A DNA stretch of 48,602 nt. It comes from Parcubacteria group bacterium GW2011_GWD2_38_11 (GTDB lineage: Bacteria > Patescibacteriota > Minisyncoccia > Moranbacterales > GWC2-37-73). The stretch is taken from the NCBI GenBank assembly GCA_000992325.1, contig LBTZ01000007.1:1-48602 (forward strand), written 5' to 3'. The number at the start of each line of letters is the position of its first letter. Within the stretch, counting starts at the first letter, position 1. Below the pieces are notes generated by a model. It saw nothing but the letters and a program-made list of their open reading frames with translations. It was not told the origin of the DNA and ran no database searches. The translations under genes were made by a program, and so were the position numbers. Positions 1 through 48,602 of the stretch are shown here, piece by piece.

Positions 1-1073
1 TCCTGTGAGAGTTTCCTGAATTTGCCCTCGCTTTCGCACAAGGCTGTCTCCCCCTGCTTACGCTCGGTAATGTCCTCCCCTGAACTTAAAGTGCCGGTAA
101 TCTTCCCTGTCTCATCTCTCAGCATGGCATTGTGCCATGCAATAATCCTCTCTTTGCCGTCTTTGGTTAAAACGGGATTTTCATAATACTCAAGAAGGCA
201 GTTATCTCCTGTAATAAGTTTTGCAAAAACCGTTTTTACCTCAGTCCTGATTTTTTCCTGTACAAAATTATCGAACCAGTTCTTTCCGACAACTTCGGTT
301 TCATCGTCATATCCAAGAATCTCACACCCCTTTTTGTTTATAAGAGTTACTTTCTGGTCAGCGTCAATAGCCACAAGCATGACCCCAGCAATATCAAGAT
401 ACAACTGTGCCTTGTCTCTCTCTTTTTTAAATATGTTCTCCATCTTTTTGCGTTCAGTTATATCACGGGCTATAACCTGAGCGCCCGGCTTGCCCAGATA
501 AATAAAAGGAGCTGCAGCCACTTCAACATCCACAGAACTTCCGTCAAGACGAAGATACTTTTCCTCAAGAACGGGGACTTCAGCCCTTTCTTCTTTCAGT
601 ATTCTTATTCTCTCTTTTACTATGCCCCTGAAATCAGGATGCATCAATTCCAGCACTGGTTTGCCTATAAGCTCTTCGGAGCTCGTTGCTCCGAAAAGCT
701 TAACTCCCGCAGGATTTATAAATGCAATCCTGCCTTCACTTTGAATAAAGATTGCATCAGGGGAAATATCCACGAGACTGCGGTAACGTTCCTCGCTGTC
801 CTTCAAATCCGGCGCTGCCTGCCTGCGTGCGACAATTTCAGCTTTAACTTTTCTCCACCTGCGCAGAGAAAAAACAACAAGGCCCACTGCCACTATTATA
901 AATGCACTTACAAACTCGTTAGTATCCCAGCCATAATTTTTTTGGAGCCATCCTTCTAAAAGTTCAAATGCTTTAAAATTGAATTCAGCTAAAAACAAAA
1001 AAACAGAGACAATAGAGATTATAAACAGGTCTTTGATTGCGCTTGAGTCTTTAGTTGAATTTTTTTCTTTCAC
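1..1073 (-). CDS. Membrane-anchored PAS-domain sensor protein (C-terminus beyond left edge)
   Basis: The minus strand is open from a GTG at 1073 to the window edge, about 357 codons, and the gene runs off the left end. The visible protein has two hydrophobic segments near the N-terminus (roughly residues 13-28 and 47-62), a basic linker, and then two PAS domains. The first covers about residues 80-200 and contains 'SLVDISPDAIFIQ' and 'INPAGVKLFG'; the second covers about 215-335 with 'LINKKGCEILGY' and 'VVGKNWFDNFV'. Each PAS ends in the usual 'DITERK' linker, followed by the start of what may be another signalling segment. A histidine kinase, GGDEF or chemotaxis output domain probably lies outside the window, so the output is unknown. 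The start is uncertain: the frame stays open and hydrophobic upstream of the GTG, but I see no ATG there. It is divergent from the aminotransferase gene. Confidence 0.82.
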   Translation of the reverse strand, partial: MKEKNSTKDSSAIKDLFIISIVSVFLFLAEFNFKAFELLEGWLQKNYGWDTNEFVSAFIIVAVGLVVFSLRRWRKVKAEIVARRQAAPDLKDSEERYRSLVDISPDAIFIQSEGRIAFINPAGVKLFGATSSEELIGKPVLELMHPDFRGIVKERIRILKEERAEVPVLEEKYLRLDGSSVDVEVAAAPFIYLGKPGAQVIARDITERKKMENIFKKERDKAQLYLDIAGVMLVAIDADQKVTLINKKGCEILGYDDETEVVGKNWFDNFVQEKIRTEVKTVFAKLITGDNCLLEYYENPVLTKDGKERIIAWHNAMLRDETGKITGTLSSGEDITERKQGETALCESEGKFRKLSQ

Positions 1074-1156
1074 AAATAAAGGATAGCAAAAAAAGAGACA
1101 AGCTGCAAGGGATAAAATACAAATTATGTACCTTTTAAAAAATGATATAATGAAAC

Positions 1157-2029
1157 ATGCATGTTTACATGAATAACAGTCTTGTTCCTGAATCTGAAGC
1201 AAAAATCTCTGTTTTTGACCACGGGTTTCTTTACGGCGACGGCATATACGAGACCATGCGCGCTTACGAAGGCGTTGTCTTCATGCTTGATGAGCACATC
1301 CGGAGGCTGTATCGTTCAGCATCTCTTATACGGCTTACCATTCCTAAAAGCGCGGCAGAGATAAAGCCGGCAATACATAAAACACTTAGGGCAAATTCTT
1401 TGAAGAATGCATACATAAGGCTTACAATTTCAAGGGGCTTCGGCAAGATAGGGCTTGACCCCGCGCTCTGCGAGAAACCTACCTTTGTAATAGTGACGAA
1501 TGAGTTCAAGGATTATCCCGATTCTTTCTATAAAAAAGGCGTAAGGCTCATCATCTCCTCTGTGAAAAGAAATCTCAAGGAAGCGCTTAATCCGCAAATA
1601 AAATCACTTAATTTCCTGAACAACATCCTTGCAAAGATTGAGGCAAAGAAAAAAAATGCCTACGAGGCGCTAATGTTGAATTCGCAGGGATATCTTACCG
1701 AAGGAACTATATGCAATATCTTTTTTGTGCTGAAAGAGAAGAATAAAGCGGTTTTATGCACGCCTTCTCTTGACTGCGGGATTCTTGACGGCATTACGCG
1801 GAATATAGTCTTAGAACTGGCCCAAAAAAGCGGCATAAAAACAAAAGAAGGCAGATTTAAGAAAGAAGACATATACAGAGCCTCAGAAGTTTTCATCACT
1901 AATACAACGATGGAGATTATGCCTGTATGTAAGGTTGATTCAGCCAATTTTAAAGTAGGAGCTATCACAAAACTGCTTCATGAAGCATATAAAGAAAGGG
2001 TCAAAGGGTATTTAGCAAAAGCGGTCTGA
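1157..2029 (+). CDS. Class IV PLP aminotransferase (branched-chain / D-amino-acid transaminase type)
   Basis: 290 residues, the normal length for fold-type IV PLP enzymes. The N-terminus has the family signature 'SVFDHGFLYGDGIYETMR' (about residues 18-35). 'IKSLNFLNN' carries the Schiff-base lysine (Lys149) and 'LTEGTICNIFFV' carries the conserved glutamate (Glu182), followed by 'GILDGITR' and 'EVFITNTTMEIMPV'. The reaction is reversible transfer of an amino group between an amino acid and 2-oxoglutarate. Sequence alone does not separate branched-chain aminotransferase (IlvE) from D-amino-acid transaminase or aminodeoxychorismate lyase; the first or second is most likely. A second Met (position 1169) is also a reasonable start, because family members begin close to 'YMNNSLVPE'. 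A TATAAT box at 1146-1151 is so close to 1157 that the later start would suit the transcript better. The gene is transcribed alone. Confidence 0.88.
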   Translation: MHVYMNNSLVPESEAKISVFDHGFLYGDGIYETMRAYEGVVFMLDEHIRRLYRSASLIRLTIPKSAAEIKPAIHKTLRANSLKNAYIRLTISRGFGKIGLDPALCEKPTFVIVTNEFKDYPDSFYKKGVRLIISSVKRNLKEALNPQIKSLNFLNNILAKIEAKKKNAYEALMLNSQGYLTEGTICNIFFVLKEKNKAVLCTPSLDCGILDGITRNIVLELAQKSGIKTKEGRFKKEDIYRASEVFITNTTMEIMPVCKVDSANFKVGAITKLLHEAYKERVKGYLAKAV

Positions 2030-2127
2030 GAAACACTTCAAAAGAATGCTACAGGCGTTTTATTGCCCTAATATCTGAAATCAACTACCCGAATCGTACA
2101 GTACGCTAAGGGGACTCACTGGATTGT

Positions 2128-2141
2128 ATTGTTATAGCAAT
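2128..2141. repeat. Left copy of 14-bp inverted repeat bounding a two-gene island
   Basis: ATTGTTATAGCAAT lies two bases beyond the stop codon of the 283-residue gene. It is the exact reverse complement of the sequence at 3441-3454. The motif is itself nearly palindromic (ATTG...CAAT), so it could be a protein-binding site as well as an element boundary. Confidence 0.7.
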
Positions 2142-2143
2142 CA

Positions 2144-2995
2144 TTATTCAGATAATTCAATCACGTTGCTCGGAGAATATTCTGGTAAAGTTATAGTTTC
2201 ATTTTTATCAGCAATGAATTGATATAATTTCGTCCTAAGATATTCGTTTAAAGAGTACCTCATGGTATCTCTAGCATAGTTTTCGACCACAAACTGAACT
2301 TTCGATTCGGCTTTTTTTGTTGTGAAAGCTGGTATGTACTTTAGTTTCTGTCTATAAGTAACAGACAATGTCAGTGTATATTCCCCTGGTTCAATTTGGA
2401 TTTTGTCCATAATATTTGTACAAGCATCATTAATGGCACTAGTAGTATCAGCAATGTATTGTTTGGAAACAGCCTGATCATCAGTATCAAGAAAATTGTT
2501 AAACCTCTCTTTAAATTTAAACAGCTTTTGCTGAAATTTTTGAAATTCTTGTCTAGTAGCCTCAGCATATGATAAATGTTCACATATATAAACTTGTCTT
2601 TGCGGTACATTTTCTGGAACGAAGGTTAATGGACTTGAAGAGTGAAAACTAAACTGATACAACCCATCCGCAGTTCTGTATTTTTCACCTATTTGAGCAA
2701 CCCTTAAAACAAAATTCTTAGTTGAACCATTTTCTTTTGTAAGAGTTGCCTGTATATCTTTAATCAATGCACCAGTGTCATGAGCAACTAAAACAGCATT
2801 TGAATATAAGGACTCACCAGTTTCTAAAATTCTGAAAAATACCTCTCGTGTAAGGACAATTTCTAGAGTTGATTTTCGAAAAGCCTTAAAAATTCCCTCT
2901 AAAAATTTAAATATTGTAAGTAATAAGCTGGCAACAAATGCAAAAATTATCATCCAATTGGGTAGATTCTGTGGGGCAGGATCTGGTGTGCTCAT
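2144..2995 (-). CDS. Membrane-anchored protein of unknown function
   Basis: 283 residues, not recognised. One strongly hydrophobic segment lies at about residues 14-36 ('MIIFAFVASLLLTIFKFLEGIF'-like region), followed by a long polar, partly alpha-helical domain that is probably cytoplasmic or anchored as a bitopic protein. It has no signal-peptidase-like site and no cysteine pattern typical of metal binding. It overlaps the upstream gene by the four bases ATGA, so the two are almost certainly co-transcribed and translationally coupled. The pair is more A+T rich than mfd and the aminotransferase, and sits beside a tRNA array between inverted repeats. This suggests an acquired island, though neither product looks like an integrase, transposase or recognised defence effector. 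Confidence 0.7.
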   Translation of the reverse strand: MSTPDPAPQNLPNWMIIFAFVASLLLTIFKFLEGIFKAFRKSTLEIVLTREVFFRILETGESLYSNAVLVAHDTGALIKDIQATLTKENGSTKNFVLRVAQIGEKYRTADGLYQFSFHSSSPLTFVPENVPQRQVYICEHLSYAEATRQEFQKFQQKLFKFKERFNNFLDTDDQAVSKQYIADTTSAINDACTNIMDKIQIEPGEYTLTLSVTYRQKLKYIPAFTTKKAESKVQFVVENYARDTMRYSLNEYLRTKLYQFIADKNETITLPEYSPSNVIELSE

Positions 2996-3438
2996 AATAG
3001 CCTCCCTATCAAATCACCAACTGAGACGACTTTAGAGATCGATATATTAAGATTTTGGCTCTCATTTAACTCTGCTGACCATTCTCCTGGAATTTCCTCG
3101 GTGATTTCCTTGATCTCAGGCTGAAGTTGTGCAAGTAACCCCGCTAAGTTTCGAGTAACTCCACTTGGCGTGACTTCCTTTCTTGTCCTTTTCTTGACCT
3201 CTCTAAATCGCTCACCTAAATATTTATTGCCTGATTGGGAGCATACTACCCTAAGTTGACCCTTGGGGCATAAAATAGGTTCGGGAAACCCCATTTCCTT
3301 TAATTTTGAATCATCTATCACGGAAAAGACGTTGACGATTTCATCAAGCCTTAAAGACTCGCTTGAAGAAAAAATAATTAACCTATCATTAAGTATAGCT
3401 TCAACCTTCCCTATAGTTTCCACTATTAAACCCTCCAT
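2992..3438 (-). CDS. Hypothetical protein, first gene of a two-gene unit
   Basis: 148 residues, not recognised. The sequence is mixed alpha/beta with no membrane segment. The N-terminal part ('VEAILNDRLIIFSSSESLRLDEIVNVFSVID') reads like beta strands of a small barrel. The middle is basic ('REVKKRTRKEV'), and the C-terminal part is acidic and leucine-rich. Its ATG lies three bases after a 14-bp near-palindrome (3441-3454), which would overlap the ribosome binding region and could be an autoregulatory operator. The stop overlaps the start of the downstream membrane protein. It is unlike its neighbours in base composition. It could be the soluble partner of the membrane protein. Confidence 0.65.
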   Translation of the reverse strand: MEGLIVETIGKVEAILNDRLIIFSSSESLRLDEIVNVFSVIDDSKLKEMGFPEPILCPKGQLRVVCSQSGNKYLGERFREVKKRTRKEVTPSGVTRNLAGLLAQLQPEIKEITEEIPGEWSAELNESQNLNISISKVVSVGDLIGRLL

Positions 3439-3440
3439 TC

Positions 3441-3454
3441 ATTGCTATAACAAT
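3441..3454. repeat. Right copy of 14-bp inverted repeat, just upstream of a start codon
   Basis: ATTGCTATAACAAT is the exact reverse complement of 2128-2141. It lies immediately 5' of the start codon of the 148-residue gene on the minus strand, so it may be an operator, or the end of a small inserted element. Confidence 0.65.
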
Positions 3455-3556
3455 GATTCTATCATTTTACCTTTTTCTAATTTCATATAGAAAAATTAAC
3501 ACGTTGCCCTGTTTTAAATCAAGCGGTACAAAAGAAGTGGACACAAACTGGACACA

Positions 3557-3598
3557 TGAAAAAAAAGGGGGTTACAGCAAAACTCTGTAACCCCTTGA
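3557..3598 (-). terminator. Rho-independent terminator of the tRNA array
   Basis: Perfect 10-bp stem (GGGGTTACAG at 3568-3577 pairing with CTGTAACCCC at 3585-3594) and a 7-base loop. On the minus strand the stem is followed by a run of T (the A run at 3559-3566). It lies directly downstream of the last tRNA of the minus-strand array. Confidence 0.85.
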
Positions 3599-3608
3599 TT
3601 TTGTTAAG

Positions 3609-3681
<73 letters not shown>

Positions 3682-3692
3682 GTTATATATGG

Positions 3693-3766
3693 CGCGCCTG
3701 AGAGGATTCGAACCTCCGACCCTCGGCTCCGGAGGCCGATGCTCTAATCCACTGAGCTACAGGCGC
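3693..3766 (-). tRNA. tRNA-Arg (anticodon CCG)
   Basis: 74 nt; acceptor GCGCCTG / CAGGCGC, discriminator G, anticodon stem-loop CGGCCTCCGGAGCCG with CCG, T arm GGAGGTTCGAATCCTC. No encoded CCA. The acceptor stem is identical to that of tRNA-Arg(TCT) in the same array. Confidence 0.93.
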
Positions 3767-3788
3767 ATACATAAAAGGTAAAAATTGG

Positions 3789-3862
3789 GGTGAGTGAGGG
3801 GACTTGAACCCCCAGCCCTTGGAGCCACAGTCCAATGCTCTAACCATTGAGCTACACTCACC
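3789..3862 (-). tRNA. tRNA-His (anticodon GTG)
   Basis: 74 nt counting the extra 5' G (G-1) that pairs with C73, the identity element of tRNA-His. The acceptor is GTGAGTG / CACTCAC, and the anticodon loop GACTGTGGC gives GTG. Confidence 0.93.
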
Positions 3863-3959
3863 GATTTACAACAGTGCAAGTGAAAGTGTCAGTTAATAGT
3901 AAAACAAAAAAAACATTTTCAGTCAAATTCAACTGCACTGATAACTTACACTTCTCACT

Positions 3960-3984
3960 GCAAATTTTGCAACGCAAAATTTGC
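3960..3984. repeat. Perfect 11-bp hairpin between two tRNA genes
   Basis: GCAAATTTTGC, a three-base AAC loop, then GCAAAATTTGC. It lies in the longest spacer of the tRNA array (3863-3988). No T run follows on either strand, so a processing signal or short palindromic repeat fits better than a terminator. Confidence 0.7.
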
Positions 3985-3988
3985 TTGG

Positions 3989-4062
<74 letters not shown>

Positions 4063-4068
4063 ATATGG

Positions 4069-4142
4069 TCGGGGCGAGAGGATTCGAACCTCCGGCATCC
4101 TGCTCCCAAGGCAGGCGCGCTACCAGGCTGCGCTACGCCCCG
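4069..4142 (-). tRNA. tRNA-Pro (anticodon TGG)
   Basis: 74 nt; acceptor CGGGGCG / CGCCCCG, discriminator A, anticodon loop CCTTGGGAG giving TGG, T arm GGAGGTTCGAATCCTC. It is the first gene of the minus-strand array Pro-Arg-His-Arg-Lys. Confidence 0.93.
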
Positions 4143-4144
4143 AA

Positions 4145-4222
4145 AAAAAATAAAAGTTAAAAGTTAAAAGTTTTTTAATTTCTTCAACTTATAACTTTCA
4201 ACTTATAACTTTCAAGTTTAAA
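4145..4222. repeat. AT-rich repeat spacer between tRNA-Pro and the TPR gene
   Basis: Short direct repeats of AAAGTTAA on the left are followed by two copies of AACTTATAACTTTC on the right, roughly the reverse complement of the left half. The spacer could fold as an imperfect hairpin. No gene is visible in it. Confidence 0.5.
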
Positions 4223-4224
4223 TT

Positions 4225-4929
4225 TTAATACTTCAAAATGTCCAGATAATCAGCGATATCTTTCTCGTCTTCGCCTCTCGCATTCAGCTTTCTCTGGCTC
4301 AGGTCACTCATCGCCTTGCTTTTGGTGCCTTTATACAAAGGGTCCATCTCTATTGCCTTTGTTATGGCTAATGAGGCATCCCCGTATCTGCCTTTCGCAT
4401 TATAACAGAGCGCAAGCCCGTAATATGAAGGATAGAAATCCGTCATCCTCTTCAGCGCTTCCTTATACGCATTTATTGCATCATCATATTTCCCGAGCCT
4501 GTAATATACCTTGGCAAGATTGTAATATGCCTTCTCAGGACTCCTGTATATGAGGTTTGCAAGCGCCTTTTTATAGGATTCAATCGCCTCATTAAACTTC
4601 TTGCTTTTCTCGTATGCAAAACCGAGATTATTATGAGCCTCTGCAAAATCAGGGTCAATATTTACAGCCTTCTGAAAGAAATCTATCGCCTTTGGATAAT
4701 CTTCAAATTTCAGAAGGTATATTATCCCGATTGCATTAAGCACTTCCTTGTCCTCAGGATTAAGCTCATAGGCTTTTCTAAATTCAATAAATGCAGGCTG
4801 AACATTATTTTCGTTAAGATATGAAACGCCGAGCTTAAAATGGGCAGTCGCCTTATTTGTGTTCTCTATGCTTGCCGTTGCACAGGAACTGATAAAAATA
4901 GCCATAACTAATATCATCAGTTTTTTCAT
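4225..4929 (-). CDS. TPR-repeat lipoprotein (PilF/PilW-like)
   Basis: 234 residues. The N-terminus is a lipoprotein signal peptide with lipobox 'FISSC', Cys16 being the predicted lipidated residue. About five tetratricopeptide repeats follow between residues 25 and 200, for example 'AFIEFRKAYELNPEDKEV', 'AIDFFQKAVNIDPDFAEA' and 'DAINAYKEALKRMTDFYP'. The mature protein should sit on the inner face of the outer membrane. The size and layout resemble PilF/PilW, the pilotin for type IV pilus secretins, but TPR lipoproteins serve many complexes and no pilus gene is in the window. It is the last gene of the minus-strand group headed by rseP, 22 bp after mfd. Confidence 0.85.
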   Translation of the reverse strand: MKKLMILVMAIFISSCATASIENTNKATAHFKLGVSYLNENNVQPAFIEFRKAYELNPEDKEVLNAIGIIYLLKFEDYPKAIDFFQKAVNIDPDFAEAHNNLGFAYEKSKKFNEAIESYKKALANLIYRSPEKAYYNLAKVYYRLGKYDDAINAYKEALKRMTDFYPSYYGLALCYNAKGRYGDASLAITKAIEMDPLYKGTKSKAMSDLSQRKLNARGEDEKDIADYLDILKY

Positions 4930-4951
4930 CGCAGTTATTTTACCATAAAAC

Positions 4952-7900
4952 TCAAGATAATTTTTCTAAAGCTTCTTTTGTAATCTTATATGTTTCATCC
5001 CATATAAGATTTTTAACGTCAATCTCAAACCCGTCCTGAAGAAACCTCACCCTCTTGCCGATAATATTATACAGCCCGAGTATCTTCTCTCCTGAAACCC
5101 CTGTATTTTTTGAGAAAGTCACATGTACCCTTCCGCTCGTATCCGTGATATCAGCAATAAACAGTTTCTTTGCCATTATTTTAAGCCTCATTACATCACA
5201 AAGATTTTGAACCTCTGAAGGCATATGCCCGAAACGGTCAGTCAGTTCTTCTATCAGGGCATCAAGGCCTTCATGGTTCTTTGCCGATGCTATCTTTCTG
5301 TAAATGCCCAGCCTCAGCGTAACGTCTTCAATAAACTCCTCGGGAATAAATGCCGAGACTTTAAGGCTTATGCGCGGCTCTATTTCTTCTTCAGTCTTTA
5401 TCCCTCTTAGTTCGGAAACTGCGCTTTCAAGCATTTCTATATACATATCAAATCCCACTGCATGTATGTGGCCGGACTGCTCATGGCCCAGCAGATTCCC
5501 TGTCCCCCGTATCTCAAGGTCTTTCACCGCAAGCCTGAACCCTGCGCCGAGATAATTCATATCCTGAATAGCCTGAAGCCTTTTTTTTGCCTCATCCGTC
5601 AGAATATCTTCGCCGGGGATAAGAAAATATGCGTAGGCCCTGACATTGCTTCTGCCGACGCGGCCTTTCAGCTGATAAAGGTCTGCGAGTCCAATCATGT
5701 CTGCCCTGTCTATAATTATCGTGTTTGCATCGGGTATATCAAGCCCGGAGCCTATGATAGTTGTCGAGACAAGGACATCTATCTCTTTATTTATGAAGCT
5801 CTGCATTATCCTTTCAAGCTCCCTCTCATGCATCCGGCCGTGAGCAACAGAAACCCTTGCTTCCGGCGCAAGCTGCCTGACGCGAGTGAAAACCTTTTCC
5901 ATGCCATTAATCCTGTTATGTACAAAATATACCTGCCCTCCCCTCTCAATCTCTCTTTCTATCGCACTGTGTATAAGCTCGTCATTGAATGCTGAGACTA
6001 CGCCCTTTACCGCAAGCCTTTCCTCCGGCGGCGTCTCGATAAGGCTCATCCCTCTTATGCCTGACAGCGCCATATTAAGCGTCCTCGGTATCGGAGTTGC
6101 GCTCAGGGTCAGCACATCAACCCCCTTTTTGATATCTTTGATTTTCTCCTTCTGTGCAACCCCAAAACGGTGCTCTTCATCGATTATTAGCAGGCCGAGG
6201 TTATGAAAACCGATATCTTTCCTTAGCAGTGCATGGGTTCCTATCAGGATGTCAATCTCTCCTTTTGCAGCCCTGCGGATAGTTTCTGCCTGCTCTTTTT
6301 TTGATTTGAATCTGCTCAGATAATCCACTGTAACAGGAAACGCAGAAAACCTCTGACTGAATGTCCTGTAATGCTGGTCACATAAGAGTGTCGTGGGGAC
6401 GAGGACAGCAACCTGCCTGTTGTCATATACTGCTTTGAATGCCGCCCTCATGGCAACCTCTGTCTTTCCGTAACCTACATCTCCGCACAGAAGCCTGTCC
6501 ATCGGCTCTTCCGACTCCATGGCAGCCTTAATCTCTTCAATTGCCCTTATCTGATCGGGCGTTTCGTCATAAAGGAAAAAATTATCAAATTCACTGTGCA
6601 GTTCTGAATCTGCGCTGAATGAAAACCCTCTTGCAACCTGTCTTTCCGCATAGAGTTTAAGGAGTTTCTCCGCCATCTCTTTTATCCTCTTGCCAGCCTT
6701 CTCCTTAGTCTTCTGCCACGTCTTTCCACCGAGCCTGTCTATCTTAGGAAGAATGCCCTCTTCGGCATGATACTTACTTATCCTCTCTATCCCGTAAAGC
6801 GGAAGATAAAGCCTGTCGCCTCCTGAATACTCCAGAACCATAAGGTCGCCCTCATAGCCTTCTATTGTCTGCCTTACAAGGCCCGTGAACTTCCCGATTC
6901 CATGGTCCCTGTGAACAATAAAATCTCCTGGAGACAGGTCATCCAGTGATACAAGAAGCCCTGACACTTTTGATTTTTTTATCGGCCTGAATGCAGGCCT
7001 TTCGCCGAAGATTTCTTTTTCGGTAAGGATTAGAAATCCCGGAAGAAAAAATCCTGATGACAGCTCTCCGACAGTTATTGATATATTCCCTTCATATTCA
7101 GCGATGTTTTCTTTCGCAACAAGAGGCGCAATAACCTCGTTATTCATAAAAATATCTCTCAGCCTCTCAGCCTGCCCTTTTGATGCCGCAACCATAACCG
7201 CCCTGTTATCCTTTGTTAATGCTTTAACTGCATCAGAAAGCTCATAAATGGATTTTCTCTCATTGTGGTATATGCCGTAACCGGCCAATGAAAGAAGACC
7301 TGCATCAATGACTTTGCCTTCCTTCAAATCCCCCCTTCCCCCCTTTTGTAAAGGGGGGTGAGGGGGGATTACTGAATGTGGTATCGTTGGAAAAGAAAAT
7401 TTTGAAAGCATAACGGCGCCTTCAGGAAAATCACATGGATGGTGAATGGAATCAGAGTAAAAACAATTCACATCTTTAAATACTGCGAAGATGTTCCCTG
7501 CCTCTGAATGTTCCACTGAAGGCAGGACAGCAAATTCTTCAATCTTTCTTATTGATTTCTGTGTGCTTACATCAAACATCTTTATTGTCTCAATTACATC
7601 TCCGAAAAACTCTGCTCTCAGCGGATTTTCTCCTGTTGAAGGGAATATGTCAAAAAGCCACCCCCTGCGGCTGAACTCTCCGTGTTCAACAACTATAGGG
7701 ACCTGTTTGTATCCGAGATTAACCAGCTTTTGCTCCAGCACGTCTCTGCTGATTTCAAGATGCTGCTTCAGTATCAGAGCGCTGTTTTTTAACTCGCTCA
7801 CCCCGCAAAGCGGAGCTTTCGCTGCATCATTTGACGTTACAACAGAATCGCCATCTCTGAATCTGTAAACTACATCCACCCTTTTTCCGAATGCGCCAGG

Positions 7901-8134
7901 GCCGTCAGGCTCAAGAAGAAAGAAAAGGCCGTTCGTCTCATTTAGGTGAAGAACAGACCTGAAAAACAATATATCCCTGTACAAAGCCTCTGCGGTTTTC
8001 TCTGTTGCTTCAACCATAGTAAACGGCTTCTCCTGCATTGCAAGAAAAAGCGCCATGGAAGAACCGCTGAGGTTATAGATGCGGGAAGAAGGCGGAATAC
8101 TTTTTATTCTATCTAAAAAAGGCGTGAAATCCAT
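4952..8134 (-). CDS. mfd: Transcription-repair coupling factor Mfd
   Basis: 1060 residues, somewhat shorter than the usual ~1150. Mfd removes RNA polymerase stalled at DNA lesions and recruits UvrA for nucleotide excision repair. Visible domains are a UvrB-homologous N-terminal region (1-330) and a CarD-like RNA polymerase interaction domain at about 400-460 ('SPGDFIVHRDHGIGKFTG'). The RecG-like translocase follows, with Walker A 'GDVGYGKTE' near residue 551, 'IIDEEHRFG' near 650, 'LSATPIPRTLNM' near 675, and motifs V-VI 'GSGLDIPDANTIII' and 'YQLKGRVGRS'. The C-terminal TRCF domain is at about 920-1040. Residues about 255-269 ('VIPPHPPLQKGGRGD') are encoded by a palindromic repeat and look like an in-frame insertion in the linker. 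The gene follows rfaE2 by eight bases. Confidence 0.97.
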   Translation of the reverse strand: MDFTPFLDRIKSIPPSSRIYNLSGSSMALFLAMQEKPFTMVEATEKTAEALYRDILFFRSVLHLNETNGLFFLLEPDGPGAFGKRVDVVYRFRDGDSVVTSNDAAKAPLCGVSELKNSALILKQHLEISRDVLEQKLVNLGYKQVPIVVEHGEFSRRGWLFDIFPSTGENPLRAEFFGDVIETIKMFDVSTQKSIRKIEEFAVLPSVEHSEAGNIFAVFKDVNCFYSDSIHHPCDFPEGAVMLSKFSFPTIPHSVIPPHPPLQKGGRGDLKEGKVIDAGLLSLAGYGIYHNERKSIYELSDAVKALTKDNRAVMVAASKGQAERLRDIFMNNEVIAPLVAKENIAEYEGNISITVGELSSGFFLPGFLILTEKEIFGERPAFRPIKKSKVSGLLVSLDDLSPGDFIVHRDHGIGKFTGLVRQTIEGYEGDLMVLEYSGGDRLYLPLYGIERISKYHAEEGILPKIDRLGGKTWQKTKEKAGKRIKEMAEKLLKLYAERQVARGFSFSADSELHSEFDNFFLYDETPDQIRAIEEIKAAMESEEPMDRLLCGDVGYGKTEVAMRAAFKAVYDNRQVAVLVPTTLLCDQHYRTFSQRFSAFPVTVDYLSRFKSKKEQAETIRRAAKGEIDILIGTHALLRKDIGFHNLGLLIIDEEHRFGVAQKEKIKDIKKGVDVLTLSATPIPRTLNMALSGIRGMSLIETPPEERLAVKGVVSAFNDELIHSAIEREIERGGQVYFVHNRINGMEKVFTRVRQLAPEARVSVAHGRMHERELERIMQSFINKEIDVLVSTTIIGSGLDIPDANTIIIDRADMIGLADLYQLKGRVGRSNVRAYAYFLIPGEDILTDEAKKRLQAIQDMNYLGAGFRLAVKDLEIRGTGNLLGHEQSGHIHAVGFDMYIEMLESAVSELRGIKTEEEIEPRISLKVSAFIPEEFIEDVTLRLGIYRKIASAKNHEGLDALIEELTDRFGHMPSEVQNLCDVMRLKIMAKKLFIADITDTSGRVHVTFSKNTGVSGEKILGLYNIIGKRVRFLQDGFEIDVKNLIWDETYKITKEALEKLS
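7327..7370. repeat. Palindromic repeat inside mfd, in frame
   Basis: A 44-bp imperfect inverted repeat: AATCCCCCCTTCCCCCC on the left, a TTTTGTA centre, and the near-complement GGGGGGTGAGGGGGGATT on the right (two mismatches). On the minus strand it is translated as proline- and glycine-rich residues within Mfd without breaking the frame. The form matches the widespread C/G-run palindromes usually found between genes. Confidence 0.75.
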
Positions 8135-8142
8135 CTCTGAGC

Positions 8143-8598
8143 TTACAGCTTTTTTATTTTCTCAATTAACTTTGTAGTAGATATACCCTTGACATAAGGA
8201 AGGCTGCGGGTCTCCTTTGCAATATCAGAACCTACAATATCTTCTTTCTTCCAGTCACCGCCCTTGACAAGGACATCGGGCTTGAGCAGTTTAATCAGTT
8301 CATAAGGCGTTTCTTCATCAAACAAGGTTACATAATCCACCATCTCAAGAGAAGACAAAATCTCTGCCCTATGGCCTTCTGGATTAACAGGCCTTCCGGG
8401 TTTTATCTTGGAGACGGATTTGTCTGAATTCAAACCAATAACCAGAACATCTCCAAGCGCCTTTGCATCCCTGAGATACCTCACATGGCCCAAATGAATA
8501 ATGTCAAAACAGCCGTTGGTAAAGACAACCTTTTTGCCGGCAGCCTTTGCCTCATCAACAGTCTTCTTCAGTTCATTCCATTTTAATATCTTGCCCAT
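8143..8598 (-). CDS. rfaE2: D-glycero-beta-D-manno-heptose 1-phosphate adenylyltransferase
   Basis: 151 residues, equivalent to the C-terminal (HldE-C) half of bifunctional HldE. It transfers AMP from ATP to heptose 1-phosphate to make ADP-heptose for the LPS inner core. The nucleotidyltransferase signature 'FTNGCFDIIHLGHVRYL' (residues 25-41; HxGH-type 'HLGH') is clear, as are 'LVIGLNSDKSVSKIKP', 'RPVNPEGHRAEIL' and the C-terminal 'ISTTKLIEKI'. The kinase half is absent, so this is the split form. The next gene downstream, mfd, follows by eight bases, and a Nudix hydrolase ends four bases upstream. An LPS gene supports a diderm origin for this part of the window, unlike the CPR-like remainder. 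Confidence 0.93.
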   Translation of the reverse strand: MGKILKWNELKKTVDEAKAAGKKVVFTNGCFDIIHLGHVRYLRDAKALGDVLVIGLNSDKSVSKIKPGRPVNPEGHRAEILSSLEMVDYVTLFDEETPYELIKLLKPDVLVKGGDWKKEDIVGSDIAKETRSLPYVKGISTTKLIEKIKKL

Positions 8599-8602
8599 TC
8601 AC

Positions 8603-9043
8603 CTATTCACCTTTCTCAATCATCCTCTTTGCCTTTTCCAATATCTCCCTGTCCCCTTTATAACTCACCTTACGTATAGCTTCATCTATAGAAAACCACA
8701 ATGCCTCATTAACTTCTTCGTCATGGTCGCTGGTGCTGCCGTTTTGGTATTCCATCAGATAGAAATGCACAGTCTTTCTGCACCTTGCGTTCTCCCCTTT
8801 TATATAATACCAATAAGAAGTGTCTCCTATCTTCTCAATTATTCTGCCGTTAAGGCCGGTTTCTTCCCTTACTTCTCTTATGGCGGTTTCCTCGGGTTTT
8901 TCTCCTCTGTCAATAATCCCCTTGGGCAGGCACCAGACACTCATATCCCTCACTGCGACAAGGGCAACCTCTGCTGAATTATTTTCCGGCCTGAATATAA
9001 CCCCGCCGGAAGAGACCTTATTTTTTATCGCCGCAGGCTTCAT
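8603..9043 (-). CDS. Nudix hydrolase
   Basis: 146 residues. It has a complete Nudix box, 'GIIDRGEKPEETAIREVREETG' in pattern GX5EX7REVXEEXG at about residues 42-63, which binds Mg2+ and hydrolyses a nucleoside diphosphate linked to another group. 'SVWCLPKG' precedes the box, and the C-terminal half has 'WFSIDEAIRKVSYKGDREIL', a layout often seen in Ap4A-type or broad-specificity Nudix enzymes. The substrate cannot be read from sequence. It ends four bases before rfaE2 and presumably belongs to the same operon. The spacer upstream (9044-9145) holds short ATCATGA-type repeats and no gene. Confidence 0.88.
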   Translation of the reverse strand: MKPAAIKNKVSSGGVIFRPENNSAEVALVAVRDMSVWCLPKGIIDRGEKPEETAIREVREETGLNGRIIEKIGDTSYWYYIKGENARCRKTVHFYLMEYQNGSTSDHDEEVNEALWFSIDEAIRKVSYKGDREILEKAKRMIEKGE

Positions 9044-9145
9044 AACTCACGATACATGGTTCATGATACACGATTCATGATAGTCTTTTCCGCTTCAGAG
9101 GAACTCCGATTGTCCTGTATCTTGCATCGTACATCTTGAATTTCC

Positions 9146-9961
9146 TCAAGGAAATGTTTTTCCGCTGATAAACCTCATTATATCATTATAAAAAGCAAAA
9201 ACCATCAATGTGATAATTATTGCAAGTCCGATTCTCTGGGCTATCATCATTACTTTTTCGTTCAGAGGTTTCCGCCTCACGGCTTCAATGCCGAGAAACA
9301 GTATATGCCCTCCGTCAAGAACAGGGATTGGCAGAAGATTAAGCACACCAAGGTTTATACTTATCACAGCCATAAACACAAAAAAGTTCGTGGCGCCAAG
9401 AGATGCCTGCTGTCCTGCCATCTGGAATATCATTATAGGCCCGCCCAGTGTTTCAGCCGGAACAATCCTTTGTACAAGTTTTATAACCATAACAACCGTG
9501 AGAACAACCATATCCCATGTTCTCTTAACCCCCAGTGACACTGCCTTGAGAGGATTATATTTTTTTATTACATTGTTGCCTGCCGGTCCTATGCCTATCA
9601 GCCCGATATGTTTCTCGGTGCCGTCAGAATACTTGAAAGTCTTTTTTTCAGGGGTTACAGTCAATTCCAGAAAATTTTCATCCCGTTTTATTTTAAGTCT
9701 CAGCGGTTTCTCAGGGCTTACGTGTATCATTGCCGTAATGTCATACCACGTTTTAATAGGAGCGCCTTCTATCTCCACGATTCTGTCGCCATTCTTTATG
9801 CCGGCTTTTTCAGCAACAGCGTTTTTACTTACCTCGCCAACCTCGGGATACAAGAAAGGCATAATCCCAATATCCATAACTTCTGTATTTTCGCCGAATA
9901 TGTTTTTCCCTGTTTTCTTTTCAGGAGTTACGGGAAGCTCAATGATTTTTCCTTCTCTTTA
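9146..9961 (-). CDS. rseP: RseP-type site-2 metalloprotease, N-terminal half missing
   Basis: The open frame covers the end of one PDZ domain ('KIIELPVTPEKKTGKNIFGE'), a complete second PDZ ('AGIKNGDRIVEIEGAPIKTW') and the C-terminal membrane domain. That domain has the conserved 'LNLLPIPVLDGGHILF', where Asn and Asp contribute to the zinc site, preceded by 'INLGV' and followed by 'EKVMMIAQRIGLAIIITLMV'. The N-terminal half with the HExxH zinc-binding helix should precede it, but the frame runs into a TAA at about 9962 and then into hisS. Any internal ATG start (for example 9877) would give an inactive enzyme. The full protein cleaves membrane-bound anti-sigma factors and signal peptide remnants. 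The truncation coincides with the genome junction, so it is probably an assembly effect rather than gene decay. Confidence 0.88.
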
Positions 9962-10887
9962 AGATATCCATACTCAGCACAATTTCGACAAAGATTTCTC
10001 CATGTTGGTTTAAACTCTAATTCATCCAAATATTCCAAGAGACTTTTGAAATGCACTCGACATTCAGTGCAAAGCCTGTCTATTGATTGAGGAGCAGTCG
10101 CGGCCACCTGAATACATTTATCCTCCTTGCAATCCAGAATCCTTAAAGGATTTATTTCCAATCTCTTTTTGCAATTTAGGCAAAGTTTCTGTTTTTTTGA
10201 TTCAAAATATGCCACCAACAATTCTTGATATTCCTTACGACATTTTGGACAACCAATTGAATTGACCTGAAATTGAATATTTTTGATTCCAATACTAGTT
10301 ACAACGCGATGCGCCAATTGAATAAGCTGCGCATCTAAAATTGGATCTTGCTCACCAAAAGCATCGAAATTTGCTTGAAAATGTTCTCGGTAACGTCCTT
10401 CCTGGGGACGATCGTATCGATAAACAGGTCCGGTTGAAAAAAGTTTCACTGGTTTTGAAAGCACATTCATCCCATGTTGAATATAAGCGCGGCCCAATCC
10501 TGCTGTTAGCTCTGGTCGCATTGCCACTTTGTCTCCACCCTTGGTAGTAAACATATATATCTCCTTATCCACAATATCAGTACCCTTTCCGATTGAACGG
10601 ATAAAGAGGTTGGCGTATTCAACAGCTGGCGTATCAATGCGCTGAAATCCATATTCTAATGAAATACGCGAAAGTACTCGCCTAAGTTGATTCCAATAGG
10701 GTTGCTCGCCTGGTAAAAGATCCCGCATTCCCCTTGGCGGTTGCATTAAAATTTCTTCTTCCACTTGCACCTTAGCCTTGGGCTTAGCAATCTTTTTTGC
10801 AGCAACGGCAGACTTGACGGTTAATGTTTTTTTATCCATTTTTTTTACAACTTTCTTTTTTATAATTTTACCTTTTACTTGAGACAT
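9928..10887 (-). CDS. hisS: Histidyl-tRNA synthetase, C-terminal part missing
   Basis: HisRS class II catalytic core: motif 1 region 'PRGMRDLLP', then 'AMRPELTAGLGRAYI' and motif 2 'GPVYRYDRPQEGRYREHFQ', followed by the CPR-style insertion with cysteines 'CPKC', 'CLNC', 'CTEC'. The two histidine-specific motifs (the usual 'LVRGLDYY' region), motif 3 and the anticodon-binding domain are absent. Instead the frame ends in unrelated residues and a stop at 9928, inside the rseP region. The frame opens at 10923 with 'MNFMNFMNF', which is only translation of an intergenic repeat. I prefer the Met at 10887 ('MSQVKGK'), or the later 'MDKKTL'. Either leaves a lysine-rich extension of 30 to 50 residues before the normal start of the fold, which is unusual. 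Confidence 0.85.
   Translation of the reverse strand: MSQVKGKIIKKKVVKKMDKKTLTVKSAVAAKKIAKPKAKVQVEEEILMQPPRGMRDLLPGEQPYWNQLRRVLSRISLEYGFQRIDTPAVEYANLFIRSIGKGTDIVDKEIYMFTTKGGDKVAMRPELTAGLGRAYIQHGMNVLSKPVKLFSTGPVYRYDRPQEGRYREHFQANFDAFGEQDPILDAQLIQLAHRVVTSIGIKNIQFQVNSIGCPKCRKEYQELLVAYFESKKQKLCLNCKKRLEINPLRILDCKEDKCIQVAATAPQSIDRLCTECRVHFKSLLEYLDELEFKPTWRNLCRNCAEYGYLKEKEKSLSFP
9955..10020. other. Probable chimeric junction between two genomes
   Basis: To the left is the C-terminal half of rseP, in DNA of moderate G+C. To the right is the N-terminal two thirds of hisS, in clearly A+T-rich DNA. Both run on the minus strand and neither gene has its missing part nearby. The hisS frame follows the family well to 'LLEYLDELE' (about 10020). 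The next 22 residues, including 'CRNCAEYGYLKE', match neither HisRS nor RseP, so the exact breakpoint lies within these roughly 65 bases. Confidence 0.75.
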
Positions 10888-10892
10888 ATAAT

Positions 10893-10990
10893 TACAAAAG
10901 TTCATAAAGTTCATAAAGTTCAAAGTTCATAAAGTAAACGCATTCAAATACCTTATAAACCTTATGAACTTTACAACCTTTCGACTTTCT
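10893..10990. repeat. AT-rich palindromic spacer, GTTCATAAA family
   Basis: Tandem copies of TTCATAAAG on the left are followed by the reverse-complement unit CTTATGAACTTTA on the right (about 10960-10977). Similar spacers occur at 15893-16042, 21350-21430, 39072-39172 and, in part, 48205-48230. Confidence 0.65.
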
Positions 10991-11054
10991 AAATCATTTA
11001 GAAAAACAATATAGGGGCACAGACCAGAAACAGACTATGTATTAATATTTAAAA

Positions 11055-11681
11055 CTAGAGTATTTCTGCTTTCGAAATTGGCCAGGCGCGAATCAACACT
11101 TTTCCAATCACATCATTCTCAGGAAGCGCCCCCCAAGCACGAGAATCATGAGAAAATTGACGGTTATCACCCAATACAAAATATTCATCAGATTTAAGCG
11201 CTACTGTTGCTGTTCCATTTGTTATTGAGCCGGTTGGCAAATAAGTATGCTCGTCAAGTACTAAACCTTCGGGATGCTGATTATTAAAAATAGTAACCTT
11301 GCCTGCCTCAACCTTCACTTGTTCGCCTGGAAGACCAATCACACGCTTAATAAAAAATTGTTTGGGATCGCGAGGGTAGCGGAAAACCACAACATCTCCA
11401 CGATTCAACTCCTTAAAGGATCCGACAGTAAAAAGATGCAGCCCATCAATGTTTGCACTAGTTTGCTTGTAGCCCAACTCATTAACGATCAAATAATCTC
11501 CATCTTTAAAATTTGGCTCCATACTCGCACCTTGCACGAAAAATGGTTGGAAAAGAAAAATTCTAATTGGTACAATAATAATCAATGCCCAGAAAAAAAC
11601 TTTTACCACCTCCCAAAGAAAGCTTCCTACTCCATAATATACTTCTTCGTCAGCTTCAATAGTATTGTTTATTTTTTCCAT
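11055..11681 (-). CDS. lepB: Signal peptidase I
   Basis: 208 residues. A short cytoplasmic N-terminus and one transmembrane helix (about residues 23-46) are followed by the S26 catalytic domain. The nucleophile Ser53 is in 'QGASMEPNF' and the general base Lys112 in 'FFIKRVIGLPGE'. Box E is 'GDNRQFSHDSRAWG' at residues 170-183. It removes signal peptides from exported proteins at the outer face of the cytoplasmic membrane. It lies on the minus strand upstream of hisS, with an AT-rich spacer of about 170 bp between them. The ATG at 11681 is the only plausible start. Confidence 0.95.
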   Translation of the reverse strand: MEKINNTIEADEEVYYGVGSFLWEVVKVFFWALIIIVPIRIFLFQPFFVQGASMEPNFKDGDYLIVNELGYKQTSANIDGLHLFTVGSFKELNRGDVVVFRYPRDPKQFFIKRVIGLPGEQVKVEAGKVTIFNNQHPEGLVLDEHTYLPTGSITNGTATVALKSDEYFVLGDNRQFSHDSRAWGALPENDVIGKVLIRAWPISKAEIL

Positions 11682-11749
11682 ATTTAATCAAAATAAGATA
11701 AATTCACCGTAAACACAACAATGGTACCACTTATTAGCCTCAGACGCAA

Positions 11750-11874
11750 GCCCCGTTAGAAGCCTATTAGAGGCATTTTGTCAATATTTTAAAATTAAAA
11801 ATAAAATTAAACAACAATTTTCCAACCTAGACAATCACAGGAAAGCTTCTAACGGGGCAAGCCCCATTAGAAGC
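11750..11874. repeat. Three copies of a 14-nt unit, two forming a terminator-like hairpin
   Basis: GCCCCGTTAGAAGC at 11750-11763 is the exact reverse complement of 11845-11858. A third copy, with one change (GCCCCATTAGAAGC), follows after two bases at 11861-11874. The last two form a 14-bp stem with one mismatch, with T-rich sequence downstream on the plus strand (TGTTTTTTG). It lies between divergent lepB and the LCP gene, so the location suits a transcript barrier or regulatory leader better than a simple terminator. Confidence 0.7.
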
Positions 11875-11927
11875 CTCTAATGCGCTGTTTTTTGACATTT
11901 TAGCCCAAATTGCGTACCATACTAACG

Positions 11928-13547
11928 ATGGATGGTATCAAAAAAAAATCAACTTTAACGCCAAAAACAGAATTTGACTCCAATCCGGAATTGAACGCTG
12001 TTTTTCAACAACAGAAAACCCTCACCGCTTATTTTGCAAAAAAAGAGGAGCTCTACATTCCGCGTGAAGAAACGAGACAGGAAGAAAAGGATGAATTAAA
12101 ATTTCAAAAAGGACAACTACTACGAAAAATATTATGGACTTTTTTGATAATTGCACTATTACTCTTGATTTCTTTTGCAATATTTTTTTTTAGCAAGACA
12201 TATATTACTACTAAAAAAATGAATGGTTCTTCCAGACAAACAACATTATCTCAAGATATGAAATCACTTTTTGCTCCGATTATGCCATCGTCCGATGAGC
12301 ATACTTTAAAAGGAGAAGATAAAGGGCGCATAAATATCTTATTGCTTGGTGCAGCAGGAGAAAACAAGCCGGGAGGGAATCTCACTGACACAGTGATGAT
12401 TATGAGTATCGACACCAAAAATAAAAAGGTGGCGCTACTTTCTCTGCCCAGAGATCTCTACGTCCAAATTCCAGACTCAAATTCATTTACCAAGATCAAT
12501 AGTTTATATAAAATAGGACTTGCTCAGCAAAAAGGGACTGACCTAATCAAACAAGCCGTAGAAAAAGTTACAGGCATTTCTATTGATTATTATCTTACTG
12601 TTGATTACAATGCTTTTGCAAAAATTATCGATGACATTAATGGTATCAATGTGATGGTTGAGCGCGACATTTATGACCCAACATATCCCGGACCAAATTA
12701 CAGCTATGAACTCTTTTCTTTAAAAAAGGGTGCTCACTTACTTGGTGGCGACACAGCGCTAAAGTATGTTCGCGAGCGGCACGACGATCCCGAAGGTGAT
12801 TTTGGCAGAGCCAAGCGTCAACAGCAAGTCATTCAAGCAATTAAAAGCAGATTGTTTTCAATGCAAACATTATTTAATGTTGTCGCATTGAATAATGTAC
12901 TCAACACGCTTGGAAGTAATATAAAAACTGATATGTCTTTTGATGACATTGAACAGTTCATAAAATTAAGCAAGGTTGTAGACACACAAAATATCACCAA
13001 TGTTGTTGTTGACGCCTGGAAACCGGACAGTTTGCTTAAAGTGTCACATATAACATTGGGCGATGACCGTGCCTTCATTTTGATTCCACGTGTCGGAAGT
13101 TATAGTGAGATACAAGACCTCGCGAAAAATATTTTCGATCAAACCGAATTAAAAAAACGCCAATCATTAATCACACAAGAAGCTGCCAGCATTGAAATCA
13201 TCAATCAGAGCACTGACAAAGAGCTTGCCAATAAAATAAGAAAACTACTGACAGAAAAATTGGGCTTAAAAAATGTACAAATTGTTTCCAGTAATTCTAT
13301 TGAAATCACAGACAAAACAATTATCAACAGCGGTTCGGATTCTGAAAAAATATTTACCCTAGACGAACTCATCAAAAAACTTCCCGCTTCTTTTAATTCC
13401 GCAAAAACAGAGTCCACCAGTGACTTCACAATTACGCTTGGAAATGATCTAATTGATTTGTATAAATATGAAGAAGACACCATGGAGGAATTAAACAATA
13501 ATTCAGATAATCAAGAAAATTTTGATTTCACGAAAGGGATTAATTAA
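11928..13547 (+). CDS. LytR-CpsA-Psr (LCP) family cell-wall glycopolymer ligase
   Basis: 539 residues from the ATG at 11928; a TTG six codons earlier is in frame but less likely. A basic cytoplasmic segment of about 65 residues is followed by one transmembrane helix ('FLIIALLLLISFAIFFF') and then the extracellular LCP domain at about residues 130-315. This has the expected landmarks 'NILLLGAAGENKPGGNLTDT', 'VALLSLPRDLYVQIP', 'KINSLYKIG', 'GGDTALKYVRERH' and 'DFGRAKRQQQVI', with the arginines and aspartates that bind the polyprenyl pyrophosphate. A LytR_C-like domain follows near residues 420-485 ('SIEIINQSTDKELANKIRKL'). These enzymes attach polymers to peptidoglycan or to surface proteins. 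The C-terminus is acidic. It is transcribed away from lepB. Confidence 0.92.
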   Translation: MDGIKKKSTLTPKTEFDSNPELNAVFQQQKTLTAYFAKKEELYIPREETRQEEKDELKFQKGQLLRKILWTFLIIALLLLISFAIFFFSKTYITTKKMNGSSRQTTLSQDMKSLFAPIMPSSDEHTLKGEDKGRINILLLGAAGENKPGGNLTDTVMIMSIDTKNKKVALLSLPRDLYVQIPDSNSFTKINSLYKIGLAQQKGTDLIKQAVEKVTGISIDYYLTVDYNAFAKIIDDINGINVMVERDIYDPTYPGPNYSYELFSLKKGAHLLGGDTALKYVRERHDDPEGDFGRAKRQQQVIQAIKSRLFSMQTLFNVVALNNVLNTLGSNIKTDMSFDDIEQFIKLSKVVDTQNITNVVVDAWKPDSLLKVSHITLGDDRAFILIPRVGSYSEIQDLAKNIFDQTELKKRQSLITQEAASIEIINQSTDKELANKIRKLLTEKLGLKNVQIVSSNSIEITDKTIINSGSDSEKIFTLDELIKKLPASFNSAKTESTSDFTITLGNDLIDLYKYEEDTMEELNNNSDNQENFDFTKGIN

Positions 13548-13555
13548 AAAAAATT

Positions 13556-13690
13556 AAAATTTTAAATCTCAATGTCAAAATCTCAAATCTCAATAAAATC
13601 CTAAATATCAAAAATTCTAATTTTAAGACATTTGAATTTGAGTCATTTATTTGTCATTTGTTATTGAGATTTAAGATTTAAAAAATAAAA
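13556..13690. repeat. AT-rich palindromic spacer, AAATCTCAA family
   Basis: Repeated TCTCAAAT / ATCTCAAT units on the left and their complements (ATTGAGATTTAAG) at the right end can pair across the spacer. No gene is seen between the LCP gene and pth. Confidence 0.55.
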
Positions 13691-13735
13691 TAAACACTCA
13701 AAACTTTTTATTATCATTAATTATCTTAAAACAAT

Positions 13736-14263
13736 ATGAAATTAATAGTAGGTCTCGGCAACCCTGGCAATCAATATGAAAACACTAGGCACAATGCCGG
13801 CTTTATTATGCTTGGCGAAATTCAAAAAGAACTTTCGTTTCCCGAATTTGAATTCAGCAAAAAATTCAATGCGGAAATTTCAGAAGGAAATTTCAATGGC
13901 CAAAAAATAATTTTAGCCAAACCACAAACTTTTATGAATCTTTCCGGACAGAGCGTATCTTCACTTATAACTTTTTATAAAATCCCACTTGAAGATTTAA
14001 TTGTGCTTCATGATGATCTTGATATTAATCTGGGTGCATTTAAAATTTCCACAGACTCTTCAGCTGGCGGACACAATGGCGTGACTTCTATTTTTGAAAC
14101 ACTCGGTTCGCAAAAAGTGAGGCGCATCCGCATTGGCATTGAAGGCATTGAAAAGAAACTTGAGCGAAAAATGTCTGGCAGCGATTTTGTTTTGCAAAAG
14201 TTTTCACAAGAAGAAATTGAAATCATTAAAAAACTTTTACAAGAAATCATAAAAAATATTTAG
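13736..14263 (+). CDS. pth: Peptidyl-tRNA hydrolase
   Basis: 175 residues, close to the usual 180-195. It releases tRNA from peptidyl-tRNAs that drop off the ribosome. The N-terminus 'MKLIVGLGNPGNQYENTRHN' contains Asn9 and the catalytic His19. 'AKPQTFMNLSGQSV' and 'VLHDDLDINLG' form the substrate cleft with the catalytic Asp, and 'GGHNGVTSI' carries the conserved histidine and asparagine. The fold appears complete, with only a slightly shortened C-terminal helix. It stands alone between two AT-rich spacers. The start is the first ATG and matches the family exactly. Confidence 0.96.
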   Translation: MKLIVGLGNPGNQYENTRHNAGFIMLGEIQKELSFPEFEFSKKFNAEISEGNFNGQKIILAKPQTFMNLSGQSVSSLITFYKIPLEDLIVLHDDLDINLGAFKISTDSSAGGHNGVTSIFETLGSQKVRRIRIGIEGIEKKLERKMSGSDFVLQKFSQEEIEIIKKLLQEIIKNI

Positions 14264-14290
14264 CATATTTTCTGTGCAAAAAAAATGAAG

Positions 14291-14332
14291 ATATAAAAAG
14301 TGCCGTTCTTCGTAATTACGAAAACAGCACTT
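14291..14332 (-). terminator. Terminator of the small membrane-protein gene
   Basis: A long stem, AAGTGCCGTTCTTCGTAA paired with TTACGAAAACAGCACTT-type sequence (14298-14332), begins six bases past the stop codon at 14339. On the minus strand it is followed by a run of T. It also lies at the 3' side of pth and may act in both directions. Confidence 0.8.
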
Positions 14333-14338
14333 ATGGCC

Positions 14339-14548
14339 TCAATTGGAGCAGGCCCCGAAATCTTCACGCCTTCTACCTTGCTGACGAAAAGAACCAGCGA
14401 CAGTGCGTCTATCAAGAAATACAAGGCCGCGACAGATCCTCATAGCATTTTTGAAAAGATGCGGCATTATATCTAGAAGTAAAGAGCAAAATGCCATCCC
14501 CATAGTTATAGCTATGAGGCATTGCAATATTTCCATTAACGCTGCCAT
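14339..14548 (-). CDS. Small membrane protein of unknown function, own transcription unit
   Basis: 69 residues from the ATG at 14548. GGAGGT stands seven bases before this ATG, a near-perfect ribosome binding site; a GTG three codons upstream is in frame but lies inside that site. Residues about 5-33 ('EILQCLIAITMGMAFCSLLL') form one transmembrane helix, followed by a short arginine-rich tail ('RRTVAGSFRQQGRRRED'). It has a consensus promoter at 14596-14624 and a terminator starting at its stop codon, so it is a self-contained gene. I do not recognise the family. The shape (single helix plus basic tail) would fit a membrane regulator or a toxin-like peptide, but there is no direct evidence for either. 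Confidence 0.72.
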   Translation of the reverse strand: MAALMEILQCLIAITMGMAFCSLLLDIMPHLFKNAMRICRGLVFLDRRTVAGSFRQQGRRREDFGACSN

Positions 14549-14595
14549 ACTGGACACCTCCCTCTTTTTTTATTAAACAGCTACCATATCCCCTT

Positions 14596-14624
14596 ATTAT
14601 ACTCCTTTTTTGACCATTTGTCAA
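14596..14624 (-). promoter_or_regulatory. Consensus sigma-70 promoter for the small membrane protein
   Basis: On the minus strand TTGACA (14619-14624), a 17-base spacer, then TATAAT (14596-14601). The spacer ends in AAAAAAGGAG, which is shared exactly with the promoter at 42223-42251. Confidence 0.88.
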
Positions 14625-14790
14625 TATAAGAGTAAGGGAATATACTTCATACATATATCAATACTTTCTTATTTCAATGAATCCCGCAGTGAAAATTCGA
14701 AATATGTCACCCATTTGTACTCGATTCTTGAATCCAGCTTAAAGCAAAGAAAACAATAATTATTTTCAGAACATTTTTTTTGGTCAAAGA

Positions 14791-14816
14791 CCATTCGAAT
14801 TTCTACTGCCGGATGA
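14791..14816 (+). promoter_or_regulatory. 26-nt leader repeat ending in the dprA start codon
   Basis: CCATTCGAATTTCTACTGCC followed by GGATGA; the ATG is the dprA start. 24 of 26 bases are identical to the sequence around the start codon of the transglycosylase gene (47966-47991, minus strand). A partial third copy lies at 48073-48096. There is no purine-rich ribosome binding site in it. It may be a promoter, a leader element or a mobile repeat. Confidence 0.65.
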
Positions 14817-15892
14817 AATATCTCAATGCCCTAAACACAATTTCAGGACTTGGCGCAAAGAAAATGAAGCTACTGATGAGTTTTTTTGAAAACTCGGAGC
14901 ATATTTGGACAGCTAGCTATAGTGAACTCTTAAAATCAGGGGTTGGCGAAAGCATAGCGCAAAAGATTATCACCGAAAGAGCGTCGATTAATATTGAAAA
15001 TGAATGGGAAAAATTGCAGCAAGAAAACATTCTTGCGGTCAGTCTTGACGACCCCCGCTACCCAGCGCTACTCAAGCAAATTCCAGACAATCCCTATCTT
15101 GTATATATGAAGGGAGATTTAACCTGTCTTGATCTTCCACTGATTGCAATAGTCGGCTCGCGCAAGTTGACGCAATATGGCAGCCAAGTGACCAGAGGTT
15201 TTGCCAGGGATTTGGCTAACAGCGGCGTTTGCGTTGTCAGCGGACTTGCCTTCGGGGTAGATGCTATGGCGCATCTAGGAGCACTTTCCGCCAAGGGAAA
15301 AACAATTGCAGTGCTTGGTAACAGCTTAGACAAGGCGAGCATTGCACCGCGCACCAATTTTCAACTTTCTGAAGATATCCTTGCTGGCGGAGGATTACTT
15401 ATCACCGAATTCCCCGTTAAAACCTCAGCAAGCATAGGGACTTTTCCTGCCCGTAACCGCATTATGGCCGGAATGAGTCTTGGAACGTTGGTTGTGGAAG
15501 CAGCGGAAAAAAGTGGCAGTCTGATTACTGCCAATTTAGCATTGGATTACAATCGCGATGTTTTTGCTGTGCCTGGTTCAATCTTTTCGCCTCAATCAAC
15601 CGGCACACATTTACTTATTAAAGCCGGCGCCAAACTTGTGACCTGCGCTGAGGATGTTCTTGCGGAATTAAGACTTGAAAGTGTTGAAAAAATCCCCGAA
15701 AAGACGGCGAATTTAAAGTTAACAGATGATGAAAAAAAGGTTTATACTGTTCTTTCGCATGAAAGCCTACACATTGACAGAATATCAAAACTGACTAAAC
15801 TTGAAACATCGACCATTTCTTCCATCTTAGCAATGATGGAAATAAAGGGCGCAATCAAGAACGTCGGAGGACAGAATTATATCAGGTTATAA
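14813..15892 (+). CDS. dprA: DNA processing protein DprA
   Basis: 359 residues from the ATG at 14813; the TTG-initiated extension upstream is just a translated leader repeat. An N-terminal helical region with a helix-hairpin-helix motif ('TISGLGAKKMKLLMSFF') is followed by the Rossmann-like DprA core. That core includes 'IAIVGSRKLTQYGSQVTRGF', 'VSGLAFGVDAMAHLGAL', 'LLITEFP', 'FPARNRIMAGMS' and 'VVEAAEKSGSLITANLA'. A C-terminal winged helix (about residues 300-359) completes it. DprA binds incoming single-stranded DNA during natural transformation and loads RecA. Its presence fits the retention of competence genes in many Patescibacteria. It precedes topA, from which it is separated by a palindromic spacer. 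Confidence 0.95.
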   Translation: MKYLNALNTISGLGAKKMKLLMSFFENSEHIWTASYSELLKSGVGESIAQKIITERASINIENEWEKLQQENILAVSLDDPRYPALLKQIPDNPYLVYMKGDLTCLDLPLIAIVGSRKLTQYGSQVTRGFARDLANSGVCVVSGLAFGVDAMAHLGALSAKGKTIAVLGNSLDKASIAPRTNFQLSEDILAGGGLLITEFPVKTSASIGTFPARNRIMAGMSLGTLVVEAAEKSGSLITANLALDYNRDVFAVPGSIFSPQSTGTHLLIKAGAKLVTCAEDVLAELRLESVEKIPEKTANLKLTDDEKKVYTVLSHESLHIDRISKLTKLETSTISSILAMMEIKGAIKNVGGQNYIRL

Positions 15893-16042
15893 AGTTCATA
15901 AAGTTATAAAGTTCATAAGGCAAGAATCGAAAATATTTCATCATTATAATCATAAAGCTCGTAAAGTCTATAAAGTTCATAAAGTAAAATTCAGAAAATA
16001 CTTTACAAACTTTAAAAACCTTATAAACTTTATAAACTATTT
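15893..16042. repeat. AT-rich palindromic spacer, GTTCATAAA family
   Basis: Several TATAAAGTTCATAAAG units are followed after about 60 bases by complementary ACTTTAAAAACCTTATAAAC units. The two halves can pair. It lies between dprA and topA, with no gene. Confidence 0.65.
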
Positions 16043-16045
16043 TTC

Positions 16046-18278
16046 ATGAAATTAATAATCGTCGAGTCCCCTACCAAAGCCAAGACAATTACAAAATTTT
16101 TGGGTAAAGGTTTCACAGTAAAATCTTCTTTTGGTCATGTGCGCGATCTGCCAAAAAGTGGTATGGGTGTTGATATTGAAAAAGATTTCACGCCAACTTA
16201 TGAAATTCCAGACAAAGCACGCATCAAAGTGGCTGACCTTTTGAAACTATCCAAAAAAGCTGACGAAGTGATTCTGGCTTCCGATGAAGACCGCGAAGGA
16301 GAAGCTATCGCTTGGCATTTAGTTGAAGCCTTAGGCTTAGACAAGAAAAACAAAAAACCATATTCCCGTATTGTTTTTCATGAAATAACAAAAACTGCAA
16401 TTGAAAATGCTCTCAAAAATCCACGCACTATTGATATAAATTTGGTTGACGCACAGCAAGCCAGGCGCGTGCTTGACCGCTTGGTGGGATATGAACTTTC
16501 TCCATTTTTGTGGAAAAAAATTCGTCGCGGCCTTTCCGCTGGACGCGTGCAATCAGTGGCACTGCGCTTTATTGTTGAGCGCGAACGAGAAATTCAGAAA
16601 TTTGAAGCTGAAGAATTTTGGACAATTTCTGCCAAGCTACAAAAAGAAAAAACTAACGATGAATTTGAAGCCAATTTACTAGAACAAAACGGAGAAAAAA
16701 TTGAGCAAACAATCACACTGAAACTTTTCACTGGAGAATATAAAACTAAAAAAAGTGTTATCGCCAACAAAAAAACAGCCGACCAGATTACTGCCGAATT
16801 GAAAGATGCGAAATATCAAGTTTTATCAGTTGAGAAAAAAGAAACCCTGCGAAATCCATCTGCACCTTTCACAACTTCAACCTTGCAACAAGCTGCCATT
16901 AGCAGTTTTGGTTTTTCCGCCAAACAAACAATGATGACAGCACAGAAACTTTATGAAGAAGGTTATATCACCTATATGCGAACCGACAGTATGAATTTGT
17001 CATTGGAATCGCTGATGAGTGCACGAAAAATAATCGAAAAGGAATTTGGTAAAAACTACTCATTGGAAAGTCCGCGTTATTTCAAAACCAAATCAAAAAG
17101 CGCGCATTCGCCCAACTGATCCAGAAAAAACTCCAGATGAATTGATGCCTATTTTGGAACCCAATCAATACAAACTATATCGCCTAATTTGGAATAGAAT
17201 GATTGCCTGTCAGATGCAAAGTGCAAAACTAAACTTTGTTAAAGCTGATATTGAAGCTGAAAACAAAAAAAATAAATACTTACTGCGCGCCACTGGCTCA
17301 ACCGTAATTTTTGACGGATTTTTGAGAGTATATGCAAATAGAGCTGCGCAAGCTGAATCATTTTTGCCAGAATTAAAAAAGGGTGATGCGCTTTCCGCTT
17401 TGGAAGTTTTGCCATTGCAAAAATTCACCTCTGCCCCACCGCGCTACAATGAAGCAACTTTAGTCAAAGTTTTGGAAGAGCATGGCATCGGCCGACCATC
17501 CACTTATGCTCCGACCATTTCCACTATTATTGATCGCAAATACGTGGACAAAAATGAGGACAAGCGATTGTTTCCACTAGAAATTGGTTTTCCAGTTAAT
17601 GACCTGCTCGTAGAGCACTTTCCGGAAATTGTCAGCATCGATTTTACAGCAACCATTGAAAAAAGTTTCGATGAAATTGCTGAAGGAAACAAAACCTGGG
17701 TGCCGGTGATTCGCGATTTTTATGAGCCTTTTCATAAACTACTGGAAGAAAAAACTGACAGTGTCAAAAAAGAAGATCTGGTGGAAAAATTAGATCGACC
17801 TTGCCCAACTTGCGGAGCTGATTTGATTATGAAATTTGGACGCTTCGGCAAATTCATTGCTTGCTCAAATTATCCAACTTGCAAATATACCGAAAAAACT
17901 GACAGTGAAAAAAAGGAAGACGAAGAAAATTCTGGCGTTATTTGTGACAAATGCGGAGCCCCAATGGTTGTAAAGCGCGGAAGATTTGGCGCATTTTTGG
18001 GTTGCTCAAAATATCCAGAATGCAAAAACATTATGAATATCGAGAAAAAAACCGGAGTGAAATGTCCCAAGTGCCAAAAGGGTGACATTATTGAACGCAA
18101 ATCTAAAAAGGGCAAAATGTTTTATGGCTGCAATAAATATCCAGAATGTGACTTTGTGATGTGGAACAAACCAACTGGCGAAATGTGTCCAATGTGCGGA
18201 CAGCCACTTGCTTTTGCTGCCAAAGGAAAAGTGAAATGTCCAAATAAGGATTGTGGATTTGAAAAAGATTCCCTATAG
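16046..18278 (+). CDS. topA: DNA topoisomerase I, reading frame broken by an apparent 17-nt deletion
   Basis: Two overlapping frames (16046-17119 and one usable from about 17106 to 18278) together encode a full topoisomerase I of about 740 residues, which relaxes negative supercoils. The first frame has the Toprim domain (Glu7 in 'IVESPTKAKT'; 'ASDEDREGEAIAWHL' at 78-92) and the catalytic Tyr310 in 'GYITYMRTDS'. The second continues at 'IRPTDPEKTPDELMPILEP'. At the join, between 17104 and 17106, the conserved 'QEAHEA' block that should lie between 'KSKSA' and 'IRPTDP' is missing: one base is present where 18 are expected. The C-terminus has four zinc ribbons (for example 'CPTCGADLIMKFGRFGKF', 'CDKCGAPMV', 'CPKCQKGD', 'CPMCGQPL'). 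An assembly error is the likeliest cause, since topA is essential and the rest is intact. Confidence 0.9.
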
Positions 18279-18297
18279 CAATCAAAAAAACTTTATG

Positions 18298-18332
18298 AAA
18301 AAACATCACTACTTACTAGTTGATGTTTTTTT
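18298..18332 (+). terminator. Terminator after topA
   Basis: AAAAAACATCA pairs with TGATGTTTTTT around a 12-base loop, and the right arm ends in a T run. It begins 20 bases after the topA stop. Confidence 0.75.
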
Positions 18333-18347
18333 ATCTTTATCACTCTC

Positions 18348-18376
18348 TTGTTCATTTTGCCAAGCAGGAGTAAAAT
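18348..18376 (+). promoter_or_regulatory. Predicted promoter of the small zinc-ribbon gene
   Basis: TTGTTC (18348-18353), a 17-base spacer ending in AGGAG, then TAAAAT (18371-18376). The GGAG next to the -10 box recurs in the other small-gene promoters of this region. Confidence 0.6.
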
Positions 18377-18413
18377 TGGATTATAAACAAATATAGTTCT
18401 TTAGGGAGGTGCT

Positions 18414-18695
18414 ATGCAAGATGCAGCATTCATACCAAGGGTTGATGAGGATGGTTTTCTTCTACCAATCGATGTTTTTGAAAATTTTGAAAACTGCCCA
18501 AGTTGTAACAAGCTAAACCTAATAAATCCCGACACTGGCAAGGCAAACGAATGCTATCGTTGTTATGGACCAGCTAAGATTGCATTTGAGAAATTTAAAA
18601 AAGAGGTTGAAATAAAAAATTTCAAGAAAATGCAGACGGGCAATAAAATGGAACAGAACATTCCGGTTTGCAAAGTTTGCGGCAAGATTCACTAA
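18414..18695 (+). CDS. Small zinc-ribbon protein of unknown function
   Basis: 93 residues, preceded by a strong GGGAGGTG ribosome binding site six bases before the ATG. There are three Cys-x2-Cys pairs: 'CPSC' (28-31), 'CYRC' (47-50) and 'CKVC' (86-89). The first two probably form one zinc ribbon. The third, next to a C-terminal 'GKIH', lacks a partner and may complete a site in a dimer. A lysine-rich helix ('FEKFKKEVEIKNFKKMQ') lies between them. I do not recognise a named family; nucleic-acid or protein binding is the usual role of such ribbons. It has its own predicted promoter and a terminator 25 bases downstream. Confidence 0.75.
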   Translation: MQDAAFIPRVDEDGFLLPIDVFENFENCPSCNKLNLINPDTGKANECYRCYGPAKIAFEKFKKEVEIKNFKKMQTGNKMEQNIPVCKVCGKIH

Positions 18696-18719
18696 TCCAA
18701 GAAGGGGGAATCCCCACAT

Positions 18720-18750
18720 AAAGTCCCACGATTATATCAACGGACTTTTT
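18720..18750 (+). terminator. Terminator of the zinc-ribbon gene
   Basis: AAAGTCC (18720-18726) pairs with GGACTTT (18742-18748), with a 15-base loop and a T run. Confidence 0.7.
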
Positions 18751-18854
18751 CTAATTCTACCCATAACAATACGGATAAATTCTTGCCTCATATCCCCCAC
18801 TGTCATATACTAACAGTAGCAATAAATTGATACTGTATTTGGTACTATACTTTT

Positions 18855-20345
18855 ATGGACAACATCACACTCGAAGATATTATTGGGTCACTACGAAACC
18901 CGCCATCAGAAGGTCGCAAAAGAGTTATAACCGAGGCTTACTATTTTGCTATTGAAGCCCACAAGGGACAAAAGAGACGCTCTGGCGAGGATTACGTTCA
19001 GCATCCTTTTGCAGTAGCAAGAATCTTGGCAGAAATTGGAATGGGAGGAAAGACGATCGCAGCGGGACTTATGCATGATATTCCAGAGGATACCCAAATC
19101 ACCCTTACTGATATTGAAAAAAAATTCGGTAGCGAAATTGCTGCGATGGTTGATGGTGTGACAAAACTTGGAAAAATAAGACTGCGAGGATCTCACGAAG
19201 AATATTTTTTGGAAAATTTAAGAAAAATGATCCTAGCTATGGCTAGCGATATTCGAGTTGTCATTATTAAGCTGGCAGATCGCTTGCATAATATGAGAAC
19301 ACTGGAGTTCAACCCACAAGATAAACAGCTTCGAATTGCACGCGAAACTATGGAGGTTTTTGCGCCGATTGCCAATCGTTTAGGAATGGGAGAGATGAAG
19401 TCACAGTTGCAGGATTTATCCTTTAAATATCTTGATCCGGAAAATTATACCCTGGTTCAAGAAATGGAGGAAAAGCACTACAAAGAAAAAGAAAAATATG
19501 TCATCCAAGCAATCAGCGAAATTGAGATTGAGATGAAAAAAGAAGGAGTCACAATCGTTGAAATTAATGGCAGAGCCAAAAGTCTTTACAGTCTTTTTCT
19601 TAAACTGCAAAAACATGATATGGACATCACGAGAGTGTATGATCTGGCAGCAATACGCATCATTGTCCAGGAAGTTGCTGATTGTTATGAAACACTTGGC
19701 ATAGTGCATAAAAAATATCGTCCTATGATCGGACGGATCAAGGATTACATCTCTTTGCCAAAGCCAAATGGTTATCAATCAATCCATACAACAGTTTTTG
19801 GGCCAGATGGAAAAATCATTGAAGTCCAAATAAGAACTCAAAAAATGCATTCGGAGGCGGAATTTGGAATTGCAGCCCACTGGATTTATAGCGAAAAGAA
19901 AAAGAAGAATTGGAAAGATTTTCTTTTTAAAACAAAGAAAGGTGTTCCAGAAAAAGAAATCGAATGGGTTAAGCAGCTCCGTGAATGGCAAAATGAGATT
20001 GGCAGAGATGATGAAGAATTTATGCAAAGTTTGCATATCGATTTTTTCAAAAATCACATCTTTGCATTCACCCCACAAGGAGATATTATTGATCTGCCAG
20101 AAGATGCAACCCCCATTGATTTTGCTTATGCAATTCATGGTGAAATTGGAAATCACGCTGTTGGGGCAAAAATTGACAGAAAAATGGTTCCACTTGATCA
20201 CCATATTAAAAATGGAGAGGTTGTAGAAATTCTAACATCCAAGGAACGCAAATCGCCAAACGCAGACTGGCTAAAATTCGTCAAAACTTCCGTAGCCAAA
20301 TCACACATTCGCCGCGAATTAAAAAGAATAGAAGTTTTGAAATAA
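18855..20345 (+). CDS. RelA/SpoT homologue (ppGpp synthetase/hydrolase) lacking ACT domain
   Basis: 496 residues, against about 700-740 for long RSH enzymes. An HD hydrolase domain at about residues 25-180 keeps the metal-binding 'HDIPED' at 74-79 and 'KLADRLHNMRTL'. The (p)ppGpp synthetase domain at about 230-350 has 'RAKSLYSLFLKL', 'RIKDYISLPKPNGYQSIHTT' and 'EVQIRTQKMHSEAEFGIAAHW'. A TGS domain at about 395-455 has 'FAFTPQGDIIDLPEDATPIDF'. The protein then stops, so the conserved helical and ACT regulatory domains are missing. It should make and degrade the stringent-response alarmone, with less ribosome-linked control. There is no clear ribosome binding site before the ATG, so the message may be leaderless. 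Confidence 0.93.
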   Translation: MDNITLEDIIGSLRNPPSEGRKRVITEAYYFAIEAHKGQKRRSGEDYVQHPFAVARILAEIGMGGKTIAAGLMHDIPEDTQITLTDIEKKFGSEIAAMVDGVTKLGKIRLRGSHEEYFLENLRKMILAMASDIRVVIIKLADRLHNMRTLEFNPQDKQLRIARETMEVFAPIANRLGMGEMKSQLQDLSFKYLDPENYTLVQEMEEKHYKEKEKYVIQAISEIEIEMKKEGVTIVEINGRAKSLYSLFLKLQKHDMDITRVYDLAAIRIIVQEVADCYETLGIVHKKYRPMIGRIKDYISLPKPNGYQSIHTTVFGPDGKIIEVQIRTQKMHSEAEFGIAAHWIYSEKKKKNWKDFLFKTKKGVPEKEIEWVKQLREWQNEIGRDDEEFMQSLHIDFFKNHIFAFTPQGDIIDLPEDATPIDFAYAIHGEIGNHAVGAKIDRKMVPLDHHIKNGEVVEILTSKERKSPNADWLKFVKTSVAKSHIRRELKRIEVLK

Positions 20346-20374
20346 TACAACATTTCCTGAACAAAATTTTCAAC

Positions 20375-20411
20375 AAAAAATATACTCCTTGATTAAGGAG
20401 TATATTTTTTT
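20375..20411. terminator. Bidirectional terminator between RSH gene and parB
   Basis: Perfect stem: AAAAATATACTCCTT, loop GATT, then AAGGAGTATATTTTTTT. It has T runs on both strands and sits between two convergent genes. Confidence 0.9.
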
Positions 20412-20422
20412 GTTCTTGCATT

Positions 20423-21343
20423 TTAGTTTTGGTGTGACATCTTTTCCAAAAGTGAATCAAGATCTTCCTGGGAATAATATTCAATCACAATCTTTCCACC
20501 GTCTCCAGACTTATTAACGCGAACTTTTGTTCCAAGCATCCCAACCAATTCATCTTCCAATTTTTTGATTTCGGGATCAACATTTTTACTGCGATTATAT
20601 GATTTTACTGAAACTTCTTTGGTTTTATCCTCTGTTTGCCTCACAGTTAAATTACTCTTTAGAATTAATTCATATAGCGCGCGTTGTTTTTCTGGATTAT
20701 CTAGTGATAAAATTGTTTTAGCGTGTCCTTCTGTTATCTTTCCTTCAATCAAACCTTTTTGAACTTCAATAGGCAAATTCAAAAGACGAATTTTGTTAGC
20801 AACCAAACTTCTCGATTTTCCCATTTTTACAGCAACTTCTTCTTGATTCATCTGAAATTCATCGGCAAGTTTTTTATAAGCCTTACCCTCTTCAATTGCA
20901 TTCAAATCGTGTCTTTGAATATTTTCAATAATAGCCAACTCCAGCTTTTCCAATTCATTAACATCGCGAACAATAACAGGAACTTTTTTTAGTCCAATAA
21001 GCTTCGAGGCTTGAAAGCGACGTTCACCCGCAATAAGCTCATATAAATTGCCTTTTTTGCTGACAATAAGCGGTTGAATAATTCCATGCACCTTTATTGA
21101 TTGTGCAAGATTTTCAAGTTTCTCATCATCAAAAAGATTCCTTGGTTGATGAGGATTTGCCACAATTTGATGGACATCAACTTCGATCACAAAATTGTCA
21201 CCACGGATTGATTCGTCACCCGCGCTAACTGTCCTTTTGGAAAATTCTTCAGCATTTTGAAATGTTTGCGAAGGCGCTGCTGCTGGCTGCTTGCTTGGGA
21301 TAAGAGATGACAGTCCCCTGCCAAGACCGAATTGTTGACTCAT
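20423..21343 (-). CDS. parB: Chromosome-partitioning protein ParB
   Basis: 306 residues. The N-terminal box 'FGLGRGLSSLIP' is typical of chromosomal ParB and contacts ParA. The CTPase/Srx-like domain follows at about residues 50-140, with 'IVANPHQPRNLFDDEKL' and 'YELIAGERRFQASKL'. Next come 'IIENIQRHDLNAIEEGKAY' and the helix-turn-helix 'QEEVAVKMGKSRSLVANKIR' that reads parS. The C-terminal dimerisation region ends the protein. ParB loads on parS sites and clamps DNA to drive origin segregation with ParA, which is encoded directly upstream on the same strand. I could not find a clear parS palindrome by eye in this window. Confidence 0.95.
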   Translation of the reverse strand: MSQQFGLGRGLSSLIPSKQPAAAPSQTFQNAEEFSKRTVSAGDESIRGDNFVIEVDVHQIVANPHQPRNLFDDEKLENLAQSIKVHGIIQPLIVSKKGNLYELIAGERRFQASKLIGLKKVPVIVRDVNELEKLELAIIENIQRHDLNAIEEGKAYKKLADEFQMNQEEVAVKMGKSRSLVANKIRLLNLPIEVQKGLIEGKITEGHAKTILSLDNPEKQRALYELILKSNLTVRQTEDKTKEVSVKSYNRSKNVDPEIKKLEDELVGMLGTKVRVNKSGDGGKIVIEYYSQEDLDSLLEKMSHQN

Positions 21344-21349
21344 AAGATT

Positions 21350-21430
21350 ACAGTTACAAGTTCATAACGTTCATAAGGTTCATAAAGAAAGATGCTTTAT
21401 AAACTTTAAAAACTTTATAACTTTAAAAAA
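21350..21430. repeat. AT-rich palindromic spacer, GTTCATAAA family
   Basis: TTCATAACGTTCATAAGGTT units are followed by ACTTTAAAAACTTTATAAC units of roughly complementary sequence, between parA and parB. Confidence 0.6.
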
Positions 21431-21432
21431 AC

Positions 21433-22221
21433 TTATTGTATTTTATTTCTTTTTTCCTCATCATCTCGCGCTACCATTTCTTTTACGAGATTTTTATATG
21501 ATCGTGCTCCCTTGGAAAGACTATCGAAACTCAATATTGATTTTCCATAACTAGGCGCTTCAGCCAATCTTACGGAGCGTGGAATCACACTTTCAAAGAC
21601 GTGTCCCGGAAAATGATTGCGCATTTCCTTGACAACCTGACGAGCCAATCTATTTCTGCGGTCATACATTGTAAGCACTGCACCCATAATTTTCAAATTA
21701 GGTTGCAAATGTTTTTGCACAAGCTCAATTGTTTGCAGAAGCTGACTCAATCCCTCAAGAGCATAGTATTCGGTCTGCACCGGAATAAGCACTTCATCGC
21801 TCGCCACAAGCCCGTTTATTGTGAGTAGTCCAAGACTTGGCGGACTATCTATGATGATATAGTCATAATCTGTGCGAATCTGTCTTAAAACATCATACAG
21901 TTTGAATTCTCGGTTATCAAAGTGCACCATCTCAACCCCCGCACCTGCCAAATCTTGCGAGCTCGGCAAAAGGTCGTGCCCAGCTTCCTCAGCTCTAATG
22001 ATGACATTTCTTGGATGATCCCCTCCAACTAGTGTGCTATACAAACCTTTCTCTAAATTACGAATGTCCACACCAAGGCCGGAAGATGCATTTCCCTGTG
22101 GATCAAGATCAACCAAGAGCACCAATTTGCCCATAGAAGCCAAATAAGTTGCAATATTAATAGCGGTTGTGGTTTTTCCCACTCCGCCTTTTTGATTTAT
22201 CAGTGAGATAATTTTAGCCAT
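21433..22221 (-). CDS. parA: Chromosome-partitioning ATPase ParA/Soj
   Basis: 262 residues from the ATG at 22221 ('MAKIISLINQKGGVGKTT'). The frame is open for 22 more codons upstream, but that part is not ParA-like. It has a deviant Walker A box, 'KGGVGKTT', at residues 11-18. Walker A' / switch I follows at 'LVDLDPQGNASSGLG', Walker B at 'YIIIDSPPSLGLLTINGL', and the DNA-binding basic surface in 'RNRLARQVVKEM' and 'RSVRLAEAPSYGKSI'. ATP-bound dimers bind the nucleoid non-specifically and pull ParB-parS complexes. It lies upstream of parB on the same strand. The 5' spacer (22222-22390) contains short ACAATATA repeats. Confidence 0.95.
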   Translation of the reverse strand: MAKIISLINQKGGVGKTTTAINIATYLASMGKLVLLVDLDPQGNASSGLGVDIRNLEKGLYSTLVGGDHPRNVIIRAEEAGHDLLPSSQDLAGAGVEMVHFDNREFKLYDVLRQIRTDYDYIIIDSPPSLGLLTINGLVASDEVLIPVQTEYYALEGLSQLLQTIELVQKHLQPNLKIMGAVLTMYDRRNRLARQVVKEMRNHFPGHVFESVIPRSVRLAEAPSYGKSILSFDSLSKGARSYKNLVKEMVARDDEEKRNKIQ

Positions 22222-22396
22222 CTGTTTATATTGTAATATTGATAAATTGTTACATTGTTTTTCAAGTTCAAAAAAAATCAATGGCATTTAACAATATAGC
22301 CATATGACAATATAACAATGTAATGATAACACATTGACAGTTCCTTTTCAATATACTATCATTTATAGGTAAAAAGGCTTCAGATAGCCTTAATGA

Positions 22397-22478
22397 GCCC
22401 AAGTGGTGGAATTGGTATACACGCACGACTCAAAATCGTGTGGCGCAAGCCATAAGAGTTCGAGTCTCTTCTTGGGCA
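22397..22478 (+). tRNA. tRNA-Leu (anticodon CAA)
   Basis: 82 nt class II tRNA. Acceptor GCCCAAG / CTTGGGC, discriminator A, anticodon loop ACTCAAAAT giving CAA, a short variable arm (GTGGCGCAAGCCAT region), and T arm AGAGTTCGAGTCTCT. CCA is not visible at the 3' end. Confidence 0.92.
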
Positions 22479-22481
22479 CAG

Positions 22482-22528
22482 AATAAAGCAAAAATCTTCG
22501 CTTGCAAAGTGGAGATTTTTGCTTTATT
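22482..22528 (+). terminator. Terminator of tRNA-Leu
   Basis: Perfect 16-bp stem: AATAAAGCAAAAATCT (22482-22497) and AGATTTTTGCTTTATT (22513-22528), starting four bases after the tRNA. Confidence 0.85.
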
Positions 22529-22577
22529 GTAGACACAAGTATTGATATGATCTTTAACAATTCGAAAGGAGGACTCA

Positions 22578-22760
22578 ATGCCTATATCAGAAAAGGAAAC
22601 TTACAGGATTTCCGCAAGCATGACCAATGAAAAAATGGCTGCGAAAAAAAACGTCATAACAGATGCACAAATCGGAAGTGCAGAATATCACAAGAGGCTT
22701 GATGTGGAGCCAGATATGAGTCTCTTGCCACCATATTGTTTTTTACGCTACAGAGTATAA
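22578..22760 (+). CDS. Small protein of unknown function
   Basis: 60 residues. The only strong support is a perfect AAAGGAGG ribosome binding site six bases before the ATG, and close spacing (21 bp) to a second small gene with an equally strong site. The protein is polar in its first 45 residues ('EKETYRISASMTNEKMAAKK') and ends in a short hydrophobic 'LLPPYCFLRYRV'. I see no motif. It lies between the tRNA-Leu terminator and another terminator at 23059, so the two small genes form a unit. Confidence 0.6.
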   Translation: MPISEKETYRISASMTNEKMAAKKNVITDAQIGSAEYHKRLDVEPDMSLLPPYCFLRYRV

Positions 22761-22781
22761 ATACCAAGGAGGAAGAAAAAT

Positions 22782-23045
22782 ATGTGCGAAAAAACTTTTA
22801 TTCTGAATGACTATCATTACAGCCGCAGAGAGACTAATGAAGCTTGGAGAATAAGAAATATGCCAGACGGAGAAAAAAAGGATGCGCTCATTAAATATTT
22901 CGAAATTGAAATAGGGAAAAAATTCCCAGAAAGTGAACCAATCGAGATCGGCCTTAATACTGATACGGCCTTTATGGACAATCTGGAAACACGAACCAAC
23001 ACCACACAAACACATTACGGAGTAAGAATTGCATATTGTCCATAA
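22782..23045 (+). CDS. Small soluble protein of unknown function
   Basis: 87 residues with an AAGGAGGA site eight bases before the ATG. The sequence is strongly charged and predicted to be mixed alpha/beta ('RIRNMPDGEKKDALIKYFEI', 'EIGKKFPESEPIEIGLN'). It has no cysteine pattern (only Cys2 and Cys86) and no membrane segment. It is the second gene of a two-gene unit that ends in a G+C-rich terminator 14 bases after the stop. Family not recognised. Confidence 0.65.
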   Translation: MCEKTFILNDYHYSRRETNEAWRIRNMPDGEKKDALIKYFEIEIGKKFPESEPIEIGLNTDTAFMDNLETRTNTTQTHYGVRIAYCP

Positions 23046-23058
23046 AAACTGGAAACAC

Positions 23059-23086
23059 AAAAGCCCGCGCTAACGCACGGGCTTTT
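23059..23086 (+). terminator. Terminator of the two-gene small unit
   Basis: AAAGCCCG, loop CGCTAACGCA, CGGGCTTT, then a T run. It lies between convergent genes. Confidence 0.88.
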
Positions 23087-23120
23087 TCATTTTCTTCTAA
23101 AAAACAAATAACATTTTCGT

Positions 23121-24098
23121 TTATCTCCTCTTTACAGTTTTTGCAATTTTAATAACGCGTGAACGTGTTTTTGGCATTTGGCGAACAATATGCACTGTTG
23201 TTGGCTTAGTTTTTTTGGCAGCGCGAGCTTCGCGCAAGCTGCGGAAAATTCTTTTAAGCATAACAAGCAGCAACGCAATCAAAACGATGAGTAAAAGTAA
23301 TTTCAGTCCAAACACAACCCAAAGACCACCCTTATTTTGCGAAAAATTACCAGCTCCGACACCATAATCAGCAAAAATAACTCTTATATAACCCTTGTCC
23401 TGAGCCAATTGAGTTTGGGCTGGGTTTGGATATATCGCAATCTCAGGTTTAACATCTGACGAAGAAGTTGGCTGCTGTGGTGCAGCGGAAGTAGCTTCGC
23501 CCTCAGCAGCTATGCCCATTGGATAATAATATCTTGGCGGAACTTGCTGAGTTTTTTCTTGCACAACCCTGCCGCCAACCTTTTTTAATTCTCCAAAAGC
23601 TGAAGCGAAATTTTCCACTGGAACCTGCACCACAATAGATCCATTTTTCAAGCTATTCGAAGCGTAGGAGATAAATGTTGCATAAATATTTCCCTTACTT
23701 TTTGTTGCAATATCTGAAATAGCTTTCTTGGCAGTTTCCAAATCACTGACCACAATCGCAAGTTCCCCACTTCGCAAAGCATCTTCGGGAAGTACAAATT
23801 GATTTTCTCCATTGCTTGAATTACTTGGCATAGAATAAAATCTTTTTTCACTGCTATTCATTTGCCCGCGCGAAAAACTATACATTCCACCATTTCTAAC
23901 TTCACGCATCTTCCAAGAAGCGGAAGCTATCGAAAGAAAAATAATTGCAAACAAAATAATGCCGCCAACAATTATAAATACTTTTTTATGTTTTCCACCA
24001 AGCCCGCAGCACTTGGTAAATGTTTCCCTGGTCGGGTAGACTTTTGTTTCTCCGCCAGAGGCGGATCCGCCTCTGGCGGACATTTCACCTTTAATCAT
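23121..24098 (-). CDS. DUF4349-like membrane protein
   Basis: 325 residues. A cytoplasmic N-terminus is followed by a transmembrane helix at about residues 39-61 ('VFIIVGGIILFAIIFLSIAS'). The extracytoplasmic domain (about 105-190) resembles DUF4349: 'ELAIVVSDLETAKKAISDIA', 'SKGNIYATFISYASN', 'GSIVVQVPVENFASAFGEL', 'GGRVVQEKTQ'. A second helix lies at about 258-285 ('LWVVFGLKLLLLIVLIALLL'), and the tail is very basic. The role of DUF4349 is unknown; some members are lipoproteins or regulators in the envelope. Residues 8-17 ('ARGGSASGGE') are encoded by a 30-bp perfect palindrome, so a repeat has either landed in the N-terminus or been recruited as coding sequence. The true start could be the Met at 24098 or 24083. 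Confidence 0.72.
   Translation of the reverse strand: MIKGEMSARGGSASGGETKVYPTRETFTKCCGLGGKHKKVFIIVGGIILFAIIFLSIASASWKMREVRNGGMYSFSRGQMNSSEKRFYSMPSNSSNGENQFVLPEDALRSGELAIVVSDLETAKKAISDIATKSKGNIYATFISYASNSLKNGSIVVQVPVENFASAFGELKKVGGRVVQEKTQQVPPRYYYPMGIAAEGEATSAAPQQPTSSSDVKPEIAIYPNPAQTQLAQDKGYIRVIFADYGVGAGNFSQNKGGLWVVFGLKLLLLIVLIALLLVMLKRIFRSLREARAAKKTKPTTVHIVRQMPKTRSRVIKIAKTVKRR
24051..24080. repeat. 30-bp perfect palindrome within the 5' end of the DUF4349-like gene
   Basis: TCCGCCAGAGGCGGA followed by TCCGCCTCTGGCGGA, fully self-complementary. The shorter TCCGCCAGCTGGCGGA at 36321-36336 has the same arms, indicating a dispersed repeat family. Confidence 0.85.
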
Positions 24099-24158
24099 TT
24101 TATTTTTGTGATTTAAATTTTATATTAATAAAATTATACCACACTTTTTTTGAAAAAG

Positions 24159-24192
24159 AAAAAAGGCGTTATCGGTAATTCGATAACGCCTT
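24159..24192 (-). terminator. Terminator of the carbonic-anhydrase-like gene
   Basis: AAGGCGTTATCG (24163-24174) pairs with CGATAACGCCTT (24181-24192), and a T run follows on the minus strand. It starts 11 bases after the stop codon. Confidence 0.9.
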
Positions 24193-24202
24193 AATAAACA
24201 AA

Positions 24203-25255
24203 TTAAACCATTTTCATCTTCTGAGTTTCAATGTCAACAAGCACCCTTATTTGATGCATATGTGGCAACAATTCATGAAAAAATTCTGAAGCCACTTCAT
24301 GAATTAGCCGGTTATAATAATTTACAACCATTCTGGCGTGTTGCTCATGAATACCAGGACCATAACTAACGGCAGCTAATGTTAGAAATTTCTTATCTTC
24401 ATGCCAATGAGATTTGATAACACCAAACGCTTGCTTTATTACCTTGCCAAGATTTGGGTTGTATTGACCAGCAATAAGCGCCACATTGGGAATATGAAGA
24501 AAATCAAAAGCAGAACCTCCACCAACACCCAATATCCACTCTTTGTGATTCAGTTCCACAATCTCCCGCTTCGATTCCCTAATCTCTGCTATGTGCTTAA
24601 TATTACCCATTAACAATGGCAACAAATCATAACGCATTTGCTCTGGCATATCAGAAAAAAAGGATATCAGATAAGCAGACATTTCTTCTTCATTAATATT
24701 ACTCGGCATTTTGGAGAGATACACCTTTCCACCTTGATTATTATGAAGAATAAGTGCTTCTTCATCTGTCTCAATTCCAACAACGATCGGATAAAGCTGA
24801 TAATGCAATTCCCTGTAGGCTCTTTCCATTTGACCCCTGAAACCCGTAGCACCCTCGATGGATTTTTTTACATTGAATTCATAACCAGCACATCCGCGTT
24901 TCGGATCACCCTTACTAAAATGATAGGTTATAATCGCCAAACATCCATTGCCGGTACGATGATTATCTTCAAGTATCCTACTGAGACCTTGCTGGAAAGT
25001 AAGCCACCCCATATTGAATTTTCCACCAATATTGCGGAAATTTCTGAGATATCCCAACCTTGCCTTACAAAACCTTGAAACAAGCAATCTTCCATCGCCG
25101 CATTTAAAGATCAGCATTTTTGTCGGATGTCTCTCTTTGTATTTATGCAGTTCATGTGATTGATCCAAAAATGCCTCGGAATAATCTGCATTAATACGCA
25201 CGAGCTCATCAACTTTACTCTCAAATTCGGGTGGCACAATAATTTTCTTTGACAT
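24203..25255 (-). CDS. Beta-carbonic-anhydrase-like protein with CsoSCA-like features
   Basis: 350 residues, cytosolic, no signal peptide. The beta-class zinc/active-site pattern is visible: Cys52-x-Asp54-x-Arg56 in 'IFKCGDGRLL', 'RNFRNIGG' at about 71-78 where the family has 'RN(A/I)', then His112 and Cys122 in 'YHFSKGDPKRGCAGY'. Ordinary beta enzymes have His-x2-Cys. The nine-residue gap resembles the carboxysomal CsoSCA subclass more closely. Residues about 235-310 ('EWILGVGGGSAFDF', 'VALIAGQYNPNLGKVI', 'FLTLAAVSYGPGIHE') look like a degenerate second copy of the fold, as in CsoSCA; this is my inference. It should bind zinc and interconvert CO2 and bicarbonate if active. It has its own promoter, ribosome binding site AGGAGGGG and terminator, and lies just downstream of the redox-silent complex operon on the same strand. 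Confidence 0.6.
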   Translation of the reverse strand: MSKKIIVPPEFESKVDELVRINADYSEAFLDQSHELHKYKERHPTKMLIFKCGDGRLLVSRFCKARLGYLRNFRNIGGKFNMGWLTFQQGLSRILEDNHRTGNGCLAIITYHFSKGDPKRGCAGYEFNVKKSIEGATGFRGQMERAYRELHYQLYPIVVGIETDEEALILHNNQGGKVYLSKMPSNINEEEMSAYLISFFSDMPEQMRYDLLPLLMGNIKHIAEIRESKREIVELNHKEWILGVGGGSAFDFLHIPNVALIAGQYNPNLGKVIKQAFGVIKSHWHEDKKFLTLAAVSYGPGIHEQHARMVVNYYNRLIHEVASEFFHELLPHMHQIRVLVDIETQKMKMV

Positions 25256-25335
25256 CCGTTACCCCTCCTAGTTTTGTGATTAAATTCTATATTTTTAAAA
25301 AACCTTATTGCCTATATTTTTACACACAACTACAA

Positions 25336-25364
25336 ACTTTACTCCCAAGTTCCATTTATGTCAA
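25336..25364 (-). promoter_or_regulatory. Predicted promoter of the carbonic-anhydrase-like gene
   Basis: On the minus strand TTGACA (25359-25364), a 17-base spacer ending in GGGAG, and TAAAGT (25336-25341). This would give a leader of about 75 bases. Confidence 0.7.
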
Positions 25365-25382
25365 CCCCGTCAAATCCAATTT

Positions 25383-26942
25383 TTACAAATCAGTTCCGGA
25401 ATAACTAAGGTTCAAGCTCTTATTTATCAAAGGAAAGTCCGGAACAATATTACCTGGACCCATAATCCCAAAAAGTGCCCAATTGCAAAATGAAGGATCG
25501 CGAGGAAAACAGCGTTCGATAACACCATTTTTAATTTCAAGTGCGCACAAAATTTCTCCACGCCAAGACTCCACTGCGCCGATTGCAAAACCATCCTTAA
25601 TTTCGATATCTGTAGTTATTCCGCCACCTGCCATTTCAGCAATCAATCTTTCAATTAATTCAATCGTTATCTTCATTTCTTCAATACGAACCAAATAGCG
25701 CGAATGCACATCTCCCTTTTTTTTCAAAGAAACAGTTGTTGGATATTTTTCATAAGCAGCATATGGATGATCACGACGCACATCGCGATCAAGTCCTGAT
25801 CCGCGAGCAGCAATTCCAAGAGCACCGAAAGCCTTTGCTGCTTCAAGCGGAAGCACACCCGTTGTTTGAAGACGATCTAAAAATCCATCGGAAGCCAAAG
25901 CTAAATTTACAATCTTATTCATTTCAGCGTAAGCATCTTTAGAAACTTCCAATATATTTTTTAATTGCATTTCACTTAAATCTCTTGCAACACCGCCGAT
26001 AGATATAAACTCTCGCCAAAAACGATTACCAAAAATGTCATCAGAAAGACGCATCATTCTTTCTTTAATGCGAAATCCATTAGCTGCAATAAAACTATAC
26101 CCTGTTCCCATCCCACCAATATTAGCCAGGTCGTGAATATGCATTGTCAATCTTTCAAGTTCCAAAACAAGTGTGCGTAGCATTTTGGCGCGATCAGTCA
26201 AATTGCAATTTGAAATAGTTTCAATTGCTTGGATATATGCCAAGGAGTGAGAAGCTGCCATATCACCGGAAATTCCTTCGACGTATGGCAAAGCATCCTT
26301 AGGACTTTTTCCTTCCATCAATTTTTCAACTCCCTTATGTGTGAAAAATAATTTTCCTTCCAAAGTCAAAATTCTTTCTCCAGCAACATTAAAGCGAAAA
26401 TGTCCCGGCTCAATGATCCCAGCATGAATAGGCCCCACTGGAATTTCAAAAATTCCTTCACCAGAAATATGATGCATTGGATATGCAACATTTGCCTTTT
26501 CAAGTTTTGTGTTCCAAATAAAATCTTTTTGTAGAGGATGCACTCCTTCTGGAATATTTTCGTGGTTCACCAATCTTCTTGAATCTGGATGACCTTCAGC
26601 TACAACGCCAAACATATCCTGCATATATCGCTCATACCAGTGCGCAGCCATAATTGTTCTTGTAATTGAGGGATAACGTGGATCATTTTCCGGCAAGCTC
26701 GCTGAAAGTTTTAACCATTGATGATTTGCATCATCTCCAAAAATAACATTCACACCAAAAGTCTGATTTTCTTTGCGATTATCCGTGCCATACAAAGATG
26801 ACAAAAATAATTTGTGTTCATCAACAAGTGATGTGACAACTCCTGCCAAATCTTCTCGCGAAACTGTTGCAAAAACAGTATCGTTTTTTTGCTCAACGAT
26901 GATTACTTGGGGAAATTTTTTGAGAATATCATGGATGCTCAT
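25383..26942 (-). CDS. HyfG/NuoCD-like large subunit lacking all NiFe ligands
   Basis: 519 residues. Residues 1-140 are a NuoC (30-kDa) domain ('HWYERYMQDMFGVVAEGHPD', 'HPLQKDF'), and residues 160-519 are the NuoD / hydrogenase large-subunit fold ('PVGPIHAGIIEPGHFRF', 'KGVEKLMEGKSP', 'LERLTMHIHDLANIGG'). In group 4 hydrogenases the metal is held by CxxC near 'RICGICxxAHS' and by 'DPCxxC' at the C-terminus. Here the first reads 'GISGDMAASHS' (Ser225 and Met228 at the Cys positions) and the second 'DPSFCNW' (Ser484 and Asn487). A functional NiFe site is therefore not possible. Energy-converting hydrogenase-related (Ehr) complexes share this loss. It is the last gene of the operon, after a 140-bp palindromic spacer. 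Confidence 0.88.
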   Translation of the reverse strand: MSIHDILKKFPQVIIVEQKNDTVFATVSREDLAGVVTSLVDEHKLFLSSLYGTDNRKENQTFGVNVIFGDDANHQWLKLSASLPENDPRYPSITRTIMAAHWYERYMQDMFGVVAEGHPDSRRLVNHENIPEGVHPLQKDFIWNTKLEKANVAYPMHHISGEGIFEIPVGPIHAGIIEPGHFRFNVAGERILTLEGKLFFTHKGVEKLMEGKSPKDALPYVEGISGDMAASHSLAYIQAIETISNCNLTDRAKMLRTLVLELERLTMHIHDLANIGGMGTGYSFIAANGFRIKERMMRLSDDIFGNRFWREFISIGGVARDLSEMQLKNILEVSKDAYAEMNKIVNLALASDGFLDRLQTTGVLPLEAAKAFGALGIAARGSGLDRDVRRDHPYAAYEKYPTTVSLKKKGDVHSRYLVRIEEMKITIELIERLIAEMAGGGITTDIEIKDGFAIGAVESWRGEILCALEIKNGVIERCFPRDPSFCNWALFGIMGPGNIVPDFPLINKSLNLSYSGTDL

Positions 26943-26949
26943 TTTTTTG

Positions 26950-27080
26950 TAAAAATCAATTTTGAATTTTGAATTCTGAATTTTGAATCAATTTTTAATG
27001 TCAAAATTTTTAATGTTTCAAAATTAAATCATTAATGAATTAGTGCTTCATTCGAAATTCAAAATTTGAAATTCGAAATT
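26950..27080. repeat. AT-rich palindromic spacer, TTTTGAATT family
   Basis: TTTTGAATTTTGAATTCTGA on the left and ATTCAAAATTTGAAATTCGA on the right can pair across the spacer. Its middle (TTAATGTTTCAAA, ATCATTA) is shared with the spacer at 39575-39695. It separates two genes of one operon. Confidence 0.7.
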
Positions 27081-27082
27081 AT

Positions 27083-28561
27083 CTATTTTGAAATGTATAT
27101 TATATCTTTAGAGATCAAATCAATAAATTTAAGTCCGTCAGCTGATGAGAAAAAGAAAGTCAATCCAACAACCAAAATCAATTGCGCAATCATTACCCAA
27201 TGTGTAAGGTTCCATTTTTCTCTCTTTCCTAAAGACGTGACGTCTTCCCCTTCAGAAAAAAACATTCCGATTGTTGAGCGAAGCATTGCATATGCAATCA
27301 CACTTAAAGCTACAAAAATAAGCAGCGACAAAAATGGATGCAGCACAAAAGCACTAGTAAACATCGTATATTCACTTACAAACAAAACTGACGGAGGAAG
27401 TGCAATGATCGACAAAATACCAAACAAAAACAATGTGGCCGTGAAAGGTGCTTTCTTCATTAAGCCTTTTATTTTTTCCGTCTGTGTTGTTTTGTAATTG
27501 ATCAATATTTCGCCCGCTCCGAAGAAAAGCATTGATTTTGTGAGTGTGTGTCCAATCATATGAATAACAGCCGCCAGAGCGCCAATTGGAGACAATGCCA
27601 GCGCAAAAGTGATGATACCCATATGCTCCACACTAGAATAGGCCAACATTCTCTTATAATTACTTTGCACTAACATCATAAAAGCAGGCACTATAATTGA
27701 AATAAAACCAAAAAACAAAAATAACTGTCCTGTCCATTCATTGCTTCCCAGTGTTAAATCAGTAATAAACCTGAAACGAATAATCCCATAAAGAGCGATA
27801 TTGAGCAAAATTCCAGAAAAAAGACCTGAAATTGGAGAGGGTGCATTACTATGAGCATCAGCCAGCCAGATATGCATCGGCACTAAACCAAGCTTTGCTC
27901 CAAAACCAACAAAAATAAAAACAAAAGCCCATCTGGCAATATCAGGGGAAAGCAAATGAGCATTTTCCGCAAGACTTGTCAGAGTAAAAATATCACTGCC
28001 ACTTATACCAGCCAAGGATGAGCCATAACCTAATAATAAAATTCCAAGCAAGCCCAAACTTATTCCTGTTGAACAAATAATAATATATTTCCAAGCAGCT
28101 TCAGCGGATGTTTTTTTGCGATAAAGTCCAACCAAAAATGTTGAGGAAAGAGTTGTGCCTTCGAGTGTCATCCAAAGCAAAAGTGCATTATTAGCCATAA
28201 CCGTGATCATCATACAAAGAGCAAAAATATGAAACAATCCAAAATAAAGTTTGAGATCACTGAGTGTCAAAATATTTTCCTCATATTCGTGTCCAATATA
28301 ACGAAAACTCACAATAGCTGCAGACATATATACAAAAGCAACTAGTGTCGCCATCAAAGCTGAAAAATTGTCCATTAGCCAAACACTATCAGACCAAGCA
28401 GCGGTGGTTTGAAAAAGAACCGGCAAAGACATTGCAAAAACTGAAGCTCCCGCAGTTAGTGCAAGCAAAAGACTGCTTTGACGAATATGTTTTTCTTTTT
28501 TAAGAAAAATCACGAAAGCTGTTGCAATAAAAATAATGATGATTGTGAGAATTGGACTCAT
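27083..28561 (-). CDS. HyfF / NuoN-like antiporter-type membrane subunit
   Basis: 492 residues with about 14 predicted transmembrane helices. It is a proton-conducting subunit of the Mrp/NuoL-M-N family (PF00361 type). The residues needed for ion transfer are kept: Glu134 in helix 5 ('WMTLEGTTLSS'), Lys223 in helix 7 ('AKLGLVPMHIWLADAH') and Lys342 near 'GHTLTKSMLFF', with 'YSSVEHMGII' also conserved. It follows the fused HyfC+HyfE-like gene by seven bases. Together with the HyfB-like subunit this gives two antiporter-like channels in the complex, although the soluble arm seems unable to carry out redox chemistry. Confidence 0.9.
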   Translation of the reverse strand: MSPILTIIIIFIATAFVIFLKKEKHIRQSSLLLALTAGASVFAMSLPVLFQTTAAWSDSVWLMDNFSALMATLVAFVYMSAAIVSFRYIGHEYEENILTLSDLKLYFGLFHIFALCMMITVMANNALLLWMTLEGTTLSSTFLVGLYRKKTSAEAAWKYIIICSTGISLGLLGILLLGYGSSLAGISGSDIFTLTSLAENAHLLSPDIARWAFVFIFVGFGAKLGLVPMHIWLADAHSNAPSPISGLFSGILLNIALYGIIRFRFITDLTLGSNEWTGQLFLFFGFISIIVPAFMMLVQSNYKRMLAYSSVEHMGIITFALALSPIGALAAVIHMIGHTLTKSMLFFGAGEILINYKTTQTEKIKGLMKKAPFTATLFLFGILSIIALPPSVLFVSEYTMFTSAFVLHPFLSLLIFVALSVIAYAMLRSTIGMFFSEGEDVTSLGKREKWNLTHWVMIAQLILVVGLTFFFSSADGLKFIDLISKDIIYISK

Positions 28562-28568
28562 AAATTTA

Positions 28569-30179
28569 TTATTCGATTAAATTACGCAGGTCTTCAGTAT
28601 CAGAAGAACCATGAAATTCCCTGATGCGCGAACCTAAAATTGATAAAATAAACGCACTTGCGACGATGATAATAAAAACGCCAAGCTCAATCAGTAGCGG
28701 CAATGATTTTACTGTTACCAGAGTAAAAACAGTCACACCATTTTCAATAATCAGCAGCCCTAAAATTTGAGAAAAAATATTGCGATGCACTATCATTGTC
28801 GCCAATCCCAATCCAACAAGTGCAATCGAGGCAAACAAAAGAGTGTCAAATTCAACCACACCAATAATTGGAGTTTGTTTCATCACAAAAAATGTTGCTC
28901 CCAAAATAACAACTGCCACAAAATAACTTGAGGCTGGACGAAGGAATGATGGCGAACTTATAAATTCCTTGTGTTTTCTTTGAGCATACCTGACCACGAT
29001 TGGAATTATTATTGACTTAATCAGTATGGTTACAGCTGCAAACAACCATAAATGTTTTTTTTCTTCTTCTCCCAAAATAAAAGAAAGTCCAAAAGCTATC
29101 CCCGCGATGCTAAGTGAAGAAAATGCATAATATCTGAGCATCACTTGGCTGCGAGCGCGACCAAACAAAAGTATCACAAAAAACACGGCCAGCGCTGCAA
29201 ACAATGTGTGGTATTCAATAGCAACCTCAATAACATATGAAAACATAGCGATCAACATTCCAAACATTGCCGTGAAAAAAGCGATTGACATATATTCTTG
29301 CATTCGATAAAATCTCATCTTAACAACCACGCTTTCCAGCAAAGCCAAGAGCCCCATTGCAATAACAACTTTTATGATTCCAATAAAAATGGCAACGATG
29401 CCAGCAACCAATGCTGAACCAATGCCAAGACTGGCCGCTACACCAACAGTTGCCGGAAAAATAAAATTTGAAAGCAAAATGGCAAATACTGTCAATTTAA
29501 TCGCACTGGCATATTCAAGCATAGCCAAATAAGCACCGGAATATTCCAAAATCATTGCCTCGTGCACCATTGTAAGTTCAAGATGTGTTGCTGGATTATC
29601 CACCGGATAACGCGCATTCTCAGCTAAGGTTACCAACAAAAAAGCAAAAATTGAAAGCAATAAATATGGATGAGAAAAAACAAGTTGTTGCCCTATCATT
29701 CCATCTATCGCAAAAGTTCCACCTACAAAACTCATAGCAGCAAAAACCATAATAATTGTCGGCTCAACAAGAGCGGCTATCGTCATCTCGCGACTTGAAC
29801 CCATCCCACCAAAAGCGCTCCCCGGATCAAGTCCACCAAGGACCAAAAAGATTGAACCAATCATAAGGATTCCCGCAACCACCAAGAAATCACTCATACT
29901 TGCAAGCTTTCCACCAACAAAAAGTAGTGGCAAAATGAAAGCCAATGCTATTGAGGTTGAAAAAACCACAAAAGGCACCACACGGAAAACCCAAGAAGTT
30001 GCAGCTGAGATAACCATTTGCTTTTTAAAAAGTGTGGCAAATGTGTAATATGGCAAAAAGGGAGACGCACCCTTTCGCCCTTGAAGCCGCGCCTTGCAAA
30101 ATCGCACCAAACCGGAAGCAAACGGCGCAATTAAAATAATAAAAAATCCTTGTAACAATGTTGCTAATATTGGATTCAT
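28569..30179 (-). CDS. Fused HyfC (NuoH-like) and HyfE (NuoK-like) membrane subunit
   Basis: 536 residues. Residues 1-310 are NuoH/HyfC-like, the subunit that links the soluble arm to the membrane: 'RFCKARLQGRKGASPFLPYY', 'GGMGSSREMTIAALVEPTII', and 'LAENARYPVDNPATHLELTM' followed by 'VHEAMILEYSG'. Residues about 320-536 are HyfE/NuoK-like, with 'LLIIENGVTVFTLVTVKSLP' and 'IELGVFIIIVASAFILSILG'. In hydrogenase-4 and complex I these are separate genes, so this is a fusion. A long stretch of extra helices joins them. The first bases overlap the stop of the HyfB-like gene (ATGA), implying tight co-translation. The conserved acidic residues of both halves are present. Confidence 0.88.
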   Translation of the reverse strand: MNPILATLLQGFFIILIAPFASGLVRFCKARLQGRKGASPFLPYYTFATLFKKQMVISAATSWVFRVVPFVVFSTSIALAFILPLLFVGGKLASMSDFLVVAGILMIGSIFLVLGGLDPGSAFGGMGSSREMTIAALVEPTIIMVFAAMSFVGGTFAIDGMIGQQLVFSHPYLLLSIFAFLLVTLAENARYPVDNPATHLELTMVHEAMILEYSGAYLAMLEYASAIKLTVFAILLSNFIFPATVGVAASLGIGSALVAGIVAIFIGIIKVVIAMGLLALLESVVVKMRFYRMQEYMSIAFFTAMFGMLIAMFSYVIEVAIEYHTLFAALAVFFVILLFGRARSQVMLRYYAFSSLSIAGIAFGLSFILGEEEKKHLWLFAAVTILIKSIIIPIVVRYAQRKHKEFISSPSFLRPASSYFVAVVILGATFFVMKQTPIIGVVEFDTLLFASIALVGLGLATMIVHRNIFSQILGLLIIENGVTVFTLVTVKSLPLLIELGVFIIIVASAFILSILGSRIREFHGSSDTEDLRNLIE

Positions 30180-32182
30180 AAAACTATAATTAATGTGACA
30201 ATTAATGTTCCCAAAACAAAAAGCAAATAATATTGAATGCGACCACCCTGAATCACGCGGACACGCTGCGCCAAAAAATTCAAAATGCCCGCAATCGGTT
30301 GATACAATTTATCTTTCCAAACAGATTTAAGCAACAAGGAAAAAGTGTACTTACGAATCCATATATTACTTTCAACAGCAGCTATTGATTTTAAAACCTT
30401 ATCTCTTCCTAATAAATGCAAAAAGAAAAATCTAATTGGACCAGAAAAAGCCGTGGCAGAATATTGCATCGTTGCATCAATTGACTGTCCACAATCCCAA
30501 GTTTTATATTCCCTTTCAGTCACATTTTTACCAAAAAAATTATACAGCGCATATGTAAGTGCCAAGAAAATTACAAGAATCAAAAACACCATCGATGAAG
30601 AAAGATGACTTGTTATTGCACTTATTGACTCATCTGAAGGAGAAGTTGCTAAAATATTTCCATAACCATTAAGCCAGCCAATAATAGGTTTTGCAAAAAT
30701 TCCTAAAATAAGCACGCCGAGCCCAAGTGTCATTACAGGAACGCTGAGCATAAAATCAGTTTTTTCAGATCTTTCGTCAATATGAGCTGTGCGAGGCAGT
30801 CCAAGCATTGAAATGCCAAAAATCTTAACCATAGCAAATATTGCCAATCCACCAATAAGACCCATCAGCGCAATACTGCCAAAAATAATGAGCATTGCAA
30901 CAGAACTAAGCAGCGGACTACTAAGCAAGCTGATTGCGTTTTCAATTAGTCCCCATTCTCCATAAAATGTTCCGAATGGAGGAAGTGGAGATGCAGACAA
31001 AATCGCAATCAAAAATGCAAAAGAAAAAAATGGCATAATTTTAGCTAAGCCACCCATAACTTCAAGCCGCTTAGAATGAAAACGATTGATGATAATACCA
31101 CTGCTTAAGAAAAGTGCTGTTTTGAAAAGTGCGTGATTTATTGCGTGAAAAATAGCAAACACCACGATAATATTTGAAATTATCACGATGCTATCATCAG
31201 AACTTTGCGACAAAAGATATATTGAAATTCCAAGCATCGTAAAAATAATTCCCATATTTTCAATACTACTATAAGCAAAGCCGCGCTTCATATCCCTCTC
31301 AACAACCGCATATAGCACGCCAACAAGCGCAGAAAGAAGACCCAATGCAATAACAACAATTCCAGCCCAATCAGGCAAATTTGTCATAGCAAAAACTATT
31401 TTAATGAAACCAAAAATTGCGACCTTGAGCATAAGACCTGACATCAAAGCTGAGATGTTGCTTGGTGCTTGAGGATGAGCCTCTGGAAGCCAAACGTGAA
31501 ACGGAACAAGTCCTGCCTTTGATCCAAAACCAAACAAAAATAACAAGAATGTAAGCACGACTAGCATTGGTGAAAGATTTCCTGATAAAGCAGCAACATC
31601 AGCAAAATTAAAGAATAAATTTCCACCACTTAAAATCAAAAAACCTCCCAAAATTGCTGAGGCTCCAAGATGCGTCATAATAAAATACAAGAAAGCTGCG
31701 CGAACCGACTGGGAAGTTTTATCAGCCATAACCAAAAAGAAAGATGAGATACTCATCACTTCCCAAAAAAACATAAAGGCAAGCCCGTTATTGGACAGTA
31801 GCACTCCTTGCATTCCCAAAACGAAAACTACTGTCAAAAATTGCGTAAGCGCGGGATTATAAGTTTCTTTATAAAGCTCCAGATATCGCATACTATACAC
31901 TCCCGCCAAAGCTGACACGCCACTAATAACGGTAAAGAAAATTGCGCTCAAAAGATTTATCGTTGGCGCAAAATCAAAAAGCCAATTCCAAGAAGCCAAA
32001 ACAATTTCTTTTGGAGCAAAATTAAACAAATATAAAATTCCAGTTATAAAACCTATAACATTTACCAATACAAAAAGTTGAACAGATTTTTTCCATTGTC
32101 CGCCAAACAGCGCAAAACATCCCGCAAAAAATAAGCCAAAAAAATAAACAAAAAAACCGAAAGCTATAGAATCTATCGTCAT
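30176..32182 (-). CDS. HyfB / NuoL-like antiporter-type membrane subunit
   Basis: 668 residues, with about 14 core transmembrane helices plus a C-terminal extension. Core channel residues are retained: Glu141 ('FFWEVMSISSFFLVM'), Lys222 ('SKAGLVPFHVWLPEAH'), the 'SSIENMGIIF' motif and Lys354 ('INHALFKTALFLSSG'). The C-terminal part has 'REYKTWDCGQSIDATMQYSA', typical of HyfB/HycC and Ech-type NuoL homologues, followed by an amphipathic region and a last helix ('YYLLFVLGTLIVTLIIVL'). It lies nine bases after the HyfI-like gene and overlaps the next gene by four bases. It should be one of two ion-translocating channels of the complex. Confidence 0.92.
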   Translation of the reverse strand: MTIDSIAFGFFVYFFGLFFAGCFALFGGQWKKSVQLFVLVNVIGFITGILYLFNFAPKEIVLASWNWLFDFAPTINLLSAIFFTVISGVSALAGVYSMRYLELYKETYNPALTQFLTVVFVLGMQGVLLSNNGLAFMFFWEVMSISSFFLVMADKTSQSVRAAFLYFIMTHLGASAILGGFLILSGGNLFFNFADVAALSGNLSPMLVVLTFLLFLFGFGSKAGLVPFHVWLPEAHPQAPSNISALMSGLMLKVAIFGFIKIVFAMTNLPDWAGIVVIALGLLSALVGVLYAVVERDMKRGFAYSSIENMGIIFTMLGISIYLLSQSSDDSIVIISNIIVVFAIFHAINHALFKTALFLSSGIIINRFHSKRLEVMGGLAKIMPFFSFAFLIAILSASPLPPFGTFYGEWGLIENAISLLSSPLLSSVAMLIIFGSIALMGLIGGLAIFAMVKIFGISMLGLPRTAHIDERSEKTDFMLSVPVMTLGLGVLILGIFAKPIIGWLNGYGNILATSPSDESISAITSHLSSSMVFLILVIFLALTYALYNFFGKNVTEREYKTWDCGQSIDATMQYSATAFSGPIRFFFLHLLGRDKVLKSIAAVESNIWIRKYTFSLLLKSVWKDKLYQPIAGILNFLAQRVRVIQGGRIQYYLLFVLGTLIVTLIIVL

Positions 32183-32191
32183 AGAATTGTA

Positions 32192-32731
32192 TTAAAAATT
32201 TTTCTGATTAAGCGCGCCAAGAACTCCACGCAAAATTTCAATGGGACGAGGAGGATTTCCAGGGATGCGAATATGCACAGGAATAACTTTGTCGACCCCA
32301 CCAACCACAGCGTAAGAATCTTTCCAGATGCCGCCATCGATTGCCCCATCCCCAAGAGCTACCACAATGCAAGGACTAGGAGCGGCTTCGTAAGTTGTTT
32401 TGAGAGCATTTTCCAAATTTCGCGTCACCGGACCTGACACAAAAAGCATATCGCAATGACGCGGAGATGCCACAAAAGAAAGCCCGAAACGGTCAATGTC
32501 ATAATAAGCATTATTCAGAGCTGTAAATTCAATTTCTTCAGCATTGGTGGAACCAGCATCAACCGCGCGAATTCGCAGTGATTTTCCACCATAAAGCCTT
32601 TTTATCGTTTCTTTTAGTTCTTGTCCAACAGCTTCAAATTGAGCATTTTCGGAAAATTCCCTGATTGCTTTTTCATTTTCTGTGACTTTTGGCCCAAATA
32701 GTAAGATTTTGAGTAATTGAAAAAATTTCAT
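32192..32731 (-). CDS. HyfI/NuoB-like small subunit lacking all Fe-S ligands
   Basis: 179 residues. The NuoB / hydrogenase small-subunit fold is clear from 'YYDIDRFGLSFVASPRHCDM', 'VSGPVTRNLENALKTTYEA', 'ALGDGAIDGG' and 'GGVDKVIPVHIRIPG'. All four cysteines that normally bind the proximal [4Fe-4S] cluster are replaced. The first pair should be 'SCNGCE' and reads 'STNAEE' (Thr62, Glu65); 'GDC' reads 'GDG' (Gly129); and 'PGCPPRP' reads 'PGNPPRP' (Asn159). Surrounding residues are otherwise well kept, so this is neither random decay nor sequencing error. It is the first gene of the operon. With the ligand-less large subunit, it leaves the complex with no recognisable redox centre. Confidence 0.9.
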   Translation of the reverse strand: MKFFQLLKILLFGPKVTENEKAIREFSENAQFEAVGQELKETIKRLYGGKSLRIRAVDAGSTNAEEIEFTALNNAYYDIDRFGLSFVASPRHCDMLFVSGPVTRNLENALKTTYEAAPSPCIVVALGDGAIDGGIWKDSYAVVGGVDKVIPVHIRIPGNPPRPIEILRGVLGALNQKNF

Positions 32732-32819
32732 AAAAAAACGTTAACATTCATATTTACCACTTTACTAGCAATAACATCTATTCTGCTCGCTATTTTAATT
32801 TTTGGCAAGAGCCCGTCTT

Positions 32820-32945
32820 GGACTCAAATTTTCAATTTTCAATTCACAATTTTCATTGAATTTTCAATTTTCAAGTTTTTAATCATTTGAAAATTAATTC
32901 ATTGTAAATTTATTGTAAATTGATCATTGATCATTGTAAATTAAA
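32820..32945. repeat. AT-rich palindromic spacer, TTTTCAATT family
   Basis: TTTTCAATTTTCAATTCACA is followed by complementary GAAAATTAATTC / TTGTAAATT units. The spacer 32732-32988 contains no gene. It separates the redox-silent complex operon from the ATP synthase genes. Confidence 0.65.
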
Positions 32946-32988
32946 ATCACAATAAAACAAAGACGACTACGAAGTTAAACGAATTTTA

Positions 32989-33426
32989 TCAGTCGAGCTT
33001 GATTCCACCTCTTGAATGGTGTTTTCTGGCAACTCGAACACGTGCACTTTCTTTTTCGATGGCGGCAGCCACTCGCGCATATTCCATTTCGCTCATGGTT
33101 ACTTTTTCATTTTTAATTTCTTCTGCTCTCTTTCTGGCTTCCTCTGCACGCTTCAAATCAATTTCACCAGCAGCTTCCGCTGTGTCAGCCAACACCACCA
33201 ATGTATTGTTGTTAAATTCCACAAAGCCGCTTGAAACAACCAGTAAAGTTTCTTTTCCATCCACTTTAAACATAACCTCGCCAGCTTTTAGCGATGCGAT
33301 ATACGAACGATGATCAGGCATGATCGTCACTTCCCCATCTGTAACCGGAAGCGTGATCTGATCAACCTCCTGTTCGAAAAGCGTTCGTTCGGGAGTAACA
33401 ATCTTAAATTTTATTCGTGAACTCAT
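32989..33426 (-). CDS. atpC: ATP synthase epsilon subunit
   Basis: 145 residues from the Met at 33426 ('MSSRIKFKIVTPERTLFE'); the seven residues upstream come from spacer sequence. The N-terminal beta sandwich (about 1-85) is typical ('VDQITLPVTDGEVTIMPDH', 'LLVVSSGFVEFNNNTLVVLA'). The C-terminal helical hairpin (about 90-135) is present and rich in Arg, Glu and Ala ('AEEARKRAEEI'). It couples rotation of the c-ring with gamma and can inhibit ATP hydrolysis. It is the last gene of the atp locus, after atpD, from which it is separated by a repeat spacer. Confidence 0.93.
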   Translation of the reverse strand: MSSRIKFKIVTPERTLFEQEVDQITLPVTDGEVTIMPDHRSYIASLKAGEVMFKVDGKETLLVVSSGFVEFNNNTLVVLADTAEAAGEIDLKRAEEARKRAEEIKNEKVTMSEMEYARVAAAIEKESARVRVARKHHSRGGIKLD

Positions 33427-33429
33427 AAA

Positions 33430-33550
33430 ATTATAATCAAGATACAATCACCAAGATACAAACATCAAACAAAATTCAAGCATCAAATTCCAAACGGCTT
33501 TGTTTTGAAAATTGTGATTTGAGATTTGTTTGGTTATTGTTTCTTGTTTC
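33430..33550. repeat. AT-rich imperfect palindromic spacer between atpD and atpC
   Basis: AAGATACAATCACCAAGATA and similar units at one end are partly complementary to TTATTGTTTCTTGTTTCTTG at the other. No gene. Confidence 0.5.
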
Positions 33551-33573
33551 TTGGTTATTGCGGCGATTATTAA

Positions 33574-34965
<1,392 letters not shown>

Positions 34966-34974
34966 TTATTTATA

Positions 34975-35115
34975 AAATATTGAAACAAATTACGATTTAT
35001 AATTTCAAATTCCAAATTAAAAATTTCAAATCGATGCTTAAATTTCAAAATGACAAAATTGATACATTTTTACATTTGAAATTCATTTGATATTTGTTAT
35101 TTTTAATTTGATATT
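34975..35115. repeat. AT-rich palindromic spacer upstream of atpD
   Basis: TTTCAAATTCCAAATTAAAA on the left and TTTAATTTGATATTC with ACATTTGAAATTCATTTGAT on the right are complementary units. It closely resembles the spacer at 41735-41862. Confidence 0.65.
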
Positions 35116-35181
35116 CTTATCAAGTTTCCCTTTCTATTTATGCCTTATCCAAGCCCTAAACAGAATCAGAACCTCGAACGG

Positions 35182-35210
35182 TTGACAAAATGATGATTTG
35201 GGTGTATACT
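35182..35210 (+). promoter_or_regulatory. Near-consensus promoter for the 89-residue gene
   Basis: TTGACA (35182-35187), 17-base spacer, TATACT (35205-35210), giving a leader of about 45 bases. Confidence 0.85.
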
Positions 35211-35263
35211 ATCAGGTTGATGATTATTAAATCATTCCAACACTATCTCAAGGAGGTATCATC

Positions 35264-35533
35264 ATGAAAGTAGTCGAGGACGTTAACATTAAAGTTGTTG
35301 TTGACCTCAAGGAGTTGGCCGATCTAGAAGATCGATCAATAAAAACCGTTGACGGAGAGCAAATCAAAATCTTTACAATAGCAAATGTTAAGATTGTTGA
35401 GAAAACAAGATTTGATTCGTCCGAAGAAAAAGGTATCATGGCAACCGCAACAATAGTTCTCAATGACAGATCGACATTAGTAATAAATGATGTCAATATG
35501 TTATTGAAAAAATTATTGAAGATAAAAATGTAA
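35264..35533 (+). CDS. Small protein of unknown function inside the atp locus
   Basis: 89 residues, with AAGGAGG seven to eight bases before the ATG and a near-consensus promoter upstream. The sequence alternates hydrophobic and charged residues and is probably beta-rich ('VVEDVNIKVVVDLKELADLE', 'IKIFTIANVKIVEKTRF', 'GIMATATIVLNDRSTLVIND'). It ends in a basic helix ('NMLLKKLLKIKM'). It has no signal peptide and no cysteine. It runs opposite to the ATP synthase genes that flank it and has its own terminator, so it is an independent unit. Family not recognised. Confidence 0.75.
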   Translation: MKVVEDVNIKVVVDLKELADLEDRSIKTVDGEQIKIFTIANVKIVEKTRFDSSEEKGIMATATIVLNDRSTLVINDVNMLLKKLLKIKM

Positions 35534-35557
35534 CACAATCATCTTCAGCATATCGCC

Positions 35558-35599
35558 AACCGCCCTTTCGCAAGATTCTTTGCGAGGGGTGGTTTTTTT
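35558..35599 (+). terminator. Terminator of the 89-residue gene
   Basis: AACCGCCCTTTCGCAAGA pairs with TCTTTGCGAGGGGTGGTT (few mismatches), followed by TTTTTTT. Confidence 0.85.
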
Positions 35600-35685
35600 A
35601 TTTTTTCAAAACTACTATCAAAATTTCAGTCAGCAGACTGATCAGCCTTTGGCTGACAATCAAACTGAAATCCTGAATTGCATTT

Positions 35686-35713
35686 TTGACTTTTTTCACC
35701 TTTGTGTTACTCT
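35686..35713 (+). promoter_or_regulatory. Possible promoter of the 65-residue gene
   Basis: TTGACT (35686-35691), 16-base spacer, TACTCT (35708-35713). The -35 box is good and the -10 box weak. Confidence 0.4.
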
Positions 35714-35761
35714 CCTAAATAAGCAATGTTCCTATAAAACAAGCACGCAAGGAGGTTTTTT

Positions 35762-35959
35762 ATGAAACGTTCTTTTGCCGCAGTTGCAATGTTTTTATTG
35801 CTCCTTTCACCAACGATCGCCAGCTCTAATGTTGAGGCAGGCCCGATTCAAAAAGCTACGGCCATAATTATGGGAACCATTGTGATGCTTGTCTTTCTTG
35901 TTTTGTTCTTTGGAGCATACGCAGTAAAAAGAAACGACGAGGGGAAAAACAAAGAATGA
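35762..35959 (+). CDS. Small membrane protein with signal-like N-terminus, inside the atp locus
   Basis: 65 residues with GGAGG seven bases before the ATG. Residues 1-21 look like a signal peptide or first helix ('KRSFAAVAMFLLLLSPTIAS', possible cleavage after 'IAS'). Residues about 35-55 form a transmembrane helix ('AIIMGTIVMLVFLVLFFGAY'), followed by a short charged tail ('VKRNDEGKNKE'). It is transcribed opposite to the ATP synthase genes and followed by a terminator. No named family is recognised. Its position might suggest an assembly or regulatory role for the ATP synthase, but its separate promoter and direction argue against simple co-expression. Confidence 0.72.
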   Translation: MKRSFAAVAMFLLLLSPTIASSNVEAGPIQKATAIIMGTIVMLVFLVLFFGAYAVKRNDEGKNKE

Positions 35960-35981
35960 ACATTACATCTGTTCCACTCTC

Positions 35982-36017
35982 GCGCTCAAACATATTATTG
36001 TTTTGAGCGCTTTTTTT
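35982..36017 (+). terminator. Terminator of the 65-residue gene
   Basis: GCGCTCAAA... pairs with ...TTTGAGCGC (35982-36010), followed by TTTTTTT. Confidence 0.88.
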
Positions 36018-36452
36018 ATTTTTCAAAGATACTATCAAAATTTAATTTCTTAAATTCTGAATTGTGTTTTTGAATTCTGCATTTCGCAGCCCGCATTCTA
36101 TTTGCACCATATGAAGTACACCCTCCGGGCATAAACTCCGGCAAAAACAAGTGATGAGCGTTAAAAAATTTTGAAACGTAGCACCCGTCAGCAGACGCAG
36201 GTGCGAAGTGTAAATTTTAGCGAAGAATGCAGTTTTTGCCACAGTACCTTCATCCGGTGCGAGTTTTCTTCCCGCCTGCAACGCTATGCGTAGCATTGCG
36301 GGCAGGTCCTCCACGTTTCTTCCGCCAGCTGGCGGAGCGGGAAAAAGAAATGCGGAAATAAAATTTATCTCACAAGATTTCTCAGCTTCGCTCAAAATAA
36401 CATTTTTTAAAAAACCTGGATTCCCGCCTCCGCGGGAATGACATAATAAACT
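36018..36452. repeat. Gene-free region made of several dispersed repeats
   Basis: About 435 bp between the small membrane gene and atpG. It contains CCCGCCTGCAACGCTATGCG with its continuation to 36306 (a 36-nt element also found in tatD), the 16-bp palindrome TCCGCCAGCTGGCGGA at 36321-36336, and the hairpin ATTCCCGCCTCCGCGGGAAT at 36420-36439. An open frame at 36042-36395 runs through these repeats and is not credible as a gene. Confidence 0.75.
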
Positions 36453-37412
36453 TTATTCGAGAGCAGCGCGACCAGCGCTGATCTCAGCTATTTCCTGTGT
36501 GATCTTTCCTTGCCTGATCTGATTATATGCCAGCGTCAAATCTTCACTCATCTCACCTGCTGCGTCCGTGGCGTTTCTCATTGCAAGCATGCGCGCAGAT
36601 TGTTCAGAAGCTTGCGATTCCAAAACTGCGTGAAAAAGTTGCATCTCAATCAATCGCGGAATTATAAACTCCAAAACTTCTTCAGGACTTGGCTCAACTT
36701 TATATTCAACAATCGGCTCTTCCAATCCATACTCCTTGGCCAACACATCCATTTCAGCAATTTGTTTTTCGATATCAATTTTTGAAATAGGCAAAACCTG
36801 GCGAATTCTGGTTTGTTGATTTACAGCGCTGACATAATCAGTATACACAACAACAACTTTGTCATATTTTTTTGCCAAATAATCTTCCATCACAATTTTT
36901 GAAAGTGGCTTGATGTCGGCGACAGTCGCAAATTTTCCACCATCTTCAAATGCAGCCACAATTTCACGTTGCATTTTCTTCACCATACTTTCACCTTTTT
37001 TTCCAATCGTAATAAAATCAATTTTGAGATCCTCGTCTTTGATTTTTGATTCAATTTTCTTTTTTCCAATACGGTTTATTTTCAGTTTTTCCGGATGCAA
37101 AATCTCTTCTTTAATTTTTTTTGCAACTTGAGTATTGAATGATCCACAAAGTCCACGATTTGATGTCACCACAACCATAAGCACACTTTTAACTTCACGC
37201 ACTGCCAAAAAGCCGCTGCCTTGCGAAGATTCAAATGCTCGAGCAAGATTTGTCAGCACACTCCAAGCACTGTGAGCATATGGTCTGATTCCCAAAACGC
37301 TAGCCACCGCGCGCCGCATTTTGGCAGCACTAACCATCTCCATGGCCTTGGTAATCTTTCTTGTGCTATTAATCGAACGAATTCGACGTTTTATGTCTAA
37401 TGATGAAGCCAT
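36453..37412 (-). CDS. atpG: ATP synthase gamma subunit
   Basis: 319 residues, somewhat longer than the usual ~290. It forms the central rotor shaft. The N-terminal helix 'DIKRRIRSINSTRKITKAME' continues with 'MVSAAKMRRA', and the C-terminal helix 'NATDAAGEMSEDLTLAYNQI' with 'RQGKITQEIAEISAGRAAL'; both are diagnostic and form the coiled coil inside the alpha3-beta3 ring. The Rossmann-like middle contains 'VVVTSNRGLCGSFNTQV'. A lysine-rich loop at about residues 110-135 ('KLKINRIGKKKIESKIKDED') accounts for the extra length. It follows atpA and is the last gene before the interruption of the locus. Confidence 0.96.
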   Translation of the reverse strand: MASSLDIKRRIRSINSTRKITKAMEMVSAAKMRRAVASVLGIRPYAHSAWSVLTNLARAFESSQGSGFLAVREVKSVLMVVVTSNRGLCGSFNTQVAKKIKEEILHPEKLKINRIGKKKIESKIKDEDLKIDFITIGKKGESMVKKMQREIVAAFEDGGKFATVADIKPLSKIVMEDYLAKKYDKVVVVYTDYVSAVNQQTRIRQVLPISKIDIEKQIAEMDVLAKEYGLEEPIVEYKVEPSPEEVLEFIIPRLIEMQLFHAVLESQASEQSARMLAMRNATDAAGEMSEDLTLAYNQIRQGKITQEIAEISAGRAALE

Positions 37413-37424
37413 AATTTAATAATA

Positions 37425-37560
37425 ATTTTCAATGATCAATTTTCAGTTTTCATTGTCCTCCTGCGAGGATAAGTCTGAAACAAAAATTTTCAATGTTTCA
37501 ATGTTTGAAAATTTAGAAATTGAGAATTGATTGTAAATTGTGAATTGTAAATTGAAAATT
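37425..37560. repeat. AT-rich palindromic spacer between atpA and atpG
   Basis: TTTTCAATGATCAATTTTCA at one end and AATTGTAAATTGAAAATT at the other are complementary. It also contains TCCTCCTGCGAGGATAAG, a hairpin that recurs with one change near 40310. Confidence 0.65.
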
Positions 37561-37566
37561 CTGCGT

Positions 37567-39072
37567 TTATGCGGTCTGGTATACTTCTTTAAACTCCTTA
37601 ATCGCCTTCTCTAAACTTGCAATAACATCGTCACTTAGTTCTTTCTTTTCTCCAATAAGCGTAATCACATCCTTAGCTTGAGAATCCAAATATTTATGAA
37701 AATCTTTTTCCCAAGTTTTGATTTCTTCCACTGCCACATCATCCAAAAATCCATTGGTCAGCGCGTATAAAATTGCCACCTGATGCTGCACAACCATCGG
37801 TTCATATTGTCCTTGCTTGAGAATTTCCACTGATCTTCTTCCGCGTTCAATTTGCGCGCGAGTTTTTTCATCAAGATCGGATCCAAATTGTGCAAAAGCT
37901 TCAAGCTCACGGAACTGCGCCAATTCCAATCGAATTTTTCCAGCCACTTTTTTCATAGCTTTGATTTGAGCCGATCCTCCCACGCGAGAAACTGAAAGAC
38001 CAACATTTACAGCTGGGCGAATACCCTTGTAAAACAAATCGGATTCCAAGAAAATTTGACCATCGGTGATAGAAATAACATTTGTTGGGATGTATGCACT
38101 AACATCTCCAGCTTGAGTTTCAATAATCGGAAGCGCAGTCATCGAACCACCACCGAAGTCCTCATTAAGTTTTGCGCTTCTCTCCAAAAGACGAGAATGC
38201 AAATAAAAAACATCTCCAGGATATGCTTCGCGTCCCGGTGGACGTTTCAAAATCAAGGAAATTTGACGATATGCCCAGGCGTGGCGAGAAAGATCATCAA
38301 AAACAATAAGCACATCTTGCCCCTTGTCCATAAAATATTCTCCCAAAGCGCAACCGGAATATGGAGAAATATATGAAAGCGCTGAAGATTCAGATGCTCC
38401 CGCTACCACAATAGTTGTGTATTCCATTGCTCCACGTTTTTCAAGTTCTCCCAAGATACGTGCAATTTTTGATTCTTTCTGACCAATCGCAACATAGATA
38501 CATTTCATATTTTGACCCTTCTGATTGATGATCGTGTCGATTGCAATCGCAGTTTTTCCAGTTTGACGATCACCAATAATAAGCTCGCGTTGTCCACGTC
38601 CAATTGGAATCATTGCATCAATTGCTTTAATTCCAGTTTGCACGGGCTGATGAACACTTTTACGAGTAATAACACCTGGGGCAATTTTTTCCACAGGATA
38701 AAATTTATCAGCAACAATATCGCCCTTTCCATCCACTGGAATTCCAAGTGGATTAATCACGCGTCCAATCATAGAATCTGCAACAGGAATAGAAAGAACT
38801 TTTCCAGTAGCCTTCACCTCATCACCTTCTTTGATCCCAGTGTAATTTCCAAGTACGATAACACCAACTCGATCTTCTTCAAGATTAAGTGCCACCCCGA
38901 TTTCTCCATTGGGAAATTCAACCATTTCCGATGCCATCAAGTCAGAAAGTCCTGAAACACGAGCCACACCATCTCCCATTTCAATAACCTTTCCAACTTT
39001 TTCAGTTGAAGTTTCAGTCTTGAATCCTTCGATTTGACTTTTCAATTGTTCAATTATGTAGTCTTTATTCAT
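37567..39072 (-). CDS. atpA: ATP synthase alpha subunit
   Basis: 501 residues, normal length. Non-catalytic nucleotide-binding subunit of F1: P-loop '[11 protein letters not shown]' at 167-177, '[13 protein letters not shown]', Walker B '[20 protein letters not shown]', the alpha-specific arginine in '[11 protein letters not shown]'-type sequence ('[20 protein letters not shown]'), and '[18 protein letters not shown]'. The N-terminal helix, which contacts delta, is present. It lies between atpH and atpG, as in the standard operon. Confidence 0.98.
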
Positions 39073-39172
39073 AATATAGAGTTATAAAGTTTATAAGGTT
39101 TTTAAAGTTTATAAAGTAAAATAAATCCCCACTTTACAAACTTTACGAACTTTACGAACTTTACGAACTTTT
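39072..39172. repeat. AT-rich palindromic spacer, GTTCATAAA family
   Basis: AGTTATAAAGTTTATAAGGT on the left and ACTTTACAAACTTTACGAAC on the right, in several unit copies, between atpH and atpA. Confidence 0.65.
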
Positions 39173-39572
39173 AACTTATTAATTTATTTTTTAATTTCTT
39201 TAATTGCATTGCAACCGATCCATCTATCACTTCATCCCCGACTTTTATTATAATTCCTCCCTGAATTTTTTCATCTTTTTTATAAATCATTTCAACCTCT
39301 TTTGCATTATATTTTTTTTTCACAAATTCCTTCACATCATCCAAAACTTTTTGTGACACATCTCCGCGACCGCAGACTTGGGTCACAACTATTCCATTTT
39401 TTGCATTATAAATTTCAGAAAATTTTTCCATTATTTTCCCTGCATTTTTCAATTGTCCATCGTTTTTTAATTGCTCGGCAAACTTTGACACAATAACTAA
39501 AATATCTTCCTGAGATTTGTTTTCAGTAAGTTCAAAAAGTGTTTGTGAATATTGTTTTACGGTTATTTTCAT
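39171..39572 (-). CDS. atpH: ATP synthase delta subunit, short form
   Basis: 133 residues, against about 175-180 usually. It is the stator protein between F1 alpha and the b subunits. The C-terminal part is typical: 'KKYNAKEVEMIYKKDEKIQG' followed by 'GIIIKVGDEVIDGSVAMQLK'. The N-terminal helical bundle appears shortened by about 40 residues, lacking part of the usual six-helix domain. Its position between atpF and atpA supports the assignment. Short delta subunits fit a reduced genome, and there is no sign of a frameshift. The stop lies directly at the edge of the upstream repeat spacer. Confidence 0.85.
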   Translation of the reverse strand: MKITVKQYSQTLFELTENKSQEDILVIVSKFAEQLKNDGQLKNAGKIMEKFSEIYNAKNGIVVTQVCGRGDVSQKVLDDVKEFVKKKYNAKEVEMIYKKDEKIQGGIIIKVGDEVIDGSVAMQLKKLKNKLIS

Positions 39573-39574
39573 GA

Positions 39575-39695
39575 TTATAATTTTGAATTTCCAATTTTGA
39601 ATTTTGAATCAATTTTAAATTTCTTAATTTTTAATGTTTCAAACATTATGTCATTAGGATTTTATTCGAAATTCGAAATTCATACTTCGAAATTG
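39575..39695. repeat. AT-rich palindromic spacer, TTTTGAATT family
   Basis: TTTTGAATTTCCAATTTTGA and TTCGAAATTCGAAATTCATA can pair. The centre shares TTTTTAATGTTTCAAA and GTCATTAG with 26950-27080, so the two spacers are copies of one element type. Confidence 0.7.
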
Positions 39696-40187
39696 CTAGT
39701 CATTTATAGCTTTTTCTATAATAGCCTTATCTTTTTCCAAATCCAACTTTTCATCAATAATCTTACTCGTAGCAGAAATGACTAGGCTTGCGATTTGTCC
39801 TTTCACCTCTTGCATCATCTGATTTTTTTCCTGCTCAATCTTCTTTGCAGAATCTGCCAGAATTTTCTCTGCTTGAGCTTTCGCTTCAACAACAATTTCT
39901 TCCTTGCTTTTAGTTGCGGATTCTTCAGCTTTTGCAATAATTTCCTGAGCTTGCTTTCGTGCTTCCACCAAAACTTCTTTTTCTTTTTCCGTGATTTCAG
40001 TAAGTTTCTTGCCAGCATTTTCAGCGTCAGCAATTCCTTTTTCAATTTTCTCGCTTCGATCTTCCATCATCTTGAGCACTGGACCATAGGCATAACGCTT
40101 CAGCACAAACAAAACAATTGCAAAGTTTACCAATTGTGCAATTATCAGTTTCCAATCAATGTGAAATGTTGAGATTAATTCATTCAT
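39696..40187 (-). CDS. atpF: ATP synthase b subunit
   Basis: 163 residues. One N-terminal transmembrane helix (about residues 11-30, 'WKLIIAQLVNFAIVLFVLKR') is followed by 'YAYGPVLKMMEDRSEKIEKG' and a long, charged coiled coil rich in Lys, Glu and Ala ('AENAGKKLTEITEKEKEVLV', 'AEESATKSKEEIVVEAKAQA'). It is the peripheral stalk that holds F1 against the rotor. Only one b-type gene is present, so a homodimer is expected. It lies between atpE and atpH. Confidence 0.95.
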   Translation of the reverse strand: MNELISTFHIDWKLIIAQLVNFAIVLFVLKRYAYGPVLKMMEDRSEKIEKGIADAENAGKKLTEITEKEKEVLVEARKQAQEIIAKAEESATKSKEEIVVEAKAQAEKILADSAKKIEQEKNQMMQEVKGQIASLVISATSKIIDEKLDLEKDKAIIEKAIND

Positions 40188-40421
40188 AAATATAGTTAAA
40201 TTATAATTGAGTTTTGATTATATTCCGTTATATAAACACGAAGTCATCGGTCATCAGTAATCTGTCATCTTATTCAAGCTCACTGGTCTCAGCATTTGAT
40301 GACTGATGTCCTCCTTCGAGGATAAGCTTGGGGCAAAACAAGTGACTGATTGCTTTTTCAATATCCTCATTCCGACTCCCTATTTCTAAGAAGTCGAATG
40401 AAAATACTACGGTTCGCAATA
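40188..40421. other. Gene-free spacer between atpE and atpF
   Basis: 234 bp with short inverted repeats: GTCATCGGTCATCAGTAATC against ATTTGATGACTGATG, and TCCTCCTTCGAGGATAAG, which matches the hairpin unit in the atpA-atpG spacer. No open frame or promoter of note. Confidence 0.5.
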
Positions 40422-40661
<240 letters not shown>

Positions 40662-40709
40662 TCAGCTATATTTTCTCCTCTTTGGGGAATATAGATGGTG
40701 TATACATAA

Positions 40710-40872
40710 ATTATTATTACAAATTTTCAATTCTCAATTCACAATTTTCAATGAATTTCCAATTTTCAATTCTCAAATGTTTGAAAATTTAGTCATTGGG
40801 ATTTTATTGGAAATTGATCATTGATAATTGGAAATTCCTTTTAAAATTTCAAAGCTTTGAAATTTTAAAAGG
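40710..40872. repeat. AT-rich palindromic spacer between atpB and atpE
   Basis: TTTTCAATTCTCAATTCACA and TGAAAATTTAGTCATTGGGA with GATCATTGATAATTGGAAAT form complementary halves of the TTTTCAATT family. AAATTTCAAAGC then GCTTTGAAATTT at about 40853-40869 forms a shorter hairpin next to the atpB stop. Confidence 0.65.
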
Positions 40873-41715
40873 CTAGTGTTCTTCTGCCGTTGTAGCTATA
40901 CTCATGAACGCCAACGTCAAAATCGCAAACACCAAGGCCTGCACAATTCCCACGATTAATTCTAGAAACATAAACGGCAATGGCAAAATGAAAGCAGAAA
41001 TTGCCATCATTGATGCTAGCAAAACTTCTCCAGCAAAAATATTTCCAAAAAGTCGAAGACTGAGCGATGCCACCTTGGCAATTTCTCCCACAATTTCAAT
41101 CAGTCCCACAAAAATCTTGATTGGGTTCACCATAATGATGGTTGGATCTTTTTTGATTTTCTTTGGGATTGCAATGATCGCTTTGATGTTCACAAACTTA
41201 TTGAAATGATCCCAAAGTCCAACCATCACCACTCCAAAGATATGCGAAATGATCACTGAGAAAAGTGCAATTGCAAGTGTTGTGTTCAGATCTGCGGTTG
41301 CACCCCGAAAAAGTGGCACAAAAACTTTTCCGTGTTCTCCAGTCTCCACAAACCCGATCGTTCCGACACCCGGAAGCAGTCCCATCCAATTGCTGACCAA
41401 AATAAAAAGGAATAGCGCCAACACAATTGGCAAAAATTTCAAAGTCTTCTTGCGTCCGCCAGTCACACTGTCAGCCATATTCAAAGCTTGTTCCAAAATG
41501 ATTTCAAAAAAATTCTGAATTCCTTTCGGTTTTCCAGCAATGTTTTTCTTAGCCTTTTTTCCAACCAAAATAAAAAAAGTCACCAAAATGGCAACGGTCA
41601 TCCAACTCATAATCAAAGAATTGGTGATGGTAAAATTTCCAATATGAACAATCGGTTCAGCAAAAAGAGTGCTTTCATGACTAACTTCTAAATTGTTGGT
41701 ATTTTCAGTAGACAT
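40873..41715 (-). CDS. atpB: ATP synthase a subunit
   Basis: 280 residues with about six membrane helices. The essential arginine is Arg221 in 'ASLSLRLFGNIFAGEVLL'. Other landmarks are 'FLFILVSNWMGLLPGVG' and the C-terminal helix 'LIVGIVQALVFAILTLAFMS'. Together with the c-ring it forms the ion half-channels. It is the second gene of the locus after the small AtpZ/I-like protein, separated by a repeat spacer of about 150 bp. Confidence 0.96.
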   Translation of the reverse strand: MSTENTNNLEVSHESTLFAEPIVHIGNFTITNSLIMSWMTVAILVTFFILVGKKAKKNIAGKPKGIQNFFEIILEQALNMADSVTGGRKKTLKFLPIVLALFLFILVSNWMGLLPGVGTIGFVETGEHGKVFVPLFRGATADLNTTLAIALFSVIISHIFGVVMVGLWDHFNKFVNIKAIIAIPKKIKKDPTIIMVNPIKIFVGLIEIVGEIAKVASLSLRLFGNIFAGEVLLASMMAISAFILPLPFMFLELIVGIVQALVFAILTLAFMSIATTAEEH

Positions 41716-41734
41716 CTATGTATTTAAACTTCAA

Positions 41735-41862
41735 CTATTAAACTTAAAATTGAATATCAAATTAAAAATAACAAATATCAAATGAATTCCAAATGCCAAA
41801 TGTTCTAATTTTGTCATTTAGAAATTTAAGTATTGATTTGAAATTTTTAATTTTTAATTTGG
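41735..41862. repeat. AT-rich palindromic spacer upstream of atpB
   Basis: AATATCAAATTAAAAATAAC and complementary TTTTAATTTGGAATT units. It shares TAACAAATATCAAATGAATT (in inverse orientation) with the spacer at 34975-35115. Confidence 0.65.
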
Positions 41863-41864
41863 AA

Positions 41865-42122
41865 TTATTTTTTCTTGCTTTCTTGTTTTTCAATTTTCTT
41901 AAACTCCTCAAACCCAATTTTTATCAACATTACCATTGATATCACAAAACTTATTCCAACTGTGGACAAGAAAAGCCAAGGTTCACTGCTATATCGTCTG
42001 TCCAGATATTTTCCAACAAAAACCGCAATAATAATTGGGCCTCCGATCCAGCCACTAAGTTTCAAAAATAGTTGCATTCCAGGCTGCCACCAAGCAGTAT
42101 TTGATTTTTTTTCGGTACTCAT
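41865..42122 (-). CDS. AtpZ/AtpI-like small membrane protein of the ATP synthase operon
   Basis: 85 residues with two transmembrane helices, about 24-42 ('GWIGGPIIIAVFVGKYLDRR') and 48-68 ('PWLFLSTVGISFVISMVMLI'), and a charged C-terminus ('FEEFKKIEKQESKKK'). 'GKYLDRRY' matches the pattern 'G.W.D...' seen in the AtpZ / AtpI family that precedes atpB. These proteins help c-ring assembly or Mg2+ uptake. It is the first gene of the atp locus on the minus strand. Confidence 0.82.
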   Translation of the reverse strand: MSTEKKSNTAWWQPGMQLFLKLSGWIGGPIIIAVFVGKYLDRRYSSEPWLFLSTVGISFVISMVMLIKIGFEEFKKIEKQESKKK

Positions 42123-42222
42123 TTTCGTAGATTCGTATTTATTTCGTAGTTTCGTATCAGCTTAACCACGCTATCCATTATCTCGCTAAATTGGCTTTAC
42201 GTCAAGCAAAATAGGAGAATAC

Positions 42223-42251
42223 TTGACTTTTCAATAAAAAAGGAGTATAAT
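42223..42251 (+). promoter_or_regulatory. Near-consensus promoter of the 144-residue gene
   Basis: TTGACT (42223-42228), 17-base spacer ending AAAAAAGGAG, TATAAT (42246-42251). The 16 bases AAAAAAGGAGTATAAT are identical to those of the promoter at 14596-14624. Confidence 0.88.
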
Positions 42252-42296
42252 ACACAGTTGGTACTGCCAACCATTTCTTTAACAAAGGAGCAGAAT

Positions 42297-42728
42297 ATGC
42301 TTGAATCTTTTTTCAACAATCTATTAAAAATACGGGAGCTTGAGTCAAAAGATCGCTTAAGCGGCTTTAATTCCCTCTTCTCTGATATCCACAAAATGTC
42401 CATCGGAGAACTAATTGCAACAAAACAAACTATAGACCTCGGCTTAAAATTAAGTACTGAAATGCTGGACACTGAACAAGAAACCTTTCTTGTTCACGTT
42501 GTCCAGGCTATGCGAATCAGGGCCTATGAGCATTCGCACAGCCAACTTATAAGTCCGGAGCAGCGTTGGTTTCTAAAGCGTATGTTTTGTATCGCTCATA
42601 ACCAGATTCTGGATCTGCGATACGACCATACGAGAAGGGTCCTTTTAAATGATCCTACGCCCGCGTTAGAAATTCCAATCACAACACCTCCTAAAAAAAG
42701 AAAGAAGCGTTACTTTTGGTTTTTTTAG
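42297..42728 (+). CDS. Small protein of unknown function
   Basis: 143 residues from the ATG at 42297, which has AAAGGAG seven bases upstream; the TTG-started extension lies between promoter and ribosome binding site. The protein is mostly helical ('NNLLKIRELESKDRLSGFNS', 'IGELIATKQTIDLGLKLSTE', 'FLVHVVQAMRIRAYEHSHSQ') and ends in a very basic, aromatic tail ('PPKKRKKRYFWFF') that could anchor to membrane or nucleic acid. It has no membrane helix and no catalytic motif I recognise. It has its own promoter and terminator, and is transcribed divergently from the ATP synthase locus. Confidence 0.78.
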   Translation: MLESFFNNLLKIRELESKDRLSGFNSLFSDIHKMSIGELIATKQTIDLGLKLSTEMLDTEQETFLVHVVQAMRIRAYEHSHSQLISPEQRWFLKRMFCIAHNQILDLRYDHTRRVLLNDPTPALEIPITTPPKKRKKRYFWFF

Positions 42729-42743
42729 CAAAAGTAACAAACA

Positions 42744-42780
42744 AAAAGCCGCTCGCGAGAAACTTCGCAGCGGCTTTTTT
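42744..42780 (+). terminator. Terminator of the 143-residue gene
   Basis: AAAAGCCGCT...GCGA pairs with TCGC...AGCGGCTTTTTT, T run to 42780. Confidence 0.88.
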
Positions 42781-42796
42781 ATATTTTTGGCTTGTT

Positions 42797-42875
42797 ATCC
42801 TGAACTTGTTTCAGAATCTATCTACTTTGCCCCAGATAACTTGCACCAACCGAGATCCTGAAACAAGTTCAGGAT
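42797..42875. repeat. 23-bp inverted repeat, dispersed element
   Basis: ATCCTGAACTTGTTTCAGAA (42797-, 23 nt) and its reverse complement (42853-42875) differ at one position, with a 33-nt loop. The TCCTGAACTTGTTTCAGGA-type unit is a common intergenic repeat in many genomes. Here it separates two convergent genes. Confidence 0.8.
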
Positions 42876-42891
42876 GACAAAGATTAATTAT

Positions 42892-43659
42892 TTATTTCTT
42901 TGATGCATCTTCACTAATCATTTTGAAAGCTTCTTGCACTGTTCCCATAAACTGGGCTGGGAAAATTATGGTTGAATTTTTTTCCACTGAAATTTCAGCC
43001 ATTGTCTGAAGTGTTCGAAGTTGAAGCGCAACTGGATGAGCTGCAATGATGTCGGCAGCTTCTCCCAATTTGATTGCTGCTTGAAATTCTCCATCAGCTG
43101 CAATGATCTTGGCGCGCTTCTCTCTTTCCGCTTCAGCCTCCTTGGCCATTGCTCGCTGCATATTGTCAGGAAGTGCAATGTCTTTAATTTCCACCGCGGT
43201 CACCTCAGCTCCCCAGGGTGCGGTGTGCTGATCAATCACATTTTTAATTTGAGCGTTGATGTCAACTGTTTGCGAAAGTAGTTGATCCAAATTGAATTGT
43301 CCCACCACGTTTCGCACTGTTGTTTGCGAAATTTGATTCACTGCCTTATACACATCCTCAATTGCAATCACTGATTTCATTGGATCCATTACATGATAAT
43401 AAGCCACTGCTGCAATATCAATAGAAACATTATCCTTGGTGATGATTCTTTGTGATGGAATATCCATAGTCACAGTTCGCAGAACAACTTTCGTCATTTT
43501 TTCTAAAATTGGAATCAAAATAATAAGTCCCGGTCCACGAACACCAGTTGCCTTTCCCAAAAAGAAAATCACACCTCTCTCATATTCTTTCAAAACCCTG
43601 AGCGATGTTGCCAGCAGGAACACAATGATAATAATTATCGGAAACAATAGTTGATCCAT
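42892..43659 (-). CDS. Slipin / stomatin-like SPFH protein
   Basis: 255 residues. One N-terminal membrane segment (residues 3-20, '[18 protein letters not shown]') is followed by the SPFH/band 7 domain: '[20 protein letters not shown]', '[20 protein letters not shown]', '[20 protein letters not shown]', and '[20 protein letters not shown]'. A coiled coil follows at about 180-215 ('[20 protein letters not shown]'). Slipins oligomerise in membrane microdomains, often with an NfeD-type partner, which is not seen here. The gene stands alone between two spacers. Confidence 0.93.
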
Positions 43660-43709
43660 AAATTTTTTAATATTAAATTAATTAATCTTAATATCATTAT
43701 ACTCTTCAA

Positions 43710-44669
43710 TTATAGACTTAGCACGCGTTTGGCATTTTGAGTTGTTGCCTCAGCAACCTCCTCGAGTGAAATCCCTTTAACATCTGCGATTTTCTGAGCG
43801 ACTTCTTTCACAAAAAGTGGCTCATTGCGGATTCCCCGCTCCAATGGTCGTGGAGTGAGATATGGACAATCAGTTTCAATGACGATATTTTTCAAATCAA
43901 CTTCTTTGATCAAGCGGTCATAACTCTCCCCATATGTGATGATTCCATTGAGCCCAATCATATATCCCAGCTCAATGAATTTATTGGCAGTCTTATATGA
44001 TCCGATGAAGCTGTGCACGATTCCTTTTTTCGCAACCGGATGTGCAATCAAGATTTCCAACAAGTCATCATATCCATCCCAGCAATGCAGCATCACCGGT
44101 TTTTGCACTTCATTGGCGAGTTTGATAAATTCAATCAATGTTTCTTTTTGCAGATTTTTCAAAAATTCCTCATCGTCGCCTTCTTCAAAATGATGGTAAT
44201 CCAAACCGATTTCACCGATGGCCACAACTTTTTCATCCTTTGCCAACTCCAAATATTTTTCATATTCAAATTGCTCACCAACTGTTGGAATTTCTTCCCC
44301 GCCTGCAACGCTATGCAAGCTTGCGCTAGCATGCGTAGCATTGCGGGCAGGTTCAGTATCTATCTCCCATGGATCAATATGGGTGAAGCTGCCTTTTTTC
44401 AGATGCACCGGATGGATGCCGATAGCAGCATACACCCCCACACTAAGTGTATCATTTTTGGCATCAAATATTTTACCGCCAACACTTTCTTTAGAGCCAT
44501 TAGTGTGGGGGTCAAACCTATGCGCATATTCCACGGCACGCTTACTGGTGGAATATTGCGAACCGACATTTACCACATTTATTCCATTTTCAAGACAGCG
44601 ACGGAGAACATCTTCCCCGTCGTCTTTATAGGCATTGAAATTTACGTGAGAATGAGTGTCGAAGAACAC
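43710..44669 (-). CDS. tatD: TatD-family metal-dependent hydrolase with two palindromic insertions
   Basis: 319 residues, against about 260 for the family. TatD enzymes are TIM-barrel nucleases or deoxyribonucleases. Metal ligands are visible: 'FFDTHSHVNF' (His6, His8), 'IGEIGLDYHHF' (Glu), 'MLHCWDGY' (His), 'GIVHSFIGS' (His) and 'IETDCPYL' (Asp). The extra length falls in two blocks. Residues about 53-78 ('PHTNGSKESVGGKIFD' onward) are encoded between inverted repeats at 44434-44512. Residues about 107-124 ('EPARNATHASASLHSVAGGE') come from a repeat at 44299-44351 that also occurs between genes at 36271. Both keep the frame, and a working enzyme seems possible. Confidence 0.9.
   Translation of the reverse strand: MFFDTHSHVNFNAYKDDGEDVLRRCLENGINVVNVGSQYSTSKRAVEYAHRFDPHTNGSKESVGGKIFDAKNDTLSVGVYAAIGIHPVHLKKGSFTHIDPWEIDTEPARNATHASASLHSVAGGEEIPTVGEQFEYEKYLELAKDEKVVAIGEIGLDYHHFEEGDDEEFLKNLQKETLIEFIKLANEVQKPVMLHCWDGYDDLLEILIAHPVAKKGIVHSFIGSYKTANKFIELGYMIGLNGIITYGESYDRLIKEVDLKNIVIETDCPYLTPRPLERGIRNEPLFVKEVAQKIADVKGISLEEVAEATTQNAKRVLSL
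44299..44351. repeat. Dispersed repeat inserted in tatD
   Basis: CCCGCCTGCAACGCTATGC (44298-) and GTAGCATTGCGGGCAGG at the right end are identical to 36271-36306, but split by an additional 18 nt (AAGCTTGCGCTAGCATGC, itself hairpin-like). The sequence is translated in frame within TatD. Confidence 0.8.
44434..44512. repeat. Inverted repeat pair inserted in tatD
   Basis: ACCCCCACACTAA (44434-44446) and its exact reverse complement TTAGTGTGGGGGT (44500-44512) flank 53 nt. Together they match the first block of extra residues in TatD. Confidence 0.78.
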
Positions 44670-44849
44670 AGGTTTTAGGTTTTAGGAATTAGGTTTTAGA
44701 AAAATGCAAAATACAAATATATGAAAGAGTGAGAATGATTTTTATTTTTTCACTTAAAACAAGTCTCTTTGATGTTAAAATTAAAAAAGTTGCAATTGTT
44801 TTTCCGTGACAAAAATAAAAAATCATTCGAACGGCCAAGCAAAAAAGAC

Positions 44850-46271
44850 CTACTTAATTCTTTGAAAAAGTGGCTGCGCGACTTTTGTTTCGAGGGCTGT
44901 TTTTATTTTTGAAGAAGTTTCAGGCAGAAAAGGAATTAATAATTTAGAAATTATATTTAAATCTGAAAGTAATTTTTTCATAACATCCGCGAATTTTTGC
45001 TCATCAGTTTTTGCTAATTCCCATGGCTTATTGTCTTCAATAAACTTATTGGAATCTTTCACTAGTGAATTAACAATATCTAACGCCTTGCCCATTTCCA
45101 TCTTGTTTATGTAATTTGCAAATTTATCTTTTATAATTTGTTTACTGTCTAAAATTTTCCAATCAAGATTAGCTCCCAATTTCACTACACGCGAAACCAA
45201 ATTTCCAAGACCATTTGCTAGATCAGCATTAAACTTTTCAGTCATCCGTTCCCAGGTGATGTCCATATCTTCGCCAAAATTTCCACCGCTCAAAAGAAGA
45301 TATCTTGTTCCATCAACTCCAAATTTTTCCACCATCTCTGCTGGACTGATCACATTACCCGTGCTTTTGCTCATTTTTTGTCCATCCACTGTAATGAAAC
45401 CATTAATAAAAATTTGTTTTGAAGGTTCAATGCCTGCTGACATTAACATTGATTGCCACATTGCGGATTGAAAACGCAAATTATCCTTACCAGCAATCTG
45501 CACTCCCGGCCAAAATGCCTCGAATTTTTCCATATCAGTTGGCCAACCCAATGTTGAAATATAATTTATCAAAGCATCAAACCAAACATAAATCACTTGC
45601 TCCTCGTCGCCAGGTACAGCAATTCCCCATGGCATTTTTGTTTTAAGACGTGATATTGAAAAATCCTCCAGACCACCTTGAACAAAATTTTTAATTTCCT
45701 TGAGACGATTTTTAGGAAGCACAAATTCAGGATTTTCTCCATACAAATCCAAAAGTTGTTTTTGATATTTCGAAAAACGAAAAAAATAATTTTCTTCTTC
45801 AATAATTTCTATTTCCATTGTTGGATGATCGCAGCATTTTCCATCAACAAGATCAGAATCTGTTTTTTCTGATTCACAACCCACACAATATTTTGTTTTG
45901 TAACTTTTTTTGTAAATGTCACCGTTAGCTTGGCAACGTTTCCAGAATTCCTGTGCAGCAAAAACATGCTTCTCGTCTGTAGTTCTGATAAAATTATCAT
46001 AACTAATATTCAAAATATCTTTTAGGCTTTTGAAGTTCTCTGCTTGCTGATCAACATAATTTTGCACATCCATGCCAAGTTCCTGCGCCTTGCGAAAAAG
46101 TTTCAGACCATGCTCATCGGTTCCAGTATTAAAAAAAACATCTTTCCCCATTTGACGATTAAAGCGTGCCAAAACATCAGCCTCAATTATTTCCATAGCA
46201 AAACCTGCATGCGGCTGAGCATTCACATACGGGAGTGTTGTTGTTATATAAAATTTATCCTTCTTATCCAT
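44850..46271 (-). CDS. metG: Methionyl-tRNA synthetase
   Basis: 473 residues from the ATG at 46271 ('MDKKDKFYITTTLPYVNAQP'), a short MetRS without the C-terminal tRNA-binding domain. The HIGH-like signature is 'PHAGFAMEI' and the KMSKS loop is 'VDGQKMSKSTGNVI'. The connective peptide has zinc-type cysteines 'CVGCESEK' and 'KCCDHP'. The anticodon-binding helical domain occupies about residues 330-473 ('KPWELAKTDEQKF'). It charges tRNA-Met. The frame is open upstream of 46271, but that part overlaps the Nudix gene. The start codon overlaps the Nudix stop (ATGGATAA), so the two are probably translationally coupled. The spacer to tatD (44670-44849) has short TTAGGTTTTAGG repeats and no gene. Confidence 0.94.
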   Translation of the reverse strand: MDKKDKFYITTTLPYVNAQPHAGFAMEIIEADVLARFNRQMGKDVFFNTGTDEHGLKLFRKAQELGMDVQNYVDQQAENFKSLKDILNISYDNFIRTTDEKHVFAAQEFWKRCQANGDIYKKSYKTKYCVGCESEKTDSDLVDGKCCDHPTMEIEIIEEENYFFRFSKYQKQLLDLYGENPEFVLPKNRLKEIKNFVQGGLEDFSISRLKTKMPWGIAVPGDEEQVIYVWFDALINYISTLGWPTDMEKFEAFWPGVQIAGKDNLRFQSAMWQSMLMSAGIEPSKQIFINGFITVDGQKMSKSTGNVISPAEMVEKFGVDGTRYLLLSGGNFGEDMDITWERMTEKFNADLANGLGNLVSRVVKLGANLDWKILDSKQIIKDKFANYINKMEMGKALDIVNSLVKDSNKFIEDNKPWELAKTDEQKFADVMKKLLSDLNIISKLLIPFLPETSSKIKTALETKVAQPLFQRIK

Positions 46272-46668
46272 AATATTTTTCTGAATATTTCTTAATTTCA
46301 TTATGTAGCGATGGAACTGATTCAAAATTCATAAATTCACCAGGTTCAATCCATTTATATTCACTATGCTCTTCACTCAACTCAACTTGACCACTAACAT
46401 ATTTACAAATAAAAGTAATTCCTATTTTAAACTCCCCATTATCTTTTTTAAAACTAAAAACATTAAAAGGTTCAATAATTTCAACTACAATTCCTGCTTC
46501 TTCCATCACTTCACGCTTAAGCGTTTCTTGTGGTGATTCATTTTCATCCATACTACCACCAACCGTTTCCCAAACGCCAGGTTTATGATCATCATGTGCG
46601 GCACGTTTCAAAACAAGGATTTTTCCATCCTTGTTTATAATTCCTTTAACTGCGACACCAAATTTCAT
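46264..46668 (-). CDS. Nudix hydrolase
   Basis: 134 residues. The Nudix box 'GGSMDENESPQETLKREVME' continues with 'EAGI', matching GX5EX7REVXEEAG at about residues 37-59. 'GVWETVGG' precedes it and 'YKWIEPGEFM' follows. The profile resembles MutT / dCTP-type or 8-oxo-dGTP pyrophosphatases, but the substrate is not readable. It ends eight bases inside metG and starts eight bases after the transglycosylase gene, so it is probably the middle gene of a three-gene operon. Confidence 0.9.
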   Translation of the reverse strand: MKFGVAVKGIINKDGKILVLKRAAHDDHKPGVWETVGGSMDENESPQETLKREVMEEAGIVVEIIEPFNVFSFKKDNGEFKIGITFICKYVSGQVELSEEHSEYKWIEPGEFMNFESVPSLHNEIKKYSEKYYG

Positions 46669-46676
46669 ATCTTTTA

Positions 46677-47969
46677 CTATTGAAACAAGAGCTTATAATT
46701 CTTTGACCAATATACAATTCCATTATAATAAGGAGCATGAAAAGTTCCCAGATAATTAATCGAAGCTTTTCTGATTGCAGTTGCACTGCTAGATGTTGCG
46801 CCAGCTCCTTTCAATTTGATTGCCATTGCCATTACACCATCAGTAAGATTCCACGGATCCGGAGTTCCATGCCCAGTTGCGGAAGTTATTCTCGCAGAAT
46901 ATCCTTGCCACACATCAGACATAAACTGAGGAATACCCATTGCTCCGCCCTGACCAATGTATCCAGAAGGAGAGCACGAAACTTTCTTATTCTTATCATA
47001 TCCAAGTTTTTTTACCAACACATCAAAAATATCATGACGTTTATATAAGAGTGCGATTGATGCTTTATATTTTGATCCGTATTTTTTATAATTAGCAAGT
47101 GAAACCTTTTCAACTTGATCATAAGTACATTTTCCAGTATTTGCACCAAGATTTGTCTCCATTTTAAGGAATCCATACAGAACACCTTCTGGAACACCAG
47201 TACTTTTGCTGGCAATTTCAACTGCCTCGCGAATATCTTTTGCATTATATGATTTTCCAGAAAGAGCATTCAGGTCTCCTTGCAATTCTACGAGTTGTTT
47301 TTGAAGTTTTGCAATTGTGGCATTTTTATCCTCAATATCATCCTGCACATCAATCTGATCAGCAACAAGCTCTTGCTTTTGATCAACCTTCTCATCCAAA
47401 ATTGCTTCGTGTTTTTCTTTTTCAGCCGCTAATTCAATTTTGTCCTGCTCGACCTGCTCTTTTGTGTCAGAAATTTCAGCAGAAAGATTTTTAAGCTTGT
47501 CTTCGATTGTCAACAGATGGTCAGTGTCAGAAAAAACATCAGCAAAATTTTTACTTGTCAAAACAACATTCAAAACAGGCTGACCTTGATTGTAATACAT
47601 CTGCTGAAGAAGACCTCTTAGCATTGTTTTTTGCATTTCAATTTTGTCATTCAAATTTTGTACTTCTGCTTCTTTGCGGGAAATATTACTAGCTGTTTCA
47701 CTTATGACTGACTTCGTGGTGTTGATAGCTTTTTGAGTTGAGGCAACTGCACCCTGAATCTGTCCAAGATTTTTTTCAAGCAAAGCCTTAGCCTTTATTT
47801 CTTTGTCTAATTTTTTTTGTGCATCTGAAATATCATCTTGAATATCTTCCGGATCTGCAGCCAAAGCACTTCGTGACACACCTTGCCAAAAAGAAATTTG
47901 CTGCCACACAAAAACAGGAACAACAATTGCCCAAGCAGAAATTAATAGAAATTTTTTGTATTTATTCAT
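46677..47969 (-). CDS. Secreted coiled-coil protein with lytic transglycosylase domain
   Basis: 430 residues from the ATG at 47969, which sits in a 26-nt leader shared with dprA. A signal peptide or anchor is at about residues 4-37 ('KFLLISAWAIVVPVFVWQQI', 'SRSALAADPEDI'). A long coiled coil covers about 40-235, with breaks similar to those in EnvC/PcsB/RipA-type proteins that control cell-wall enzymes ('LNVVLTSKNFADVFSD' is the family-typical segment). The C-terminal catalytic part (about 245-430) resembles SLT domains: 'GVPEGVLYGFLKMETNLGAN' with a Glu as likely catalytic acid, 'SGYIGQGGAMGIPQFMSDVW', and 'DGVMAMAIKLKGAG'. It should cleave peptidoglycan strands at the cell surface. Combining the regulator-like coil and the enzyme in one chain is notable. 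Confidence 0.87.
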   Translation of the reverse strand: MNKYKKFLLISAWAIVVPVFVWQQISFWQGVSRSALAADPEDIQDDISDAQKKLDKEIKAKALLEKNLGQIQGAVASTQKAINTTKSVISETASNISRKEAEVQNLNDKIEMQKTMLRGLLQQMYYNQGQPVLNVVLTSKNFADVFSDTDHLLTIEDKLKNLSAEISDTKEQVEQDKIELAAEKEKHEAILDEKVDQKQELVADQIDVQDDIEDKNATIAKLQKQLVELQGDLNALSGKSYNAKDIREAVEIASKSTGVPEGVLYGFLKMETNLGANTGKCTYDQVEKVSLANYKKYGSKYKASIALLYKRHDIFDVLVKKLGYDKNKKVSCSPSGYIGQGGAMGIPQFMSDVWQGYSARITSATGHGTPDPWNLTDGVMAMAIKLKGAGATSSSATAIRKASINYLGTFHAPYYNGIVYWSKNYKLLFQ

Positions 47970-47991
47970 CCGGTAGTAGAAATTCAAATGG
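47966..47991 (-). promoter_or_regulatory. 26-nt leader repeat ending in the transglycosylase start codon
   Basis: On the minus strand CCATTTGAATTTCTACTACC is followed by GGATGA, with the ATG as the gene start. Compare 14791-14816 (24 of 26 identical). An inverted partial copy lies at 48073-48096, so the region could also fold. Confidence 0.65.
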
Positions 47992-48121
47992 GCTTTGCCC
48001 AAAAAATCCCCATTAATATCCACTCTTTTTTGAATTATTGTAGGCAACTTCTATATGGTCCGATAATATTTTTTTGAATTTTCACTACCGGATTCATATA
48101 TCCCTATTTTAACACTAAAAC

Positions 48122-48143
48122 AACTATAAGCAAGGCTTATAGT
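48122..48143 (-). terminator. Hairpin downstream of the cysteine-rich gene
   Basis: AACTATAAG, loop CAAGG-type, CTTATAGTT; 9-bp stem with a short T-rich tail (GTTTTAG) on the minus strand. It lies between the stop at 48209 and the transglycosylase start. Confidence 0.5.
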
Positions 48144-48208
48144 TTTCAAACCAAAAAACAGAGTCTCCCCTGTTTCTTGGTGCTTGTTATCTTGTATCTT
48201 GTGTGACT

Positions 48209-48602
48209 TTATAACTTTACAAACTTAATCACGGTGCCACTTCCCTCCAACCATTGATCGTGAGCGGACAAGTTTGCAGGAGCGGGACAAGGTGTTGCGC
48301 AGGCAGTGTCTATCATACAATCAGTTGCATCATCCATAATACAGGTGGGGTTTGTTGTGGTTGGAATAGTTTTTCCACAGTCATTTTCTGTGCAGGTAAT
48401 GGGAGCTGAAGAACACAATTTATTGAAAATTGGAGATTTTGTTCCAGGTGTAAGTGGGTTTATTCCATTATCACAAGTGGTTGGTTTTGGCGGTGTTGTA
48501 TTACTGGTCTGACAGGTGCTAGCAGCACAAAGATTGTCTATCCTACAATCTTTGGTTCCAGGAATCCAAGCTAGATTGTTCCAGCAGATTTCTGCTGGTA
48601 GA
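48209..48602 (-). CDS. Cysteine-rich, probably exported protein (N-terminal part beyond right edge)
   Basis: The minus strand is open from the right edge to a stop at 48209, about 131 codons, and the start is outside the window. The visible part is rich in Cys, Thr, Pro and Asn, with repeated short cysteine units: 'GTKDCRIDNLCAASTCQTSN', 'TTCDNGINPL', 'CTENDCGKTI', 'TCIMDDATDCMIDTACATPC'. These suggest disulfide-stabilised surface repeats. The last 20 residues ('HDQWLEGSGTVIKFVKL') are different in character and could be a C-terminal sorting or packing segment. I do not recognise a family. Taking a start at the internal Met (48418) would discard clearly continuous coding sequence. Confidence 0.65.
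   Translation of the reverse strand, partial: LPAEICWNNLAWIPGTKDCRIDNLCAASTCQTSNTTPPKPTTCDNGINPLTPGTKSPIFNKLCSSAPITCTENDCGKTIPTTTNPTCIMDDATDCMIDTACATPCPAPANLSAHDQWLEGSGTVIKFVKL

Follow-up and report, generated by a model that had tools for sequence, protein, structure and literature searches.

The stretch of DNA analysed here (48,602 nucleotides, hereafter the window) belongs to a 0.94 Mb draft genome that is 90% complete and whose nearest named relative is a Candidatus Moraniibacteriota genome (L137), with a small subunit 87% identical. On the minus strand an ATP synthase operon (~42.1–33.0 kb) is followed by a five-gene complex (32731–25383), a gene of 350 residues (25255–24203) and a DUF4349-like gene. 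As a preliminary description of this DNA had it, the five same-strand genes encode a NuoB/HyfI-like small subunit (32192–32731), a HyfB-like antiporter-like subunit (30176–32182), a membrane subunit in which HyfC (NuoH-like) and HyfE (NuoK-like) are fused (28569–30179), a HyfF-like antiporter-like subunit (27083–28561) and a HyfG-like large subunit uniting NuoC and NuoD (25383–26942). The ATGA overlaps said to join them came down to one, between the HyfB and HyfCE genes (30176–30179), the remaining gaps being 9, 7 and about 140 bases. Immediately upstream of the complex lies atpC (epsilon subunit, 32989–33447), preceded by atpD (beta subunit, 33574–34950, assigned from its translation and from homologues 64–97% identical) and by the remainder of the operon (36453–42122), a small upstream gene and genes that we take, from their translations and established knowledge, to be atpG, A, H, F, E and B. 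The c-subunit (40422–40649), as we read its sequence, lacks the Gln and Ser of Na+-type enzymes, and by these residues the ATP synthase is probably of the H+ type. The earlier account stopped at the edges of the operon and named no partner for the complex, but its neighbourhood offers candidates: next downstream is the gene of a CsoSCA-like putative carbonic anhydrase, and on the upstream side the complex directly adjoins the ATP synthase operon.

When the small subunit is aligned to MbhJ (6cfw_J, E 3e-26) and FHL (7z0s_G), T62, E65, G129 and N159 stand at the four cluster cysteines, and none of the 32 small subunits fetched from the same order has the full ligand set, which bears out the claim that all four [4Fe-4S] ligands are gone. 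The ligands of the complex I N2 cluster are likewise absent from this subunit. Across the 32 homologues the ligand positions read GS[TSD]NA[EC]E, GD[GD]A and PG[DNE]PP in highly conserved surroundings; one subgroup retains a single Cys, which alone is insufficient for a [4Fe-4S] cluster, and the two Cys left in the window protein (93 and 121) are not conserved in the family. Since the ligand set is missing from every one of these small subunits, that is, across many independent genomes, and dN/dS is low, a read error is ruled out. Alternative Cys/His cluster ligands were also considered and rejected, as the alignments contain no invariant Cys in either the small or the large subunit. The operon encodes no ferredoxin-like subunit, as had been observed, and neither it nor its immediate flanks hold NuoE/F/G-like genes.

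In the large subunit the first CxxC is replaced by SGDM and the second by NLSYSG. Of the four substitutions given previously, Ser225 and Met228 are right, while Ser484 and Asn487 fall in another conserved stretch (DPSFCNW), the residues that replace the second pair of cysteines being Ser513 and Gly516 in SLNLSYSGTDL (509–519). The SGD and SYSG motifs are common to nearly all relatives fetched, including those from Rhizobiales, Verrucomicrobia and Methanosarcina, and thus the NiFe loss is a trait of the entire Ehr family. That Ehr complexes lack NiFe ligands, as the preliminary description noted, is a known hallmark, already published for CPR Ehr by Jaffe et al. (PMC7304191) and for Nitrospira (PMC10284858), the latter giving the function of the family as unknown. 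The window operon resembles these complexes in its subunit set (NuoB, NuoCD and HyfB/C/E/F-like subunits in one operon), in its NiFe cysteine loss and in the large-subunit motifs SGD and LSYSG.DL, and it has neither of the two NiFe-binding CxxC motifs of group 4 [NiFe] hydrogenases. A 77-sequence tree of the large subunit (LG+C20, SH-aLRT) places it among Ehr, apart from the NiFe-bearing L134 and L135 (support 100), and not with Mbh-type sequences. It differs in that the four small-subunit [4Fe-4S] ligands, retained by most of the non-CPR relatives fetched, are missing, HyfC and HyfE are fused, and an ATP synthase and a carbonic anhydrase gene adjoin it.

The residues of the ion path, in contrast to the cofactor ligands, have been kept. 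Glu134/Lys223/Lys342 of the HyfF-like subunit are conserved in 63 of 63 sequences and Glu141/Lys222/Lys354 of the HyfB-like subunit in 61–62 of 62, and both sets are (near-)invariant across the two CPR-containing clades and the archaeal set discussed below. Against the nearest relative dN/dS is 0.045 for the small subunit, 0.10, 0.08 and 0.065 for the membrane subunits and 0.13 for the large subunit, and within the genus it ranges from 0.04 to 0.18 over all five genes. The preliminary description held that the ion channels are under selection, and asked for ligand losses shared across a clade with dN/dS well below 1; both points are upheld (0/32 small subunits in the order; 0.05–0.13), and an Ehr-like identity with no redox centre is supported by motif, selection and conservation data alike. 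The loss of all cofactor ligands might otherwise suggest an operon decaying after hydrogenase function was lost, and the Ehr of Geobacter has been described as non-functional (PMC13194489), yet low dN/dS, intact reading frames of the complex genes in dozens of genomes and invariant pump residues contradict decay, to which we attach almost no probability.

The complex might still be a redox enzyme, passing electrons through an unlinked partner or another cofactor (a flavin, a quinone, or a mononuclear metal bound by the Asp/Glu now found in place of the cysteines). Conserved Glu, Asp and Asn do occupy former Cys positions, and one ferredoxin-like gene lies elsewhere in the genome. However, the mapped Fe-S-less operons carry no redox subunit, apart from a ferredoxin-like stretch fused in L120; neither soluble subunit has an invariant Cys; and there is no proximal cluster, on which both group 4 hydrogenases and complex I depend. 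We regard a redox role as improbable.

On the 77-sequence tree the Fe-S state changes four times by parsimony and at least twice on well-supported branches. Sequences without the ligands make up clade A, which holds the window (20 rows, support 100), clade B (25 rows, support 99) and a third clade, from Methanosarcina, Methanoregula, Altiarchaeales and Dehalococcoidales, which is nested next to archaeal and clostridial sequences that keep the ligands. Profile matches occurred in about 4–6% of the Patescibacteria genomes sampled, a few of them cysteine-bearing. Intact cysteines in close relatives would have told against the earlier reading; they were found only at a distance, Fe-S-intact Ehr occurring in one CPR lineage and in many other bacteria, so that the loss is derived rather than an artefact, and it is repeated among Ehr complexes. 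The CPR sequence concerned (L119, G232), from the same class as the window, has all four small-subunit cysteines and no NiFe motif, and possibly represents an intermediate state. Clade-B-type sequences from bins labelled Actinomycetes, Thermoleophilia or Syntrophus lie close to those of CPR, and their contigs may be CPR ones that were binned wrongly. Several variants of the operon were also seen: the independently Fe-S-less archaeal and Dehalococcoidales operons (L151, L154, L159, L160, L176) begin with an antiporter gene and end with the small subunit, and L160 apparently has two such clusters; the Fe-S-less small subunit of L120 (G643), on a very long branch, carries an N-terminal ferredoxin-like stretch, CxxCxxCxxxC; and in family f9 (L051, L052, L053, L055, L056, L061) a gene for a DedA-like membrane protein directly precedes the clade-B small subunit.

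The protein encoded at 24203–25255 has no match at default thresholds: it scores 17.4 bits against Pfam CsoSCA_cat (cut-off 21.5), which two homologues reach with 27.8 and 31.6 bits, and it matches that family only, even at E up to 10. A profile of 14 homologous sequences found PDB 2fgy with E=1e-11, and a Foldseek search with a low-confidence model, predicted from three sequences (mean pLDDT 55), returned CsoSCA as all of its top four hits (E 6e-9 to 2e-8). The Zn ligands and the Asp/Arg dyad (C52-x-D54-x-R56, H112, C122) are invariant in the 14 homologues and align, together with parts of the C-terminal half, to CsoSCA (2fgy, 8thm). Judged by its sequence, the product is a beta-class carbonic anhydrase. 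CsoSCA is a carboxysome shell protein, whereas this gene adjoins an ATP synthase and the complex, and RuBisCO was not found in the 90%-complete genome; carbon concentration for RuBisCO was rejected on this ground, which makes pH or bicarbonate homeostasis a likelier purpose than carbon fixation and weighs against the need for a carbon pump.

Within the family a carbonic anhydrase gene comes right after the large subunit in nine of the nine operons with enough contig to be assessed, and its kind varies: CsoSCA-like in the window, L032, L037 and L217; gamma type in L033 and L035 (best structures CcmM, 3kwc, E=4e-36, and Cam); Pro_CA_2 type in L034, L036 and L038 (E down to 3e-22). These three kinds are unrelated or distantly related, and their exchange at one site argues for function over simple inheritance. 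Elsewhere in clade A the anhydrase gene comes before the small-subunit gene (L047, L049), or the operon has one on either side (L041, L042); G014 has anhydrases on both sides of a complex that lies away from the ATP synthase. In clade B, the large-subunit gene of G112 is immediately followed by a Pro_CA_2 gene, at a great distance from the ATP synthase, and G113 has the same downstream synteny with a contig break between complex and anhydrase; G014, G112 and G113 are the only cases of the pairing with no ATP synthase nearby. A sub-threshold match tentatively places a CsoSCA-like gene two genes past the large subunit in G694, from another phylum-level family. Most clade-B and archaeal complexes have no adjacent carbonic anhydrase, the neighbours of archaeal and proteobacterial relatives include no common partner, and over the whole order the association of complex and anhydrase has p=0.05 (Fisher, phylogeny not controlled). 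The open-licence literature that we searched contained neither a report of Ehr paired with a carbonic anhydrase nor a description of Fe-S site loss in Ehr; NiFe loss in Ehr, including that of CPR, was known (PMC7304191).

The ATP synthase is the other recurrent neighbour. Clade-B complexes sit between atpG and atpD (G285), after atpD/atpC (G092) or one gene from atpB (L144), having moved to this locus independently; in G654 the complex is within 4 kb of ATP synthase genes, and the linkage has thus arisen several times. The anhydrase can also be found there by itself. It directly follows atpC, with neither complex nor SulP at the site, in G036, G038, G047, G116, G052, G057, G095, G089, G090 and G048, in the last seven (L238, L239, L240, L242, L243, L244 and L248) as a Pro_CA_2 gene, sometimes with a gamma-type or second CA-like gene. 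ATP synthase and carbonic anhydrase are therefore linked by themselves across the order, a strict tie of the anhydrase to the complex is not supported, and the data amount to a three-way association. At the same site in G046, of the same genus (L229:4774–7519), and in G037 (L219:1114–4055), the order is atpC, SulP, carbonic anhydrase, DUF4349, ParA, with the complex missing; there an anhydrase and a BicA-type SulP, an unrelated single-protein transporter, fill the identical position. SulP and the complex never occur together in the family (0/11 vs 5/8, p=0.005) and rarely do in the order (3/33 vs 27/98, p=0.03; Fisher tests, both ignoring phylogeny).

These arrangements bear on the strongest rival to the interpretation given below, one that keeps the ion machine and denies the link to the anhydrase. 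The complex would be a redox-free cation/proton exchanger, or a pressure valve for proton-motive force at the ATP synthase, and the anhydrase an independent neighbour of the synthase that buffers local pH. Such a division of labour fits both the anhydrases that follow atpC with no complex and the complexes that adjoin an ATP synthase with no adjacent anhydrase (e.g. G285, G092, G109), but not the complex–anhydrase pairs away from the ATP synthase (G014, G112/G113), nor the fact that the site is otherwise occupied by SulP, which transports anions, and not by cation antiporters. We consider it rather unlikely, though a serious contender.

The interpretation we favour is that of a derived Ehr-type complex that has abandoned electron transfer and become an ion-gradient-coupled CO2/bicarbonate machine. 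The antiporter-like and NuoH-like subunits would carry protons, the cofactor-free NuoB/NuoCD head would transmit conformational change, and the neighbour-encoded carbonic anhydrase, presumably bound to the complex, would handle CO2 and bicarbonate. Most likely, by analogy with DabAB, proton-motive force would drive CO2 hydration, bicarbonate accumulation or CO2/HCO3- pH control, although the direction could be the opposite. Because the anhydrase also follows atpC where there is no complex, and its link may be to the ATP synthase, we hold this with lowered confidence, as a plausible reading somewhat short of an even chance.

Two energised systems offer comparison. DAC/DAB2 (DabA–DabB), which carries out proton-driven vectorial CO2 hydration (PMC13144422), likewise joins a complex I-type antiporter subunit to a beta-CA-like protein with no redox centre, but consists of one DabB and DabA (PF10070), whereas here a five-gene Ehr complex would be coupled to an anhydrase of CsoSCA, Pro_CA_2 or gamma type. 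The 24203–25255 product matches CsoSCA_cat and not PF10070, and the ion pair of the antiporter-like subunits retains its Glu; the complex is therefore not a DAC member. This Glu (Glu141/Glu134), whose equivalent in DabB2 is Ile, also counts against our main reading. The cyanobacterial CO2-concentrating NDH-1MS with CupA/CupS (PMC6981117) likewise links a complex I relative to the hydration of CO2, but it is driven by electron transfer, has Fe-S clusters, and its CupA is unrelated to the anhydrases here.

These lineages are generally thought to have no respiratory chain, and this, with an ATP synthase apparently of the H+ type encoded right beside the complex, would suit a reverse mode, in which CO2 from fermentation is hydrated and the complex lets out the resulting proton or bicarbonate, supplying the adjacent synthase with proton-motive force. 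CO2 hydration, however, yields little free energy, CO2 diffuses freely, and the known relatives DAB2 and NDH-1MS work in the hydration direction and spend energy on it. We think this mode improbable, if a shade less so than a redox role.

How complex I makes the transfer of electrons pump protons is still debated, and a natural version that selection maintains with no redox centre would demonstrate that a cofactor-free head is enough by itself for the proton machinery to be powered or to power chemistry. In its fullest form, which we advance more hesitantly than the favoured reading itself, the proposal is of a cofactor-free complex I-type machine that evolved several times from Ehr and trades proton-motive force against CO2 hydration or the transport of bicarbonate in non-autotrophic CPR, at one locus with ATP synthase, a third energised carbonic anhydrase architecture besides DabAB and NDH-1MS/CupA. 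If true, CPR bacteria, mostly without respiration, would gain a specific purpose for their proton-motive force, and the Ehr family a testable role in CO2/bicarbonate handling.

Other genes at these loci deserve mention. Proteins with beta-CA-like CxD..R and HxxC motifs and no significant Pfam match adjoin Ehr operons or the ATP synthase (L129:11023–11988, L152:5136–5942, L124:11382–12146, L044:2–580, L242:5827–6414), and families c53, c87 and c93, with similar motifs and likewise no significant Pfam match, are weak leads. The window's DUF4349-like membrane protein (23121–24098), encoded downstream of the carbonic anhydrase position, is retained there across the family.
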